This document shows, piece by piece, positions 1 to 64,000 of a stretch of 64,000 bases of DNA. Every line of letters starts with the position of its first letter. Position 1 is the first letter of the stretch. A program made the translations under genes and the position numbers. Source of the stretch: Ectocarpus siliculosus (lineage: Eukaryota; Sar; Phaeophyceae; Ectocarpales; Ectocarpaceae); the NCBI GenBank assembly GCA_000310025.1, contig FN648654.1:26827-90826 (forward strand), written 5' to 3'. The notes under the pieces are model-generated. The model had not been told where the DNA came from. It searched no databases and saw only the letters and a program-made list of their open reading frames with translations.

Positions 1-311
1 ATGGAGGGTAAAAGGTGTTCAAGCCCGCAGCCGCACATGCAACCAGCAGGCTTTCTGTTCCTTCGGGGCAGCCGTTGTAATCCTTGCAATTAAAGACGTC
101 AGTGTCTGAAAGTATGGCGAGAGTTCATATACGAGGATTATGTCGCGGACGTTTCGTTTGGACACAGCTGAACGCTTCTCCTTACAAGGCCTACCAGAGG
201 GAGAAACCCGCAACGATACCACATGGTGTCATGCCGTGTTTCCACGCCTCAGCGTGAAGGACGCATAGTCGCAATGAAGAGGACTGGCGAGGATAACGGA
301 ACTTCCCTTAC

Positions 312-2093
312 TTTTGTGTTGCCAAAGGACAGTCAGGGTCGGATGGAAGCAGCGAGTCTTCAATGACTCCAGAAAAGGTAATACCATCTGCCGCGGACAA
401 GATTATCCTATCCTTGAAAGAGGCCACTTGTGTAAAGTCGGATACACACATAAAGGCGTTTAGATAGATCACACAGATACACAAGCGGTTGCCGGTTCCT
501 ATTGACAAGTTGGTACTCGGCAGACACGGCCTACAGTGTAGCCGTGGTGTTTCTCGATCTCTCGAGAACTCTTGGTTCTGAGTGCTGCTCTCCCACCAAA
601 AGCACCTCACTTAGCGAATATCGTCCAGTATCGCCGGTTAGCGGCCTTGTACTGTAGGGCTTCGGGTTTATTTCCACGTAGATATATACCTCGACCCCCA
701 AATCCTTATTTTATCCCTAGGTGATAAAGAACGCCTGCAGTGATGTTCTGATGCAATTATTGTTAACTGACCCACAGTACTGAAGCATGAAATCCGATAT
801 ACTGTAGTCTACACGTCTAAGCAGACAAGTAATGACCAAGCAGACGTGGTGGGTTCGCTTCTCTTTCATCTCACTCACCTCCCGTTCTGGCAGGCCCATC
901 CTGTACGGCGTTGCCTGCCTAACTGAGTAATAAGTATAAGACTCCCAATCGGAGCTTACACGAAAGATTCCTGCGGTGGCGCGCTTGTACTGTGAACCAT
1001 AGCAGAGTGCGGCGGATCGTTTGTTTCTATACTGTAGGTAGTAGATAGACTACTTTTAGGGCACCAGCACAGTGTTGATCGCACTCACTCACATTCATCT
1101 TCGCAGCAGGTGAGATCGCTGCACTCGTCGACATAGGTGTAAGACTTGGGACGATAGTCATCGTCGGGAGACCAATAAAACGTGTAGCAGTTCGGCAGGT
1201 TTGGCGTGAAGTGCCCCTGCGGGCAGTCCCATTGCAAGCACGAGAAACACGCCAAGTCACTTGACGGATCGTTCCTGCATGGAAGAAATTCTGCACAACG
1301 GAAACAGGTTACACACCGAGGGGGAACAGCTCCGGTGATACTGTAGTGTGGGGATAGAGATATGTTGGTGCACTATATTGCTCAGCGGATATGGATGCGA
1401 CGCCTTCTAACAACCAACCATGGGGTTACCGTCCGGGAAGATATATTTGTAGTCTATCCCCAGTACATGTATTCTACTTGCCGCTCATTCCTGACATTCT
1501 AGTTGTTGATTCTACAGAAAACAATGGCTAACATTAGATCTACCACGTGCGTTTCGGGACATGGCGACTTCTTCTCACGGCGATGCTACTATACGGTAGG
1601 TGAAGCACGACACGGCAATCCAACAAGAGCACCTCAGAATATTTGTTGCTCAGGTCCAAACCTCGACGCACGCTCTCCGCAAACTTAAACGTGTATGTAC
1701 GGACATTTGCATGTGATTGACACTACCAACAACATGAAAGCAGACCATTCGAATCCCAAGTGTTTGGTACATAGACTACTGTTCTTTGTGCCCCCACCAT
1801 AACTACTCATCAAACCAGCAACGCGATGGTTTATCTACTACATGCCACCTCAACCGAATCATATCTCTCTCCGGAGCATCTTCTAACTGCGACGATATGA
1901 ATCTCGACGCCAACGGCCCACCTCCGGAATAGTACGCCTGCAGGTCGCGGTGCTCGAACGAACTAGATGATGAGGTGGTGGAGTTGAACAGCGTCGAAGC
2001 AGGACTCTCTCCCAGGTCGGCTGAGGCAACAGCCGGCCAATATGCTACATGGAGTACAAAAAGCGTTCTCATGGAGACACTGGGAAATGTCAT
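312..2093 (-). CDS. secreted cysteine-rich protein, three 5' exons (partial)
   Basis: Three exons can be chained on the minus strand with matching phases: 2093-1849 (ATG at 2093-2091, ends AG|gtggca), 1274-1093 (acceptor cag|G, ends T|gtgagt) and 426-312 (acceptor aag|TG, ends AA|gtaagg). The N-terminus MTFPSVSMRTLFVLHVAYW is followed by an Ala-rich stretch and reads as a signal peptide with likely cleavage near AVASA/DL. A Ser/Thr-rich linker follows. The second exon encodes a compact cysteine-rich segment (seven Cys in about 60 residues, including a CC pair), as expected for a disulfide-bonded extracellular module. The third exon gives a non-Cys-rich segment with one Cys. The gene runs off the left edge. 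I do not recognise the family; a secreted or cell-wall protein is inferred only from the signal peptide and cysteines. No neighbour supports a role. Confidence 0.55.
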
Positions 2094-3997
2094 AGCGCCT
2101 TCTCTCCGCGCCACGGCCCATGCAGCAAGAGCTCCCTTTCGTTGTGTTGACGTGCGTTGCCGGTTGCGTCCATGGGTCAAGACTGAATGCTTTGGGTCTG
2201 TTGCCGTTGAGGCAGCAGTCCATTTTTCTGTGTGCCATTTGTTCACCATGATTATATTTGCAGCCGATTGGGGATGATTCAGCCCTGTTTAGCGAACAAA
2301 ACTACAAGACTATCCACATATAATATTTAGCTAGTTCGTTTCAACGCGTGACTTTGTCCCTTAAACACTAGCCTTACCTGTAATTGTGGCCTGCGCGGAT
2401 TGCTTTGGGACGTTAGTTCGGCTGAAACAGAAGGCGTAGGGCTGGTGCCGTCCTTGGGTGGCCGAAGGGAGAGGTTTGATGAGCACGGAATGGCATATAG
2501 CATGCTTGTCGTGGTAGATTGTTGATGGTGCCAGGCCATAAGTCAGTCGACTTCATCAATCAATCAAGGGCGCACGCATTTTGAAGGCAAAACAAGGAAT
2601 ATATTACACCCACACATGATGACATAGGATCTGACGTGTACCTTCAACCATTCAAATATAAATACGTACAGACTACGTACAGTGTAGTCGCGGACACCGC
2701 GGTCAGCCGGATCAATTGTTAATGAACCGACAGCATTCCGAGTGAATTTTCACTCTGCTTGACCATCTCATGTGGTATACCTCATGCATATATATATGCG
2801 TTCATTCGCACGTCGAGTCGCGCTGGTTGCAGTTGTTGGCCTCGATAGGCAGCATATCGTAGGTGGGTAAGCTATCTTCTGTGCACCAGTGTACGTTGCT
2901 CAGTTGCGCGCCGACGACACTTCCTACAGCTGAACTGAATAGTTATGTATGTATCTAGAGGGTGTGTGGAAAGTGTTTCTTTCGTGTCGGATGTGGGTGG
3001 CGTGCCAGCTCCTGGCGGCAACCAGTCCGAACAAAACAAACCGCCGGAGCGCAGAGCACCTTCGCCGTTAAGATGAGTGAGTGGTGCGATGCAAACTGCA
3101 TGCGATGAAGGATGATGGCTCAAGGTGCAGACACAAACGGATTCGGTGGAATCCTAAGACGGCGTGCACGTAGGTGTCGGAATAACCTTTTCTAAGCAAA
3201 CGTCTGAATATTCCCAGAAATTTCGAGCGTCAAGTCAGAGCGCGGACCAGGCCATCCCGGATATGGGCTGCCCGTGAAGCATCGCGTCCATGTATGCGGT
3301 GCGCACACAGGAGGGCACCCTCTCGTGTTATGAAGATGCGATGACACAGCATATCCATCTCTTGGTGCACGATGGATGTCGCTTCGTATTCTAAAGAAGT
3401 GTGCGCACAGGCACCCACAAGACTTCTCCAACATAAAACCGAAACGAGTCTTCTTGCTACCGCGCTTTGACGGTTTTCGAACACGAACTCTCTGTGATAT
3501 CGTTCCTGTTGCGTTTGTGTCTACCGTGCTTTGCCTCTTCTCTTTCAACATTTCATAAATAAATCGGGTTCAGACATCTTTTGGCATCGACGCGTACTCC
3601 AAGAGAGTAGTAGGAATAGTTTCACATGGATGATGGATTTACCCTACTCATGAACAAGTTACAACCGAGAAGTTTTATCCCTGCAATACATTGCAATAGA
3701 TAGCCGTGGAACATTCTGCTACAAGAAGGCGCAGTATGTGATGTTCGTCAACCACAAGCAAGCATGCTACAGCCGGTGCTTTCGTGCATTCCATGATTTT
3801 ACTGTAGTTAGTAAAACGATCGACGACCACGACGAAAATTCTCATCTTCTTCGGATGCATGCCATCGCAAACATCGTAAGACACAATTTTCGATGTTTGT
3901 TGTTGCGACATGCACAAGCCTTGATGTATCACACAGTTAATTCCTCCGTCCACAAGTAAGTTTTCTTTTCGTTTGGGTTTAAAACAAATCGCGTCTT

Positions 3998-4545
3998 GGC
4001 AGGAATACTTGGTGTGCTGGTCGCCTCACCTGCTGCCCGCTGCTGTGTGCTGTACGTGCACGTTCCACACGCTTCTACCGGTGTTTATGTGTCGACGGAA
4101 GCCTTGAAGGGCTACATACAGCTTGGGATTTGTTTAGCTGAAGGAAGTCTACCTCAAGAAAAGTAGAAGGCAGTGTTCGGTTCCCATTGGGTGCGTTTAA
4201 AGTTGTGGGCAGGAATACTTGGTGTGCTGGTCGCCTCACCTGCTGCCCGCTGCTGTGCGCTGTACGTGCACGTTCCACACACTTCTACCGGTGTTCGTGG
4301 TTCGATTGGTGCCTTGTGGCCGGAGATACAGACGGGGGGGGATTTAGTGGTCTAAATCCCCCCGGGGGGGCAGGTTGGGGCAACATATATATTTTGCCCA
4401 TCAGCCATGGCTGCACCAAACCTGCACCGTTTCGGCTGTTCGGTGGGTCTCGCGATAGCCCTACATCACAGCAACACAGCCGTGCATGTCCTGGCTTGAT
4501 TGGCGCCGTAAGGGCGGAGATACAGACGGGGGGGGATTTAGACAC
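3998..4545 (+). repeat. local direct duplication, two repeat types
   Basis: An 87-base segment at 3998-4084 recurs at 4208-4294 with about two mismatches, a 210-base offset. A second element, containing GGAGATACAGACGGGGGGG and ending GATTTAG, lies at about 4303-4347 and again at about 4497-4542. The nearly identical copies point to a recent local duplication. No coding frame is conserved across them. Confidence 0.85.
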
Positions 4546-4607
4546 ACCCTTTTTTTTTTTTTTCTAGGATGGAGGGTGTACCCCCATTTTTGGGGGAGTT
4601 GGCTTTT

Positions 4608-4725
4608 GTGACCACGGAAGGAAGGTGTCCGCGTCAGTTGAACCACTACGTTGTACGGATATTAGAAGGTACTGAGTGGAGACCAGAACGGTTTTTAATG
4701 TGAAGACAACAACAACAACAACCTA
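4608..4725 (+). repeat. dispersed repeat, copy 1
   Basis: The segment containing TTGTGACCACGGAAGG, a later AGTTGAACC and TAGAAGGTAC, then an A/C-rich end, matches 12664-12780 in the same order with small indels. The shared order over about 115 bases marks an interspersed element. No ORF or terminal inverted repeat was seen, so it may be a SINE or MITE remnant. Confidence 0.65.
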
Positions 4726-5741
4726 ACCCCCTTCCGCATAGACAACTCACGGCGTTTTTGTCGATGATGTTGAGTTTCCGTAGCGACATACGGTTGTCGG
4801 TGCACGTAGTGTTGGAGCATCCAAGATCCAGCAGTATTTTCCCACCTCGTAGATATTTTCTACCCACAGTCATATATCACTGGATTGGAACAGCTTCATC
4901 GCACCTCGTTAACCATCGTGTGTTCGGCGATGTTATTTGCTAACACATCAGGCACGGGCACAATTTTTTCCGTCGAGTGTGGCGAAAACGCGAAAGTGTC
5001 CCTCACTCTCAAGCAATGGTACCGTCAGCAATGGAGGGTGGTAGAACACCTCAGAACAAACGCCTAGGTCGCTGGGTTTCGAAAAACAGTACCAGCTCCT
5101 AAACATGACAAGACAGTTTTTCCGTTTCGCTCGATCGTCTTCCCCTGACTGGCCCTCAAGTGGCGCGTTACTTCTGTACCCGTTGAAGACAAAGCGCATT
5201 GGATATCGAGCCTAGACGGGATTACCTAGGGTGCTAGGGTAAGAACTGGAGAACGCTCCACACAACAACGGGCCACCCGGTAATGCTTGCCTCTTAATCG
5301 ACCTACTGTAGGTCAGGAAATTTTCAACACATCACCAAGCATGTTTCCCCGTGGAACAATGCGTGCGTCTTCTTCAACAAGCATCAACCGCACTACGCAG
5401 CTGACCAATGAGAAGACACCAGCCTTCAGGGGCCCAAAAGGCGAAAAAAAACACATTCACGCGATGTTCTCTCACGCAATGGGCTCAAGGCGACACCTAC
5501 AGTAATCAGAAACGCCCTGCCTCCGAACTCAGGGAAATTTGAGAGAAGAAAACAATGGGTATCACTGCCAAACATTCTCGATGTGGCACCTTCTTGGTGG
5601 TGAGTGTGTACCTGTTGCCTTGGACCGCGAGAAGCGTGGCGCAAGCACCGGCCGTAGGTAGGGCACCGGCTTCGTATGCGTTGTTTCCGTGTTCTCCCTT
5701 TTACCTTCTCATCTTCTTCGGACTACGTATAAACTTCGAAC

Positions 5742-8700
5742 CTAAAACCCATCCGGGCGGACCCAAAGCGCCTCTCCCGTGACGGAGTTGTAGTAGTACG
5801 AAGCCCCCACCTCCTCGTCCCAAAACTCCCCCCACTCCTTGCAGGAGGGCGTTGATGGTGGGTTGATGTCCGATCCCTTGCAGGATGACGGCGCCAAACT
5901 CAACGGTCCTGAAGCGGAAGACGTTGAAACCGTCGCCGCCGCCGTCGCTCCCGCCCCGCCTCCCCCCATCCCCAAAGGCGCGTTGCTGTCCATATGCAAG
6001 CCATAGCCAGACCCGGTACTGAGGATGTTAGCACCGGCTTGAACAAGGTGGGTGTTCCTTGGGGACGCCGGGGAAATGGCCCGACCTGGCTCTCTCTCGG
6101 CAACTCGGTGGTGCTGGTGATCGAAGCAAGCGGGTGTTAAGAAATAATTGAAGATATGTGGTGGAACAAACGAGCGAGACCAAAGAAGGTTGAACCGAAT
6201 TGATGTACCCTGAGTAGCTTTGGCCTTGAATTCAAGGATGATTTGTAGTATTTCGACGCTCCTCTTACTACCTGTGAAGCTGTGGACAGAATTCAGACGA
6301 GACAAAGAGCAGGCGAGACTTGTGCATCGTGTGCTCCAATGTATCGACGACGCTAACAGAGGCGTGACATTCAAGATATGCCGTGGTCAAAAGAACGATG
6401 TCGTTCCTCCCGCACGGTTTCCCTCTGCCTCTTGATATTCATGCCTCTTTTGTCGAAGGCAAGAAGCAACAATCTTCGAGGTCCGCCGGGTAAACGACGA
6501 GGAAGAGCTTGGCGGTCACGTTTCGGCAATTTATATATCATACCAATCCCCAACGTCTGTGTGGGCGATACTCGCGCACAACCACCCGGTCTCTTGACGC
6601 GTGCGCGTTTGTTCATGTTTACGATAGACAGCTTGAAAGCAATAGGTTTGGCAAAGGACAAAGCGCGATATGTTCATTATCATTAGAAAGTAGCCCTAAT
6701 GCCTACCGGGGGATAGGGCGGACACGGTCCATTCACCCTTCCCAACACGAAGAACTGTTATTCAAAGAAAATACATCCGGGCGTCGTCACTTCTGATAGC
6801 CCACGCGCAACCACTCAGGAGAGCCTCTTGTTTTGCCGATGCTCGTTTCGTATGTGTTTCCTCTGTAAGTTTGCCCAACATCGACTGCGTACATGTTTCT
6901 ATCAGTAGTACGGGGTTCCTACCTGAGCACTTGGTGTCCAGTTTCCAACTACATGTAATCGTATTTTCACGCCTGGATTTCTGGCTCTGAGGTCCTTTGG
7001 TGGTGGCGCATTCTCTATCGTGGAGAACAAACTCACCGGTGACGCAATTTTCTCCTCGGCTGCTTGCGCGGCTAACATTTCCCTCCTCCTTCGCTGCTCC
7101 TCTATGATGTGGGGTGGTGGCGGCCCTGGGGGGCGTGGAGGTTTTGCTGCGCTCGCCAGGCAACGAGGCAGTGCGAATTGTTACAAAGATAGATAGGTCG
7201 TTGCAGGGATTCCACGATGTAGTTGCTCATATGTGCGGGGCAAGATTTACAAGCTGCATGAAGCACTCCAAGCAAGCAAGAAAGTTCGAAAATGTTTGTT
7301 GTTACTGTAGACCAGCTCGCCCGCAAAGTTGTGTCAGTACTTGCTCGAAGAATGTGACTGGGTTGGTAACCACGGTGGAAAAGACCGCGGACGCTTCAAT
7401 TGAGGGCGGTGAACGGTTTTAGGCTTCCCACGATCCAGATGCAGCAACAGCCTTCTGCGCACCTACTTCCGACTCACCATATTTACGTAGTTGCTGCTGG
7501 CTCCCCACCGGATTCGATAAAACAGACCCCTGTGACACTGTGCCGCAGGAGGGGCGCTCTGGAGCCAGTGCCCCTTGGTTCGGAGATCTCGATCCTTCCG
7601 CAGGTCGCGTCTGTATCGGATTGTATGCCCTCTGCGTGTGTCGGCCAGTGTTGGAGGATAGCTGGAGGGGCAAGCGCACAAATCATGCCGCAGGGGAAAA
7701 AACGTGCTTGTTACAAAGGGCGTTTCGGGTCGTCAGCACATCCAAGCACACGGCGTGGATACGCTTGGTACAGTAGTGGTGCCTATGTCAGAGTTGGTGA
7801 GGATTCGGCAAGCATGTACGGGGAACAACAAATCGAAGTACATGACAAGAAACTCGTGCGCCTGAACGCCATGCTAACCGTAACCCCATGATGTCACCAT
7901 ACACACAATACTATGAAATGCATCGATTTCTCAGCCAAGAGTTAAGTTCAACAACATCAATGTTGCACCAGTCTCAGACAGCTGGCGGTCGCTACCATAT
8001 TTTCCGGTGGTGTACATAGTGCCGTGCGAAACCTTTCACAACCCCCATGAGAACCCACCCGATGGCAGGTCATGGTGGTTTCCACGTTTGTTTGCCGCCC
8101 CAACGGAGCATAGTTCCAAACGCAGATGGCGACCAAGGACAATTGTAGGTACAGGAGAAAGTGTACATGTTACCCCTTTACTGGGTCGTACCGAAGGCTA
8201 CAGAAGCGACACGCTTACTGTGAACAAGGTGCAGCAATCCTGGACAAAGCTACATGTAAAGGCTTTACACTTTGTCGGATGCGACACTGGAGACAGCACC
8301 ATACAACGGTTGTGTATGCTACAGTAAATGTAGGTGTTTCGTGTTTTGACTCCACCAAGGACAGAAGGATGCAGCAGTGTAGTCTACACTACAGTATGTA
8401 CGTGTTTTCGAGTGACTCCACTGCGGACCCAGGATTCTTGGCGTGACTACAGTACACTGCTATACACTGCTAATTGACTCACCATCGGACGAGCTCCCCT
8501 CCCAACGCTTCCAGCAGTAAACACGTGAGGTCCCGAAGCCACAGGAGTGCCACCACCGCATAGTGATGGTGGGCGATGCCTCCGTAGGACACCCTCCTGC
8601 TTGTGCCCACTTCCTTGCATGGCCGGAGGCACACCAGCTGCGCCTTTCAACAACCATGATGATGCGTTCACCGCAGTAGCGGGTCCTACCCCAGCAACTC

Positions 8701-8899
8701 CCCGTGGTGCGGCTGGTCGAACCTTGACCGGCAGTTGCAGATCCGGTGCCAGCAAAGCGGGGCGGCTGGGACCACCTGGAGCTGGGTGCGGGCGCAACAA
8801 CAGACCGCCGTGTGGGTTGTTGATGGGTCCATTCAGGTGCTGCTGTTGCTGCTGCTGCGGTGGTCGTGGAGATGGATGTCGTACCGCCGGCGCCTGCAT
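5742..8899 (-). CDS. WW-domain protein, three candidate exons
   Basis: The last exon (about 6090-5742, stop TAG at 5744-5742) ends in a clear WW domain: a first Trp (KEWGEFWDEE), the aromatic block SYYYN, then TGEALWVRP with the second Trp and the closing Pro. WW domains bind proline-rich ligands. An upstream exon at about 7150-6923 ends CAG|gtagga and encodes a Pro-rich start followed by a charged helix (EEQRRRREMLAAQAAEEK). Further up, 8899-8450 carries an open frame rich in Pro and Gln (PRPPQQQQQQHLNGP) that could be a disordered N-terminal exon. The intron phases between these pieces could not all be closed, so exons may be missing. Gly- and Ser-rich linkers precede the WW domain. A role in RNA processing or signalling is possible for such architectures, but nothing here decides it. 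Confidence 0.6.
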
Positions 8900-8939
8900 T
8901 GTTCAGTCTTTGCAGCCGAAGGCGGTCGTATGACAACGC

Positions 8940-10492
8940 ATTGCTGTACTGCTATGTTTGTGTATCTTCTGTCGCTCAGCAGATTGCACGGGATCTGCAG
9001 GACGGAGTGGTGGGCAGGATGCGGAGTGGTGCGTGGCAAAAGTCTCGGGTCATCTCTCCCAGACTATGTGATACCGTTTACGACATGCAAGCAAGCCCCA
9101 GACTGCGAAGATCCAGATATGAAGCAAGGCAACAGAGTGAGAGACCCTCACCTGTGATATCGTTCCTATGGTACTCGCACCTATCCACGGGCTAGTCGCT
9201 GCGTGGTTGCGTGGTGGTGTTGTGTGCGGAGTAACTTGTGCGAGCTCCGCACTGTGGAGCTCGCACCAAGCCACATCTCCCTGCTCTGGCCGTTACCGAA
9301 TGCCTGTCAAGGTCATATAAAACCGCACTTTGGTACGACGGAAATATTATCTGCGGCTCCCCGCTTCGCCGCTTGCCGCTTGCTTCTTCGTGTCTCTCAG
9401 CAGCTGGTGGATGATTCATTGTTCTAGCTCAGCTGTGTGGATGACTGGCGGTAGCCTCTGTCGTCGGCCCTGGTGCTTGCTGGGGTTAGTAGTGTGCCTT
9501 ACGGCTGCGCCCCTTGCAAGTCGTTACGCGCTGTGCGAAGCGTTCGTCGTTCGAATTTCCCGCAACGCTGAATTTAAACATGTTGCCTGGCGAGGGCAGC
9601 AACATTTCATGCACCACGGCCGTCACCAGCACCCAGCAGGACTCGATTCGAAGTGGCCGGAGGCACCAAGGGCAAAAGTGCTTGCGCTGGCTGCCAGGTG
9701 GGATGTGTGAAATATCTCGGGTGTGCGTGAATTTTTCATGTGCATGTTTTCCTCGTGATCCAAAACGTGAGATACCACCCCCCCGGGACAGCAGTTAATC
9801 GAAGCCGCCGAAAGAGAAACCGTTGTTGAAGCTCTTGACGAGATGGTGCACCCACCGCCGTTCTTTGCCTCTTCAAGAAGACAGCAGCAACGTATGAAAG
9901 TGGGCTCCATGTTCGGTATTTGCTGTGCACCTGGTGACAAAAGAAACAAGCTTTTGAGGTGAAATCCTCCTGCGACCCAGGCTGGTGACGTCAAACAAGA
10001 CAGGCGCAAAGCAGATGGGACAAAGCCACACACAAAAACCTGGTACGGCCATCGATCATGATATGGGTACGTGTTACTATATGGAGTGCTAAGATATGGT
10101 TGCGCCACTCGCCACGCTACGGTACCTACCCGTACACATCTCGTCCGTCGGTTCCTCGACCTCTCAACCACAAAGTACATTTTGCGCACGCTGCTGCAGC
10201 CCAGGCAGCGGTTGTGTAAAAATAGCGTTGAGGTGTTGGCATGCGTTGCACCCGGCGAACGTCAAGCGGACTGGGGTCTGGCGAGTAGTGAGAGACGCAA
10301 CAGAGTCTGACGAACGTAATTTGCCGACAATAAACACTTGATCCGACAATTACGTCACATACCACTCTTCAGCCAAGTTCGCAACGGGCCCGTATCCCTT
10401 CACCATGGATCAGAACGGGTAGTTTATATCCTGTTCTCTGGACAGCGTCATTATAGATTTTTGGCTTGTCTACTGCTTGGTCCATGGCGCAG
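8940..10492. other. no supported gene
   Basis: Open frames on both strands lack family motifs, convincing splice borders or biased codon use. The 5' ends of the WW-domain gene (minus) and of the plus-strand gene starting near 10493 may lie here. Confidence 0.4.
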
Positions 10493-13400
10493 TGAGGGCG
10501 AGGACGGACCCTGGCGACGAGAGGGTGGGCAGGCAGCTGAAGGCGAGTCGAGGGCGGGGCTGAGGGCGCTGCGGAAGCAAATAGACGAGGGAGCACCGGC
10601 GTCGCAGACCATCGGAACTATCGCGAACGACGTCATCGTGGACGGTCAGGAGCTGTTGACCACGGAGGTGATTCGTTTGTACAGTCCCTTCTTGAAGTAG
10701 GCCCCGTATGGCCCAAACCATCATACATGTCCAAGGAGCAATTACCTCCGTCGCCACACGGAAAGTTAACGTCGTCGATGGGGCCCGAGGTGTCCTTCGG
10801 GCAGCGGGTTCTTAGCCTCTCAGGCCCACCAAACGATGGTTTTGCCGTTTTTCTTCGAGGGAGTTAGCAAGACTCCCGAACGAAGGGACCACGGTTTCGA
10901 TCGCCATCTTCATGCACTCGGGGAACCCAATATCTAAACTCGGACGAATCCCATCAATCGACCCCCCCCCCCTCTTCGGTGTCAGGAATGCTGTTTGCGG
11001 ATGACTTTGTTGGTATGTCGGACACCCCTGAGGGACTGCAACTGCAAATTGACGCGGCGAAGAAGTTTACTGATAAGTGGAGATTGTCTGCCAACGTTAC
11101 GAAGAGTGCCGTCATGGTATGCAACGAGGGCAGGGAGGAACCAGTAGAACATAGATGGAAGTGGGGGATCGAGGAGATCGCAGTAGTCGACCAGTACACA
11201 TACCTCGGAGTAGAGATCGCAAAAGATTGCTCGTGGAATGCACACATGTCCAAGGTAGCGGAAAAGGGCAAAGCACGAGCAGGGAAGCTGCACCCAATAC
11301 TCGCAAACCGGCACCTTGATACACGCATCAAATTGACGGTTTTGAAGAGCGTAATCGTACCGCCGCTGGAGTACGCCGGAGAAGTATGGGAAGGAAATAA
11401 GAAGGTAGTGAAAGAACTCGAGGCGGTGCAGATGAAAGCAGCGAAAATCATCCTAGGATGCTCCAAGCGCACAAGTAATGCAGCAGTCAGGGCAGAATTG
11501 GGGATCCAATCCCTACGGTCGGGAAGAGACGTAAGGAAGCTGACATGGCAGTACCGCATGTGCGGGATGGGAGAGGAGAGGTTGCCGAGAATAGTATGGG
11601 AGGCGAAGTGGGCAAACAAAAAGAGGGGTAGACAACCCACGGAATGGGTCAAGGTTGTAGAGGAGGTATGGAAAGGGGTTCGACATCGACGAAGATGAAA
11701 CGTTGGAAACGGAGGGTCTAAAGGGGTTCAAGAAGAAGATATCTGTTGCTTGTGCCGACAGAGAAGAACAGAATCTAAGGAAAGAATCCAAGGATAAGGA
11801 GGGTCTAGAAGTGTACGGAATGTTGAAAGAAGGAATAGGGTTCAAGGATTACCTACATGGACCAATGGATGCAGGGACAAAGCTTAAGGTCAAATTCAGG
11901 ACCGGGGACATAGGCCTTCGCGAACGTCGACGAAGACATAGGACGGTAGACGACGAAGACGACAAGTTCAAATGTGATTGCGGCTTCGAATGCGAAGACA
12001 GTGTTCATGTAGTCGCGGAATGTCCGTGGTACGAAAAGGAGAGGGAAGTGTACATGACTGAGCTGGGAAGAATACAAGGGACGTACAGGGAGATGTTTGA
12101 GGCATGGAATAGAGAGGAGAGGACGGTAGCGGTACTGGGGAGTAGGAAGTGGTTTGAAAAGGCGGGAAGTGACATCGGTAGGATAGACAGACTAGGGAAG
12201 ACATTTTTGAGCCACCTTTGGCAAAGTAGGAAGGAACGATTGGCCATCGGTGATCGGTCCTGTGGGAACAATGCTCCGTCCTCTCGAGGACGCGTGGTCA
12301 ATGGTCTAACCGCTAAGGCATGCAAAGCATAAGAGTACGCCCCCCCCTCCCCTCCTTTTTTCAAGGCCAGTGTTATTCTCCAGCGCTGTCCTCGCCTTGC
12401 CGAGGCCGCCAAGGCGGGGGAACTGTTGGCGGGGCTGTCATCTTCTGCGAACACGCGAGCGGGAGGAGAGAGCGATTTTCTGCTGGAAAACCTGGAGAAG
12501 GAGGTGGTCGCGGAGCTTGACACACCGTGGGATGTTTCGGTCAAGAAATGGAGGTGCGCATGTATGTGGCGTTGTTTTGGATGTGCACCTTGTGTGGTAT
12601 GTCATGATTCTTCTCGGTATTTTCTTTTGATATTTCGAATTGTGTACCCGTTTTGGGTAGGTGGCTTGTGACCACAGAAGGCGTCCGCTTTAGTTGAACC
12701 TATGCGGGTGCTGCTGTACTGTAGAAGGTACGAGCAGAGGCCGAATGTGAAAACCATCAGCGCTACAACAACCCTACAGAACATTTGGTAACCGTGCATA
12801 CGTCCGACGTTTCCAAGGAAGGCTCGATGCTCGGTGCGGCGACACGAGCTTGTTTATGTTCACGGTATGATGCCCTGACATTGATGTGGAAAGCGATTTT
12901 AATATTTCATGTGTATGCAATGCTCTCGAGTTTACGGGCGACGATGGAAATCACCGGCCTAATCGTTCTCGCGATAATTTTTAGGCGAGCACCGCAGAAG
13001 GACGACAGAGACAAACACAAAACTTAAAAGAGCCTTCTGTGTGTGGTTTCCTCCCTCTGCAACCCCGGCTGATGCATCCAGAACATAAACCAAAAAGGTG
13101 CAACAGTCTCATGCTGGAAAAAACAAAAAAGGTGTAACAAGCTTCAGTTTTCGTGCTACCCTTCTGGCGTCAGGGGTGGATTTGTTCGGAATTGTCAACT
13201 AGCGATTGTGGAGCCACCCCTTGGCAGTAGGATGCCACGTGCTCGATGTACCCGCTCTCCACCGTGAGGCTGGGTGGGTGCCTCTCGCCCAGAAAGCCAC
13301 CGGCAAGGACACTGCTGCGCACGCACGGGTCTCTTGGGTGGTTTGATGCCGACCTCCTCCTCTCAATCGATTGTCCTTGCCTTGTTGTCCCCCTTTTCCC

Positions 13401-16400
13401 CCTCCCGCGTGCCACGTGATGCTACCCGTTCGTGTCTCCCGTGTTGGCAGGCAGAAGGCTCTGGCGGTGGAGAAGTACCGGAGCACCAATCCCACGGCCA
13501 ACGCCGTCGTGTACACGTACATGACTAACTGCTGCTGTCGGCAGGGCATGTGGGAGGTTGCGTATGACGGTGGGCTATCATGTTTGGCACCACGTTTTTT
13601 GCGAACAACCCGAAACGCGCATGCGGCCTACAACCAATAATACTCCGTGGTTGATGTAGCCGGCGTTGGTAGGGGGGATACGCGCCCTTTTTGTTCTACG
13701 CGCCTCCCACGAAGGACTCCATCGTCTTTATTTTTCGTTTGACACCAGTGGTGCGATTCCAATCCAGGGCGATCCTCTCTTGGCGGCACTGCTGCATTTT
13801 TGCGAACGCCCATGATTGCGGAAGTAAGAAAGAAGCAGACTTTTTTTGGAGGGGGGTTTACGCGCGGACGCGCACATCGCACTTTGGGCGAGGCGTCTCT
13901 CTGCCAACATTCTGAATGCCCCCTGGCCTGCACGCGTTCTTCGCCGGTCGTGTCGCGATGACAGCTCTCACTTACGCCGGCTTGATGACGGCGGGACCAT
14001 TTTTCGTCTCCCGCAAGGACCTCGGCTTCGGCAGCCCCTCCCTCGTGCTGGACATGGACAAGATGGGGTGCTACGTGGCGGAGAAGGTTGGATTCAACAA
14101 TCTAGAAAAATAAATGTTGTCTGGGTTTAAGAGAAGCTTTGTGGAGGTAGACTGCTTGATATGGACAGTGCTTTGTTTTTGTGGTCGGAGTCGGATGAAG
14201 CGTCTGCGCTTCGTTCTGTTACGCGTGGTCGGTCGCGCGCACTGCTGTACCTTGGGGGTTGGCTGTTTTGTCACTACACTGCTGTTTAGGCGGAAAGAGG
14301 TGATCTGGGTTTTTGAGTGGAGCTTTTCACATACCGATATATATTTTCCGTTTCTCTGATCCCCCCTTCATCACGCCTGCGTACGGTGTGTGAAGTCCCC
14401 TACTTTTTGTGTTACCTGCGCAGTACTTGTTTCTTTCGTTGATGCAAAGTACGTTAAGGGGTGCGTCAAGCGGGCGTGGTAAAGCTTGTCTGCGTTAGGA
14501 GGGATGTAGACAGGGGCCATGCCAATGGGTGGTACCCTTGCCGGACAGGGGCCGGGGGTGGTGACGGTTCCCGCCCTGCCCGTACCCCCGCTTCGCGTCT
14601 TGACGCCGCCCGTGCCTTCTGTTTCAGCATGGCCGATTGCAGAAGTTTCACGTGTTCCAGGCTCTCTTTTCTCAATCTCCACTTTTTTTGCATGCAAGAG
14701 GCGAGAGTCCTCTTCATGCATCGGGCCCGTCCGAAAAACACGTGAAAACAGGACACACGAGTGGGTTGTCTTGACGGCACCCACAAAGCTCTTTTTTTCC
14801 CCCCACTTGGTTTCACTCCTCTCTGCAAACGGCCAATATATCCCTTTTTATTATGCTGGTCTTTCCAAAATGACAACTACTCTCGCAGATCCTGGACATT
14901 GACCTCGATATCTGGAGGAGACGAGGCGGGGACGAAGCCGCGGGGGCGGGGACGGTGGGGAACAACAAGCCCGGGGTGGGCATCGAGGAGAGAAACTTCT
15001 CGCAGGACGAGCGAAGCGTCTCGCACTCGGCGGCTCTTCGAGTGCAGGTAATTTTGGCCCTGATCCTGATTGGACCTCGACCTCCTCGTTGTACGTAGAC
15101 GTTTGGTATTTTTGGTGCTTTCGAGGAAGCCTGTTCTGTCGAAACGAACAAGGGAGTTGCGGTATGTTTTTCGCCGTGCGGTATGTAGCTCGTACAAAAG
15201 TTCCAATCATGTTACGAGTCATACACATCCAGGTGACGGCTTGCGCGCCGTGACTCTCCCCAGGCCGCCATTTCCCGCTCAGTTGCCCCGCAGCACGGAG
15301 AGGGCCGCAAGCGGATTTTTTTTTTAATTTTCTAGAGGTAAAACACCCCCTTAGATAAAATTGGCGGTCAATACCGGCTCCGGGGGGTGGGCTGCACATT
15401 CTCACTCAAGCCAAAGTACTCTCTCGTTCGCAGTGCGGATCGTTTGATAATCTTGATTGTATCGGGTGAGGCCTCAAGCGGCGGCCGGTGGTCTGGCCGA
15501 ATTGTTTGTTGTCGTATTGCTGGCCATCGGCGCAGGGCCGCGTTCTTTAGAGGCTCGCCCACCCCCAGAGAACTTGGCGCCAAGAGAAATAAAGTTGCGC
15601 GCGAACTACCCTGATAGGGCGGAGACGCTGGGATGCGTTCTCATCAAGAATATGTTCCATTTTCCTGGAAGATGACGTTGCTTAGGCTCCTCGTCGCTGC
15701 GGGTGCTGACTGGCTTGTTTCGTCGACACACGGTCCAACCCGTCGTCCCGCAGCCGTACTTTTGCGAAAACATACCGGTTGGTCTGTGGCCAATTGTCTA
15801 ACAACTAAGGCATGCAAAATATGAGTACGCCCCCCCTACCCCCTCCCCCGGCCAACCCAATTCGCCGAGTGAAGGACATGACACTCGCCGCAGGGCGGGC
15901 GGCTCTTCGAAAGCTTCGAGCCGAGCTGCGGCATTCCGGCGACGGGGAAGGGTCGGGTAGCGTGGTGATACTGGCCTCGGCGACAACGAATGCGCAGCAC
16001 CTAGGGGAGCTCCTGCTGCCCGTGAGGGTGAGCGTTCCCCTAGAGGCATCTCTTTGTGGGTATCTGTGCAAACGTTTGGTGTTTCGAGAACAGGATAAGC
16101 TTTGATGCCGGAGTTCCAAACGGGTTGATGTAACAAGCGTCCCGATTTTGATGAGCCAAATATTGACGCCATCATCCCTAACGTCATCAACACCACCTGT
16201 ACGCAGGGGTGAACATTATGTTATGGTTGTGGTCAAGTACACATATGGTAAGTACCCCACGAAGACCTTGGATGGTCGAGGCCATAGCTTGGAACCCAGG
16301 CGCGCCACCGTTTCAGAAGGCTCTCGTCGGTGAAGCTATATGCCAAGTTCGGATCCACCGTTGGCGAGGGAAAGGGGATGAGGCTGAAAGCATCTCGTTG

Positions 16401-16961
16401 TACAAGTGGTGATATGCGCTTAGGAAGTAATCTGTGAGAGTTCAGTTGGCCACTTCTGGTCCTTGTCAGCGAAGAGAAGCGAAAAAAGTGAATTACCACA
16501 CAAGACACACACGGGCCCACATCATGGCCTCTAGAAGCGTTCTCCCTTCTTTTCCGCACTGAGACTGGCGTCTTTTTATTGGTCAGCCAATTTTCGCGGT
16601 CGATACGAGCAGTGAAACACACACACGCAATTTGCCCTGCTTCTCCCTCCACCTTCGCAGGCAATGACACGCCTTGGACGCTAGGTGAAATGATCGAAAC
16701 ATCTAACGTGTGTCCTGCGCCCCCCCCCCCTTCGCTCAAAACCCTAGGCGATAGAAACCCTGCTTTCTCTAGATTTTTCGAGGCCCGTGAAGACAGACGT
16801 GGGACTGGGACAACAGTTGGCTGTTGGCGACGCCGCGGGGGCGGCGGTTGAAGGTCTTGGACTGCTGCCTGGGGGATCTTCGCCGATTGTCATCACCGGC
16901 GACGCTCTCGAGGACTGGCTGGTACAGCCCGATGACGTCAAAGGACAGGATGATTCCTAAT
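10493..16961 (+). CDS. multi-exon protein of unknown function
   Basis: Exons inferred on the plus strand: 10493-10667 (ends GAG|gtgatt), 12366-12553 (acceptor caag|GCC, ends AG|gtgcgc), 13451 to about 13560 (acceptor cag|G, phase matches), a coding segment at about 13916-14090, 14889-15047 (cag|ATC to CAG|gtaatt, 53 codons), about 15884-16027 (ends AGG|gtgagc) and a terminal exon at about 16776-16961 with stop TAA at 16959-16961. Codon third positions are C/G-rich. The product is soluble and alpha/beta-like, with short hydrophobic strands (SVVILASATTN, SSPIVITGDALEDWL) and no membrane span or motif that I can name. The gene carries LINE sequence in its first visible intron and another LINE 3' end just before the 15884 exon. 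Whether all exons belong to one gene is not certain; an in-frame TGA just before the ATG at 13916 leaves room for a second start. Confidence 0.5.
10961..12352 (+). mobile_element. 5'-truncated non-LTR retrotransposon (LINE) remnant
   Basis: The reading frame from 10961 contains the reverse-transcriptase catalytic motif as LFADDF (10991-11008), then RT thumb-like sequence to 11698. The frame then shifts by one base in a G-run near 11675-11680 and continues to a stop at 12332. The second frame holds a Cys/His cluster C-x-C-x3-C-x4-H-x4-C at 11974-12023, as in C-terminal zinc-binding motifs of many LINE ORF2 proteins. The fingers and palm upstream of FADD and the endonuclease are absent, so the copy is truncated and dead. 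It lies in sense orientation within the intron between the 10493 and 12366 exons. Its C/T-rich tail (12340-12362) directly abuts the 3' splice site of the next exon. Confidence 0.9.
12664..12780 (+). repeat. dispersed repeat, copy 2
   Basis: Shares with 4608-4725 the blocks TTGTGACCAC, AGTTGAACC, AGAAGGTAC, a GAG-rich spacer and a final run with ACAACAA. This copy sits in the intron after the 12366-12553 exon. Confidence 0.65.
15770..15848 (+). mobile_element. LINE 3'-end fragment
   Basis: CTAAGGCATGCAAAATATGA and the following GAGTACGCCCCCC closely match the LINE terminus at 12296-12352. The encoded ends agree too: VANCLTTKACKI-stop here against VVNGLTAKACKA-stop there. Sequence upstream shows little further similarity, so only the last part of an element was inserted, as is common for 5'-truncated LINEs. 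The C/T-rich tail again leads straight into the 3' splice region of an exon (about 15884). Confidence 0.75.
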
Positions 16962-17531
16962 AGACCATTTGTTGATCACACTGGTGTTGTGTTTCGGGAG
17001 AGGTAGGCGATAACTGCCAAACAGTTTCTGGCGCTTCCTCTATCATCGGTGAAAGCCAGATCATGTTTGTTTTGTTTGTTTTGGAGGGGGGGGGGTAAGT
17101 AGAAGCGAAGGCGATCTGGTGTACTGTTTTCTTTGAACAAGGATGTTTGCTTTGAAACAAAGGGAAGATTGGTGTTTACGGTTAGGCTGGCTCCAAGACT
17201 TGGAGATGCGGATCGTGGCTGATGAAACAAATTATGTCCACCTCCGACATCTGCGAGGCATTGCTTCCGTCAGGACTACGTCATCAGACGTTACCTGCAG
17301 GGCTAATAGTGTGGAAACCGTGACGTGCCTGTGCGCACAGCAGGATCGTTTTCTGTCCACCCTGCTAAAGCAGTGCAGCGTTCCAGGACACTAATGTTTT
17401 CTCGCGTTTGGAAAAAGCGGCGGCTGTCAGCAGATTCCCCGCCACCCCCATCTTTTGGATCATGCCCGAGGCCTAGGTGTTGATGCTTGCGCTTCGCTCA
17501 AAAATCTTTAAGAAACCAGCCAAGACGGTAG
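16962..17531. other. intergenic, convergent gene ends
   Basis: Lies between the stop codon of the plus-strand gene (16961) and the stop of the minus-strand SpoU gene (17532). It holds a TTTG-rich and G-rich tract at about 17062-17096. No gene is supported. Confidence 0.5.
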
Positions 17532-20500
17532 TCAGTCCCCGCTCCCCGCAAGTCGACCCGCCACCGACCACTGCCTGAGCACCTCGTACAAAACCACCGT
17601 GCCCGCAGAGGCCACGTTGAGGGAATTCTTGAGCCCGAACACTGGCACCTGCGAGACGCCGGCATTTGCGGAACAAGGCACGAAACGAGACGAAAAACAA
17701 AACGACGCGATGAATCTTGAGAGGTCCTGCCATGTCGAATTTCATGTACGCTGTCTCTCGAGAGCAGCAAATAGCCCTTCGTGAGATACGACACTACACG
17801 CCGGGGATTTAGTATGAGCTTTGGAAGAATTTGCAACTCCATGTGGTACTCAGATGCCACCCAATCGTTTGGGTATTAGAACTTTCGCCCCTCTTGGGGG
17901 CCCTGAACAAAATACCAACCATGATCACCCCGAATGTGTCGAGGGGGTGCCGCATCCTAGCTCACCTCTGGCATGTACAACTATCCAGGCCTCACAACGG
18001 TGGTGTCTGGGTGGACCAGTTGAAAAACCTTCTCGTTTTCGGGGCGAACACTGGTAGGTCTCTGGCCACAAAAATCGCACCCAACACCTCTTGCGCGCAA
18101 GAACGCCAAACATTTCCCACTCACTCCCCCGCTAGGCACTCACCTCCACCACAAGGTCGCACAGACCAAGCACCCTCTCGTCTACGCCCGTCACCTCGTT
18201 GCCCAAGACAAGAGCCACAACCCCCCCCTCCTCCAACTCCAAGCCGCCTCTCGAACCCCCGTCTAATCGTTCCACCGCGCGTCCATCTGTCTTAGGGGCC
18301 CGCGCTTCATTTTCGCTGTCCTCAGCGGCGAAACTACCCCGCACAACGTCCCCGCCGCCGGCCGTTCCCGCATCTACAGCCGAGGCGTTTTTCGGCCGGG
18401 CTTTGCCCTCGAGAGCGGGGGGCAGCGGGAATCGCACGTCGAAGAGCGAGGAGGCGTTGTCGGTGGTCTCGAGGGCGCAGACGAAGGCTCCCGCCGCCTT
18501 GAGGGACCGGACAGCCTCGGAGGGGTCTTCGAAGTGGCGGTGGGCGACCGCGTCCACGCTCCCGAAGCCCGTCTTTCGCACCTGCGATATATATCATCCT
18601 CAAAAACTGAAAATTAAAGAGTACCCAACAGCAAAACACTGCGCATCATCTACTGCAGCAGTGTCGTGTTTGAGCGCACCCATATTTATGAGTTTTCTTT
18701 TACAATTGTCAACCCCCCCGTTGATTCTGGACGTCGGTCTTGTACACCTTTCGGTACAACTGGACGAACCAGCCGGCGTCACACACAAGAACTTGCTACA
18801 ATATACACAGGATTCTTTCGTCGGCGGTGGTGTTTTGATCCACCTCACGTTGGCTGTCTTAGAGTTCCTGCCCACCGTCACACACGTTTTGGAGGCCCGC
18901 ATATATAAAGATCTTGAAAAACTACATCACGAAACTCACTGAAAACATATGCGTGTGTGCGGGGGCGACACCTTTACTTGAACGACCAAAATACCCAGCT
19001 CATTACTCGTGATCCGTAGAGTGCTGGGATAGCCAAGTTTCCGTGCAACGCATGCCGAAGACAAACCCTGCCAGTGTTGATGACAGCCTGCGGAGCAATA
19101 GAGTGAGCCGACAGTCCATCCAGCCCACCTTTTCTTCCCCGTGCCCCCCCGGATGCGGCGTGAATCCGCACGTGATCACCTCCGCCACTCTCGCGGTATC
19201 CGCCGACCTGCTCGAGAGTTCACCAAACGCAGGACAGCCAAGGGCAAACCGGGGGGGGGACATATAGTTGTGTCATGGCTGGAGCCACCGCACTAGTAGA
19301 GTGTTTTTCGCAAAGGGCAACCGAGCCTTCTTGTCTCTCATCGAGCTGTGTTTGTCGCGGACAATACTCTCGCTGCGCGGTGCGCCCCTTGAAGACACTA
19401 CTTGTGTTTGCTTGTTTGCCGTCTCGGGGGTAGCATGTGCTGGGATTGCGACGACGGGCCTAGGTCGCTGGCGAAGGGCTATAGCACAATATGACAACAC
19501 CCCGACCCCACCGCCACCACCATGAGTAACAGGAGAGAACCTCAACAGCAATGCAAGGAAAAGAACACCAGCAACACCAGCAACACCAGCAACACCAACA
19601 ACAGCACACGGCCTTTCGACACAAAATGTGGCTTGTGGGCACATGGACGCACAGGGCGTCCTCGGCCTCACCTGAAAATCGACCCCACGTTATACGCCGA
19701 CCTAGAACGGCAAGCGTTCAGAAGCAGCGGGGGCAGGTGCGCGCGCGTAGATCGGCAAGGGCGCAGAGCGGCACGGCCAAGGAAAGAGAAGCGGGACGAC
19801 GCGTGAATGGTCAAGGGGGCCAGCGTGCCTTCGACTACCGCTTTGCCTCTGCTCTGTCTGGTTCTCTGAGCGGCGAAAGGCAAGGGGAAAGACGTTCATT
19901 TTATTCCCCCTGAGTGCTCTCTGCTCTGCTTGGTTGACCCTCGCCGTAAGGGTGACTTCTCTCGCTCTTCTCAGCCCATGTTACGGCAAACAGCGCGCGG
20001 TTAACCTGCGAACGTCGGGAACGTTAGCGTTAGCCAAGCAACCAGAGGAAGAGCCACTTTCACCGCGCCTTGACCTTGCGCCTGGCGTGCAGCACTACTG
20101 CGGTAACACCAAATGTCGCACCTCATGTACGTTTTGGCGCGAAACGGCTTCCGAAACGTTTTCCTGCAAATAAGTTCGAAATCTGGCTTCATTTTTGCAA
20201 TTATTCGAAACATTTTCAAGTGGTGCTCATACATGGGCACCCCACACTACTCCGAATTTCGAACTTCGAAGAAATGGTTTTCAATCGGTGTGGCCCTTAT
20301 CAGACGGCGCTCAAAACCGCGCGCCTGACGCGAAAAAAGCTGCCGAGAGGTATCAACTCCACCAATCACAAATTTCTGCGGCATCATCCCACGCACCGTG
20401 AGCTAAAGGATAAGCCAGGTTGCGAGCGGGGAAACTTCAGAAACGACAGCGGTGTTTGCTTCTTCACCTAACGTTGTCGCAGACGAGGGCCACGGGGTGT

Positions 20501-22229
20501 GCCACGAGGCCTCGCCTCTCGGCCTCCGTCATGCTAGCGTCCTTGTTCCGAAGGTACTCGGCGCGGTCAGCACGATGTCGCCGGACCAGGAAGGCCACCT
20601 GGCTGGCCGTACGAAGAGCCGCCCTTGCCACTGGCTCTTGCATCACCTTGCATGGGGGATGGGCGGGCGGGCGGGCGGGCGGGCGGGCGGGCGGGGGGAT
20701 CATGCACTGTGCCTGCGGAGGCGTGCTTCCTCCTCCGGAAGGGATCCAGGGGCGGCGAGTTACATTCTAGAATATTTATGAGAAAAATCTTGGCAACAAG
20801 CATGGGTCGAAACAGCGGTGGAACGCACAAACATATGGCGACTACTTTTGGCGCAAGGAAGGACGAAACACATGGTATCTGCATGGTCCATGAACAAGAG
20901 GTGGTGATGCTGCGGTCTCGCTCTGCAGGTGCATGAAAAACTTGGCACATTGTCTACGCACAAAACTTGACGATCGTGCGGTTTCTTCGCGCTCGAGGGA
21001 TGAAAACAATGGTCTTGTGTTATTTCGCGTGGCAGGAAATGGGTTCGACGCCTACGATGCCGTCTCGCGTCCGTGTCGTCCCGTCTCCGCTTCACCTTCG
21101 CCAGCTGCTTAGGGCGGGGCCGCACGAACGTATTGTAAGACTTGAGAGCAGCCGTTCCGAAGAACTCGTCCGCCTCCGTCAACTCCCTAGGGTCAACCCC
21201 GACCGTCACAAGAGCCTGGTGCGCAAACCACGACACAGAAAGGGCGCGCGGAGGGTTTCAGGATGCAGAGTATACGAGACGTATTGTGTCACACCTCTGT
21301 TACGACTGCTCGACTGGTAGCCCGGGAGTTAAAAAGTAGCACGTTTTTCTCTTGGCGACGTTGGAGATTTATCGCCGTCGGAGTTAAAAAAACGCTGCTG
21401 GTCGACCATGAACACCTTCCATTCACGGAGAGAATGGCCATGAAGTGCCGCCTAAGCGAGAACTGCCCGCCGACGGAACGGTTGTCGGCCGCTGAGGGTG
21501 ACGTCTTCCTGGTACGCGGCGTCGTATGATGTGGTTCACCCACGGCCCGCATGCCATCAAACTCTTGTCTAGGCTTGCCGAGAGCAGCAGTGTCGGCAAA
21601 GCGCACCCCTCACCTCATCTAACGCTTCTTGCCGGGCAGCCGAAAACTCGTTCAACGGTCGGAGCTCGCCGACGACGTGTCCCCCCGAAGGCCCCATGCC
21701 ACGGTCTTGGCCCCGCTCCCCCCCCTCAACTCCTGCCGCTGATTGCCTTTCGCTATCACCCCCACCAGCACCATTTTCAATGCCTGGGGTAAGCCCCCCG
21801 TCTACCCTCGTTGCTTCGATGTCCCCGCTCGCGCTGACGCCATCACCGTGTTGGGGCGCACACCAAAGCACCAGGAAGTCGTACCTGGCTGATCCTCGCG
21901 GGACTTTGGCGAGCGCGTCATCGTCAGCGCTACCACCACAGCTGGTGTCTTCTTCCTGGGCAAGGGACATCCACAGCTCTTGCCCCTGCCCCCACACGGC
22001 GCTGCTGTCTCGTATCGTGAGCGCGACGGTCGTGGCGGGGGGGGCTGGGCTCACTGCTGTCGCCCCCACCGTTCCTGCCGCCTCCTGCACAGTTGTTGTT
22101 GGTGGTGGTATTGACGATACGGCTAGTGAGGCAGTGGTATTGAGGACGTGCAGGAGACCGACGCCCTCGCCTGCTGTGAAGCCTTCGAGGAGCGGCACGA
22201 GCCCGTTCGTCACCACCTTCGTCACGGCC
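17532..22229 (-). CDS. SpoU/TrmH-family RNA 2'-O-ribose methyltransferase
   Basis: Exons on the minus strand with agreeing phases: 22229-21614, 21215-21096 (40 codons), 20646-20468, a 30-base microexon 19701-19672, 19207-19129, 18581-18144 (146 codons) and 17648-17532 (stop TGA at 17534-17532). All visible borders are GT-AG. The SpoU trefoil-knot motifs appear in order: motif 1 DNVRSAYNVGSIFRSAD, ITCGFTPHP then KTGFGS, motif 2 ALVLGNEVTGVD, and motif 3 VFGLKNSLNVASA. These bind S-adenosylmethionine and carry the catalytic Arg of motif 1 (family knowledge). The wording (ITCGFTPHP, VKNSLNVASA type) resembles the plant and algal tRNA/rRNA methyltransferase group. The 5' exon encodes about 205 mostly low-complexity residues. 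An upstream open exon ending at 22926 (AG|gtgcgc) has the matching phase and could add an N-terminal extension. The exact RNA target cannot be read from sequence; tRNA or organellar rRNA is likely. Confidence 0.94.
19558..19610 (+). repeat. CAACAC-type short tandem repeat
   Basis: Repeated AACACCAGC/AACACC units within a SpoU-gene intron, just downstream (in transcription) of the 30-base microexon. Simple-sequence repeat; no coding meaning is inferred. Confidence 0.8.
20661..20698 (+). repeat. (GGGC)n microsatellite at a 3' splice site
   Basis: About nine GGGC units followed by a G-run. On the transcribed minus strand this is a C-rich tract ending about 15 bases before the acceptor of the SpoU exon 20646-20468, so it probably serves as, or next to, the polypyrimidine tract. 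Confidence 0.9.
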
Positions 22230-22925
22230 CTGCGTACAATTAAAGACACACGAGAGCATGACTGATGTAGCGGAAAAACGTTTGGGAATACCCACCGTCA
22301 GTCATACGTGGCAGGTGCAGCAGGATTGCTGCTGTAACGCAGAGTGCCAAATCCCCAACGGGGGTACTACGGGAGCAGTACGCTATGTTCGAAACAGGGC
22401 ATGAGGTCCTTGCATACATGATCGTCCTTGGGCTAGCCGTTGGATACCAAGCAACCAGTAGCCGGACAAACGCGCAGCAGGGCCTCTGGCAACTCTGTCG
22501 GAAGCAGGGTTAACCCCCTTGGTACTGCCGTGTCGTTATTGCTGCATGTGCATGGGGTCTTGTGTGCCTCTTCTTCCCGCGGCGTCAGCAAGACGAATCG
22601 CCCACGCCCCCGTTGCAGGTCCCCCCTACCCACACTCGCGCACGCCTGCTGCAAAACCTTGAACAATGCATAGAGAAAAAACTAAACGGGCCTAGGACAA
22701 GCTAAGAGAAAGCTGGCGCGTTGTGTATGGTCAAGCGACCAGCTCCGGCCCAGGTCCACACAGAAAAATCTCCCCCCGTAGTGAACGCGGGCAGGGTCAA
22801 GCAGCCAGTACAGATCTCGAGTGTGAGGTAATGTCAAGCGAAGTCGACTCGTGTATTATCACCCACGGGGGCTCGGTGGCCCAAAGGTCGGTAGGGTAGA
22901 TATGGGTTATCGACTCATCGCGCAC

Positions 22926-23260
22926 CTGCATCTGTCATCCGGTCCTCGCGGCGGCGGCAGGGTAACGGAGAACCGCGCCTGGTGCCACGGTACCAAAGAA
23001 GGGGACGGCGGGGACGCCGCGGTTGTCGCTGCCGCCGGAGAAAATTCGCTGTGAGGTGACTGCGTGTCCGACGCGGCGGAACCAAGGAGACTTCTTCCTG
23101 GGGTCGCAGGGGCGGGTGGCCTGGAGAGCTTGTCCACGGAACATGGTTGGCGGCGGCTCGAGCTGGTGTCGAAGTTGTGGTTGCGTCGCGAAGAATGATG
23201 GGTTGTGTGCGGTCCCAGCCAGGCGATCGACTGCTCGTTTCGCGGCCGATAGAAAAACCA
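22926..23260 (-). other. candidate upstream exon of the SpoU gene
   Basis: An open frame rich in Ser, Pro and Arg ends AG|gtgcgc at 22926. Its phase joins the exon beginning at 22229 without a break. No ATG is in this frame, so a further first exon or a start outside it is needed. The Ser/Arg-rich, acid-poor composition would suit an organelle-targeting presequence, but this is only a possibility. Confidence 0.35.
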
Positions 23261-24403
23261 TGCCAAAAGACGGGCGGCAACCGGCCCGTGACGTTGTATT
23301 TAGTACATCGGTCATTGCTTCTGCCACTGACTATGTACAATGTGGAAGATTTCAAGGATGAAACTTGGCGCTGACACGTCGGAGGGGCGGGAGAAAGGTT
23401 TCACACTGATTGGGACGAGTACATCCGGGAACGCCACATGGGATGTACACATGTCCAGACAACAGTACAGCGATGCCTCTTGGAGCTACAGTACAAGTTA
23501 GGTTAGATATCGAAACAAAGGCCAGCAAAGACTACACAAGAAAGGCAATTTGTGGGCAAACGGAAAATAGTGGAATGGTTCCATACAAACGAGGCCTGGA
23601 AGCTTCGACGGGAAGGCTCTTGGTACAGCGGTAGCTACATGTTGCGGGGCCCGGTTGGCCCAGGGTCTGTTGTGTGTGTTTGCTGTCTATTCTACACCTC
23701 GGCCCCACAGGCACCGATGCACTCGATTCAACTTGCTTCAAGCTTCCAGACCACGTCGTTAGGCTCGTACAGCAGAAGCTTCAAAAATGTGTGCTAGACT
23801 CAACTGTTGTGTTGGCTAAATAGTACATCAATGGGATAGCAGTTTGTATTCTACGTACGTGCATGTACTGGCTGTAGTCTCTCTGCACAACAGTAGACCA
23901 CCGCACCAACTCGCTGTATGCGGCTGTCACATCTCTTGGTATGTTCTACGCAGCACAGCTGTGCATTGCCACACTCTGAACTAGAGCGCACCTGCGATGG
24001 CGGTGCCACCAGTACCCACGACGTTGTCAAGACAGTCGCCCACCTTACGCAGCCAGCAGCCGACCCCATAGCTACATGCCAGTGCTCCCAAGGCCGATGC
24101 GTTCGGCAGACGAAAGGACTGTCACGATGCGGCCCAACCCAAATGCGGCGTTATTTGCTTTACGCTCTCCAGCTCTCCAGCTGTAGCCGCACATGTTGCA
24201 GCATCTATGAGCGAGTTGGAGCTGCCGTCATCTGGCTAGACCTCTGTCCGTCCACAGGCTCTTCACCTGATTCGCTGCGGATACGTCCCAAGGAGGGGGG
24301 CAGTGCGTGTACTGACGAGGGACTTCCGTGACATACTCATGAGAGACGACACATGTTTTGGTATGATTTAAATAGCAAACTCCGGTCTAGCTGTCATCTA
24401 TCA
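23261..24403. other. no supported gene
   Basis: No exon, motif or repeat of note was seen. The start of the SpoU gene may lie in the left part. Confidence 0.4.
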
Positions 24404-24475
24404 GCCCACATGGTCTAGTGGTATGATTCGACATTCGGGTTGTCGAGGTCCGGAGTTCGAATCTCCGTGTGGGCC
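24404..24475 (+). tRNA. tRNA-Pro(CGG)
   Basis: A complete 72-base cloverleaf. The acceptor stem GCCCACA (24404-24410) pairs with TGTGGGC (24468-24474), with C at 24475 as discriminator. The D arm is GTCT-AGTGGTATG-ATTC, as in eukaryotic tRNA-Pro. The anticodon stem CGACA/TGTCG encloses the loop TTCGGGT, placing CGG at 24436-24438. The T stem CGGAG/CTCCG encloses TTCGAAT. It reads the proline codon CCG. No intron and no encoded CCA are present, as expected for a nuclear gene. The internal A box (TGGTCTAGTGG) and B box (GAGTTCGAATC) for RNA polymerase III are both present. Confidence 0.97.
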
Positions 24476-24480
24476 GATTC

Positions 24481-24486
24481 TTTTTT
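24481..24486 (+). terminator. RNA polymerase III terminator
   Basis: A run of six T begins six bases after the end of the tRNA-Pro gene, the usual pol III stop signal. Confidence 0.85.
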
Positions 24487-25595
24487 CTTTGCCAGATGAT
24501 ACGAATTTTTGTCTGTGCAGGAAAACGTTTGTGAATGAAGACAACATTATCTATATCTATCATACATACGCATTTTCCATGTACAGAAGTACCAAGCAAG
24601 GCACGTCCAACCACGTATCGCGTTTTTTTTTGTGTACACGGCCACGGCGGCACACTTTTTTATTTCTCTCGTTGTGAAAGAAAGAACAAACTAAAGAACG
24701 ACTCGGAGTCAAGTCCCACCACTCGCGATTGATAGCGAAGAAACTACAGTTCCAGACAACAGAAAGAGAGATGTTCTCCAGCAAGATTGGGAGCACGGCG
24801 GTGGAGTTCTAATGCAGCATCGACGAAAGCCGTTGAAATCCGCCTTACAACTCACGTTTCGAAGTGTCAACACCTTCTTCCTATTCTCATGCATACCGCT
24901 ACCTAAACCTGTAGAGGTAATTGTTTGGCATGTTTCCGAACACTTGTTGACTTCAAAACGCTGCATCGAACTAGGCCACCCTACAAACTTGTTAACTCAT
25001 GTTTCTGGGTCTGTCTGCCTTTTTCGCTAACATGCGAAGGGCGTTCGAACGCGGATGGATGTCGTGTATCATTCTGCATTGTCACAAAAAAGACTGACTG
25101 CATGTATCCCTATTTTTCGGGAACAAACCGACGACGATTGCGGTCGACACAAGTTCCTTAAACCCCCGACAGCGGTGTACTATCCCCCCCCCAGTAGCAA
25201 TCATATCACTTTTTTTCCCCTCCGCCCTTTGCCCTTCTCCCCTTGCTCAAGGACGCCGTTGTTTCCTGCATCGTTTCTTTGCTCGATACCTTTTATCGTC
25301 CGGACTATTCCCGCTGCTGCTGATCGCCATGGCGACTGCCAGAGCCGCTGCTGATGACGAAAACCTAGCCGACGATGTGGGAAGACCAACGCTTTTAACT
25401 ACCTACAGTATCGAATATGTGTGTGTGCTGTCAAGACGCAACAAAAAAACATGCGGACTGTGTTGTATAAGATCTCGTGTACTTCGAGGAAAACCCTATG
25501 GTACGAACGGTCGCGATCCTATAATCTATTGTCACTTGCCGATGAAGCATGGTTACATTGTGCGACATTTTAGCGTTTCCGTCATTGCTGTCTAT
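24487..25595. other. no supported gene
   Basis: Downstream of the tRNA and of the C2-coding exons. Short A/T-rich stretches and a C-run at about 25184-25192; no gene, RNA or element was recognised. Confidence 0.4.
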
Positions 25596-27715
25596 TCAAG
25601 CTTCATCCCCCGCTCCTCCGGTCCCGCCCCCGATTTGCAGCAGAGTCATCTCCTTCTCCACCGATCGCTTCCGGTCTTGGAGCGCGTAGATGCGGTTCCT
25701 GAGTGGCACAACCTTACTGTACATGAACTTGACCTTCACGTATAGCCTTGCAGGCGACGGTACCCACCGGTTGTTCGCCTGCGGAGCACCATGACAAACA
25801 ATATCACCGTGTCATACACGTATGGAGTGCGTAGATTCGTTCTATCGAATTCCCGAATGCCCGGCTAGCACGGGGCGATTATGGGACAGTTGGCAAATTA
25901 TCGAATATGAACCACAGATTGCTAGACATCTTCATGGCATATGGCCATCTTGGTCGTCGGCGGGGTTCACTCCTGTGCTATTGCACAAGAATGGCGATAG
26001 CACAAGCGCGTCTTTCCTACAGCCTAAAAAAACAATGCGCATCAACATGATAATACCGAGTAATGTCCCTACTCCTTCTGCGCCCTATGGAGGTTTGCTA
26101 GACAACTGCAACATCCACGCACTCTTCGGGCAACTCCGTGCACTATGTTGGCCCTTCCCTGTCTTCCTCACAACGTTGAGGTTTCTCCACTGGTGCACAC
26201 CAAAACGTCTGCGGTAGTGATTGCCGGCCTTCACAGCTGGCCGCAAGCAGGAGTCACCGCCGGCGAAAATCGCCCGGCATACACCAAAACCCGAAACCTC
26301 GTTGACCACAACCCCGCCTCCAACAAGCACTCGAAACCGCGCGGCTTGCCTTTTTGAGCACGGTAAGCGGCAAATCGTGCTCCCTCTGGTCCGCCAGCTC
26401 CCTCAGCGAGACCCGGCACGTCCCGGCTCTCTTCGGGGCCCCGGCACTACTGCTCCCCCCCCCCTTAGCATCTCCGCCCCCCCTGGACATAGAAGAGGAC
26501 CCCGAGTGCCTCGCCTGCGTCACGTCGAAGACAAGCTCTGCGTCCTGCGAGCGTATCGGCGCCATCACAAACACCTGGCTGAAGACCATCCCGGCAACGG
26601 TTGACGCTGCGCTGTCCCCGCCGCGGCCGGGGGGGGCGGGGGTGCGGCTCCCCCGTTCGGCGGGACGGCTGGCTTGGAGTGCGGGTCCCGGGGGCGTTTT
26701 GTCGCCCTGCCGGGAGTTGCGCAGGGAAATGACGATCGTTGTGGCCTTTCGCCCAGGAGCGTTTCGACGACACGGTGCAAGGGTCGAGAGAGGAAACGGG
26801 AGGGGTCTGGATTGAGGTGCGCTTAACGCTTTCAGACCTATTCTTCCTGGAGACAAGCTACCATCGGTGGGGTGGAACGCCTGTCTACATCTTCAAGGTA
26901 GATATGTTTCTACATCTTCGAGGTGGAGATGGGGTAGAAGTTTGTATGCTGTTGGGGCGTTTCGTGGCTACACCGTGTGTGCCGAGCTTTGCAACCAAAG
27001 CTTCGCTCGAGTGCCTCCAGAGCCGAATAGTCTAGCCTGCGACCAATCAAGGTGCCGTTCGACTCTGTTGGGACCTACATGGGGGTCCCCTTCCATGCCA
27101 TCGAGGCGAATAAGCTTGATGTTGAGGCATCCCAACGGCAGGCCGTGCTTGGTCTCGCCTATCCCCGTCTGCTCGTTGAAGGTCTCGTGCTGGTATGCTC
27201 CCTAAGTTGAGAGAAGGAAAATAACAACATTCACGGTTCGGTCGGATGCGGGGAGCGCACTAGTTTGGGCAACATTGTTTGTTGTGAAAATCCCCCTCAC
27301 AGGCAAAAAATAATACCAATGCGCCGGCCACAAACGCCACAAAGTAGTTGCGACGCAGCTGCACCCGGGGTGAATTGCGACGTGGAACATCAGACCCTGA
27401 CAAGCATGGGGTAATACATGTACTGGGACACACGTTTAGCCACACCGTCTTGGTCCACTGCTGAAGGATCAGCATGAAATCACAAAACAGTCACCTAACA
27501 GCATCGACCACTGCCGTACACAGCTACTAATAAGACACCCACCCGTTGCGTGCGTGCCGCTCGGTCTTCACGGTATGGCGTGCTGATTCTGCCTTTGAGA
27601 ACACGCCACACACATTTTCTCTGCTTATTACCCTATTCTCCTCTACCTGCAGCTGCTCCTTGACAATCTTGAGGCTCCTGGTGACGTCGCGAAGCTCTGT
27701 TCTTAGGCGTCCCAG
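25596..27715 (-). CDS. coiled-coil and C2-like domain exons, C-terminal end
   Basis: Four phase-0 exons: 27715-27647 (23 codons, ends CAG|gtagag), 27201-27079 (41 codons, ends CAT|gtaggt), 26706-26350 (119 codons) and 25733-25596 (stop TGA at 25598-25596). The first encodes a helical coiled-coil segment (LGRLRTELRDVTRSLK). The second opens a C2-like fold with CLNIKLIRLDGMEGDPH, the beta-1 strand and first loop. The third continues with VFSQVFVMAP and AELVFDVTQARH, then CRVSLRELADQ; a long Gly/Ser/Pro insert interrupts it. The fourth is a helical tail (FMYSKVVPLRNRIYALQDRK). C2 domains bind membranes, often with calcium, but only one Asp-rich loop is visible here, so calcium binding is open. 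The third exon seems to use a GC donor (AAAAAG|gcaagc). No separate 5' end was found between 27716 and the anoctamin gene, and these exons may be the 3' end of that gene. Confidence 0.6.
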
Positions 27716-28504
27716 CTGCACAGGGCAAGGTTGGAAACCAATGAGGGCCGAAGGGGCGGGGCCGGTAGAAAGAATGCAGGAGGAAACCGGTGTTGGTTAT
27801 GAGTGGAGAAGTCGCTGAGGTCGCCAGGTTGCAGCATCTTGTGCCTTCGAGGTGTTGTCAAGCATAGATGCGGATGCGGCGACAATGGTGTCAGGAGCCA
27901 TGGTCGAATGACTCTCAGCTTGGCGAACGTAGTGTACCAGTCTTCACATAGGAACGAACCCCAAGAATATGGGAAACATACCAGAAGTCGACATGCACCC
28001 AGTTCTAGGAACGTGCCATGCATTCGAAGCGTTCTAAGCGACTTTGTATCATGATTATCTGCAGAGGGATGGACTCCTGTCCAAGGAACACAGGTTGTTG
28101 CTTGGCATGCACCTAGTTCTGGGGGCGTGCCACACGATCAAAACGTTCTGCCCCCTTCGGCGGTGATACAAAAAAAAAAAAACTCTTGCCCTAGCGGTAT
28201 TGTACGTAGGCCGATACAGGTGGGTGTCTGTGTTCGGACCCTTGTGACGTCTTGACGAGCCAAAGGGAGGAGAAGAGGTGCGAAGAAACACCAGGCCTTA
28301 TCGAGATTCATGAGTTGAGGCCACCTTCCGAACAACGCCTTGAGTGGGTCACTTCTGGTCTGCTCTTCTACCAAGGGAGTTTGCACGCGGGTCGAAGTTG
28401 TCGCAGGTTTGCTCATGGCGGGGTGTGAACAACCCTCCAAGTTGAGATCCCTGTTGGGTCTCCCCGTAACAATTGACCACCCAAAGCAAGGGGACAACTA
28501 TGGC
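27716..28504. other. intron or short intergenic gap
   Basis: Contains a degenerate direct repeat: 27992-28035 and 28107-28149 share CATGCACC, AGTTCT, CGTGCCA and CGTTCT in order. No Met-initiated exon joining phase 0 into 27715 was found, which favours this stretch being an intron of one anoctamin-C2 gene. Confidence 0.45.
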
Positions 28505-31500
28505 TCAGCTCGCCTGCGCGGAAGCCCCCGGAGAGAGCTGCCTCCCGCGCTGTTTCCCGTCAAACTGAAGGCCCACGATGTCCAAGTTTCCCCTGTGCTG
28601 GGCCTCCCCCCCTGGACCCTGCGTTTCACCCCCACCGTCCTGAACAAACCCGTGAAGATGCTTCTCAACAACAAATCTAGTGGGGGCAGGGGCGGGCGAA
28701 AGCGAGGCAGGGCGCAAAATAGGTGTGCTTTTGCCGCAGCGCATGGACGTTGGAGAGAATGCAGCTATAATACTCTGTCTGCTTCAGACCGGGAAGGAGT
28801 ACGCCGGTTCCATTGTGGCCTCGGGTAGATTCGCGGGCTGGCGAAATTCACTCATGATTTCCGTCTGCGTGACACAGTTGCCGCCTGGAGCAATTGCGAG
28901 AGATACGTTTTCGACATCGTCGTCCCTGTCGCCCCTCTTCTAAAGGGGGACCTGGTAGCTTGTTCTAGAAGGAACACAGTTGTGTACGTGCACTTGTCTT
29001 CGTGAGACCCAGAGCAAATTTGTGTCGCGGAGTGATTTGTGTCGCGTGCGATGTTTCGGGGGATTATCTGACGACCACGGTCACAACGCCCACCTTTGAC
29101 GCGCTTTTATTATGGCTAAAGACGCCGGCTGGTCTGGGATGATGACGTGCACCAGCACCTTCAAGAGCAGCAAGGCATGCTCGAAGACGAGCCAAGTCAG
29201 AAACCTGTCCTCGGTTGATCTTTCCCCGATCAAGGCACACAAGGCATCGTCCACGAACGGAGCCAGCAGCAATGGGAAAAGTAAGCAAGTTGTTCACGAA
29301 CTCTGTTTCTTCTCTAAACGGTAACAGAATAAAATCCTACTTCTTTCGTAGCCAAAGCAAGTAGTCATATTGTGCGCGGTCTTCCAAAACGCCATGCTTA
29401 CTCGTCTTGTAAGGTGCCCCCCGTGAAGCAAATGATGGCTGTGTTGGTAAGCACCGCCAGGAAGCCCATGGCCTCCATCAGGGTGGACCACATCCCCACT
29501 CCCTCCGCCATTTCAGCATCCGGTCTCCTCATGAGGGACACCATCTTGTAGCTGTGCGCGCGAAGGCATCACGGCAGCGGTTGTCGAAGGGAGGGGGAAG
29601 GGCTACGCATCGGCATCGCAGCAGCCAGACACCGTCTAACAAAGAAAAAAAAGGTACGATGGTACGTAGATTGTTTCGCGACGTGTTGCCTTCGAGACCC
29701 CAAATCAACCTTGGAAAGCCCACACTCTGCGAGCTGAGCTACCAAGACCAGGAAGTAGCCGGGGGTAGACTTGACCTCAACGAAGAAACCGTTTCGATCA
29801 TATCGCTAAGCTTCAAGATAGCTAAGGACTACCATTTGCTGTGAAAATCTTTTCTTCGATTCTGCAGCGATGCCGCCACTGCGACGAACGGTCAGCAACA
29901 CTGCGAGGCAGATAGCACATCCACACGATGGCGTTGCTGCATACGCCTTTCGAAGACCTGTTTCGTTGATGAGCCTGCCCAGGTCGAACAAAAAGCTCGA
30001 GAAATCTGATTTTCGACGAGACTGTTCCAGAAACCCAATCGGCATGACCACGTACCTGTCTGTCCTTATCTGGAGCAAGACCTCCGCGATGGCGAAGAAC
30101 GTCACAATGGGCAGCGCCGACGGGAACATGGTGATGTAGCCATACTGCAGCACTATCTCCGAGTAGTCCGAGAACGGTCCGCCGTACTCAGGAAGTCGCA
30201 GTTCCGCCTCTATGGGCTCTTCCTCTCCTCCCTTCCCGCTAACATCCTCCTCTGCCCCGTCCGCCGCCCTGCCGCGTCCTCCGCGCCCTTCGCCACCGGC
30301 GACAGCGCTACTTCGGTGACGATCCTCGTCGGCCTACAAGGCAGCAACAAGCCGGAATGTGCAATGAATTCGAAGAGACCCTTGTGAGACGTAGCGATGG
30401 AGGATGGTACAGTAGTGCACCGTGGGGTTTCAGAAAATTTAGGACCATAAACTTGTTCTGGGAGTACTACATCAGGAACCCGTTTGGCGTTTGAGTCTGG
30501 AAGGATACTTCAAGGGCCCCGTGCGGCCCGATTCGGCGGTTCGTTTCGTTATTTTCCGGTTACAGCAGAAAGTCGGGTTTATGATCACCACCTCAACCTT
30601 TTCGCCTTCGTTTGCATCTGTCTGCCCGTAGCACCATTTTCTATCCACAAGCGGCTTGTTCTGGACAAAAATTCCCGGCGTGTAGCACTGCGATACTTTG
30701 GGATGCTATCGCCGGAGTTAGCTCGCGGCCGTGAGTCGATGTTGACAACGTCCCATTCCACGACTGGGCCACAAGATCGTCTTTGGCTCGGTTTTGGTAC
30801 GCCGCTCCGCCTCCATCACCTGCTCGATTCCCCTGCCCTTGCCCTTAGCGGCTGCGTCCAGCATGCGTGACGTAACGAGGGGAATGATGACCTCCATGCC
30901 AACCATGATGAAGCGGACGGCGAAGATGGCGACCAGCAGCAATCGCACCTTCCTCGTATCGATGTTTGTTTGCACGCGACGGTATCATGGCCGAAACGTT
31001 TGACGTCAACGAGCACGAGCGATACGGGAGGTCATTGCTGTGAAGAATTTTCGCTTGGTTTGGTACAGGGAAAGGCCAGAGTATCACCTATCGGAAGTGG
31101 TAATATTGCGCCACGTAAGGAGAACATGGCGGAAAGGAACGAACGTTGTCATTGTGATGCAAGTGCATCCTTCTGGTCTCTCACCTTTTCTTAGCCTACT
31201 GTTCGGGACCATTTTTTCCGCTCAAAGGTAAACATGGGAGACGGGGCTATATGTATATCTCGCATTCCCTTGGATTGCTTCTCCACGTGTGACGGACGGC
31301 CTGACGCAAGCTGGACGCAATTCTCCCGAGACACTCTCGGCTTACTGATTCTTCCTTGGAACCCGCGAGGATTGTCAATAATTTTCCCTCTACGCCGGGG
31401 TTGGATAAGGTATTTCAGCGGTGTCACGTACCGCTGTCTCAAACCAACTTGATGACAAACGCCTACCGCAAGCGTTACCGCACCTCATATATGCATGAGT

Positions 31501-34500
31501 CGGTACATCCGTAGATTTGCTCCTCAATAAAGGCCGTGTAGCACAGGGCGGAGTAGTTGTTGAACATCTGCATGGCAGGAAACGAACGAAGCCGGGAGTC
31601 AATGCATTTCATGCGGCCGTAGCATGACCCCGGGAAACACTTGATTCTTGCGTGCAATACCACCCGAAGTGCTGAACATCCAGACAAGCCAGAAATTGGA
31701 CGGAACCAACAAAACCAACTCATGCACTGAGGAAGAAAGCACGGCACGCAAGGATAGGAACACCCACGCCTAGTGACGCGAGGAAAAGAGAAAGGAAAAC
31801 TGTAGCTGCGGCTATTCGAAGCCTCGAGAAGGGACTGACGGCCACACAGAGGCTCGGAGATGGAAAGCTGTTCAGCTACTGGGACGATCGCTGTGCATGG
31901 TAGCATGGATGAGCGGGCGGGAACGGAAATCCCTAATAATCTCTGCCAAAGTCGAATACTGCAAGGGCTTACTGGAGCGGACAGGGTCTTAGTCTTGAAT
32001 CGCGCGGATACATGCACTAGAAAAGATGAATGAGTGAAGCTACAACACGGAGAATTTCCGTACAGAATGACGAACAGAGATATGTGCGCAGTTCGGCCGG
32101 CGGGTGGTGGTCTCTGTTTCTCTGTGTGTCTTCTTTTCCCATGTCATTGGCCGATACGAAGGGAGTCACAGAGGATACTTATGTCCGGTTTTATGAACCA
32201 TTTCCTCGCCGGGGCCGGTCTAGTCAGCCTGAGCCCAAAATTCAAGCCACCGACAAAAGACAACTGACAACATCGTTCATCAGCGCACTACACCAAGTGA
32301 GCGAATGAAGAACTCGCATCGCCAACAGCTCGGCACAAAAAAAGGAGAGCCTTGCGAGGCATCAATGATTGACTCGACCGTACAACAATCGGCAGCATCT
32401 CCGTCTGGAGTTTAGACATCTGCGGTGGATGGTCAACAGCACAGCAGTTGTGTAGCCCGGACACGGAGAGACGTAATGATCTCGGCCATAGAAAGTGGTA
32501 ATTCACCCAAAACATTGGCCGTGTTGACAACCCAGACGCCGACAATACCGGGTCTAGACGGCGTCATGGGGAAAAGGAAAAAGTGGGAAAATTAGAGCAT
32601 TCCCAGAGTGCAACTTTGATTCCTTCAGTACCGACCATTCTAAAAAGCATCGTTGTCCCAAAACCCATGCTCCTGGAAAGGGCAAAAAACAAGCCTTGAC
32701 GAGGAGAGCATTATTTCTAAGGCGCCACAACTGGAAAAGGAATGAGTTGGCAAGTGAGGGTAGCTCTGCGCAATAGCACACCTGAAAGAGGAATGTCTTG
32801 AAGATGAGGTTATTCTCGTAGTCTGTCTCCGTGCGGTAGTTCTCGAAGTCGTTCAGCCTCTTCACCACGCGGGAGTAGACAAAAGAGAGGAACTGGATTT
32901 GAAGGGACGCCAGGAAACTCGTTGCGTAGCCTGCCCACCTGAAGGTTCGAAAGACGCTCATCCAATGAGAACGATGTTCTTGCTCCGAACGAAGATACAA
33001 TGCAATCATTGGAAAACTTATTCGTTAAGTGCTTGTTCACAAAGCACGGTGTCCTCCATTGAACGACATTCTATCGGCGACACAAGCAGTGCAACACTGG
33101 AAAAACAAACCGTCTTGTGACCAGACATCCGAAACGACCTCTCCTACATTGCTGAGAATAAACTCCCTGCGTTTCCCACAGATTCGTAAGTAACAATCCT
33201 CCCAAGCGGATTTGCAGACAGCATCAAGTAGCGCTCTCTTCAGCCGAAAACACGAACGAACTCCGTAGAAATACCGCCGCTAGTAGTTAAGAACGGTAGG
33301 ACCCGTTATCTCTCGGTCCCGCAACCAAATGGAGAAACTACAAGATTATAAGAATTTCGTTTCAATACGCCGCATAATAAGGCTAACGCCCTAAACACAG
33401 AAGCGAGAATGTAGTTGTCTTCAAAGGCGAACACTATTGCGAGGCGCCTGGCCATTTTCTGTGTGGCAAAAGGGAGGCCACAAGGGAAGGTCATTCCCAC
33501 CCCAACTTTTCCGCGATAGGAGTCAGAAGGAAGGGTTCATCTGCTGGATGGTTCCACTGGATCTAATACTTGTGTGTTCGATGTACATACCCATTTTCCT
33601 CACGGCGAAAAATAGACCTCAGGGCCTACGCAATCCCATTCAGGTCGGCTATGGGTTGTCGTGGTGACCTTCACCCCGGGTGCAAAAAGATGAACCAAGT
33701 TCCGAGGTTTACACCGTTGGGATACCATCGATAAATACGACCGAGGCAAACCTGACCACGACTAGGTGGTGTGTTCTTCCTTCACGAAACGGTACGGCAA
33801 TACTTACGTGTAGCCGAGGTCGGTTTCGAGGTAGTGCTCCAGCCATTCCACTAGGCCGACGAGCAAGAGCAAGCCCGCGACGAACAGGAGGACTACCACC
33901 AGCCCTAGCACTTGGCGAATCTGCGCCAAGAGCAAACAGCCGATGCTTGTGATGCCAGCGAGCATTTCAGGTTTGCAACGGCATGCAGGATAGTTCTGAC
34001 GCACGCTTCTCTGTCGCGCGGGTAGACTACGAATCCTACTGCAATTGACGTGTGGGAAAGTTCCGAAGCGACGGAGAGATGGACACTCTCATCGCACGGC
34101 GTTCTTTCTACTCATACTTCCAGACGAGGGATTCGGTCTCTCGCCGAGAGAGAGGGCCTCACTATCCACTCGAAAAAGCGCCCCCCACGCTCCACCGTAC
34201 AGATGTACGCAAGAACCCGAACGTACGCACACCCACTGGTGCTCTGGCAACCTCGTCTTCTACCACTCTAGAGAATCTTCCGCGCACTGCTGAACTCCGG
34301 GTGGGGGTAGCGCGGGACCGGTAACGCCAGGCAAAAATTGCTCGGATACCAATAGAAACACAGTTTGTAGGGTCACTTAACGCTGTGCATATATTGTTTT
34401 TGTATATCCTGGGACTCTACTTGTTCAATCATTTCTCCCCAGATTTTTTTTTGTTTTCGCGAAGAATGACATAAAAAGTGCTTCTGGCATCGATTACTCC

Positions 34501-37500
34501 CGGTTCGACATATTCACACCTTTCGCTTGTGCTCCGGATAGTAGGTCTGGAAAGTGTTCGTTACCGGGGAGCGACGTCGACCACCCCCAGGGCTGTCTTT
34601 GTCGCCCTCGAAGTTCGGTCTGGTGTGGAGTCATAACACACGGTAAGGAAAGGAAACAAAACAAAGTAGAGTCCGCTCATCTTGCTGTAGATGGCTTTCG
34701 AAAGAAGCGGAGGGGGAAATGGGGGGGCGCCTGGCGATTCGACAACAACAACAAGCTCGCACAGTTTGTGAGGCATCGTTTATACGCAACTTTGCAAGGA
34801 CCCGCCTCCCAAGCATGCCGACAAACACGATCGATAGCCCAGCCGAGTACGTGTACCTGTCCTTTTCGATCTCCTCGAAGCCAGAGGTGCCCCACTTGAC
34901 CGCGATCACTTTTTCTTCACGATCCCACAGCTCTTGGTAGATGACGCTCCACAACACGATCCCCACCGCCATGGACACCTGTTTCGAAATGTTCATTGTT
35001 TCTGCACTTCGGCCCGGGGGGTTCTTCGCGTGGTACCTCACACTCTGCTGTCTCGACATCGCACGAGTCTGCCCGTTGCCACCTTTCCTACTTCGCTGTT
35101 GGTTATGCGTATGGCGTCTTGGCGACATGCTACAGCAGTTCCTAGCTGAACGGTAGAGGCGCACACACACGCGAGCCTGGGAACACAACCATGGTTATTC
35201 CATAGCCAAACACAACCATGGTTATTCCATGCCCACGTCTGTCGGAATACTCGAGAAGGGCCGGCGCGGCGCATCCGAAAGTTGCAACACATCCAATGTT
35301 GGACGCGTTTCTGCTGCATGCCTGGCATGTGGCGTAGGTTGACGCCGCAACCGACCGGGCGACGGCACAGCCGTTCACTGTTGTATATACCGCTGCTGCG
35401 ATCAACCTGAGGCTCCCACTAAAGAGGGGAGAGCACTTCATCGGTTTGGTTACCCTGACCATTAGGCAAAAATCAGTCACAGAACCGGGTTTCTGTAAGC
35501 CTTTTCTGAACTACAGTACCTGGCGAAAAATATCCAGTCATCACCTGGGAGAACGTCCACCCTGACTCTTCGAACGTGATCCCCTTCACGAGGATGTAGA
35601 TCTCTATCCCGACCCCGTACAAGGCCGGCACGATCAGTGCCCACCTTCGGTAGTTGTGGGGTTGGGAACGTCGTGGGACCATTCGTGCGGTAGGTGAATC
35701 GGGTCATTCACAGCAAGGCCTGAATTGTCCCCAAATCACATTCGTTCCTAAAATCTTCCGGGGAACTTTTCAAAGTGCACCCCCCCTCCTGACACCATTC
35801 TCAAGCCACGTTGTTGTTGATCTGCTTCATGCGTCTTGTAGAAATCCACGCCTACGTTTTTTTCTCCAATCGGCTTGATGCGCAAACCCGAATGCTATTT
35901 AAAGCGCCTGGTTAAAGATGTCATGCGGGAAGTGATGTATGTGCGTACGTGCCGTTTTGTTCATCATTTGAAAACCAGACAACTCTCAGCAGTCTTGAAC
36001 ATTGTTCTAGGTGAGAGAAACATCTCGCTCCTCCTATTAGGTTCCGCCATGAACTCTACACCTAACTTCCATTTCTATATTTCTATACGCTTCGACGAGA
36101 TGCTGTAGTACCTGGGGTGAACTCGTGTGGCACCGCGGGGAAAACAGGGGCTAACTGGGAGGTTTGTCCACGCAGCGTGTATGTACTCTATTTTCGATGG
36201 TGAGATCGAGCGTTGCTTCCTCCCCAAACTGACGTGCAATGGATCTGCACATGCTCTGCACCATGTATTGATTGTGTTATGAGAGCTTGTTTGCTTTGTT
36301 ACGTGTCTTCCATCTTCTGCAATGGCTATCGTATGATGTATGATGAAACATTCGAAAGGGAAAGACGGAGGGGGGGGGGGGGTCTTACGCGTAAAAACCT
36401 AGCCAGGCGAAGTAGAAGGCCATTTTTTCCCCGAAGTAGCCACGGATATCGTCGAGCGGCTGACAGAATAGCTGGAGGAACCACGGCGCGGAATTGCCGT
36501 GGTCCATCATCTGCACAATCGTTACAGAGCGGTCGATTGGAGTAGCAGGCTGGATCAGGTTGCCGCGTAACTATGTTGGCCTCAACAGTCTTACAGTCTA
36601 ATCCCCAGAATATCACAAAAAATATGCACTCTTGTTGTACGAGTGCGAATTTCTCGTTCATCGGGCATACTCCCGAATTCCCGCGTGGCTCAATAAACAC
36701 TGTGGTCCTTACACTTCTCTGGACCGCTGCATGCTCCACAACAACCATGTTAAGGTGGTGCTTCCTTCATCGACCGTCTAAGGGATTCCCACGTAGAGGC
36801 GAACAAGGCATTTTTCGTTGAAGGCGCATCTAAATGCGACCAACGATGGGTGGAGTTTTTTTTCATCTCAAGCTGGAGAAATGGATGATACCTACGGTAG
36901 ATTTCAAGGATGAGCGAAATTTGGATGTACGTCAGTTAGCACTTGGCTGGGCGAGCGTTTCCGTTCAGGCTGCTCCCATAAACTAGACTACGACCTCATA
37001 CGAAGACAACACCCTTCGCTCTATCTAGCACGTCATTTTACATCCCATCGTTGTGTCGTGGCTGTGCCCTACCTACACGACGCGTAACATTTAATGCATG
37101 CGTCAAACCATCAAGGAGCAATACATCAACGTGCCCTAGTTAACTTGCACAGCAAGACAAACACAGCAATTATATCAGGGAAGTATTGCGAACTTGCCCG
37201 CTCATTTTTGCACCCCAACAACATTGAACTGTTCTCATGTTCCCACCTGCATGCTGAGCATGGGGGCGCCGATTCGATCGCTTCTCTCCCGCCAGAACCC
37301 CAAAGTCCACCTTTTCTGCAAAACCTGAGGGTGTGGCGGTCGAACTTCTGCTTTGATCACTGAACGCCATCTACCTATTTTGATGCTTCGCACTAGTGAT
37401 TTGCCTGGGTCGGGTACTATCTCGCTTTTCGTCCGCGTGCCAAAACATGGTGTCGTACGTTGAGACAGTTTTGCTATCCTTCGGGAATGTTTTGTGTGGC

Positions 37501-37910
37501 TTTACAGGCATGCGTGTTCCGTAGCAAACCAACCCTTAAAGAAGATTTTACGCTATTTTAGCGCATTTCAACGATTTGGTATCGGACAACTACGCATGTG
37601 TGCACAAGGGATATCCCAGTAGCATGGCTCTGTGGCGATGACCTTTCCCGCTAGGGTCGGCATACAATAGTACCACAGTACGCCATACCGCAAGGTCTAC
37701 GTGTGAGAATGCAAGTTGTCATTGTTTACTGGTGGGCGTGCCACAACGCAAAGCGCAATGCATTGTGGAGAAAGTCATCTTGACCGAGACTAAGGAGGAA
37801 GCACGGTGTAGCAGGTCTCGCAACTCCCAGTGTGACTTACCTCTTTAGTGATGACCTCTCCCCGGTTTGCATCGTGCAGGGCGCACACTGCATCGACAAT
37901 TCCCCTCGCC

Positions 37911-37986
<76 letters not shown>

Positions 37987-40900
37987 AGCGATAGTAGCGT
38001 CGAGAGGTGCTCGGGGAGCTCAGCGGCTCAGCATGTATATGGGAAGCGTGACCACGGGATTTGTACCATACTCCGAGGAAGACTCTGTTGTTAGGAGAGA
38101 CTGTTCTAATCGTACAACAAGTGGGTGTTCAATGGTCAAATGGCCGAATGCGGACAAAGACGTAAGTAGAACAGCCGTTGCTAGCTGCAATTTTGATTCT
38201 AGACAAAATTCTTTTTGTTCCGGCTCGTGCCTTCATTCAAGCCCTATCGGTCAAGACTTTGATCTAGGAAGCATACACCATATGCCCCGCAGTCTTGCCT
38301 CTTGGGTAGGCGGCCCTTCGTGCATCTTATGACTATTGTATCTCCGACGATCGGTTCTCGCCTGCAACACTCCCATGTCGAAAAAGCTGTCGATGATGCC
38401 CTTCGTCAGCGCTAGCCGGTCCTTGGCCCGAAAAATCGTGCGCCCGCGGATACTCGGGTACGTCTTCGTTTTGCGTTCGATGAGATCGGTTGCAGAGATA
38501 TACCAAAGGAAGCCTAACGTCAACACTGTTTGAAATAGGAGGCGGCGGTTTAGTACGGTAGGGATAAGGTACGCTTTCGTTCGTGCCCTACCGATACTCC
38601 CGCGTGCCACCACAAAGGCAGACGGGCATGGTGTCACCCTTAGTCTCGGCGGACAACCAATCTCCCGAAACGCGAAGGGACGATCATCACGATAGCCTTC
38701 GCCGCACGGTGGGAATAAATCAACACAAACACAAAAGATCGATGCAGATTGAGAAAAAGTGTTATAAGCATATGATTACGTGGCTCTCAGGAAGAATGCC
38801 AAGCAATCAAACCTGAAAGAGGTGGCGATGCTTGTCGTCGTTGGTGTACTCAGCGTAAGCAGGAAAGCGATTCACAACCGGCACCCTATCAGCGATGCGC
38901 TCCAAGGCGTGCGTTCGTCGGCTCCACTGGTTCGGCGCGACCTCCTCATCGAAGACTGCCAGATCGTTCGGGCTAATTTTTTCCGCCTTTATTGGAGGGA
39001 AGTAGTTGTCGCCAGAGAGATGCATACACGTACGGAACAACGCCAACGTCAACTACTGTTCGTGCTATTTCCTTTCAAACAAAGGTTTGCCACCAGAAAA
39101 AGCACGTCACCACTCCGAGGTTTAGTGTTTGCTACGATGAGCGCAGAATGTAATGCATCGTTCGAAGTCAGTGTATGTATGTTTTTTCCCGTTTAGATCT
39201 ACTTGCGTCAGCAGCAACAGCAAGATTGAGACAAGCGTGCCCTCTCCCAGGTTGGCAATTCCCAAGTACCAGCAGATTCCTCGAAATCTATAGAAAAACG
39301 GTTGGAAACCGGGTTCAACTCGAACGAAGGAGGAGGAACGCCGAAGAACTACACTAGAAAACATTACGGGCGAAACGGGAGCCGTATCATTGAAAAATCT
39401 TAAAGCTCTGTTGGCGTTATGTTTGTTTTGCTGATATGAACTTCGCGCATAGACGTTCTCCAACGCAATTCAATTGTGACGAGTCAAGTCCTGGCCGGGC
39501 CCCGTCGGCTGCACGAAAATTGAGCCGAGAAATCCCAAACGATTCTTGGGCTGAAAATTCCCAATGTACCTACCTCCTTTCAGCAAGTACAAGACAGCAA
39601 CAAGTGCCGGCCGGCGGGCGGGCCCACATTGCGGACTGTACTGACCCGGAGCTCGTGTTTTGAAGGGAAATCGCCTATGCTGCACCTGAAAGAGCTTCTC
39701 CAGGGTCTCGTTGGCCTCGTCCTTCCCGTAAAGCCTCAGCTCCTCCGCGATCTCGTCCTCCGTCCAGAAAGTCTCGCCAGGGTCCACCTGTTGAGGGTTT
39801 CCAAGAGCGGATGGGGCCGACAGAAACACGGCAGGCCGGGAAGGAGACGTTGGGTCTGAGTCAACTCAGCAGCCGTAGGGACGTCAATATCTGCGAGCGG
39901 CACTGGACACCATCTTGAACAAAGAATTGAGGCAATGGAGGAAAGCATCCGTTTGCCCGTGCAGGCTTCAGCAGCAATATAGTTTTGGTTCACTGACGCA
40001 CAGAAAAACCTTCGCGAGATGCGCTCAGCTAACCATCGCGAAGCGACAGGGGCACCGAACCGAGTCGTTCCGCGCAAACCATCCAAAGGCCCGCTCCGCC
40101 AACCTTCCCGCAAGGGACGTGTAAGTGCCTCCAGACTCACCTCCCCCCTGAATTGTAGTCGGTAGCTCTCCCTCGCTGCTTGTCTCTCTAAGAGAACGAT
40201 CGGAGCGCGTATCCGGCAGAGAACCTGTGCACGGAAACACACAATGGAGGCTTGGTGGGTGTCGACTGAGGCCTGTTTTTCCTTTCAACCTCAATTTGAT
40301 CACGGCCTTGCGGACTTCCACTTGAACGCCAGCCCCGACGTCAAAGGTCAACCCGTGAAGCTTTCTGAATGCCTCGATGCACAGCACTTTTATAGACCAC
40401 GAAGAGGGCGGGCGAATAATCCGGGCTTGTGAGACCAAAACGCGCTACCCGAGATTGTGGGTGTGGTGGCGTGACAGCGAGGCGTTCGGACGGTGCCGCG
40501 GCCAGAAATAGTCGTGGCAACTGCGACTGGGTAGAGGACCACACTATGTACTCCTGCGGAGAGTGGAATTGTTGACTGACCTTATCTCCATGCCTCGAAA
40601 GGGTGAGCTTCAGCTGCAGTCCAGATTTCTCAAAGAGCGTGTTGACGATGACTTCCCGTGCCAGTCTGACCCACTCCGACTGAGATATGGACACCTAAGA
40701 GTAACAAGTGGAGGGGGGAAAAGTCGTTCAGTTCTCTGGTTGGCTCTTTACTCTTTGCCGTACGTTGTTGGCTGCGCACCTTCTCTACGTAGAGTTGCCT
40801 CGATTTGCTGACGAGAGCGCCTCAACGTCAAGAAATTTCCAGAACAAAGTTCATTCCTGAGGTCTCTTGTCTTCCTAGTGGCGTACTTAGCATAGGTGCC

Positions 40901-42025
40901 AAAAAACGTAGAAGGCGAGACGATCCCCCCCTCAAACGTTAGTACAGACGACAATAATTCCAACACCTGTAGGAACCACACACTGACCATTTATGTGCGC
41001 TCAGTTCACTGGTGTACCACGGGAACGATCGTCTAAAGCCGAACCAAGCATGGATAAAATGACTTATCAGACCCGAAGACCTAACTGACACGATCTCCCA
41101 CCTCCTCGGAGTCGGCGCTTGGCGTCCGGAACCTTGCCTCCCACTCCCTGGCGAGGCTTTCCTTCGCCGCGGTCTTGGTCACCTCGTCCCCGGGCACGGC
41201 GGAGTACCAGATGTCGTTTACCTACTTGTCGGTGTCGGCCGCGTTTAGTTCGTTTCCATCTCATTGTCCCATGGGTTGGTCAATGTATTTTTTTGCGTTC
41301 GGCAGCTGCCGCGTGTTTCTGCTAGTCACATCGCTCTCCCTTGTATGCCGTACAATCATGCCCTAGAGGTAAAAACGGCGTCTAGTAGGGATTTAAGTTG
41401 TTTGTACTTCCGAAGTGGTTTTGGTTGCTGTTTCGCTTGTAGAATAGTTGTTGCTGTTGAAGCACACTACGCCCAGGACGGTGTAGAGCAAGGTGCTAAA
41501 CGACGTATCATCGCCTCAAGGGGATCGGCCTCTATCTGTGTTCATCCTTTGGAACGACTTCAGCAAGATCTATTGCCCCGCACCCCGGAATGGATTTTGA
41601 AACGAACTTCTTCCCAACGTTGGAAGCTTCAGAAGGAAACTATTGGGAAGTGCAATATTGCATGTGTTGGTGCTCATATGCCGGATTTCCATCGCCAAGG
41701 TCGGCACCGAGGAAGACTTGTCGTGCGAAATAGGATATGACAAGCCGTCACGCCCCCGCAATGTGGTACAAGCGGAGCTTTTGCAGCCTTTCCATTTGGT
41801 AACGTTGTCTGCACGCACCTCCGTCAAGGTGATGCGTTGGGCGGCTTCGAACCCGCCGGTGTCGCTATCGGAGTCGTCGCTCCCTTCTCCGTCGCCGACC
41901 GCCGACAACTTTCCGTATCCGGCCCCGGTTGATGCATCGTACGACCATTTGTCATCAAGAAGTGCAGAATAGACGTCATCGGTCACATGACAGTATTCGT
42001 GATGGAGCAGAATGGATGCAGCTAG
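28505..42025 (-). CDS. ano/TMEM16-family membrane protein (anoctamin)
   Basis: Anoctamins are dimeric ten-helix proteins acting as calcium-gated chloride channels or lipid scramblases. Twenty-one exons chain in phase on the minus strand: ~42025-41819, 41221-41102, 40694-40581, 40372-40304, 40224-40141, 39787-39686, 38986-38813, 38463-38362, 37909-37841, 36510-36389, 35644-35545, 34978-34857, 34619-34565, 33920-33808, 32938-32782, 31567-31484, 30948-~30790, 30333-30056, 29551-29402, 29219-29094 and 28676-28505 (stop TGA). Family landmarks in order: CRIRAPIVLLERQA, IRGYFGEKMAFYFAWLGFYA, LWSVIYQELWDREE with KWGT, RPNFEGD, the TM5 end RLNDFENYRTETDYENN, FQMFNNYSALCYTAF, FIMVGMEVIIP, YSEIVLQYGYITMF to LQIRTD, RRPDAEMAEGVGMW, and LVFEHALLLLK with IIPDQP. 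An acidic insert (EEDVSGKGGEEEEPIEAEL) precedes the YSE helix. One border (38362) seems to be a GC donor. The start codon was not found. The donor near 30790 is not resolved. Confidence 0.92.
35187..35232 (+). repeat. tandem repeat of about 24 bases
   Basis: ACACAACCATGGTTATTCCA occurs twice in tandem, separated by a few bases, in the anoctamin intron between 35545 and 34978. Confidence 0.85.
37914..37983 (+). repeat. (AG)35 microsatellite at a 3' splice site
   Basis: Seventy bases of uninterrupted AG. On the transcribed strand it is (CT)n ending four bases before the acceptor of the anoctamin exon 37909-37841 (ctgcag|GCG), so it forms the polypyrimidine tract of that intron. Such repeats change length easily, and splicing of this exon could vary with it. 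Confidence 0.95.
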
Positions 42026-42125
42026 TCAAGCAGAAGCCCGAGACCCTGCCCCGCGTTGGTCAAGACCGAGTGCCTCCAAATATACATGCAACCTGCTATA
42101 GTGCATGACTTCGGACTGTTTCCTC

Positions 42126-43170
42126 TCACTCACCATTCTCTGACAAACTTAGATCCCCACAGCTACCGTCGATTGCAAGCAAGGACCAGAGCACCAAACA
42201 CACTTGTAAACGCAACATGAAGAGCATTGGAGAAGGGCGGGATGTCTTCGTGGCAGGAGCTTTTGTCGCTGTGGAGAAAGAAGCAGATGCCCGTGAACAT
42301 GATAGTGCCATCATGACCACCATCTCGCCATGATGTCGGATAGCGCATTCTCACCACGAATTTCTAGCGTAATTTTTTTTCTGTGTGAGTGTCTCCGCGA
42401 TTTACGAGGTCCCCCCTCCTCCGAGACCGCCTTCGTTGAGCACGTGGTACATTACAAGTTAGGTTTACATTGCAAGTGAGGACGTAGAGTCGATTTCAAT
42501 TTGCACCTTTCAGCGCGCATTTACTTGTGTACTAAGAGCGCGTCGTCCGGTTCGTCTCAAGCCTTTGAACAACAAGAACATTAGCTTGTCAACGCCCCAC
42601 AACAGTTTTCTCACGCCGAATTCGTTGGTGTCAAGCCACCTACCAGCGGGAAAACTCTCGCTGTCGTCTCACCTCGCTGCGTCTCCCACGACCCCCCGCC
42701 CGAGCCGCCTGTTCCCGCGGGTGTGGGAAGGCGATGAGGTAGTCATAGCGGTCGATAGTTTGGTCAATGTCGGCCACTCCATCGTTGCCCCCGTCCCGTT
42801 CACCCCCGCCACCACCCCCGCCACCACTGTGGGCTCCCCTGCCCCTTCCACCTGTACCATTGGTTGATGTTGGTCTCGTGTTTACCGGCATTGAAATACC
42901 TACTACATTTAACTCCATCCATATTACAGACCACAAAATCGGCTGTGGCGGAAGTGTAATCCGTTGTCGTGGAATGTGGCAATACAGGTGATCAAATTCG
43001 ATAGTCTAGAGGGATCGACCAGCTGTATTATATTATTGGTTTTCTTCCGCGCATTCCCAACCCACCACCGCCGCCGGGGATACCGCCGCCCTGGGTAATG
43101 CCGTCGTCCAGGTCGTAGTTGCGGAGAAATCGACGCTCCGATCTCTCCGCCGGACCTAGCAAGGGTGTCC
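42126..43170 (-). other. candidate 5' exons of the anoctamin gene
   Basis: Two Gly-rich open segments with splice borders lie upstream. At about 43160-43070, after acceptor ctag|G, an exon encodes RRFLRNYDLDDGITQGGG. At about 42850-42675, ending GAG|gtgaga, an exon encodes a poly-Gly run, then DGVADIDQTIDRYDYLIAFP. YDYLIAF resembles the short beta strand that opens anoctamin N-termini. A third option is 42216-42156, an ATG-led hydrophobic segment ending G|gtagct whose phase fits the acceptor near 42030. These cannot all be right. Confidence 0.35.
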
Positions 43171-43239
43171 CTTGACCGTGCCGGGCTTTGCCAGGACTCT
43201 CCTGCGTGTAAGGCAACGTTGACGTCCAACACCATAGCA

Positions 43240-46126
43240 GCAGTACGTGTGACCGAGAAGGTGGTAAATAGTAAACAACACTACTGTACACACCAGCCCC
43301 GGTGGGCAACACACGACGGTTCCCTACATATGACTAGCCTACGAAAAAATCTTTCCCCCTTGGTCCTATGTGAATACCCAGGCCTAATAATGAGGTAGTT
43401 CGTGTAAAGACTTGGTGGGTGGGCGGGAGAAAAGCCACGACATGATTGCTAGCTATCGTCCAAATTTCGATGAAGCTAGCAGCTGCCCTTCTGCCGCGTG
43501 ACCCCTTCCAAAGCGGGCTGCATGGTACATATTGTGTCTTTCTCACAACGTGGCCCTTGGATCCAGTGGACAAGCGTCTATCAAACTCTTGCCGCAGGTG
43601 CAGCGAGGCAGCAGAATGAGAACTCCGTGAGACCTTTCTCTTTTTGGGACCCCAGAAAACCGAACCAAGACATCCGACCCCAACGCGCCTCCAGGGCGGC
43701 ACAACAAGTACCCAAATACACACGTAGATCCGGGCGATGTTCCGAATTCTTCCGTGCACAATAAACTACAGTTTTTTCGGTCTTCGACAACAAAGTTTCA
43801 TTTTATTGTTTTTCTTTCGAACTTTGATAAATATTTTCTGTGGCCTACGGAGGGAGACTTCCCCCGTACCACACGTCCCGCACGGCACAAAGCCTCCGCG
43901 GTATCCTAACGTGTCTCTGCTACTAAACACAAACCTCCCTCCGAATACCACCAGACGGGACGAAACTGTTGTACAGTAGCAGTCTCGAACGATTGAGCCT
44001 CCCAATGGTACGCTACCATTCAGAAAACACCCAATTGTGTTGGGAAGGGTGCAAGATATTCCATGTGTCTGCTGTACTCAAGCATCATCCGATTGCCACG
44101 GACATACAAAGGACAAAAAAACACATTCAAACACAAACACAGTTGAGACATCGCTGTATTCTGCTCGAGGCAATTGTAGAAACACGGGTACAGCAGTAGT
44201 GTCCGCTAACACGATGAATTCACTGCTAATCTCCCCTCTCATCTATGGCTGTGGAAGAGGTGGAATTTGTTACCACACACCTATTTTTTCTTGCACCTAT
44301 TTTTTCTTGTACTACAAGTAGTACAAGTAGGAAAAAAAGAACGGCGGCCCACAAGATATACGAAAGGCTGGATACCGCGGAAGACTACCGGGGGACAAAA
44401 AACACTAAATAGCTGTAGCACAGACTAGCCTTCGCCTCATCCAGCGAGTTGCTCAGCTGTTTGTTGGGGTCGCCCAATACAGCATTGATCGAGCTTTGGC
44501 CTTCGGCGACCCACGCTGGGAATAGGAGTACAGCGGGTTGTACCATCGTGGGCAAGATAAACCTGTTTGTAATAGCAAACTACCCTTCTGTGTGGTCGTC
44601 AGCGCGGGTGCAGCAGCAGTCAACGCAGAAACTCTATCTCACTACTACCTGCTCCTTCTATCACTCACGGCTCAATGGGATAGGGTGCTTGGCTGTCCTA
44701 CTTCTTCGTCGAGCGCTCTGCGGCGGCAAAGATCTCCTACAATTCGGGGCAGCTTTTTCATCCGAAAGATACCTCACCTCCTGCGGTAGCAGCAACGGGG
44801 ATTCCTTTCTCCGTTTCCGAGACGGAACGCCGCCACCGGCGGGCTTCGAGTCTCCATTGCCCATGATAAGTTAGTGCGGAGTGCTATCCGATCTCTTCGT
44901 CATGAAGATCGCGATGCTGTGAGCACAACAGTGAGGAGTGTGTCTTGTACTATATGGTCTGCCTCCGTCTCATCTCCAGGGCGGAAACCTTGGGCGGCAG
45001 GGGACAAGGTTCTGCAGCGATTCCGCGGAGCCCCAAAAGTTGAAAAGTTGCGTGTGCGTGCGACGCATAGCGCAGTCCGATTGACCATGGCGGGGCGGCG
45101 GGCATCATGGAATGCTACAGCGGTAGTGTTCATTGGCGTGGGAAGCGCCCTGCTACTTGCAGCGCGGCGGCGGTGCAAGAACATACCCTGTGATTTGAGC
45201 TCATCTTGTTGGTGAGGAGCGGACTGATCCCACCTGGTGTGTGCGCATCATGTTCATGAATGTATCCACGCGAAGACAACGAGTTTCTGGCCACCTACGG
45301 TAGCTGCTGTGTGTGTGCGCTGTTGCTTTGCAGCAGTACGTTTTGCAGGAGATGTTTGGGTGTAAGCTGGAAGATCTGTTCGTGTGCTGCTGTGCTTGCT
45401 TTTCTCGCTTCGATGGGTATCCAAAGTTTGGTCACGCCGCGGGTCATGTACCGCTGTACACGCTGTATGTATGCATACAGGCACACCCAGCAGTATTCTA
45501 CATTACTACCGGCTGCCATGTACGTATTGCCCACGGCGTCATTAAAAATTGACTCGCCGGGCCGATCGGGGGAAGTCAGAGGCTGACTGGCTGGCGGGGT
45601 CACCCAGCAGGAGTGCGTGCGAGATTGGCTTGACTTTCCCAGAGATAACGATGGATCGCACTGGGTTGGGTGTCATGTGCTATGGTGCCGTAATCGACAC
45701 AAGATAACACACCCCCTGGACCGTTTTTCAAAGCTCGATTTATCAACAGCAGAAAGCGGCACAGCGCCGAAAACGTTAGCATCGACGCCGTCTCGTCGAG
45801 AGCTCTCCGAAAAGGTATCGTTTCGCTTCTGCATCCTCCTCGTCGTGGCGTAACCGAGCTTTGAAAATCCGTCCAGGGGGGGGTGTTATCTTGTGTCGTA
45901 CACGGTATGCACATCAGCCACATGTACGTGAGATAACAACCCCGTTGACACTTGCCCGGCCAACGTGCTTGTTGGCCTGTGGTCTGGTCGCTAAAAGTAT
46001 TTGGACTTCCGCCCACCTCTGTTCGTTGCTTGCACCGTGCGCTGTCCACTCATCAAAACGGCATTCGCTTTTGAACTGTTGAATGGTACCCCTCATGTCC
46101 GCTCTTTACGCCGCAGGGCGTCCAGG
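43240..46126. other. no supported gene; one perfect hairpin
   Basis: This region should hold the divergent 5' ends of the anoctamin gene (minus) and the inositol monophosphatase gene (plus). No exon could be supported. At 44306-44327 CTTGTACTA and TAGTACAAG form a perfect 9-bp stem with a 4-base loop, next to a tandem CACCTATTTTTTCTTG pair. An open segment at 45089-45180 (MAGRRASWNATAVVFIGVG, hydrophobic) could be a first exon but has no clear donor. Confidence 0.4.
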
Positions 46127-49100
46127 ATGTTGGTTGCAACAGCTCTCGCGCAGGAGGCAGGCCAGGCAATGCTGGACGCGAAGGCTCTTTGCGCACAAGA
46201 GGGGAAGGGGAAGGATGGGGGCGGCGTCAGCTACAAGGGGCGCCACGACCTGTGAGTGGAGAAGGAGATACGGTATTCGTTGCAGCAAGGTAGATGGGTC
46301 TTGCCTTCGAATCTACCTTCAGCTTTTTGCGGAAGGGGGGATCTATGTATGCATGCTCTCTCAGGATACCAAACATAGAGAGATGTTGCCACGAGTTTCA
46401 TTATACCCGAGCAAAGAAGAGAACCTGCCTGCCTGAGAGCATTCCTTGCTCGATTCGTGCACTCGAAATACGACGCTCACACGCGACGTTGCGTGCACCT
46501 CGCTCTCGGTGGTGGTCAAAATGGTGCTGGCCTCTCCCACGGGAGGAACTCGCGATACTGGCAACGTCGGGGCTGGTTGGAGAAACGGGGGGCAGCTCAC
46601 GGTGTTTTTAGGTCGGGGCTGGTTGACTATAGCGTGGGGGGGCATTTGCCCGGTGATTGGTTGATTTATTCGGCTTTCGACAGCCAGACATCAACTGCTT
46701 GCTTCGTACCTTACCCTGGTGTCCCTCGGCGGCCATCTGTGTTGTTCAGGGTAACCGAGACTGACCGCTCGAACGAGGCCTTGATTCAGCGAGGTTTGCA
46801 CGAGACTTTCCCGGAGGACCACTTCCTGGGCGAGGTATGCCGCTGTTGATTCTCTCGTGGGTTGCTTTCGGAATTGTTTTTTCACTTTTTTTTGTGTCGA
46901 CGCGGACAGTTCGATGTCGTAGTGTGCAACAAGTGCTTTCTTATGCTTGTTAAGTTGGGAATATGGGGCGGTCGTTCCCGATGGATGCGAATCGCCCTTG
47001 TCAGGTGTGTTTCAACCTCGCATATACCTTTTGCTTGAGCGATAGCTGGCGGGGTGTTCTCGCAACGTTCTTCTTTAGAAATGCCTTCTGCTGTGCTACA
47101 AATGACCGCACCAGGAAGCGTCCGCGGACCGAGGAGGCGCGCCGTCAGAACTTTCCAATAACGTTCTGACGTGGGTCGTTGACCCAATCGACGGCACCAC
47201 CAACTTCGTGCACGGCTTCCCGGTGACGTGTGTTTCTATCGGATTGGCGAAAGGAGACGAGGTAAGTCGTCTTGACGAGAGGCATGCGGGTGGAAATTGT
47301 GCGACATTACGCTTGGTTCCGCTCCAGCGTGGCACGTGTGTGCACGGGGGTTTCGGTTGCTTCTAGTTGGTCGGGCGATCTCTACAGCTCGCGCCAGTTT
47401 GGATTCGGACTGTATGTCTGAGAAGCGTGTGCTATACTCGACAAAAATCAACATTTTTTTTTTTGTTGAATAGGTGCAAGTTGACAGGACTCAGAATACA
47501 GGAATCAAGATCGTTCACTACCAACTCCCCGAGCGTACCCCTAGTAACGCGTTATGATCCCCGGGACGTATTTTCCGATCCGCATAGAATGGAGGGCCGT
47601 TCGACCGGAAAAAAGCTCAATTTTGCTCTACCCTTGGATGGATGTGACCCAGTGCCTTTAATCCTTCGTGCCCCCGCTGTTCTACTGGTCTTGCCGTCCG
47701 CAGGTAGTTGTCGGGGTTGTATTCAACCCTTTTACGCAGGAGCTGTATCAGGCCATCAAAGGCGGCGGGTCCTTTCTGAACGGAAAGCGCCTGCAGGTGT
47801 CTGAAACCACTGTGATGGAACAGGCGATGGTGGTGAGTAAGATATGACCTTACGTCCGAGGGGGACAAGTGGGGGTAAACAGGGCCAGGTTCTGGGGTGG
47901 ACGAGAGTCGGGAGTCCTCTTCGGCAATGATCTTGGGTTATTTGGTTTGAAGGGGATCTCGCGAAGGTTGTGGCACTTCGTGCTTCAATACTCCGGGGTT
48001 TGTCTAACTTTCCCACCAAGGAGACCCAGCTGTGGTGGCTGTGCGGTTCTGTACAGCATTATTGTTGCTGCTAACCCCCCTTGCTGATGCTGTCGATTCT
48101 GCTGCTACTTCTGTAGGGCATTGTACTCTGTTGTGTAGAATGTGGCGCTGCTGGCACTCAATAACTATCTGCCTGCGACGTGTTTTCTCTGGATAAGAAC
48201 TGCTGTGCTCCGAGCCCACAAGGGCTGGCGGTGCGAACGGTCGTACAGCGTAGCACCGTGCAAATAACCACGCACCCTCCGAACCGAAACCTCCGCATCA
48301 CCCCCCCCACCAGATGGCGGAGTACAGCAGCCTGAGAGAAGAAGTAAGCCTCCGCAAGATGCTGGACACGACGGGAGCTATCGCAGGCGCCGCTCGTGCC
48401 GTCCGCCAGACCGGGTGCGGGGCCATGGACCTGTGCTTCTTGGCCAGGGGCTCCGTGGATGCTGTGTTCGGCGGTAAGATTTGGTGTTTTGGTGGAGGCT
48501 TGCTTGTTGTTTTGTTGCGATACACCGTATTGGACATCTCACCACAAAATATCCAAAATAGGAGTACCACTTAACCAGAAGCAAATGGTCGTGTGTAGGG
48601 AAAGCGGACGGTCCGTGAAATGGTTGGATGCGTAGGCAACGACGGAAGTTGCCTGTGTGCGGTATGGCTCCCGTGTCCGCACTTACCGACGTGCACACGA
48701 CAAAGAATCGGGTAGTAGCTGTCAACAGGCATTTCGAACCGCGCACATTCGTCACCCGCCGGTTTCAATGTGAGGAGACACCGTCGTGGTGCAGTTTTTC
48801 GTACAAATCCGCTGATCGACTTCGGGGAAAATGCATCCTCAGGCGAAGCAATCTTCAGCGAAAAAAGGAAAACACCATTGATCTGTTCAGTCTCTGGCGT
48901 GAAGGGCCCTCGCCCTTCTGCATCTTCTGCAGATCGCCATCGTGAGGGCGATTGATTTTTAGGCCCTCATGGGGCCCCTTCCCGAGGGAGCGAAATGTCA
49001 AATATCACTTCAAAAAGGTGTTCTCCTTTCTGGGCGCGTAAAGAGCTGGGTTGCCTTCACCTGTGGCCGCCACGGAAGTCATATCTCACACGTTGGATCG

Positions 49101-49640
49101 ACCGAAAGAGGGAGGCACCCTAACGGATAATGTTTCCTACCCTTGGCAACCGAGCGACAAGAACGAAAACGCAGCAAAACAGTAGTGTCAAGCACGTTTT
49201 TGAATGGCGGGCCTTGGGAACGAGAAGGAAGCCATCAGCTCCATGCGATTATTTTTTTTTCCGCTCCCAGCGACGCTGGGATTCTGGAAAATGTGACAGA
49301 TAGTATTGGAGCGGACATATTTTCCAGAGAAATGAACTGAACGCTAGTCGCAAACATCTCAGTTTTTCGGGCTTTGTTATCGTCTCACGGCGACCCCTCT
49401 GTGGCCAACCCGATCACTCCGTCTGTTGTTTGACAACTACACTGTTGTTTGACAACAACAGGCGTAGCAGGTGTATGGAAACCCTGGGATTGGGCGGCCG
49501 GGGTCCTAATCGCCACGGAGGCGGGTGCCGCAATGTCCGCGGGGGATGGGGGGCATTTTCGGTTGATGGGCGACACTATGCTTGGAGCGGCGACGGCTGA
49601 GTTGGCATCTTCTCTTCGCGAGGTTTTGAAAGACATTTGA
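46127..49640 (+). CDS. inositol monophosphatase (IMPase family)
   Basis: Removes phosphate from myo-inositol 1-phosphate (or a related sugar phosphate such as galactose 1-phosphate), using Mg2+, and feeds the inositol pool; cytosolic in other organisms. Six exons join in phase: 46127-46251, 46750-46834, 47115-47261, 47704-47832, 48314-48473 and 49462-49640 (stop TGA). The total is about 275 codons, the usual size. Metal-site motifs are intact: DLVTETD, the GEE pair split across the 46834/47115 junction, [15 protein letters not shown], and [16 protein letters not shown]. The core [26 protein letters not shown] and [16 protein letters not shown] is also typical. The ATG at 46127 sits just before the first helix ([15 protein letters not shown]), so it is a plausible start, though an upstream exon cannot be excluded. 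The acceptor at 48314 follows a C-run. The gene lies divergent from the anoctamin gene and convergent with the OSCA-like gene. Confidence 0.95.
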
Positions 49641-51691
49641 GTGCGTGCGTGACCCCCAATGTTTCATCAACATGGAACCCGACGACTCGATTAGGGGGGT
49701 TGCTGATCTGAAGAGCAAAGGGACAAGGAAGGGTCATCCACGGTTCTGTTTGGTGAAAATTCTCTGTGATGTGGCATGAGGTGATGGGTGACGACTGTGC
49801 GAGAGTGGCTGATGGCGTTATTGTGGCGGGGGGGTTGTGACGGTTGTGACGGGGAGCATGTTGTTTTCTATGATGACGCTTGGCGACATTTTATTGTGCC
49901 GTATGTTGATGTCGTGAATCAAAGTGCAGACGATTTCTTGATGACACCATGCCACCGAATCTCTCTTCACGGCACGGACACAAAGTACTTCCGATGCCGG
50001 GGGACTTGCGTTGCGCTATGGTATGGATGTAGACGTTTTCTTGAGCGTTGTCGAATGCCGAGAACGCGCGATTTACGTGGTCCTGTTTTCCTGCGAGCCA
50101 TACCGTCTTCCAGCGGGAACGTTGTCGGCACCGGCTATCCATCCGCAGTGAAGACGTCACCGATTGGGTGCCTTAAGCTGCTGTACTTTAGAGGACGTCG
50201 TGATGAGAGTCGCACTTGTTGGCCGCACCCCAACAGTTATCCTAGATGCCTCTGCACCGTAAAACGTAAAGTTTTAGAACTCTATGTTGAGCGGTTTCGA
50301 GCCGGAGGTGACATACTGCAAGAGTTCGACTTTGTTGCCTCGGCAGCGCTGAAACCACCGTGGGAATACCTGCTATTGACACAACAGAGATGTAGCCTGC
50401 GGTTGCTCGTTTGTTTCGTGTACCGTAAGGTGAAGCAACAATCGGTCTCTGTGGGGTTCTGGCGACCTACTCTGGTCGCCTCCAAGAGCAGGAACCTCCC
50501 GCCCGTTGACTCAGATTCCGGTTTACACAACACGCCGTCAGATGTCGTTGCTTTTTTTCTTTGCCCCCGCCCTCCATGGGGGGTGCTGGCGCTCGTTTTT
50601 GTCGCCGGATGGAATTGACTCACAATCGCTGGTAGTCCACAAGACGCAAGTACAACGACCCCGTAACATTCTGGACCGCCAAGGAATCTCCGCAACAACG
50701 TATCTACCAACCGAGTACGGCGCCGTTCGACCAACCTACTGAATGGCTTTCATTTCTGTGGCAAACCGGAGGTGAATATCCAAGCAGAAATGTGCACTGC
50801 TGGGCGAAACGTTTCCACCATGGATAGATGCTCGGGACATCGTTGTCGATTGTTTCATGACTCGAACCAACAGGATGCATTATCTCGTCAACCTCAGGGA
50901 AGGTGTGCGCCGCTCCGACTTAGTCGGTCAGCACCCGCTTCAATGTGTTCCGAAAACAGCAGAATTGACAGCGTCCCTCCCAGCCTCGTTCAATTGCAGT
51001 CCACCGAGTTGCATGTAAAGACCCCCCCCGCCCTCTCCCCCCACGGCTTTCCGTCCGTCGGCTGGCCTCGCGAGGTGTCCCGTGACCGCCTTGTTAGATG
51101 CTTGTACACGATCGACATGGTTCTCTCCCCCCTTGCCCTCAATTTCTCTTCAAAGTGCTACCCTCCTCGAAAGCGACTTCATATTGATGCCGGCCTAGAC
51201 TGTGCTCAGTAGATGTCAACATGCCCGGACTATATTTGGTTCCAACAATGCTTTGCACTGGAGTCATTCTCATCTCGTAGTATTGCTTTGAACCAGGAGT
51301 GAGTGGGCCAAATTTCTACAAAACTACTCCGTCGGCCGCAATAATGCTAGCATGACGGACGAGCTTACTGTAGTCACTGAGTCAAACACTCGATAATCGA
51401 TGCCTGGGTAGAACTTCCAGATATCACCCATACTCGTCAGTCAGCGCGACATGGTAGTTTGGGGCCATCTGGGCGTGAACGGCGGGATGAACGGCGGGAT
51501 GAATATGCCTTTCCATAGTGCCATAATCTGGTTGAGGAACATTATCTCGAGTCCGACGAGGGACACTTGCTCCTTGAACGGCACAAACAATGTTGTCGGC
51601 ATTCGCAACAATGCAGCAGATATTTCCGCGTCGCGGATCCTCTCCTGTTTGTGACGGCACCGTCGACTGTCCTCGTAGTAATCGTCCATCC
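49641..51691. other. intergenic between convergent genes
   Basis: Separates the 3' ends of the IMPase gene (49640) and the OSCA-like gene (51692). Open frames of up to 276 codons occur here but lack splice borders, motifs and coding bias. A short AACGGCGGGATG tandem repeat lies at about 51479-51502. Confidence 0.5.
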
Positions 51692-54600
51692 TTAATCGTC
51701 CTCCATCTTCATCGCGACCAATGCAGGGCGGGGTTCGGCGGGGTAAACCAGAGCAGGGTGGTGCATCAACGTAGAGCCGGAAGGAATGTTCGAAATGATA
51801 ACAGGTATCTCGGGGGCTGCCGCCCAGGGATGGTCGATAGACCTTGAAAGGCCACCATCAACATGTTCAGGTTCCACGCCACTTGGCCGCGCATCATTTC
51901 ATCGGCCTAGGAACCTACAGTTCCGTGCTTCTGCTCTCCGCCGGACCGAGGACTCTCTTGCCGTGTTAGCGACTATGCTTCCACCTGTCATTTTGAACTC
52001 TAGTCAAACCTCCATACTGCAACTACCCAGTGAGTTATCGTTTCCAGTAACAAGGGCGAACACCCGTACCGTCATGGGGTAAACATGAAATACGACCCAA
52101 GAAACTATTCGTCGAGAAAATCACGAAAAGAAAAGAAACGTGTGCTACAGTGTACGCCTTGCAAAGTTTCGGTCTACCAAACGGAATGCGCTATAGTGTC
52201 AAAACAGTGGTTATCGAAATCTATCTGCAGCGTGCTGCCTCGTTCACGAGAAGGTGAGCCTCACCCCGTCCATGAAGTCCGCGAACGGGTTATAGCCGTC
52301 GTCGTCCCCTGCATCGTCCCCGTCTGCCCCTCCGTTTCCGGCGTCATCGAATGGATTGAATGCGGCCTTTTTCTTGCTGCTGGCCTTCTTTGAACTTGTC
52401 AACGCCGCTGTCTGCTCCTCGTCGTCATCCTATATTTTGTCGAGCGAGCATCAATAGATCAGCCGACCGGATACTGCATCCTACAGGTGGCTGCTGGTAC
52501 ACCGAACCAGCCCATCGTAGACAAAATTCGGTGAGGTCGTGATGAGTAGTCATTGATACGGGAGAAACAGGCAACCAACCGTCAGGGACTGTACAACGCA
52601 CCTGTATCGAAACAGCTTAGACTGCAGTATTTCGAACGGCCGTCGTACCGAACCCTCTTCTTCTGTTCGTTTACGCCCTATGCCCTCAGACGCTGCTGGC
52701 TGAGGAATGTTTGCGTCGTACGATGTAGGTTGTCGCCGGCACTGTCCACAAAAATAAACCATTCAAACACGCGAATACCCCAAATCATGCAAAGCCAATC
52801 TTCACAGCGAACATACGTTCATTACGTAAACGTGTCACCAAACAGATACTTCATCATACCGAGTCCTCGTCTTCTTCCTCCTCGTCGCTGTCATCGTTGT
52901 CTCCGGACGCATCGCTGTCGTCGCTCTCGGCCTCTAAATCCTCCTTGTACAAGCGTTCTTCCTCCTGCAGGGCACGATTGTGTACGTTAGATCAAGAGAT
53001 GACCACAACCACAACAACGACAGCAACAAGAGCAAAAAAGACGAGGACAAAATCGACCACAACGACGATGATAACAGCGATATCGACAACGGCAACGACA
53101 ACGACCGCGACGACGACGGCAACAACAACGACAGCAGCAACAACGACAGCAACAACTTCAGCAACAACAACGGCAAGGTGTTAGCGCTGCATATTTGTAC
53201 CTTCCCAGATTCTCTTCAAGACAAGAACGTGCACAAGCTAAGTACGCACATTGCTCCCAAGCAAGCACCGTTCCCGCCACGACTCCCGGTTCAGTTCCCC
53301 GTATATTTTATCTCCCTCTTACGAATAGCGCTATTATTCGCCCAATTCGAAAAATTGGATTCACTGAACCAGCTTGCTGCATTTTGTCGTAGTGCTGGCT
53401 CGCCTGTAATGCCGCCATGACCTCCGCGTAGGCCGGGACGAGATCGATGCGGTATGTAAAGATGGAGTTGTCGCGGATGACCTCCCACGAAAATTTGGCG
53501 TCTCCCCTCCCCGGAGGAGCTTCCTCCTCGTCCATGTCCCACCCCTGGTGTAGGTTCGTGAAGTTTGCACACGACGAACAATGAATGAACTTGGAACATG
53601 TCATGCGCGGAGGTTGAAAGCGTGTTGGTGCAGCTACTGGAGGTTGTACATGAAAAAATGCAGAAGTTGCCGGTGCAGCTGTCGATGAGTCTTCTTCCTT
53701 GTCCATTTCCCATCAATTAACTGCCAGCAGCGGATACAAACTTCCGGACTGGTGCGTGTTCAAGTGGAAACTAAAGCATCTAGACGACTGAAATATTATC
53801 GGCACGATGCTGCTTTTGGTGCTGTCGACATGTTTGTATCCAAAGACCTGGCGTTCTATCTCAGCCTGAGCTGAAGCTGTCCCGCCATCCTTTCAGAAAA
53901 CAATGTTTTCCGGCACGTCGGTAAGAACAGCCCGAGAACGCGGGCGATCGCCACAACTCTGGAACATTCTACCGCATGGGGCAGGCAATAGCATCGATTG
54001 TGCTTTGAGGGGGGTGGATATTACTCATTATGTTGCAACCATTGGTCTCGTGTATTTCGAAGTAGTCGGAAAAGCGTGGCAGTTCCACGGCAGTTTCATG
54101 ATATACCGTGTACCCGACGTAGTATCACACAGAGGCATCGACCTCCGTGTGGTCTACTACAGCCAGCCATGATACACTTCCGGGATTTCCGTGGCTCTGC
54201 GATAGTGTGTGCTATCGCAAGCCATGACAGTCACCACATTACGGAAGTGATGCACATCACCAGTAAACACGAAAAATCAGCTAGCAGTAGATGGTGGTGA
54301 AACAGGCATTCGATATCACAATAGAGTAGGCACGCGAGAAGTTGTACACCCAAGTCCTAGGTGTGATATCGTTGGTTAACTTGCCTTCTTTTTGACGACA
54401 GACTTATCCGCGAGGTGACTGACCATCCAGCCCTCCAGCTTCTCTGCCGTCGTGAGGTCCCCGTTCTTGGGGATGTACTGGTAGTAGACGTCCGTGTATG
54501 CAGCGACCTCCGATGTCCACCTGATAGGCAACAAGGCGTTCAGTTAGGGCGATCGGTCATCAATCGGCACCACCTAGACGTACACTGAGACAAACGACGC

Positions 54601-57600
54601 CACACCGCACTGTACCGCTTTGCACCTGCTGCGAATCTTCTTCCCTGGCCGCATGACCTCCAGGGTCCTCTTCTTTCCCGTGCATGACCCGAGGACGAAC
54701 CGGAAGCCCTTCCCGAGGATAACAAAGAGCGGGAAGTACCCGTTGAGAAACTCCAGGACGCACCACACCAGCACTCCCAGCGTAAGAAGGAACAAGGGGA
54801 ACACGTTTGTGCGGATGATGCGCGACACCTGAAGGAATAGGTTTGATTGGGTGAAGGTTGGATGAAAGAGATAGTGTTAGACACATCCTGATTGTTCCCG
54901 TGGCTGCTCGCCCGCTGTGCGCTTCGAGTTTATTGGCCCGAAAAGAGATTGGGAAGGAGAGATTCGAAGTCTGCGCAGGATACTGAACGACTCGTATGCT
55001 GGTGTGCATAGCGGTTCGTAGCTGGTATGCTGAATGCGGGGAGAGAGTTGCGAAAACAGCGCTGGTAAATTTGATGGGTATTTTCGTCGAGCTCTGGTCT
55101 ACGGGGCGAGAATCATGTGAGCTTCCATCTTGAGTTTTCGGTGGCAATAATCAACTCGAAATATTCCGTGAGAAAATCCGTTCCGAGCTACATGAGGAAA
55201 TCCGTTCGACCTCAACACGTGTGCGGGTTCATGGCCGACCCCACAGATTTCATAAAGAAAATGCCTCTTGATCACTTCGCAGCTGACTTGCCAAAACGTC
55301 TTATCATCTCCTACAAATGTAGTATACGTTGCTAATCATCTGTCGATACTCACGAGAATCCCATACCCCTCCTCGTATGATGCGATCACGTCCTCGTACG
55401 GCTTGACTTGCGAGATCGACTCCGTGATAACCTCGCTCTTCAGCGACTCCGTCCCCAAAAACCAGCACGTAAAGCACAGGTGTAGCAAGAGCGCCCACGG
55501 GAGGGTGTTGTTAACCTTCGCGAGAGACATTACACGAACGTACCAAGGTGGGGTTGGACACCGGGCGAGCGCGGAGGCGAGCAACAACAGGAGTTAACTA
55601 GGGCATTTTTACAATCACGCACATGCAGGCACGAAAACAGGAATACAATCAGATCAGATATGCATTCTTTGTACTGTTGTATTCTCTTCTCCGTTTTTGG
55701 ATCACTTGTTGAAAGTATTGGATTTGTTTGGATGAGGTTTGCTGTCCCGGCAGGAGGGCCGCACCCCTCTGATATGGTGCCGCGCTGATCGATTCGTTTC
55801 ACTCAGCACGGCATCACACCCAGAAAAGGATTCAGCGGTGGAGAGATACCACGGTGGAGAGTACAATAGTTGGGCGGGTGGGATGGTCTCTGTTTTTGGT
55901 ATCTCTCTCCCCCTTTACGACGTTTTTGAGGGGGAAAGAGGGAATGATCCATAGGTTTGTTCATTTCTCAGTAGTTTGGGGGGCCTACAGCTGGGGTGGA
56001 TCCGTGCCGGATCCGTTCCCCTTCTGAGGTCTCCCCGATATTACTGCAGTTGTATCCTCTTCTCCGTTGTTGGATCACTTACAGAAAGTATTTGTTTGGA
56101 TGAGGCCTCCTGTCCCGCCACAAGAACATACCCAAACTTCGTTTCCGCATCCTCCGTAATCGCATATCGACCAGAAGTCATAACTCGATCCTGGACATGC
56201 CGAAGCCGAACCCAAACTTTCTAAACGGTGCGTTTACCACTACCACCCGCGCGAAGCGCGTCCTCCCGTGAAACCCTCACTCGATGGCATGCGATCTGCC
56301 TGGTCGCATACACCACAGAATACGCCACCTCTCGAACTTAGCATAACTCGCAACATCGGGTTAGACACGATTATTCGTTAGTACTTCTGATACGAAAAGC
56401 CACGTGCCCATGCCGTACAACGAGCCATCGAGGTTGGTGGTATTGTGTTTGACGTGGCACATACGTACTACTTCAGTGGGGGTCTCTGTTTTAGGTATCT
56501 CCCTCCCCCTTTACGACGCTTTTGGGGGGGGGAAAGGGAATGATCAATATGTTCGTTCATTTTTCAGTAGTTTTGGGGGGCCTGCAGCTGGGGTGGATCC
56601 GCGCCGGATCCATTCCCCTTCTGAGGTCTCCCCGATATTACGTAAGATTTCGCTTACCTGCTGTTGCAGCGCATCTTCGCGGTGCGGGGGCCGCCTGTAG
56701 TATCTCAGGAGCATGGCCTTGTCGACCCAGTAGGTGATGAAAAAGAACGCGAAGGACAGGGCGTTCATAGCAAACATCCCTCCGGAGTATGCCATCGCAG
56801 TGAACAGCAGCGTCAGAAGGTACGAGTAACGCGTCTGTAGAACGAAAAAAGAATACAAGAAGGCGGGAAATACACGACACGTGAGAGCGGGTAGTTTTGG
56901 GGGCGCCGTATTGATGCACACGGGCTTTTTGCACATTGCTTATTTTCAGTAGGAGCAGCTCCCTGGACCCCGGAGTAGGCCACTAAGAGCAACACACCGG
57001 CAAGCGAGGAACGAAACGCCACCGCACACAGTAGCGGGCACGGCAGGCGAAGCCAAGCGCAGATATCCGGCGGGGGCATAGAGCTCACGACGAACATTTT
57101 GAAGCCTCTTCGTCTTATCGGCTCAGTAGATGATCCGTGTTCTATGTAGGGGTACATCGCTATCAAGGAATGAACACACACCCTCAAGACGTAGCTGCCA
57201 ACAGGTGAATCTAGATAATCCACCTGCAGCAACGGCAGTTGCGGTAACGCTTTCCCAATACTAGCAGGCGCCGAACGTCAGCCGCCGCCTGTTACGTGGC
57301 AACAACGGGAACAGCATCAGCGTGTTTCCTCACCGTGAAGTCGAAGACCGGCCCCACGAAAACTTCGTTGAGGTCTCCCTGCATGACGTACTCCCCCTTG
57401 TCTTCCTGCACCGCCTTCGTGGCCTTGCGAATGCGTCGCTTGCTGTGACGCAGGGTAGGGGAGGACGGGGTGTCAATGAATTCCTTACTCCGATACCAGC
57501 GGAGTAGGTGTTGGGGGAAGAGTAGTATATGATGAGCGTCCGCACGCTGGTGCTCCGTTCAAACGGTAGGGAGGACATCTTCATGGATGGTGCAGTACAT

Positions 57601-60600
57601 CCTACGTTCGGACCACAGAAGAGCAGTGTCTTATCGAAGATACTGTCTTCTTGCCATTCCCGTAGAAATGAAGAACGAAACACGTGGTGTTTATCGTCTT
57701 TTTTGCTGTCACTTATTGCTGCCTATTTGTGTTGCCGAATTCAACCGCAGTTACTAAGCGAACGGTTTAGGTGAGTTCCTTGGCCCCGTGGTTCGTGTCA
57801 AAAAACTTCATGAAATCAACCTAAACGATGTGACAGAAAATTATACGTGAGCTGACGGAGTAGAGGCAAAACTTGAACAATACAACAACGTTGGGGTTTG
57901 AGGCACTCTGTTGATACGGGTTTGACTGAATTATCGAGTTTCTGGACAGAGTTTCTCTCAAATAAGAATCCCGAAGGTTAACTTCATTGTCTCAAGGTTG
58001 ATTTCATGGTCTGGTCGACAGCGTCGGTACGATGGAGTTATGTCCTCGGATCTATCGAAGGAGGGCAGGGGTATGAGAGGAAAGGATTGGCGTTGTTGCT
58101 CGAATCGCAACCGACCAAACTCTGATGCGAACAATCCCGCCAGGGGCATCGAGATAAAACAAGTAGAGAAGGGGCAAACATCTCTGGGGATTATCCTATT
58201 ACGCTCAAAAAGCCATTTTTCGTTCCTCGCCGGAACCGTTCCGCGAAAGGTCACCATACCTGAGAAAGAAGCACTCTATCAGCGGACCAACGTGTGGCCC
58301 GATAGCCGCCAGGATGTAGGAGATCAGCAAGCCGTGCCCAGCATCTTTCTGCGAGAAACAAAAAGCCAAAGGTTGATCAATATGTGCCTCGTGTACACGG
58401 AGCAAGCATGATAATCGTTGTCTTGGACGGGTGACTTGGCGCGTTTGAACTGTTTCTGCTGGCGAGGTGAAGCAATCCTCATATCCATGCAAACGACCAT
58501 TAGGCGTGTGCGAACGACGGTATTCCCGCACGTTGTTCCGGCCTATAGCCAACCGTCAACAATGGTAATACAGTAACTCCTTTGGGGAGTTATCCTCTAT
58601 CATGACGGCCAGCATGCACATAATTCTTCCGCACTTGTGCAAAAATTGGACATCGAAGCCTATCTTCCCCACCCGCTGACCTAAGTCCACAGTACCAACA
58701 GATCGAACGCTTTCCTTGACGGTCGACGTCGTTGAACAACGGTTACCGCGAAAGTACCCTTAGCAACAATGCCAGGAAAAATCTACAACAGAAAAACCCT
58801 TGGAAGCATGTTCGAACAGCGAGAAGTCCGTGGTCGCCAGGATAAAGCACGTCCCTCGTTACGCCCTTCAAGGCCCGTGGACTCTCTTGAGCAGTTCGAA
58901 ACCAACCTGCCAATCTCTGCTGAAGTCCGTGTAGGGCCCAGAAAAAATGCTCAGATCCTTCACGATCTGTGGGGTCTCGTACCCGGACGGTCCCGTCCCG
59001 TAGACCAGCAAGAAAAGCAGCCCCGTGTTGATGAACTGCCCAGAATTGCACCGGCAGAGCGAGCAGGCGGCTAGGTTTGGCTGATGAATTCACCCGAGGC
59101 ACGTGACTCTTGACCATGTGGGAAATGTTTTTTCTGCTTGCAACGTTACGCCGGGAGGTGTGGCCGTTCCGTGAAATGGCACGAAGAGCATCGCCGTATT
59201 GATATCGGAGGTGACGTAGAATATCAGGCGCCCTCAAGACGTGCATTACCACCTAGGCATCATTAACGCCCGAGGTGCTCCGAAAGCATAAGGTTAGGGT
59301 TACGAATTTCAAATGAATAACTCTCCCGGCAGCGTGTCGTTGAATTTCGTATCGCATCAAGTTGACCCCGGCGTATGATCCCCTGTACCCTTATGGTCCA
59401 CTGACCTGCGTCTTGAAAACCCCATACATGAGGCGAGTGGCGGTCTCGTCGTCGCTGGTGTTGTGTTGCCATCCCACGACGAGAAAAGTCAAGCAATGCT
59501 CCAGGCCGCCGTTGATGAATGGCGTCAGTAAGGACACCACGAAATTGAACACCTGCGTTAGTTTGAGCGAATGAAATCGCAGTCCAAACACAACAGCTTT
59601 CGTCGGACGCCGGTGATGGGTATCGAATACCAAGCAAGAGAAAGACATTGAGCACCTGTACCGATGGTGGAAGAGCACCTATATGTTGGAAATATATTTC
59701 GCTGACTGGAAGAGGCTGTAGTTGACATCGTCGGTTTGGCATGACGCAAGACAATATGTGGTGATAATATTTGAGGCGGCATGAACAGCAGTACCGCATG
59801 AACATTGATTGGCCCTCGTTCATGGAAGGGTGGGCAACGCAACTGCTGACACCACGGGTGAATATGCAAGCAACGAAGAAAAGAGCTCGACAAAAGGTCT
59901 CCAAGAATTGAACGATTCTATAGTTTGATCCAACATGGATCGGAGATGCAAAGCTGAGCAAACGAGACAAGACGAAACGGTAGGATACGTTCACTACCTT
60001 AACCAGGACCCAGGATGCGGCAAAGGCTCGGCAGATGTCGCTGTCTTCAGCGTTCAGGTTGCTCGCGGCCTGTTTTGATTCGTCGTTGAAGCGACAACAC
60101 CGGCACCAATGGCCCCAAACAAAATCGAAATCGGCTCTGAAGTACAACGAGTGAACGAATAGTTGCGGCGTAGATCTCTCACTTGGATTGTGCTGCCCTC
60201 CGGCAAGAATCACATTCCATTCCATCAGGGTTTGGATGGCATGCGGAACATGTTTATCGTAGTCTTTTCTTACGAAAACAATGTCGCTCTACCACGATAC
60301 CCTATCTACTCTGATAGGAGTCAAGTCTCTCACCGAGAATATGCCCGACTCCTCTCGCTCGTCCAGAAGCCGTTCGTAACAATAACATCCCGACAACTGT
60401 GTTTCGTCAATCCGTCCGACAAGGAAACAGTTTAGGGGTACATCTCGGCATTCGGGGAAGGCTATCCCCGTTTTGTCAGGAGAGCATAACAATAACTGTT
60501 CGTGGCACCAGCCACCCCCAATACCCGACGAAGTTGCAGCTCAAACGAATGATGTTCACTGTCGTACAGTTGAGCGAGGGCGAGGCCCTCTTCTGTGATT

Positions 60601-63600
60601 ACGCTATACCGAACAAGGTATGGAATTCGTCAGGAATCATTGTGAGGTCCCTCGTACTTCCCCTCCCGTACCCGTACCGGGGGATGGACCAATAGTTTCG
60701 TCCCCACCGCTCTCCTTTCTCACCGTGGACAAGACGAACTCTCCGCATGTTCCGCCGGGGTCATCCCCGGGCTCCGCGCACTCCAGCGTGTCGCACCTCT
60801 GAATGCTTCCCCCTAAGACACAAGGGCAGTGCAGGTCGTCCCCGGCCGCGGGGCAGACGTCTTCCCCTATCCCGCACGCGTCTATTGTGTAGTTCAACGC
60901 CGGAGACAGGTAACTGTTGTGTTTCGTCAGCGCACGTGTCGTGCAACACACCGAAACAAGGTTTAAAGTTGTATTGATTGTCGAAGAGAACGGCAGGAGT
61001 GGGAAACGACAGGTCAGAGCTGGGGCCTAGGTTGGTGGTAGAGTGAGGTATAGAACGGATTTGCGGGGACAGTGGTCCAAGGTTGGGAGGAGGTGTGTCT
61101 CGTTTTCGGGCGACCAGTGTCCCCAAGTGCGGCGATTCATCGTGGAGGGGCACGTGGGAGGGGTGGACAGAGAAAAGCAGCTATCCTCCGGCATTTCGCT
61201 TCGGCGAAGCGCGGTGCACCCGGCGCCCCTCCCCGATCGACTTAAGCACTCACCTATCATCGCCCTCTTCGAGTGTGTAGACCATGTACACCGCCAACGG
61301 GTTATCGAGGCGTGTCTGGCAAGCTTCATCGATTTCGCCGCGGTAGCTTTGGTCCGGCCGCACGAGAGACAGCTCGTCCGCAACGTCAATCGCCCTCGAA
61401 TAGTTGCTGAAGTACAACGCCGGTACCTTGTAAGGTCCGCAGAGACAAGTTCGCAAAAGAGTGCGTGCCATTGTGGCGCAAGAGGATTATTGAGTGTGGG
61501 GGGGTTGGATCCTCATTCTCGAATGGCTACTCGAAGATGATCCCAACAGGATAACGTGGAGCACGCCTCGAAAGGTTCCTGCCGTTGTCTTGTGAACCAG
61601 CATCCCCCCGGGAGTTCTCAGAGGTATGTAGATGGACGATGTTTTAACAATTGCGAGAAAGGTATACTGTAATTTTGGCCCATGGCCGGGTCACCCCCAG
61701 GACGCATACACGCTATATTGCGGTCTTCCGTTGCGTTCAGGTCACCTTCCAGACACATTTAACACGTTTTCGACGGTTCGATACAACGTCAATGGTATGG
61801 GGGTCTCGTCATGCTTGGTGAGACTTACGGTACCAAATGACATTCTGGCGTCTCACCGGCAAACTTGTGACAGCGCAATTCTTGCAATGGTTGGCAGTAG
61901 TACCGAGTGGGTGCTCGACTGAGTGTTGGTGAAAAAAATTTCATGAAAACATTTACACCCATCCATGTAACCGCGGCAACAACAACATCAGCACGTTGAA
62001 TGCCTCGGACGTTATGAGAACGCGTCGTGGGGCGGTCAACACGTCAGGTGAGAAACGTGAGCCTTTCAGAGCGAGAGAGATAACATCTACAACCCACACA
62101 TTCGATCTAGGGCGGCCACAAAGTGATTCCTTTTGGGATATTCTTTTATGGAGACGGCGTTCTTAAGCAGGGGGTGTTGTCAAAGAGAGGGTGCTCTCAC
62201 AGGATACTGTGGCACACCAAGCTGAACAATTCGTCGGGTGAACAAGACTTCACTGGGTTGGCGTTTCGACCACCATGATACACGTTTCCTGAAAAATGGC
62301 CAAACACCAGAACCGAGCAACCCAGCAGAACACTTACGAGAATAGACACAACAATATAACAATAAACACGACCCCTGTTCTTTTAAGGCGGTTTGCCTCA
62401 AGAAAATAAGCTGCGATCGATGCGCCGACTTCATACCTCTAGCTGGCAGTACGTGATCTTGGGGATGATTTGCGCCCAGTGGTCTTGAATGCCGGTGGTC
62501 ATCATCACTAGGGCAAAGGCGATCGTTAGGGCCATCAATGACACCAGCCCAGTCACGTTATGTCGCATTCGCCGCTTGAACTTGGAGAACTCCAGGTTCT
62601 CCCAGATGATGTTGTCGGGCTCGGGCGCTTTCACCACCTGGCACAAGGAGTTGGTCGAGAGTCATGGAAGACATGGTTGAGCACGGCCGGCGGCCTTTTG
62701 AGTCGCGGAGAAGTGGGTACCTGTCTTTCTCCAGGTGGGTGTTGTGGAAGTTTGAAAAAGAACAGTCCTTTCGCCTCGGGCCCTACAATACTTGAAAACA
62801 CGTAACCCCGCCTGTCTTACGGTGGGAGTGGCTGGGCGAGACGGTGAGGATTCGAGACGTCCACTGTATACGTCATTGCTATCTACACACTGTGCTTTCC
62901 CCCATCACGTCATCTTGATTCCTGTGACCTAGCCAGTAACAACGTCCAGGTAAAAACGCTGACAACCTCTCTACAGTTCTTTGACACTCTTCTCCCCGTA
63001 CCTTGAGTTTATGAATCCCTTGGAACTTGAGCTCCTTGGGGTATTTCTTGAATCTACTCAGCGAGGAAAAGTCTTCCATGCATCGATGAACGCTCAGAGG
63101 ATGGTTGAACACGATGAACGCCCCCACACAAGCCTGCCAAATGTCCATCAAGGGCGCTCAAACTGTTGACACGAGTGGATATTATTCAACATCAGACGCC
63201 AACCCTCTGTGGCCGTTGGCTTCGTTGAAAGGAGCTCTACGTCGCTTGGTATTTCAGGCAGGGGGCGATGGCAAAATTCTTTCCCTTCATGCAGCACACG
63301 TAAAGTCGTCGAATACGAAGACCACAGATTGGCAACCATGCTTTTGTGGAACAGTTGAGACATTGTAGACTGTAGCTGCTCGCCGGACACGTAGAAACGC
63401 ACCCGCTCGTGCCTCCATACCGAAATGCCTGCAAATCGACGAAGTCAGCCAATGGTCGCCCGCCAATCGAACTGACACAACCTTCGAGTAATTATGTTCG
63501 ATCACATGTCCTCCAAAGGGTTTATTTGTTTCCACGATATTTCGTATGCCAGACTCGATCTCCACAAAGTCTACCAGAGTATGCCCAATAGTCTCTCCAA

Positions 63601-63861
63601 GGCATAGGTCCGAAACGTTTCCGTGAAAGTTTCATGTCGGTGTTGCACCAGAGATCTTCTCTGTTTCCTGTACCCGTCTTCCATATCGACTTCCTGGATA
63701 GAACAATGAAGGGGCTGTACCTGCTTGCCGTCGATATCCTGCCGCATCTCCATGATTTTATCGGTCGTCTTGGCTATTCGTTCCCCCAGTTTGTCTGCTG
63801 CTTTGACGGCCTTCGAGAACTTGGACTCGTCGGCTCCGGCTCCTTCTTCCAAGGGAGTTCC
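51692..63861 (-). CDS. OSCA/CSC1/TMEM63-like multi-pass channel protein, 5' partial
   Basis: Exons in phase: 63861-63721, 63133-63002, 62637-62437, 61426-61254, 60913-60724, 60069-59998, 59552-59406, 59035-58907, 58348-58260, 57442-57334, 56834-56658, 55515-55354, 54828-54626, 54520-54385, 53544-53404, 52964-52860, 52429-52265 and about 51810-51692 (stop TAA). Another exon near 63568-63480 is likely. Order of features: cytosolic coiled coil; GAFIVFNHPLS; KAPEPDNIIWENLEFSKFK, the strong OSCA/TMEM63 signature before a membrane helix; an extracellular Cys-rich loop (seven Cys at 60913-60724) with an NYT glycosylation site; several helices (FKTQFINTGLLFLLVYG, GPHVGPLIECFF); FVGPVFDF; YWVDKAMLLRYYRRPP; WALLLHLCFTCWF; a last helix; and an acidic tail with two NPF motifs. 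OSCA/TMEM63 proteins are mechanosensitive, osmosensitive cation channels or scramblases. The long tail and the YWVDK type resemble protist members, so the exact activity is open. Two introns seem to use GC donors (54385, 53404). Confidence 0.8.
52990..53178 (+). repeat. ACA/ACG-rich degenerate trinucleotide tract
   Basis: About 190 bases of AAC, ACG, ACA and GAC triplets, lying in the intron between exons 53544-53404 and 52964-52860 of the OSCA-like gene. Frames through it are low-complexity (Asn/Asp or Thr runs) and are not taken as coding. Confidence 0.85.
54175..54249. repeat. 75-base imperfect inverted repeat (hairpin)
   Basis: CACTTCCG (54175-54182) pairs with CGGAAGTG (54242-54249). 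Inside, GGCT pairs with AGCC, and TGCGATAG (54198-54205) pairs with CTATCGCA (54212-54219) around a six-base loop. It lies in an intron of the OSCA-like gene. Confidence 0.8.
55673..56643. repeat. interleaved A-B-A-B direct repeats in an intron
   Basis: Block A (TTCTCCG, GGATCACTT, GAAAGTATT, GTTTGGATGAGG in order) is at 55673-55750 and 56046-56118. Block B (CCCCCTTTACGACG to CTGAGGTCTCCCCGATATTA, about 160 bases) is at 55884-56042 and 56484-56643. Both copies of B contain a GGATCCG..CCGGATCC palindrome. All lie in the intron between 56658 and 55515. The second B copy ends about 15 bases from the donor of exon 56834-56658. Confidence 0.85.
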
Positions 63862-64000
63862 CTTTGGAAATGAATCGACATATAACAACGAGGTGGGGGA
63901 GAGAAGACTGAGACTTAAATGTCTCGCGCCGTCGTGCCTCGTGTTGCACTGCAACATTGCGACAATGTGCCAAACCCCACCTGAGATCGAGTTCTTGACA

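What the first reader, a model, noticed from the sequence alone, without database searches (positions are those of the whole stretch)
25596..42025. Candidate anoctamin-coiled coil-C2 fusion encoded by one gene
The last anoctamin exon reads to a TGA at 28507-28505, but nine bases before it is CAG|GCGAGC, a GC-type donor identical to the one inferred at 53404. Using it keeps phase 0 and joins directly to the exon 27715-27647, whose phase is 0, and then to the C2 exons. Only 789 bases separate the two parts, with no visible start exon for a separate C2 gene. A calcium- or lipid-binding C2 domain on the tail of a scramblase or channel would give it its own membrane or calcium sensor.
Basis: partly seen in the sequence, partly recalled or inferred. 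Interest (0 to 1): 0.8.

Follow-up and report, generated by a model that had tools for sequence, protein, structure and literature searches.

The report
Anoctamin gene with possible extra tail
A real but divergent membrane-lipid/ion-channel gene (an anoctamin) is followed on the same strand by a short run of protein-coding-like exons that may be spliced onto its tail, but the tail is not recognisably a C2 domain and the join is only plausible, not shown.

Summary
The anoctamin is real: joined exon cores match PF04547 over 1-460 of 460 (359.7 bits). Its last exon (28676-28505) is supported by paralogs and solved TMEM16s. The donor CAG|GCGAGC nine bases before the TGA, phase 0 and the 789-base gap are as described. 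The join is credible: of 28 chaperonin introns modelled in this genome, one secure case uses CAG|GCGAGA, and lengths run 237-1295, so 798 fits. Start exons for a separate gene exist in the gap but do not stand out as coding. Against it: 214 of 1099 open-frame tails carry an equally good in-phase donor, and two of the four paralogs read end at their own stop without this extension (the other two unresolved). The C2 label fails every sequence test. The tail is a heptad-like stretch plus a coding-like, possibly beta-rich segment without relatives in the collections searched. I lean slightly to one gene, perhaps with a short isoform (stop kept) and a long one (GC intron removed). Only cDNA can decide. 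Calcium or lipid sensing by the tail is unsupported.

The parts
29094..36453 (-). Anoctamin membrane region, 11 exon cores before the last exon: 36453-36400, 35646-35545, 34981-34868, 34621-34520, 33920-33808, 32967-32782, 31570-31484, 30948-30820, 30333-30056, 29551-29402, 29219-29094. Several outer boundaries are approximate.
   Evidence: PF04547 hits exon by exon; joined cores cover PF04547 1-460/460, 359.7 bits; ANO10, ANO1 and nhTMEM16 in PDB; junction options (3 of 11 junctions gave no option there). The boundary 29402/29219 was read by eye.
28505..28676 (-). Last anoctamin exon: (R)FVVEKHLHGFVQDGGGETQGPGGEAQHRGNLDIVGLQFDGKQRGRQLSPGASAQAS and stop TGA 28507-28505
   Evidence: Join 29094->28676 scores 33.3 bits against a profile of 3 paralogs plus nhTMEM16 and ANO10; five alternatives 24.0-27.5, stem alone 25.6; best splice score of the options. 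Its codon score is weak, 0.014 per codon, and one antisense frame scores higher.
28512..28513 (-). Candidate GC donor dinucleotide, CAG|GCGAGC, phase 0, nine bases before the end of the stop codon's frame
   Evidence: a near-identical donor CAG|GCGAGA ends a chaperonin exon in the same genome, L021
27716..28504 (-). 789-base gap between the anoctamin stop and the tail exons: intron (fusion model; 798 bases with the last 9) or intergenic (two-gene model). Candidate ATGs at 28416, 28052, 28023, 27901
   Evidence: Candidates and donors; codon scores of the candidates -0.48 to -0.14 per codon; best 30-codon stretch in the gap 0.057 against 0.34 and 0.47 in the two nearest tail exons
27632..27715 (-). 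Tail exon 1, heptad-like LGRLRTE LRDVTRS LKIVKEQ LQVEENR (ends 27632 or 27647)
   Evidence: codon score 0.27 per codon, above the 95th percentile of stop-free stretches
27079..27201 (-). Tail exon 2, GAYQHETFNEQTGIGETKHGLPLGCLNIKLIRLDGMEGDPH
   Evidence: codon score 0.25 per codon, above the 95th percentile
26350..26745 (-). Tail exon 3 (start 26745 or 26706), strand-like stretches separated by G/S/P-rich inserts, ends in GC donor AAG|GCAAGC
   Evidence: codon score 0.076 per codon for 26745-26350, above the 99th percentile for its length; AlphaFold2 on this exon alone: four strands and a helix, mean pLDDT 52.5; no Foldseek match at E <= 10
25596..25778 (-). Tail exon 4, ANNRWVPSPARLYVKVKFMYSKVVPLRNRIYALQDRKRSVEKEMTLLQIGGGTGGAGDEA and stop
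   Evidence: codon score about 0.19 per codon, above the 95th percentile

Best explanation
A complete-looking, divergent anoctamin (TMEM16 superfamily scramblase or channel) gene whose last exon carries a usable but weak GC donor just before its stop codon. When the 798-base GC-AG intron is removed, the protein gains about 240-260 residues: a short coiled-coil-like stretch and a possibly beta-rich segment without known relatives. When it is kept, the protein ends with a short tail (51 residues after the conserved K) like two of its paralogs. Shown here: the anoctamin, the last exon by homology, coding-like codon use in the tail exons, and one secure use of this donor type elsewhere in the genome. 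Inferred: that the join happens, that it is alternative, and that the cytosolic tail acts as an oligomerisation or docking module.
For: PF04547 over its full length. Last exon supported by homology. Fusion junction total 5.6, inside the range -1.9 to 8.0 of the eight junctions scored for the anoctamin and far above its next alternative at -7.2. One secure GC donor (CAG|GCGAGA) among 28 chaperonin introns modelled; intron lengths 237-1295, median about 517. A second GC donor lies inside the tail itself. All four tail exons score above the 95th percentile of stop-free stretches, while candidate start exons in the gap score -0.48 to -0.14 per codon (for 57-base stretches the median is -0.37 and the 90th percentile 0.04). 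A separate gene would need to fit 3' UTR, promoter, first exon and an intron into 789 bases (inference). GC donors are reported enriched in alternatively spliced genes (PMC2490688, start of abstract seen in the listing).
Against: 214 of 1099 open-frame tails have an equally good in-phase donor. Paralogs on C11 and C2:6.2M end in tails of 31 and 47 residues after the conserved K with their own stop, C11's last exon also holds a better in-phase donor, 4.0, and a tail search finds nothing at any other anoctamin locus. The best start exon in the gap has a better donor (4.05) than the fusion donor (1.57), equalled by 18% of 1000 random stretches. A possible next start lies only about 265 bases after the tail's stop, so close spacing of genes may occur here. 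The last exon itself has weak codon scores. No transcript data. The splice weights are generic consensus values recalled, not trained on this genome.
Confidence: 0.5

Rival explanations
1. Two tandem genes: the anoctamin ends at 28505 as two paralogs do, and a small separate gene encodes the coil and beta-rich protein from a start exon inside the 789-base gap.
For: Two of four paralogs end in short tails. ATG exons with in-phase donors are present: 28023 with CTG|GTATGT (4.05), 28416 in context CCCGCC|ATGA with TTG|GTAGAA (-2.3), 27901 in context TCGACC|ATGG. If 27901 were joined, its MLDNTSK would continue the heptads in register (read by eye).
Against: These candidates score -0.48 to -0.14 per codon. 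27901 needs a weak GC donor AAG|GCACAA (-4.2) and an intron of 129 bases, shorter than all 28 modelled chaperonin introns. Little room for 3' UTR and promoter (inference).
Confidence: 0.35
2. The tail really is a strongly diverged C2 domain, so the product is an anoctamin-coil-C2 protein with its own membrane-binding module.
For: Strand-like stretches in a plausible order (LGCLNIKLIRL, TTIVISL, SQVFVMA, AELVFDVT, GTCRVSLREL, ARLYVKVKF; by eye), a GDPH that could sit where C2 domains have DPY, and strands in the exon 3 model.
Against: No Pfam or PDB match, and PF00168 finds nothing in the window. Under a 14-sequence C2 profile the tail and its trimmed copy score 0.8 and 1.1 bits; 6 of 100 shuffles score higher than the trimmed copy (best 5.8), and six held-out real C2s score 29.5-72.6. 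No Foldseek hit for the exon 3 model, which is low confidence.
Confidence: 0.2
3. The tail block is part of neither gene as modelled: for example exons of a gene whose other parts are missing or broken, or an annotation chimera.
For: No convincing paralog of the tail in the genome and no relative in viral or prokaryote contigs; the tail's first exon lacks a start.
Against: Four phase-compatible exons ending in a stop, all with coding-like codon use.
Confidence: 0.1

Closest known systems
Anoctamin/TMEM16 family (PF04547); nearest solved structures ANO10/TMEM16K, then ANO1, nhTMEM16, ANO6, afTMEM16
   Same: Full-length family match; PDB best E 2.3e-41 to ANO10; R-x-F region after the last membrane segment
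   Different: In TM7-TM8 aligned to ANO1, the acidic positions read D, E, Q, D instead of E, E, E, D (that these are calcium ligands is recalled). Possible extra C-terminal tail absent from the two paralogs resolved.
C2 domain (PF00168), synaptotagmin and ferlin C2s
   Same: Only a loose strand pattern and a GDPH motif, by eye
   Different: No statistical similarity in any test made
Paralogous anoctamins of the same genome (C11:5.15 Mb, C2:6.20 Mb)
   Same: Ungapped alignment over the 17 residues P...K after the last membrane segment; short polar tail
   Different: They end at their own stop; the tail search finds nothing at these loci at E <= 10

Membership tests
Anoctamin/TMEM16 | Match to PF04547 over the curated cut-off and along its length | tested here: met
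   359.7 bits (cut-off 28), positions 1-460/460, E 3.1e-107; the only other match, RSN1_7TM, is below its cut-off at 18.7 bits
Anoctamin/TMEM16 | Acidic calcium-site residues in TM6-TM8 | tested here: inconclusive
   Against ANO1, three of four TM7-TM8 positions stay acidic and one is Q; TM6 was compared by eye only; ligand identity recalled
Anoctamin/TMEM16 | Scramblase or channel activity | not testable with these tools
   none
C2 domain (PF00168) | Profile match over the curated cut-off | tested here: not met
   0 families for the whole tail and three trimmed copies at E <= 10; none of 17 own-genome PF00168 matches lies in the window; 0.8 and 1.1 bits under a home-made C2 profile, within shuffles
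C2 domain (PF00168) | Eight-stranded beta-sandwich fold | tested here: inconclusive
   Only exon 3 was folded (contiguous-DNA rule): four strands, mean pLDDT 52.5, no Foldseek hit
C2 domain (PF00168) | Acidic calcium-binding loops (not required of all C2s) | tested here: inconclusive
   One GDPH; no second D-x-D loop visible by eye; no alignment good enough to place loops
Coiled coil | Heptad repeat with hydrophobic a/d positions | tested here: inconclusive
   Four heptads with L at a, and L, V, V, E at d, read by eye in 27715-27632; no coil predictor was run
GC-AG intron | Strong donor context and spliced product in cDNA | tested here: inconclusive
   Context CAG|GCGAGC; CAG|GCGAGA is used elsewhere in the genome; no cDNA

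The most novel reading that the evidence does not exclude
A lineage-specific anoctamin in which a GC donor nine bases before the stop works as a switch: keeping the intron gives the short tail seen in two paralogs, removing it adds a coil plus a new beta-rich module of no known family, giving the scramblase or channel an extra cytosolic docking domain.
Probability: 0.25. Interest if true: 0.6.

Novelty: new variant of a known kind. Interest (0 to 1): 0.35.

Why it matters
Anoctamins outside animals and fungi are little studied, and known ones carry their regulation in the membrane domain and N terminus (recalled). A C-terminal module added through a weak splice site would show a way to tune scrambling or channel function, and one RT-PCR would test it. 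If the join is not used, the case is an ordinary divergent anoctamin beside a small gene of unknown family.

Tried and rejected
C2 by Pfam, PDB, the own-genome PF00168 search, and a C2 profile built from this genome's C2s and PDB C2s: unsupported. NCBIfam on the tail: nothing at E <= 1. Relatives of the tail in viral and prokaryote contigs: none. The best non-self match of the tail in the own genome (C12, 23.1 bits, two in-frame stops) was read as plain sequence and judged chance; the eight weaker ones (E 0.3 to 5.3) were not inspected. Alternative ends of the anoctamin (unspliced RWAL, 28964 RTSYQVPL, 28934 and 28925 acidic tails, 28781) score lower than 28676. AlphaFold2 and Foldseek on exon 3 alone: uninformative. 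A repeat seen by eye near 28.0-28.1 kb was not found by the repeat tool at 18 bases or more. Literature: six searches for anoctamin or TMEM16 with C2 domain and stramenopile, oomycete, protist or fusion terms, or with brown alga or Ectocarpus, showed no report of such a fusion (judged from titles and starts of abstracts, plus passages of PMC6742357 and PMC5812556). Two searches for GC-AG introns in Ectocarpus and for brown-algal intron and UTR lengths gave nothing usable. Of the four paralogs read, two (C26, C2:2.49 Mb) have C termini that I did not resolve and did not count as ending short. In the chaperonin control, 7 of about 10 loci and 29 of 40 neighbouring exon pairs were used; the other 11 pairs were skipped because the profile showed a missing exon between them.
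Full report
What was checked. The window lies at G000:C157:26827-90826 of an unnamed 189 Mb assembly. The - strand text at 30500-25000 shows the TGA at 28507-28505, the site CAG|GCGAGC and the downstream exons as described; the same CAG|GCGAGC string stands near 53404.

The anoctamin. The own-genome search with PF04547 gives 22 matches, five of them in the window at about 36.4-29.4 kb on the - strand. Exon cores joined with phase-consistent junctions (3 of 11 junctions gave no option there, and the 29402/29219 boundary was set by eye) match PF04547 from 1 to 460 of 460 with 359.7 bits and ANO10 in the PDB with E 2.3e-41. The N-terminal exons I joined gave no Pfam match at E <= 1, and the start codon was not found.

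The last exon. Five alternative continuations after ...IIKARQ were compared with the chosen one under a profile of three paralogs plus nhTMEM16 and ANO10. The join to 28676 scores 33.3 bits, the stem alone 25.6, and the alternatives 24.0-27.5. After the aligned K, the paralogs C11 and C2:6.2M run 31 and 47 residues to their own stop; ours runs 51 residues to the TGA at 28505. The best donor in their last exons scores 4.0, in phase 0 (C11), and -0.9 (C2:6.2M), so a good donor in a genuine last exon is not rare. The codon score of our last exon is weak (0.014 per codon, between the 90th and 95th percentile), and one antisense frame scores higher.

The candidate join. Scored with generic consensus weights (recalled), the fusion donor gets 1.57 and the junction 5.6; the next option gets -7.2. 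The eight anoctamin junctions with options score from -1.9 to 8.0. Control 1: among 1099 tails of stop-terminated open frames of 56 codons or more, all six frames, from the window and four loci, 214 have a phase-0 donor as good, 12 a GC one, and 11 one within the last nine bases. Control 2: in seven chaperonin loci of this genome I tried 29 of 40 neighbouring exon pairs. 28 gave a junction, 26 GT and 2 GC. One GC (L020) has a poor score and a length mismatch, so 27 remain with one secure GC, CAG|GCGAGA in L021; one further GT junction (L024) is nearly tied with a GC option. Intron lengths of the 28 ran from 237 to 1295. So a donor of this kind is used, and 798 bases is an ordinary length.

Is there a start exon for a separate gene? 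Yes on paper. ATG exons with in-phase donors exist; the best donor is 4.05 (ATG 28023), and 18% of 1000 random 790-base stretches do as well. Their codon scores are -0.48 (28023), -0.42 (28416 short form; -0.23 long form), -0.30 (28052) and -0.14 (27901) per codon, against a median of -0.37 and a 90th percentile of 0.04 for stop-free 57-base stretches. The best 30-codon stretch in the gap scores 0.057, while the two nearest tail exons score 0.34 and 0.47. The codon model rests on only 943 codons, mostly membrane exons with some likely intron read-through plus two C2 exons, so this is modest evidence. A possible next start about 265 bases after the tail's stop would mean that close gene spacing occurs here.

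The tail. Its four exons score 0.27, 0.25, 0.076 and about 0.19 per codon, each above the 95th percentile for its length. Its internal GC donor AAG|GCAAGC beats the next option by 8 units. The whole tail and three trimmed copies have no Pfam family at E <= 10; of two single exons also tried, one gave nothing and the last gave only a sub-threshold methyltransferase match at E 0.16. There is no PDB match at E <= 10, no NCBIfam match at E <= 1 and no relative in viral or prokaryote contigs. In its own genome, 4 of 13 matches at E <= 10 are itself and none lies at another anoctamin. PF00168 has 17 matches in the genome, none in the window. Under a C2 profile of 14 sequences the tail gets 0.8 bits and the trimmed copy 1.1 bits; 6 of 100 shuffles score higher than the latter (best 5.8); six held-out C2s get 29.5-72.6. 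AlphaFold2 on exon 3 alone gives four strands and a short helix at mean pLDDT 52.5, with no Foldseek match. A beta-rich fold is possible; C2 is not shown.

Mechanism and weight. The C terminus of TMEM16 proteins is cytosolic (recalled), so a tail would be an extra cytosolic module. The donor evidence favours the join by a factor of perhaps three to five (my estimate: 1 against 0.19 for any donor, or 1 in 27 against 12 in 1099 for a GC one). The crowded gap favours it further, and the short-tailed paralogs count against it. I put one gene at about one half and two genes at about one third. A weak GC donor just before a stop would suit regulated splicing; GC donors are reported as enriched in alternatively spliced genes (PMC2490688, start of the abstract in the listing). 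The two-isoform reading is inference.

Calcium. Aligned to ANO1, the TM7-TM8 acidic positions read D, E, Q, D. If these are the calcium ligands (recalled), one is lost, which does not strengthen the idea of a calcium-tuned protein. Nothing found here shows calcium or lipid binding by the tail.

On rereading the calls I corrected the last-exon tail (51 residues), the number of exon cores (11 plus the last), the number of trimmed tail copies (three), the estimate of the donor evidence (three to five), and the wording on candidate start exons, and added results against the join.

Noticed in passing
G000 C2:6.20 Mb (L007), C2:2.49 Mb (L008), C11:5.15 Mb (L005), C26:5.13 Mb (L006), C157 (window), possibly C20:1.39 Mb: At least five anoctamin loci in this genome. 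[quoted passage not shown] if this is a brown alga, that statement is too low.
   Followed up: partly
30192-30064: TM7-TM8 of this anoctamin reads LLQIRTD where ANO1 has IIEIRLDA, so one acidic position is Q; paralogs C11, C2:6.2M and C26 keep E there.
   Followed up: partly
28939-28787: Inside the intron before the last exon an open frame reads KRGDRDDDVENVSLAIAPGG..., resembling by eye the acidic tails of the paralogs and in frame with the last exon but cut by stops; it may be an alternative or relic exon. Its direct use as a tail scored low.
   Followed up: partly
L021 4951-4959: A chaperonin gene (PF00118) on C11 uses the GC donor CAG|GCGAGA; the scan found no GT alternative.
   Followed up: yes
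24404-24475: tRNA-Pro (anticodon cgg) on the + strand downstream of the tail block.
   Followed up: no
25330-25290: A possible next start on the - strand, GCCATGGCGATCAGC... (MAISSSGNSPDDKR), about 265 bases after the tail's stop.
   Followed up: no
about 38020-37850: Long CT-type simple repeat (reads SLSLSL... in all three - strand frames) between anoctamin exons or just upstream of the membrane region.
   Followed up: no
literature: ANO7 (anoctamin-7) is listed among male WL-responsive genes of the kelp Saccharina latissima in a list that also holds centrin-3 and BBS9 (PMC6742357, one passage); a link to flagellate gametes is only a thought.
   Followed up: no
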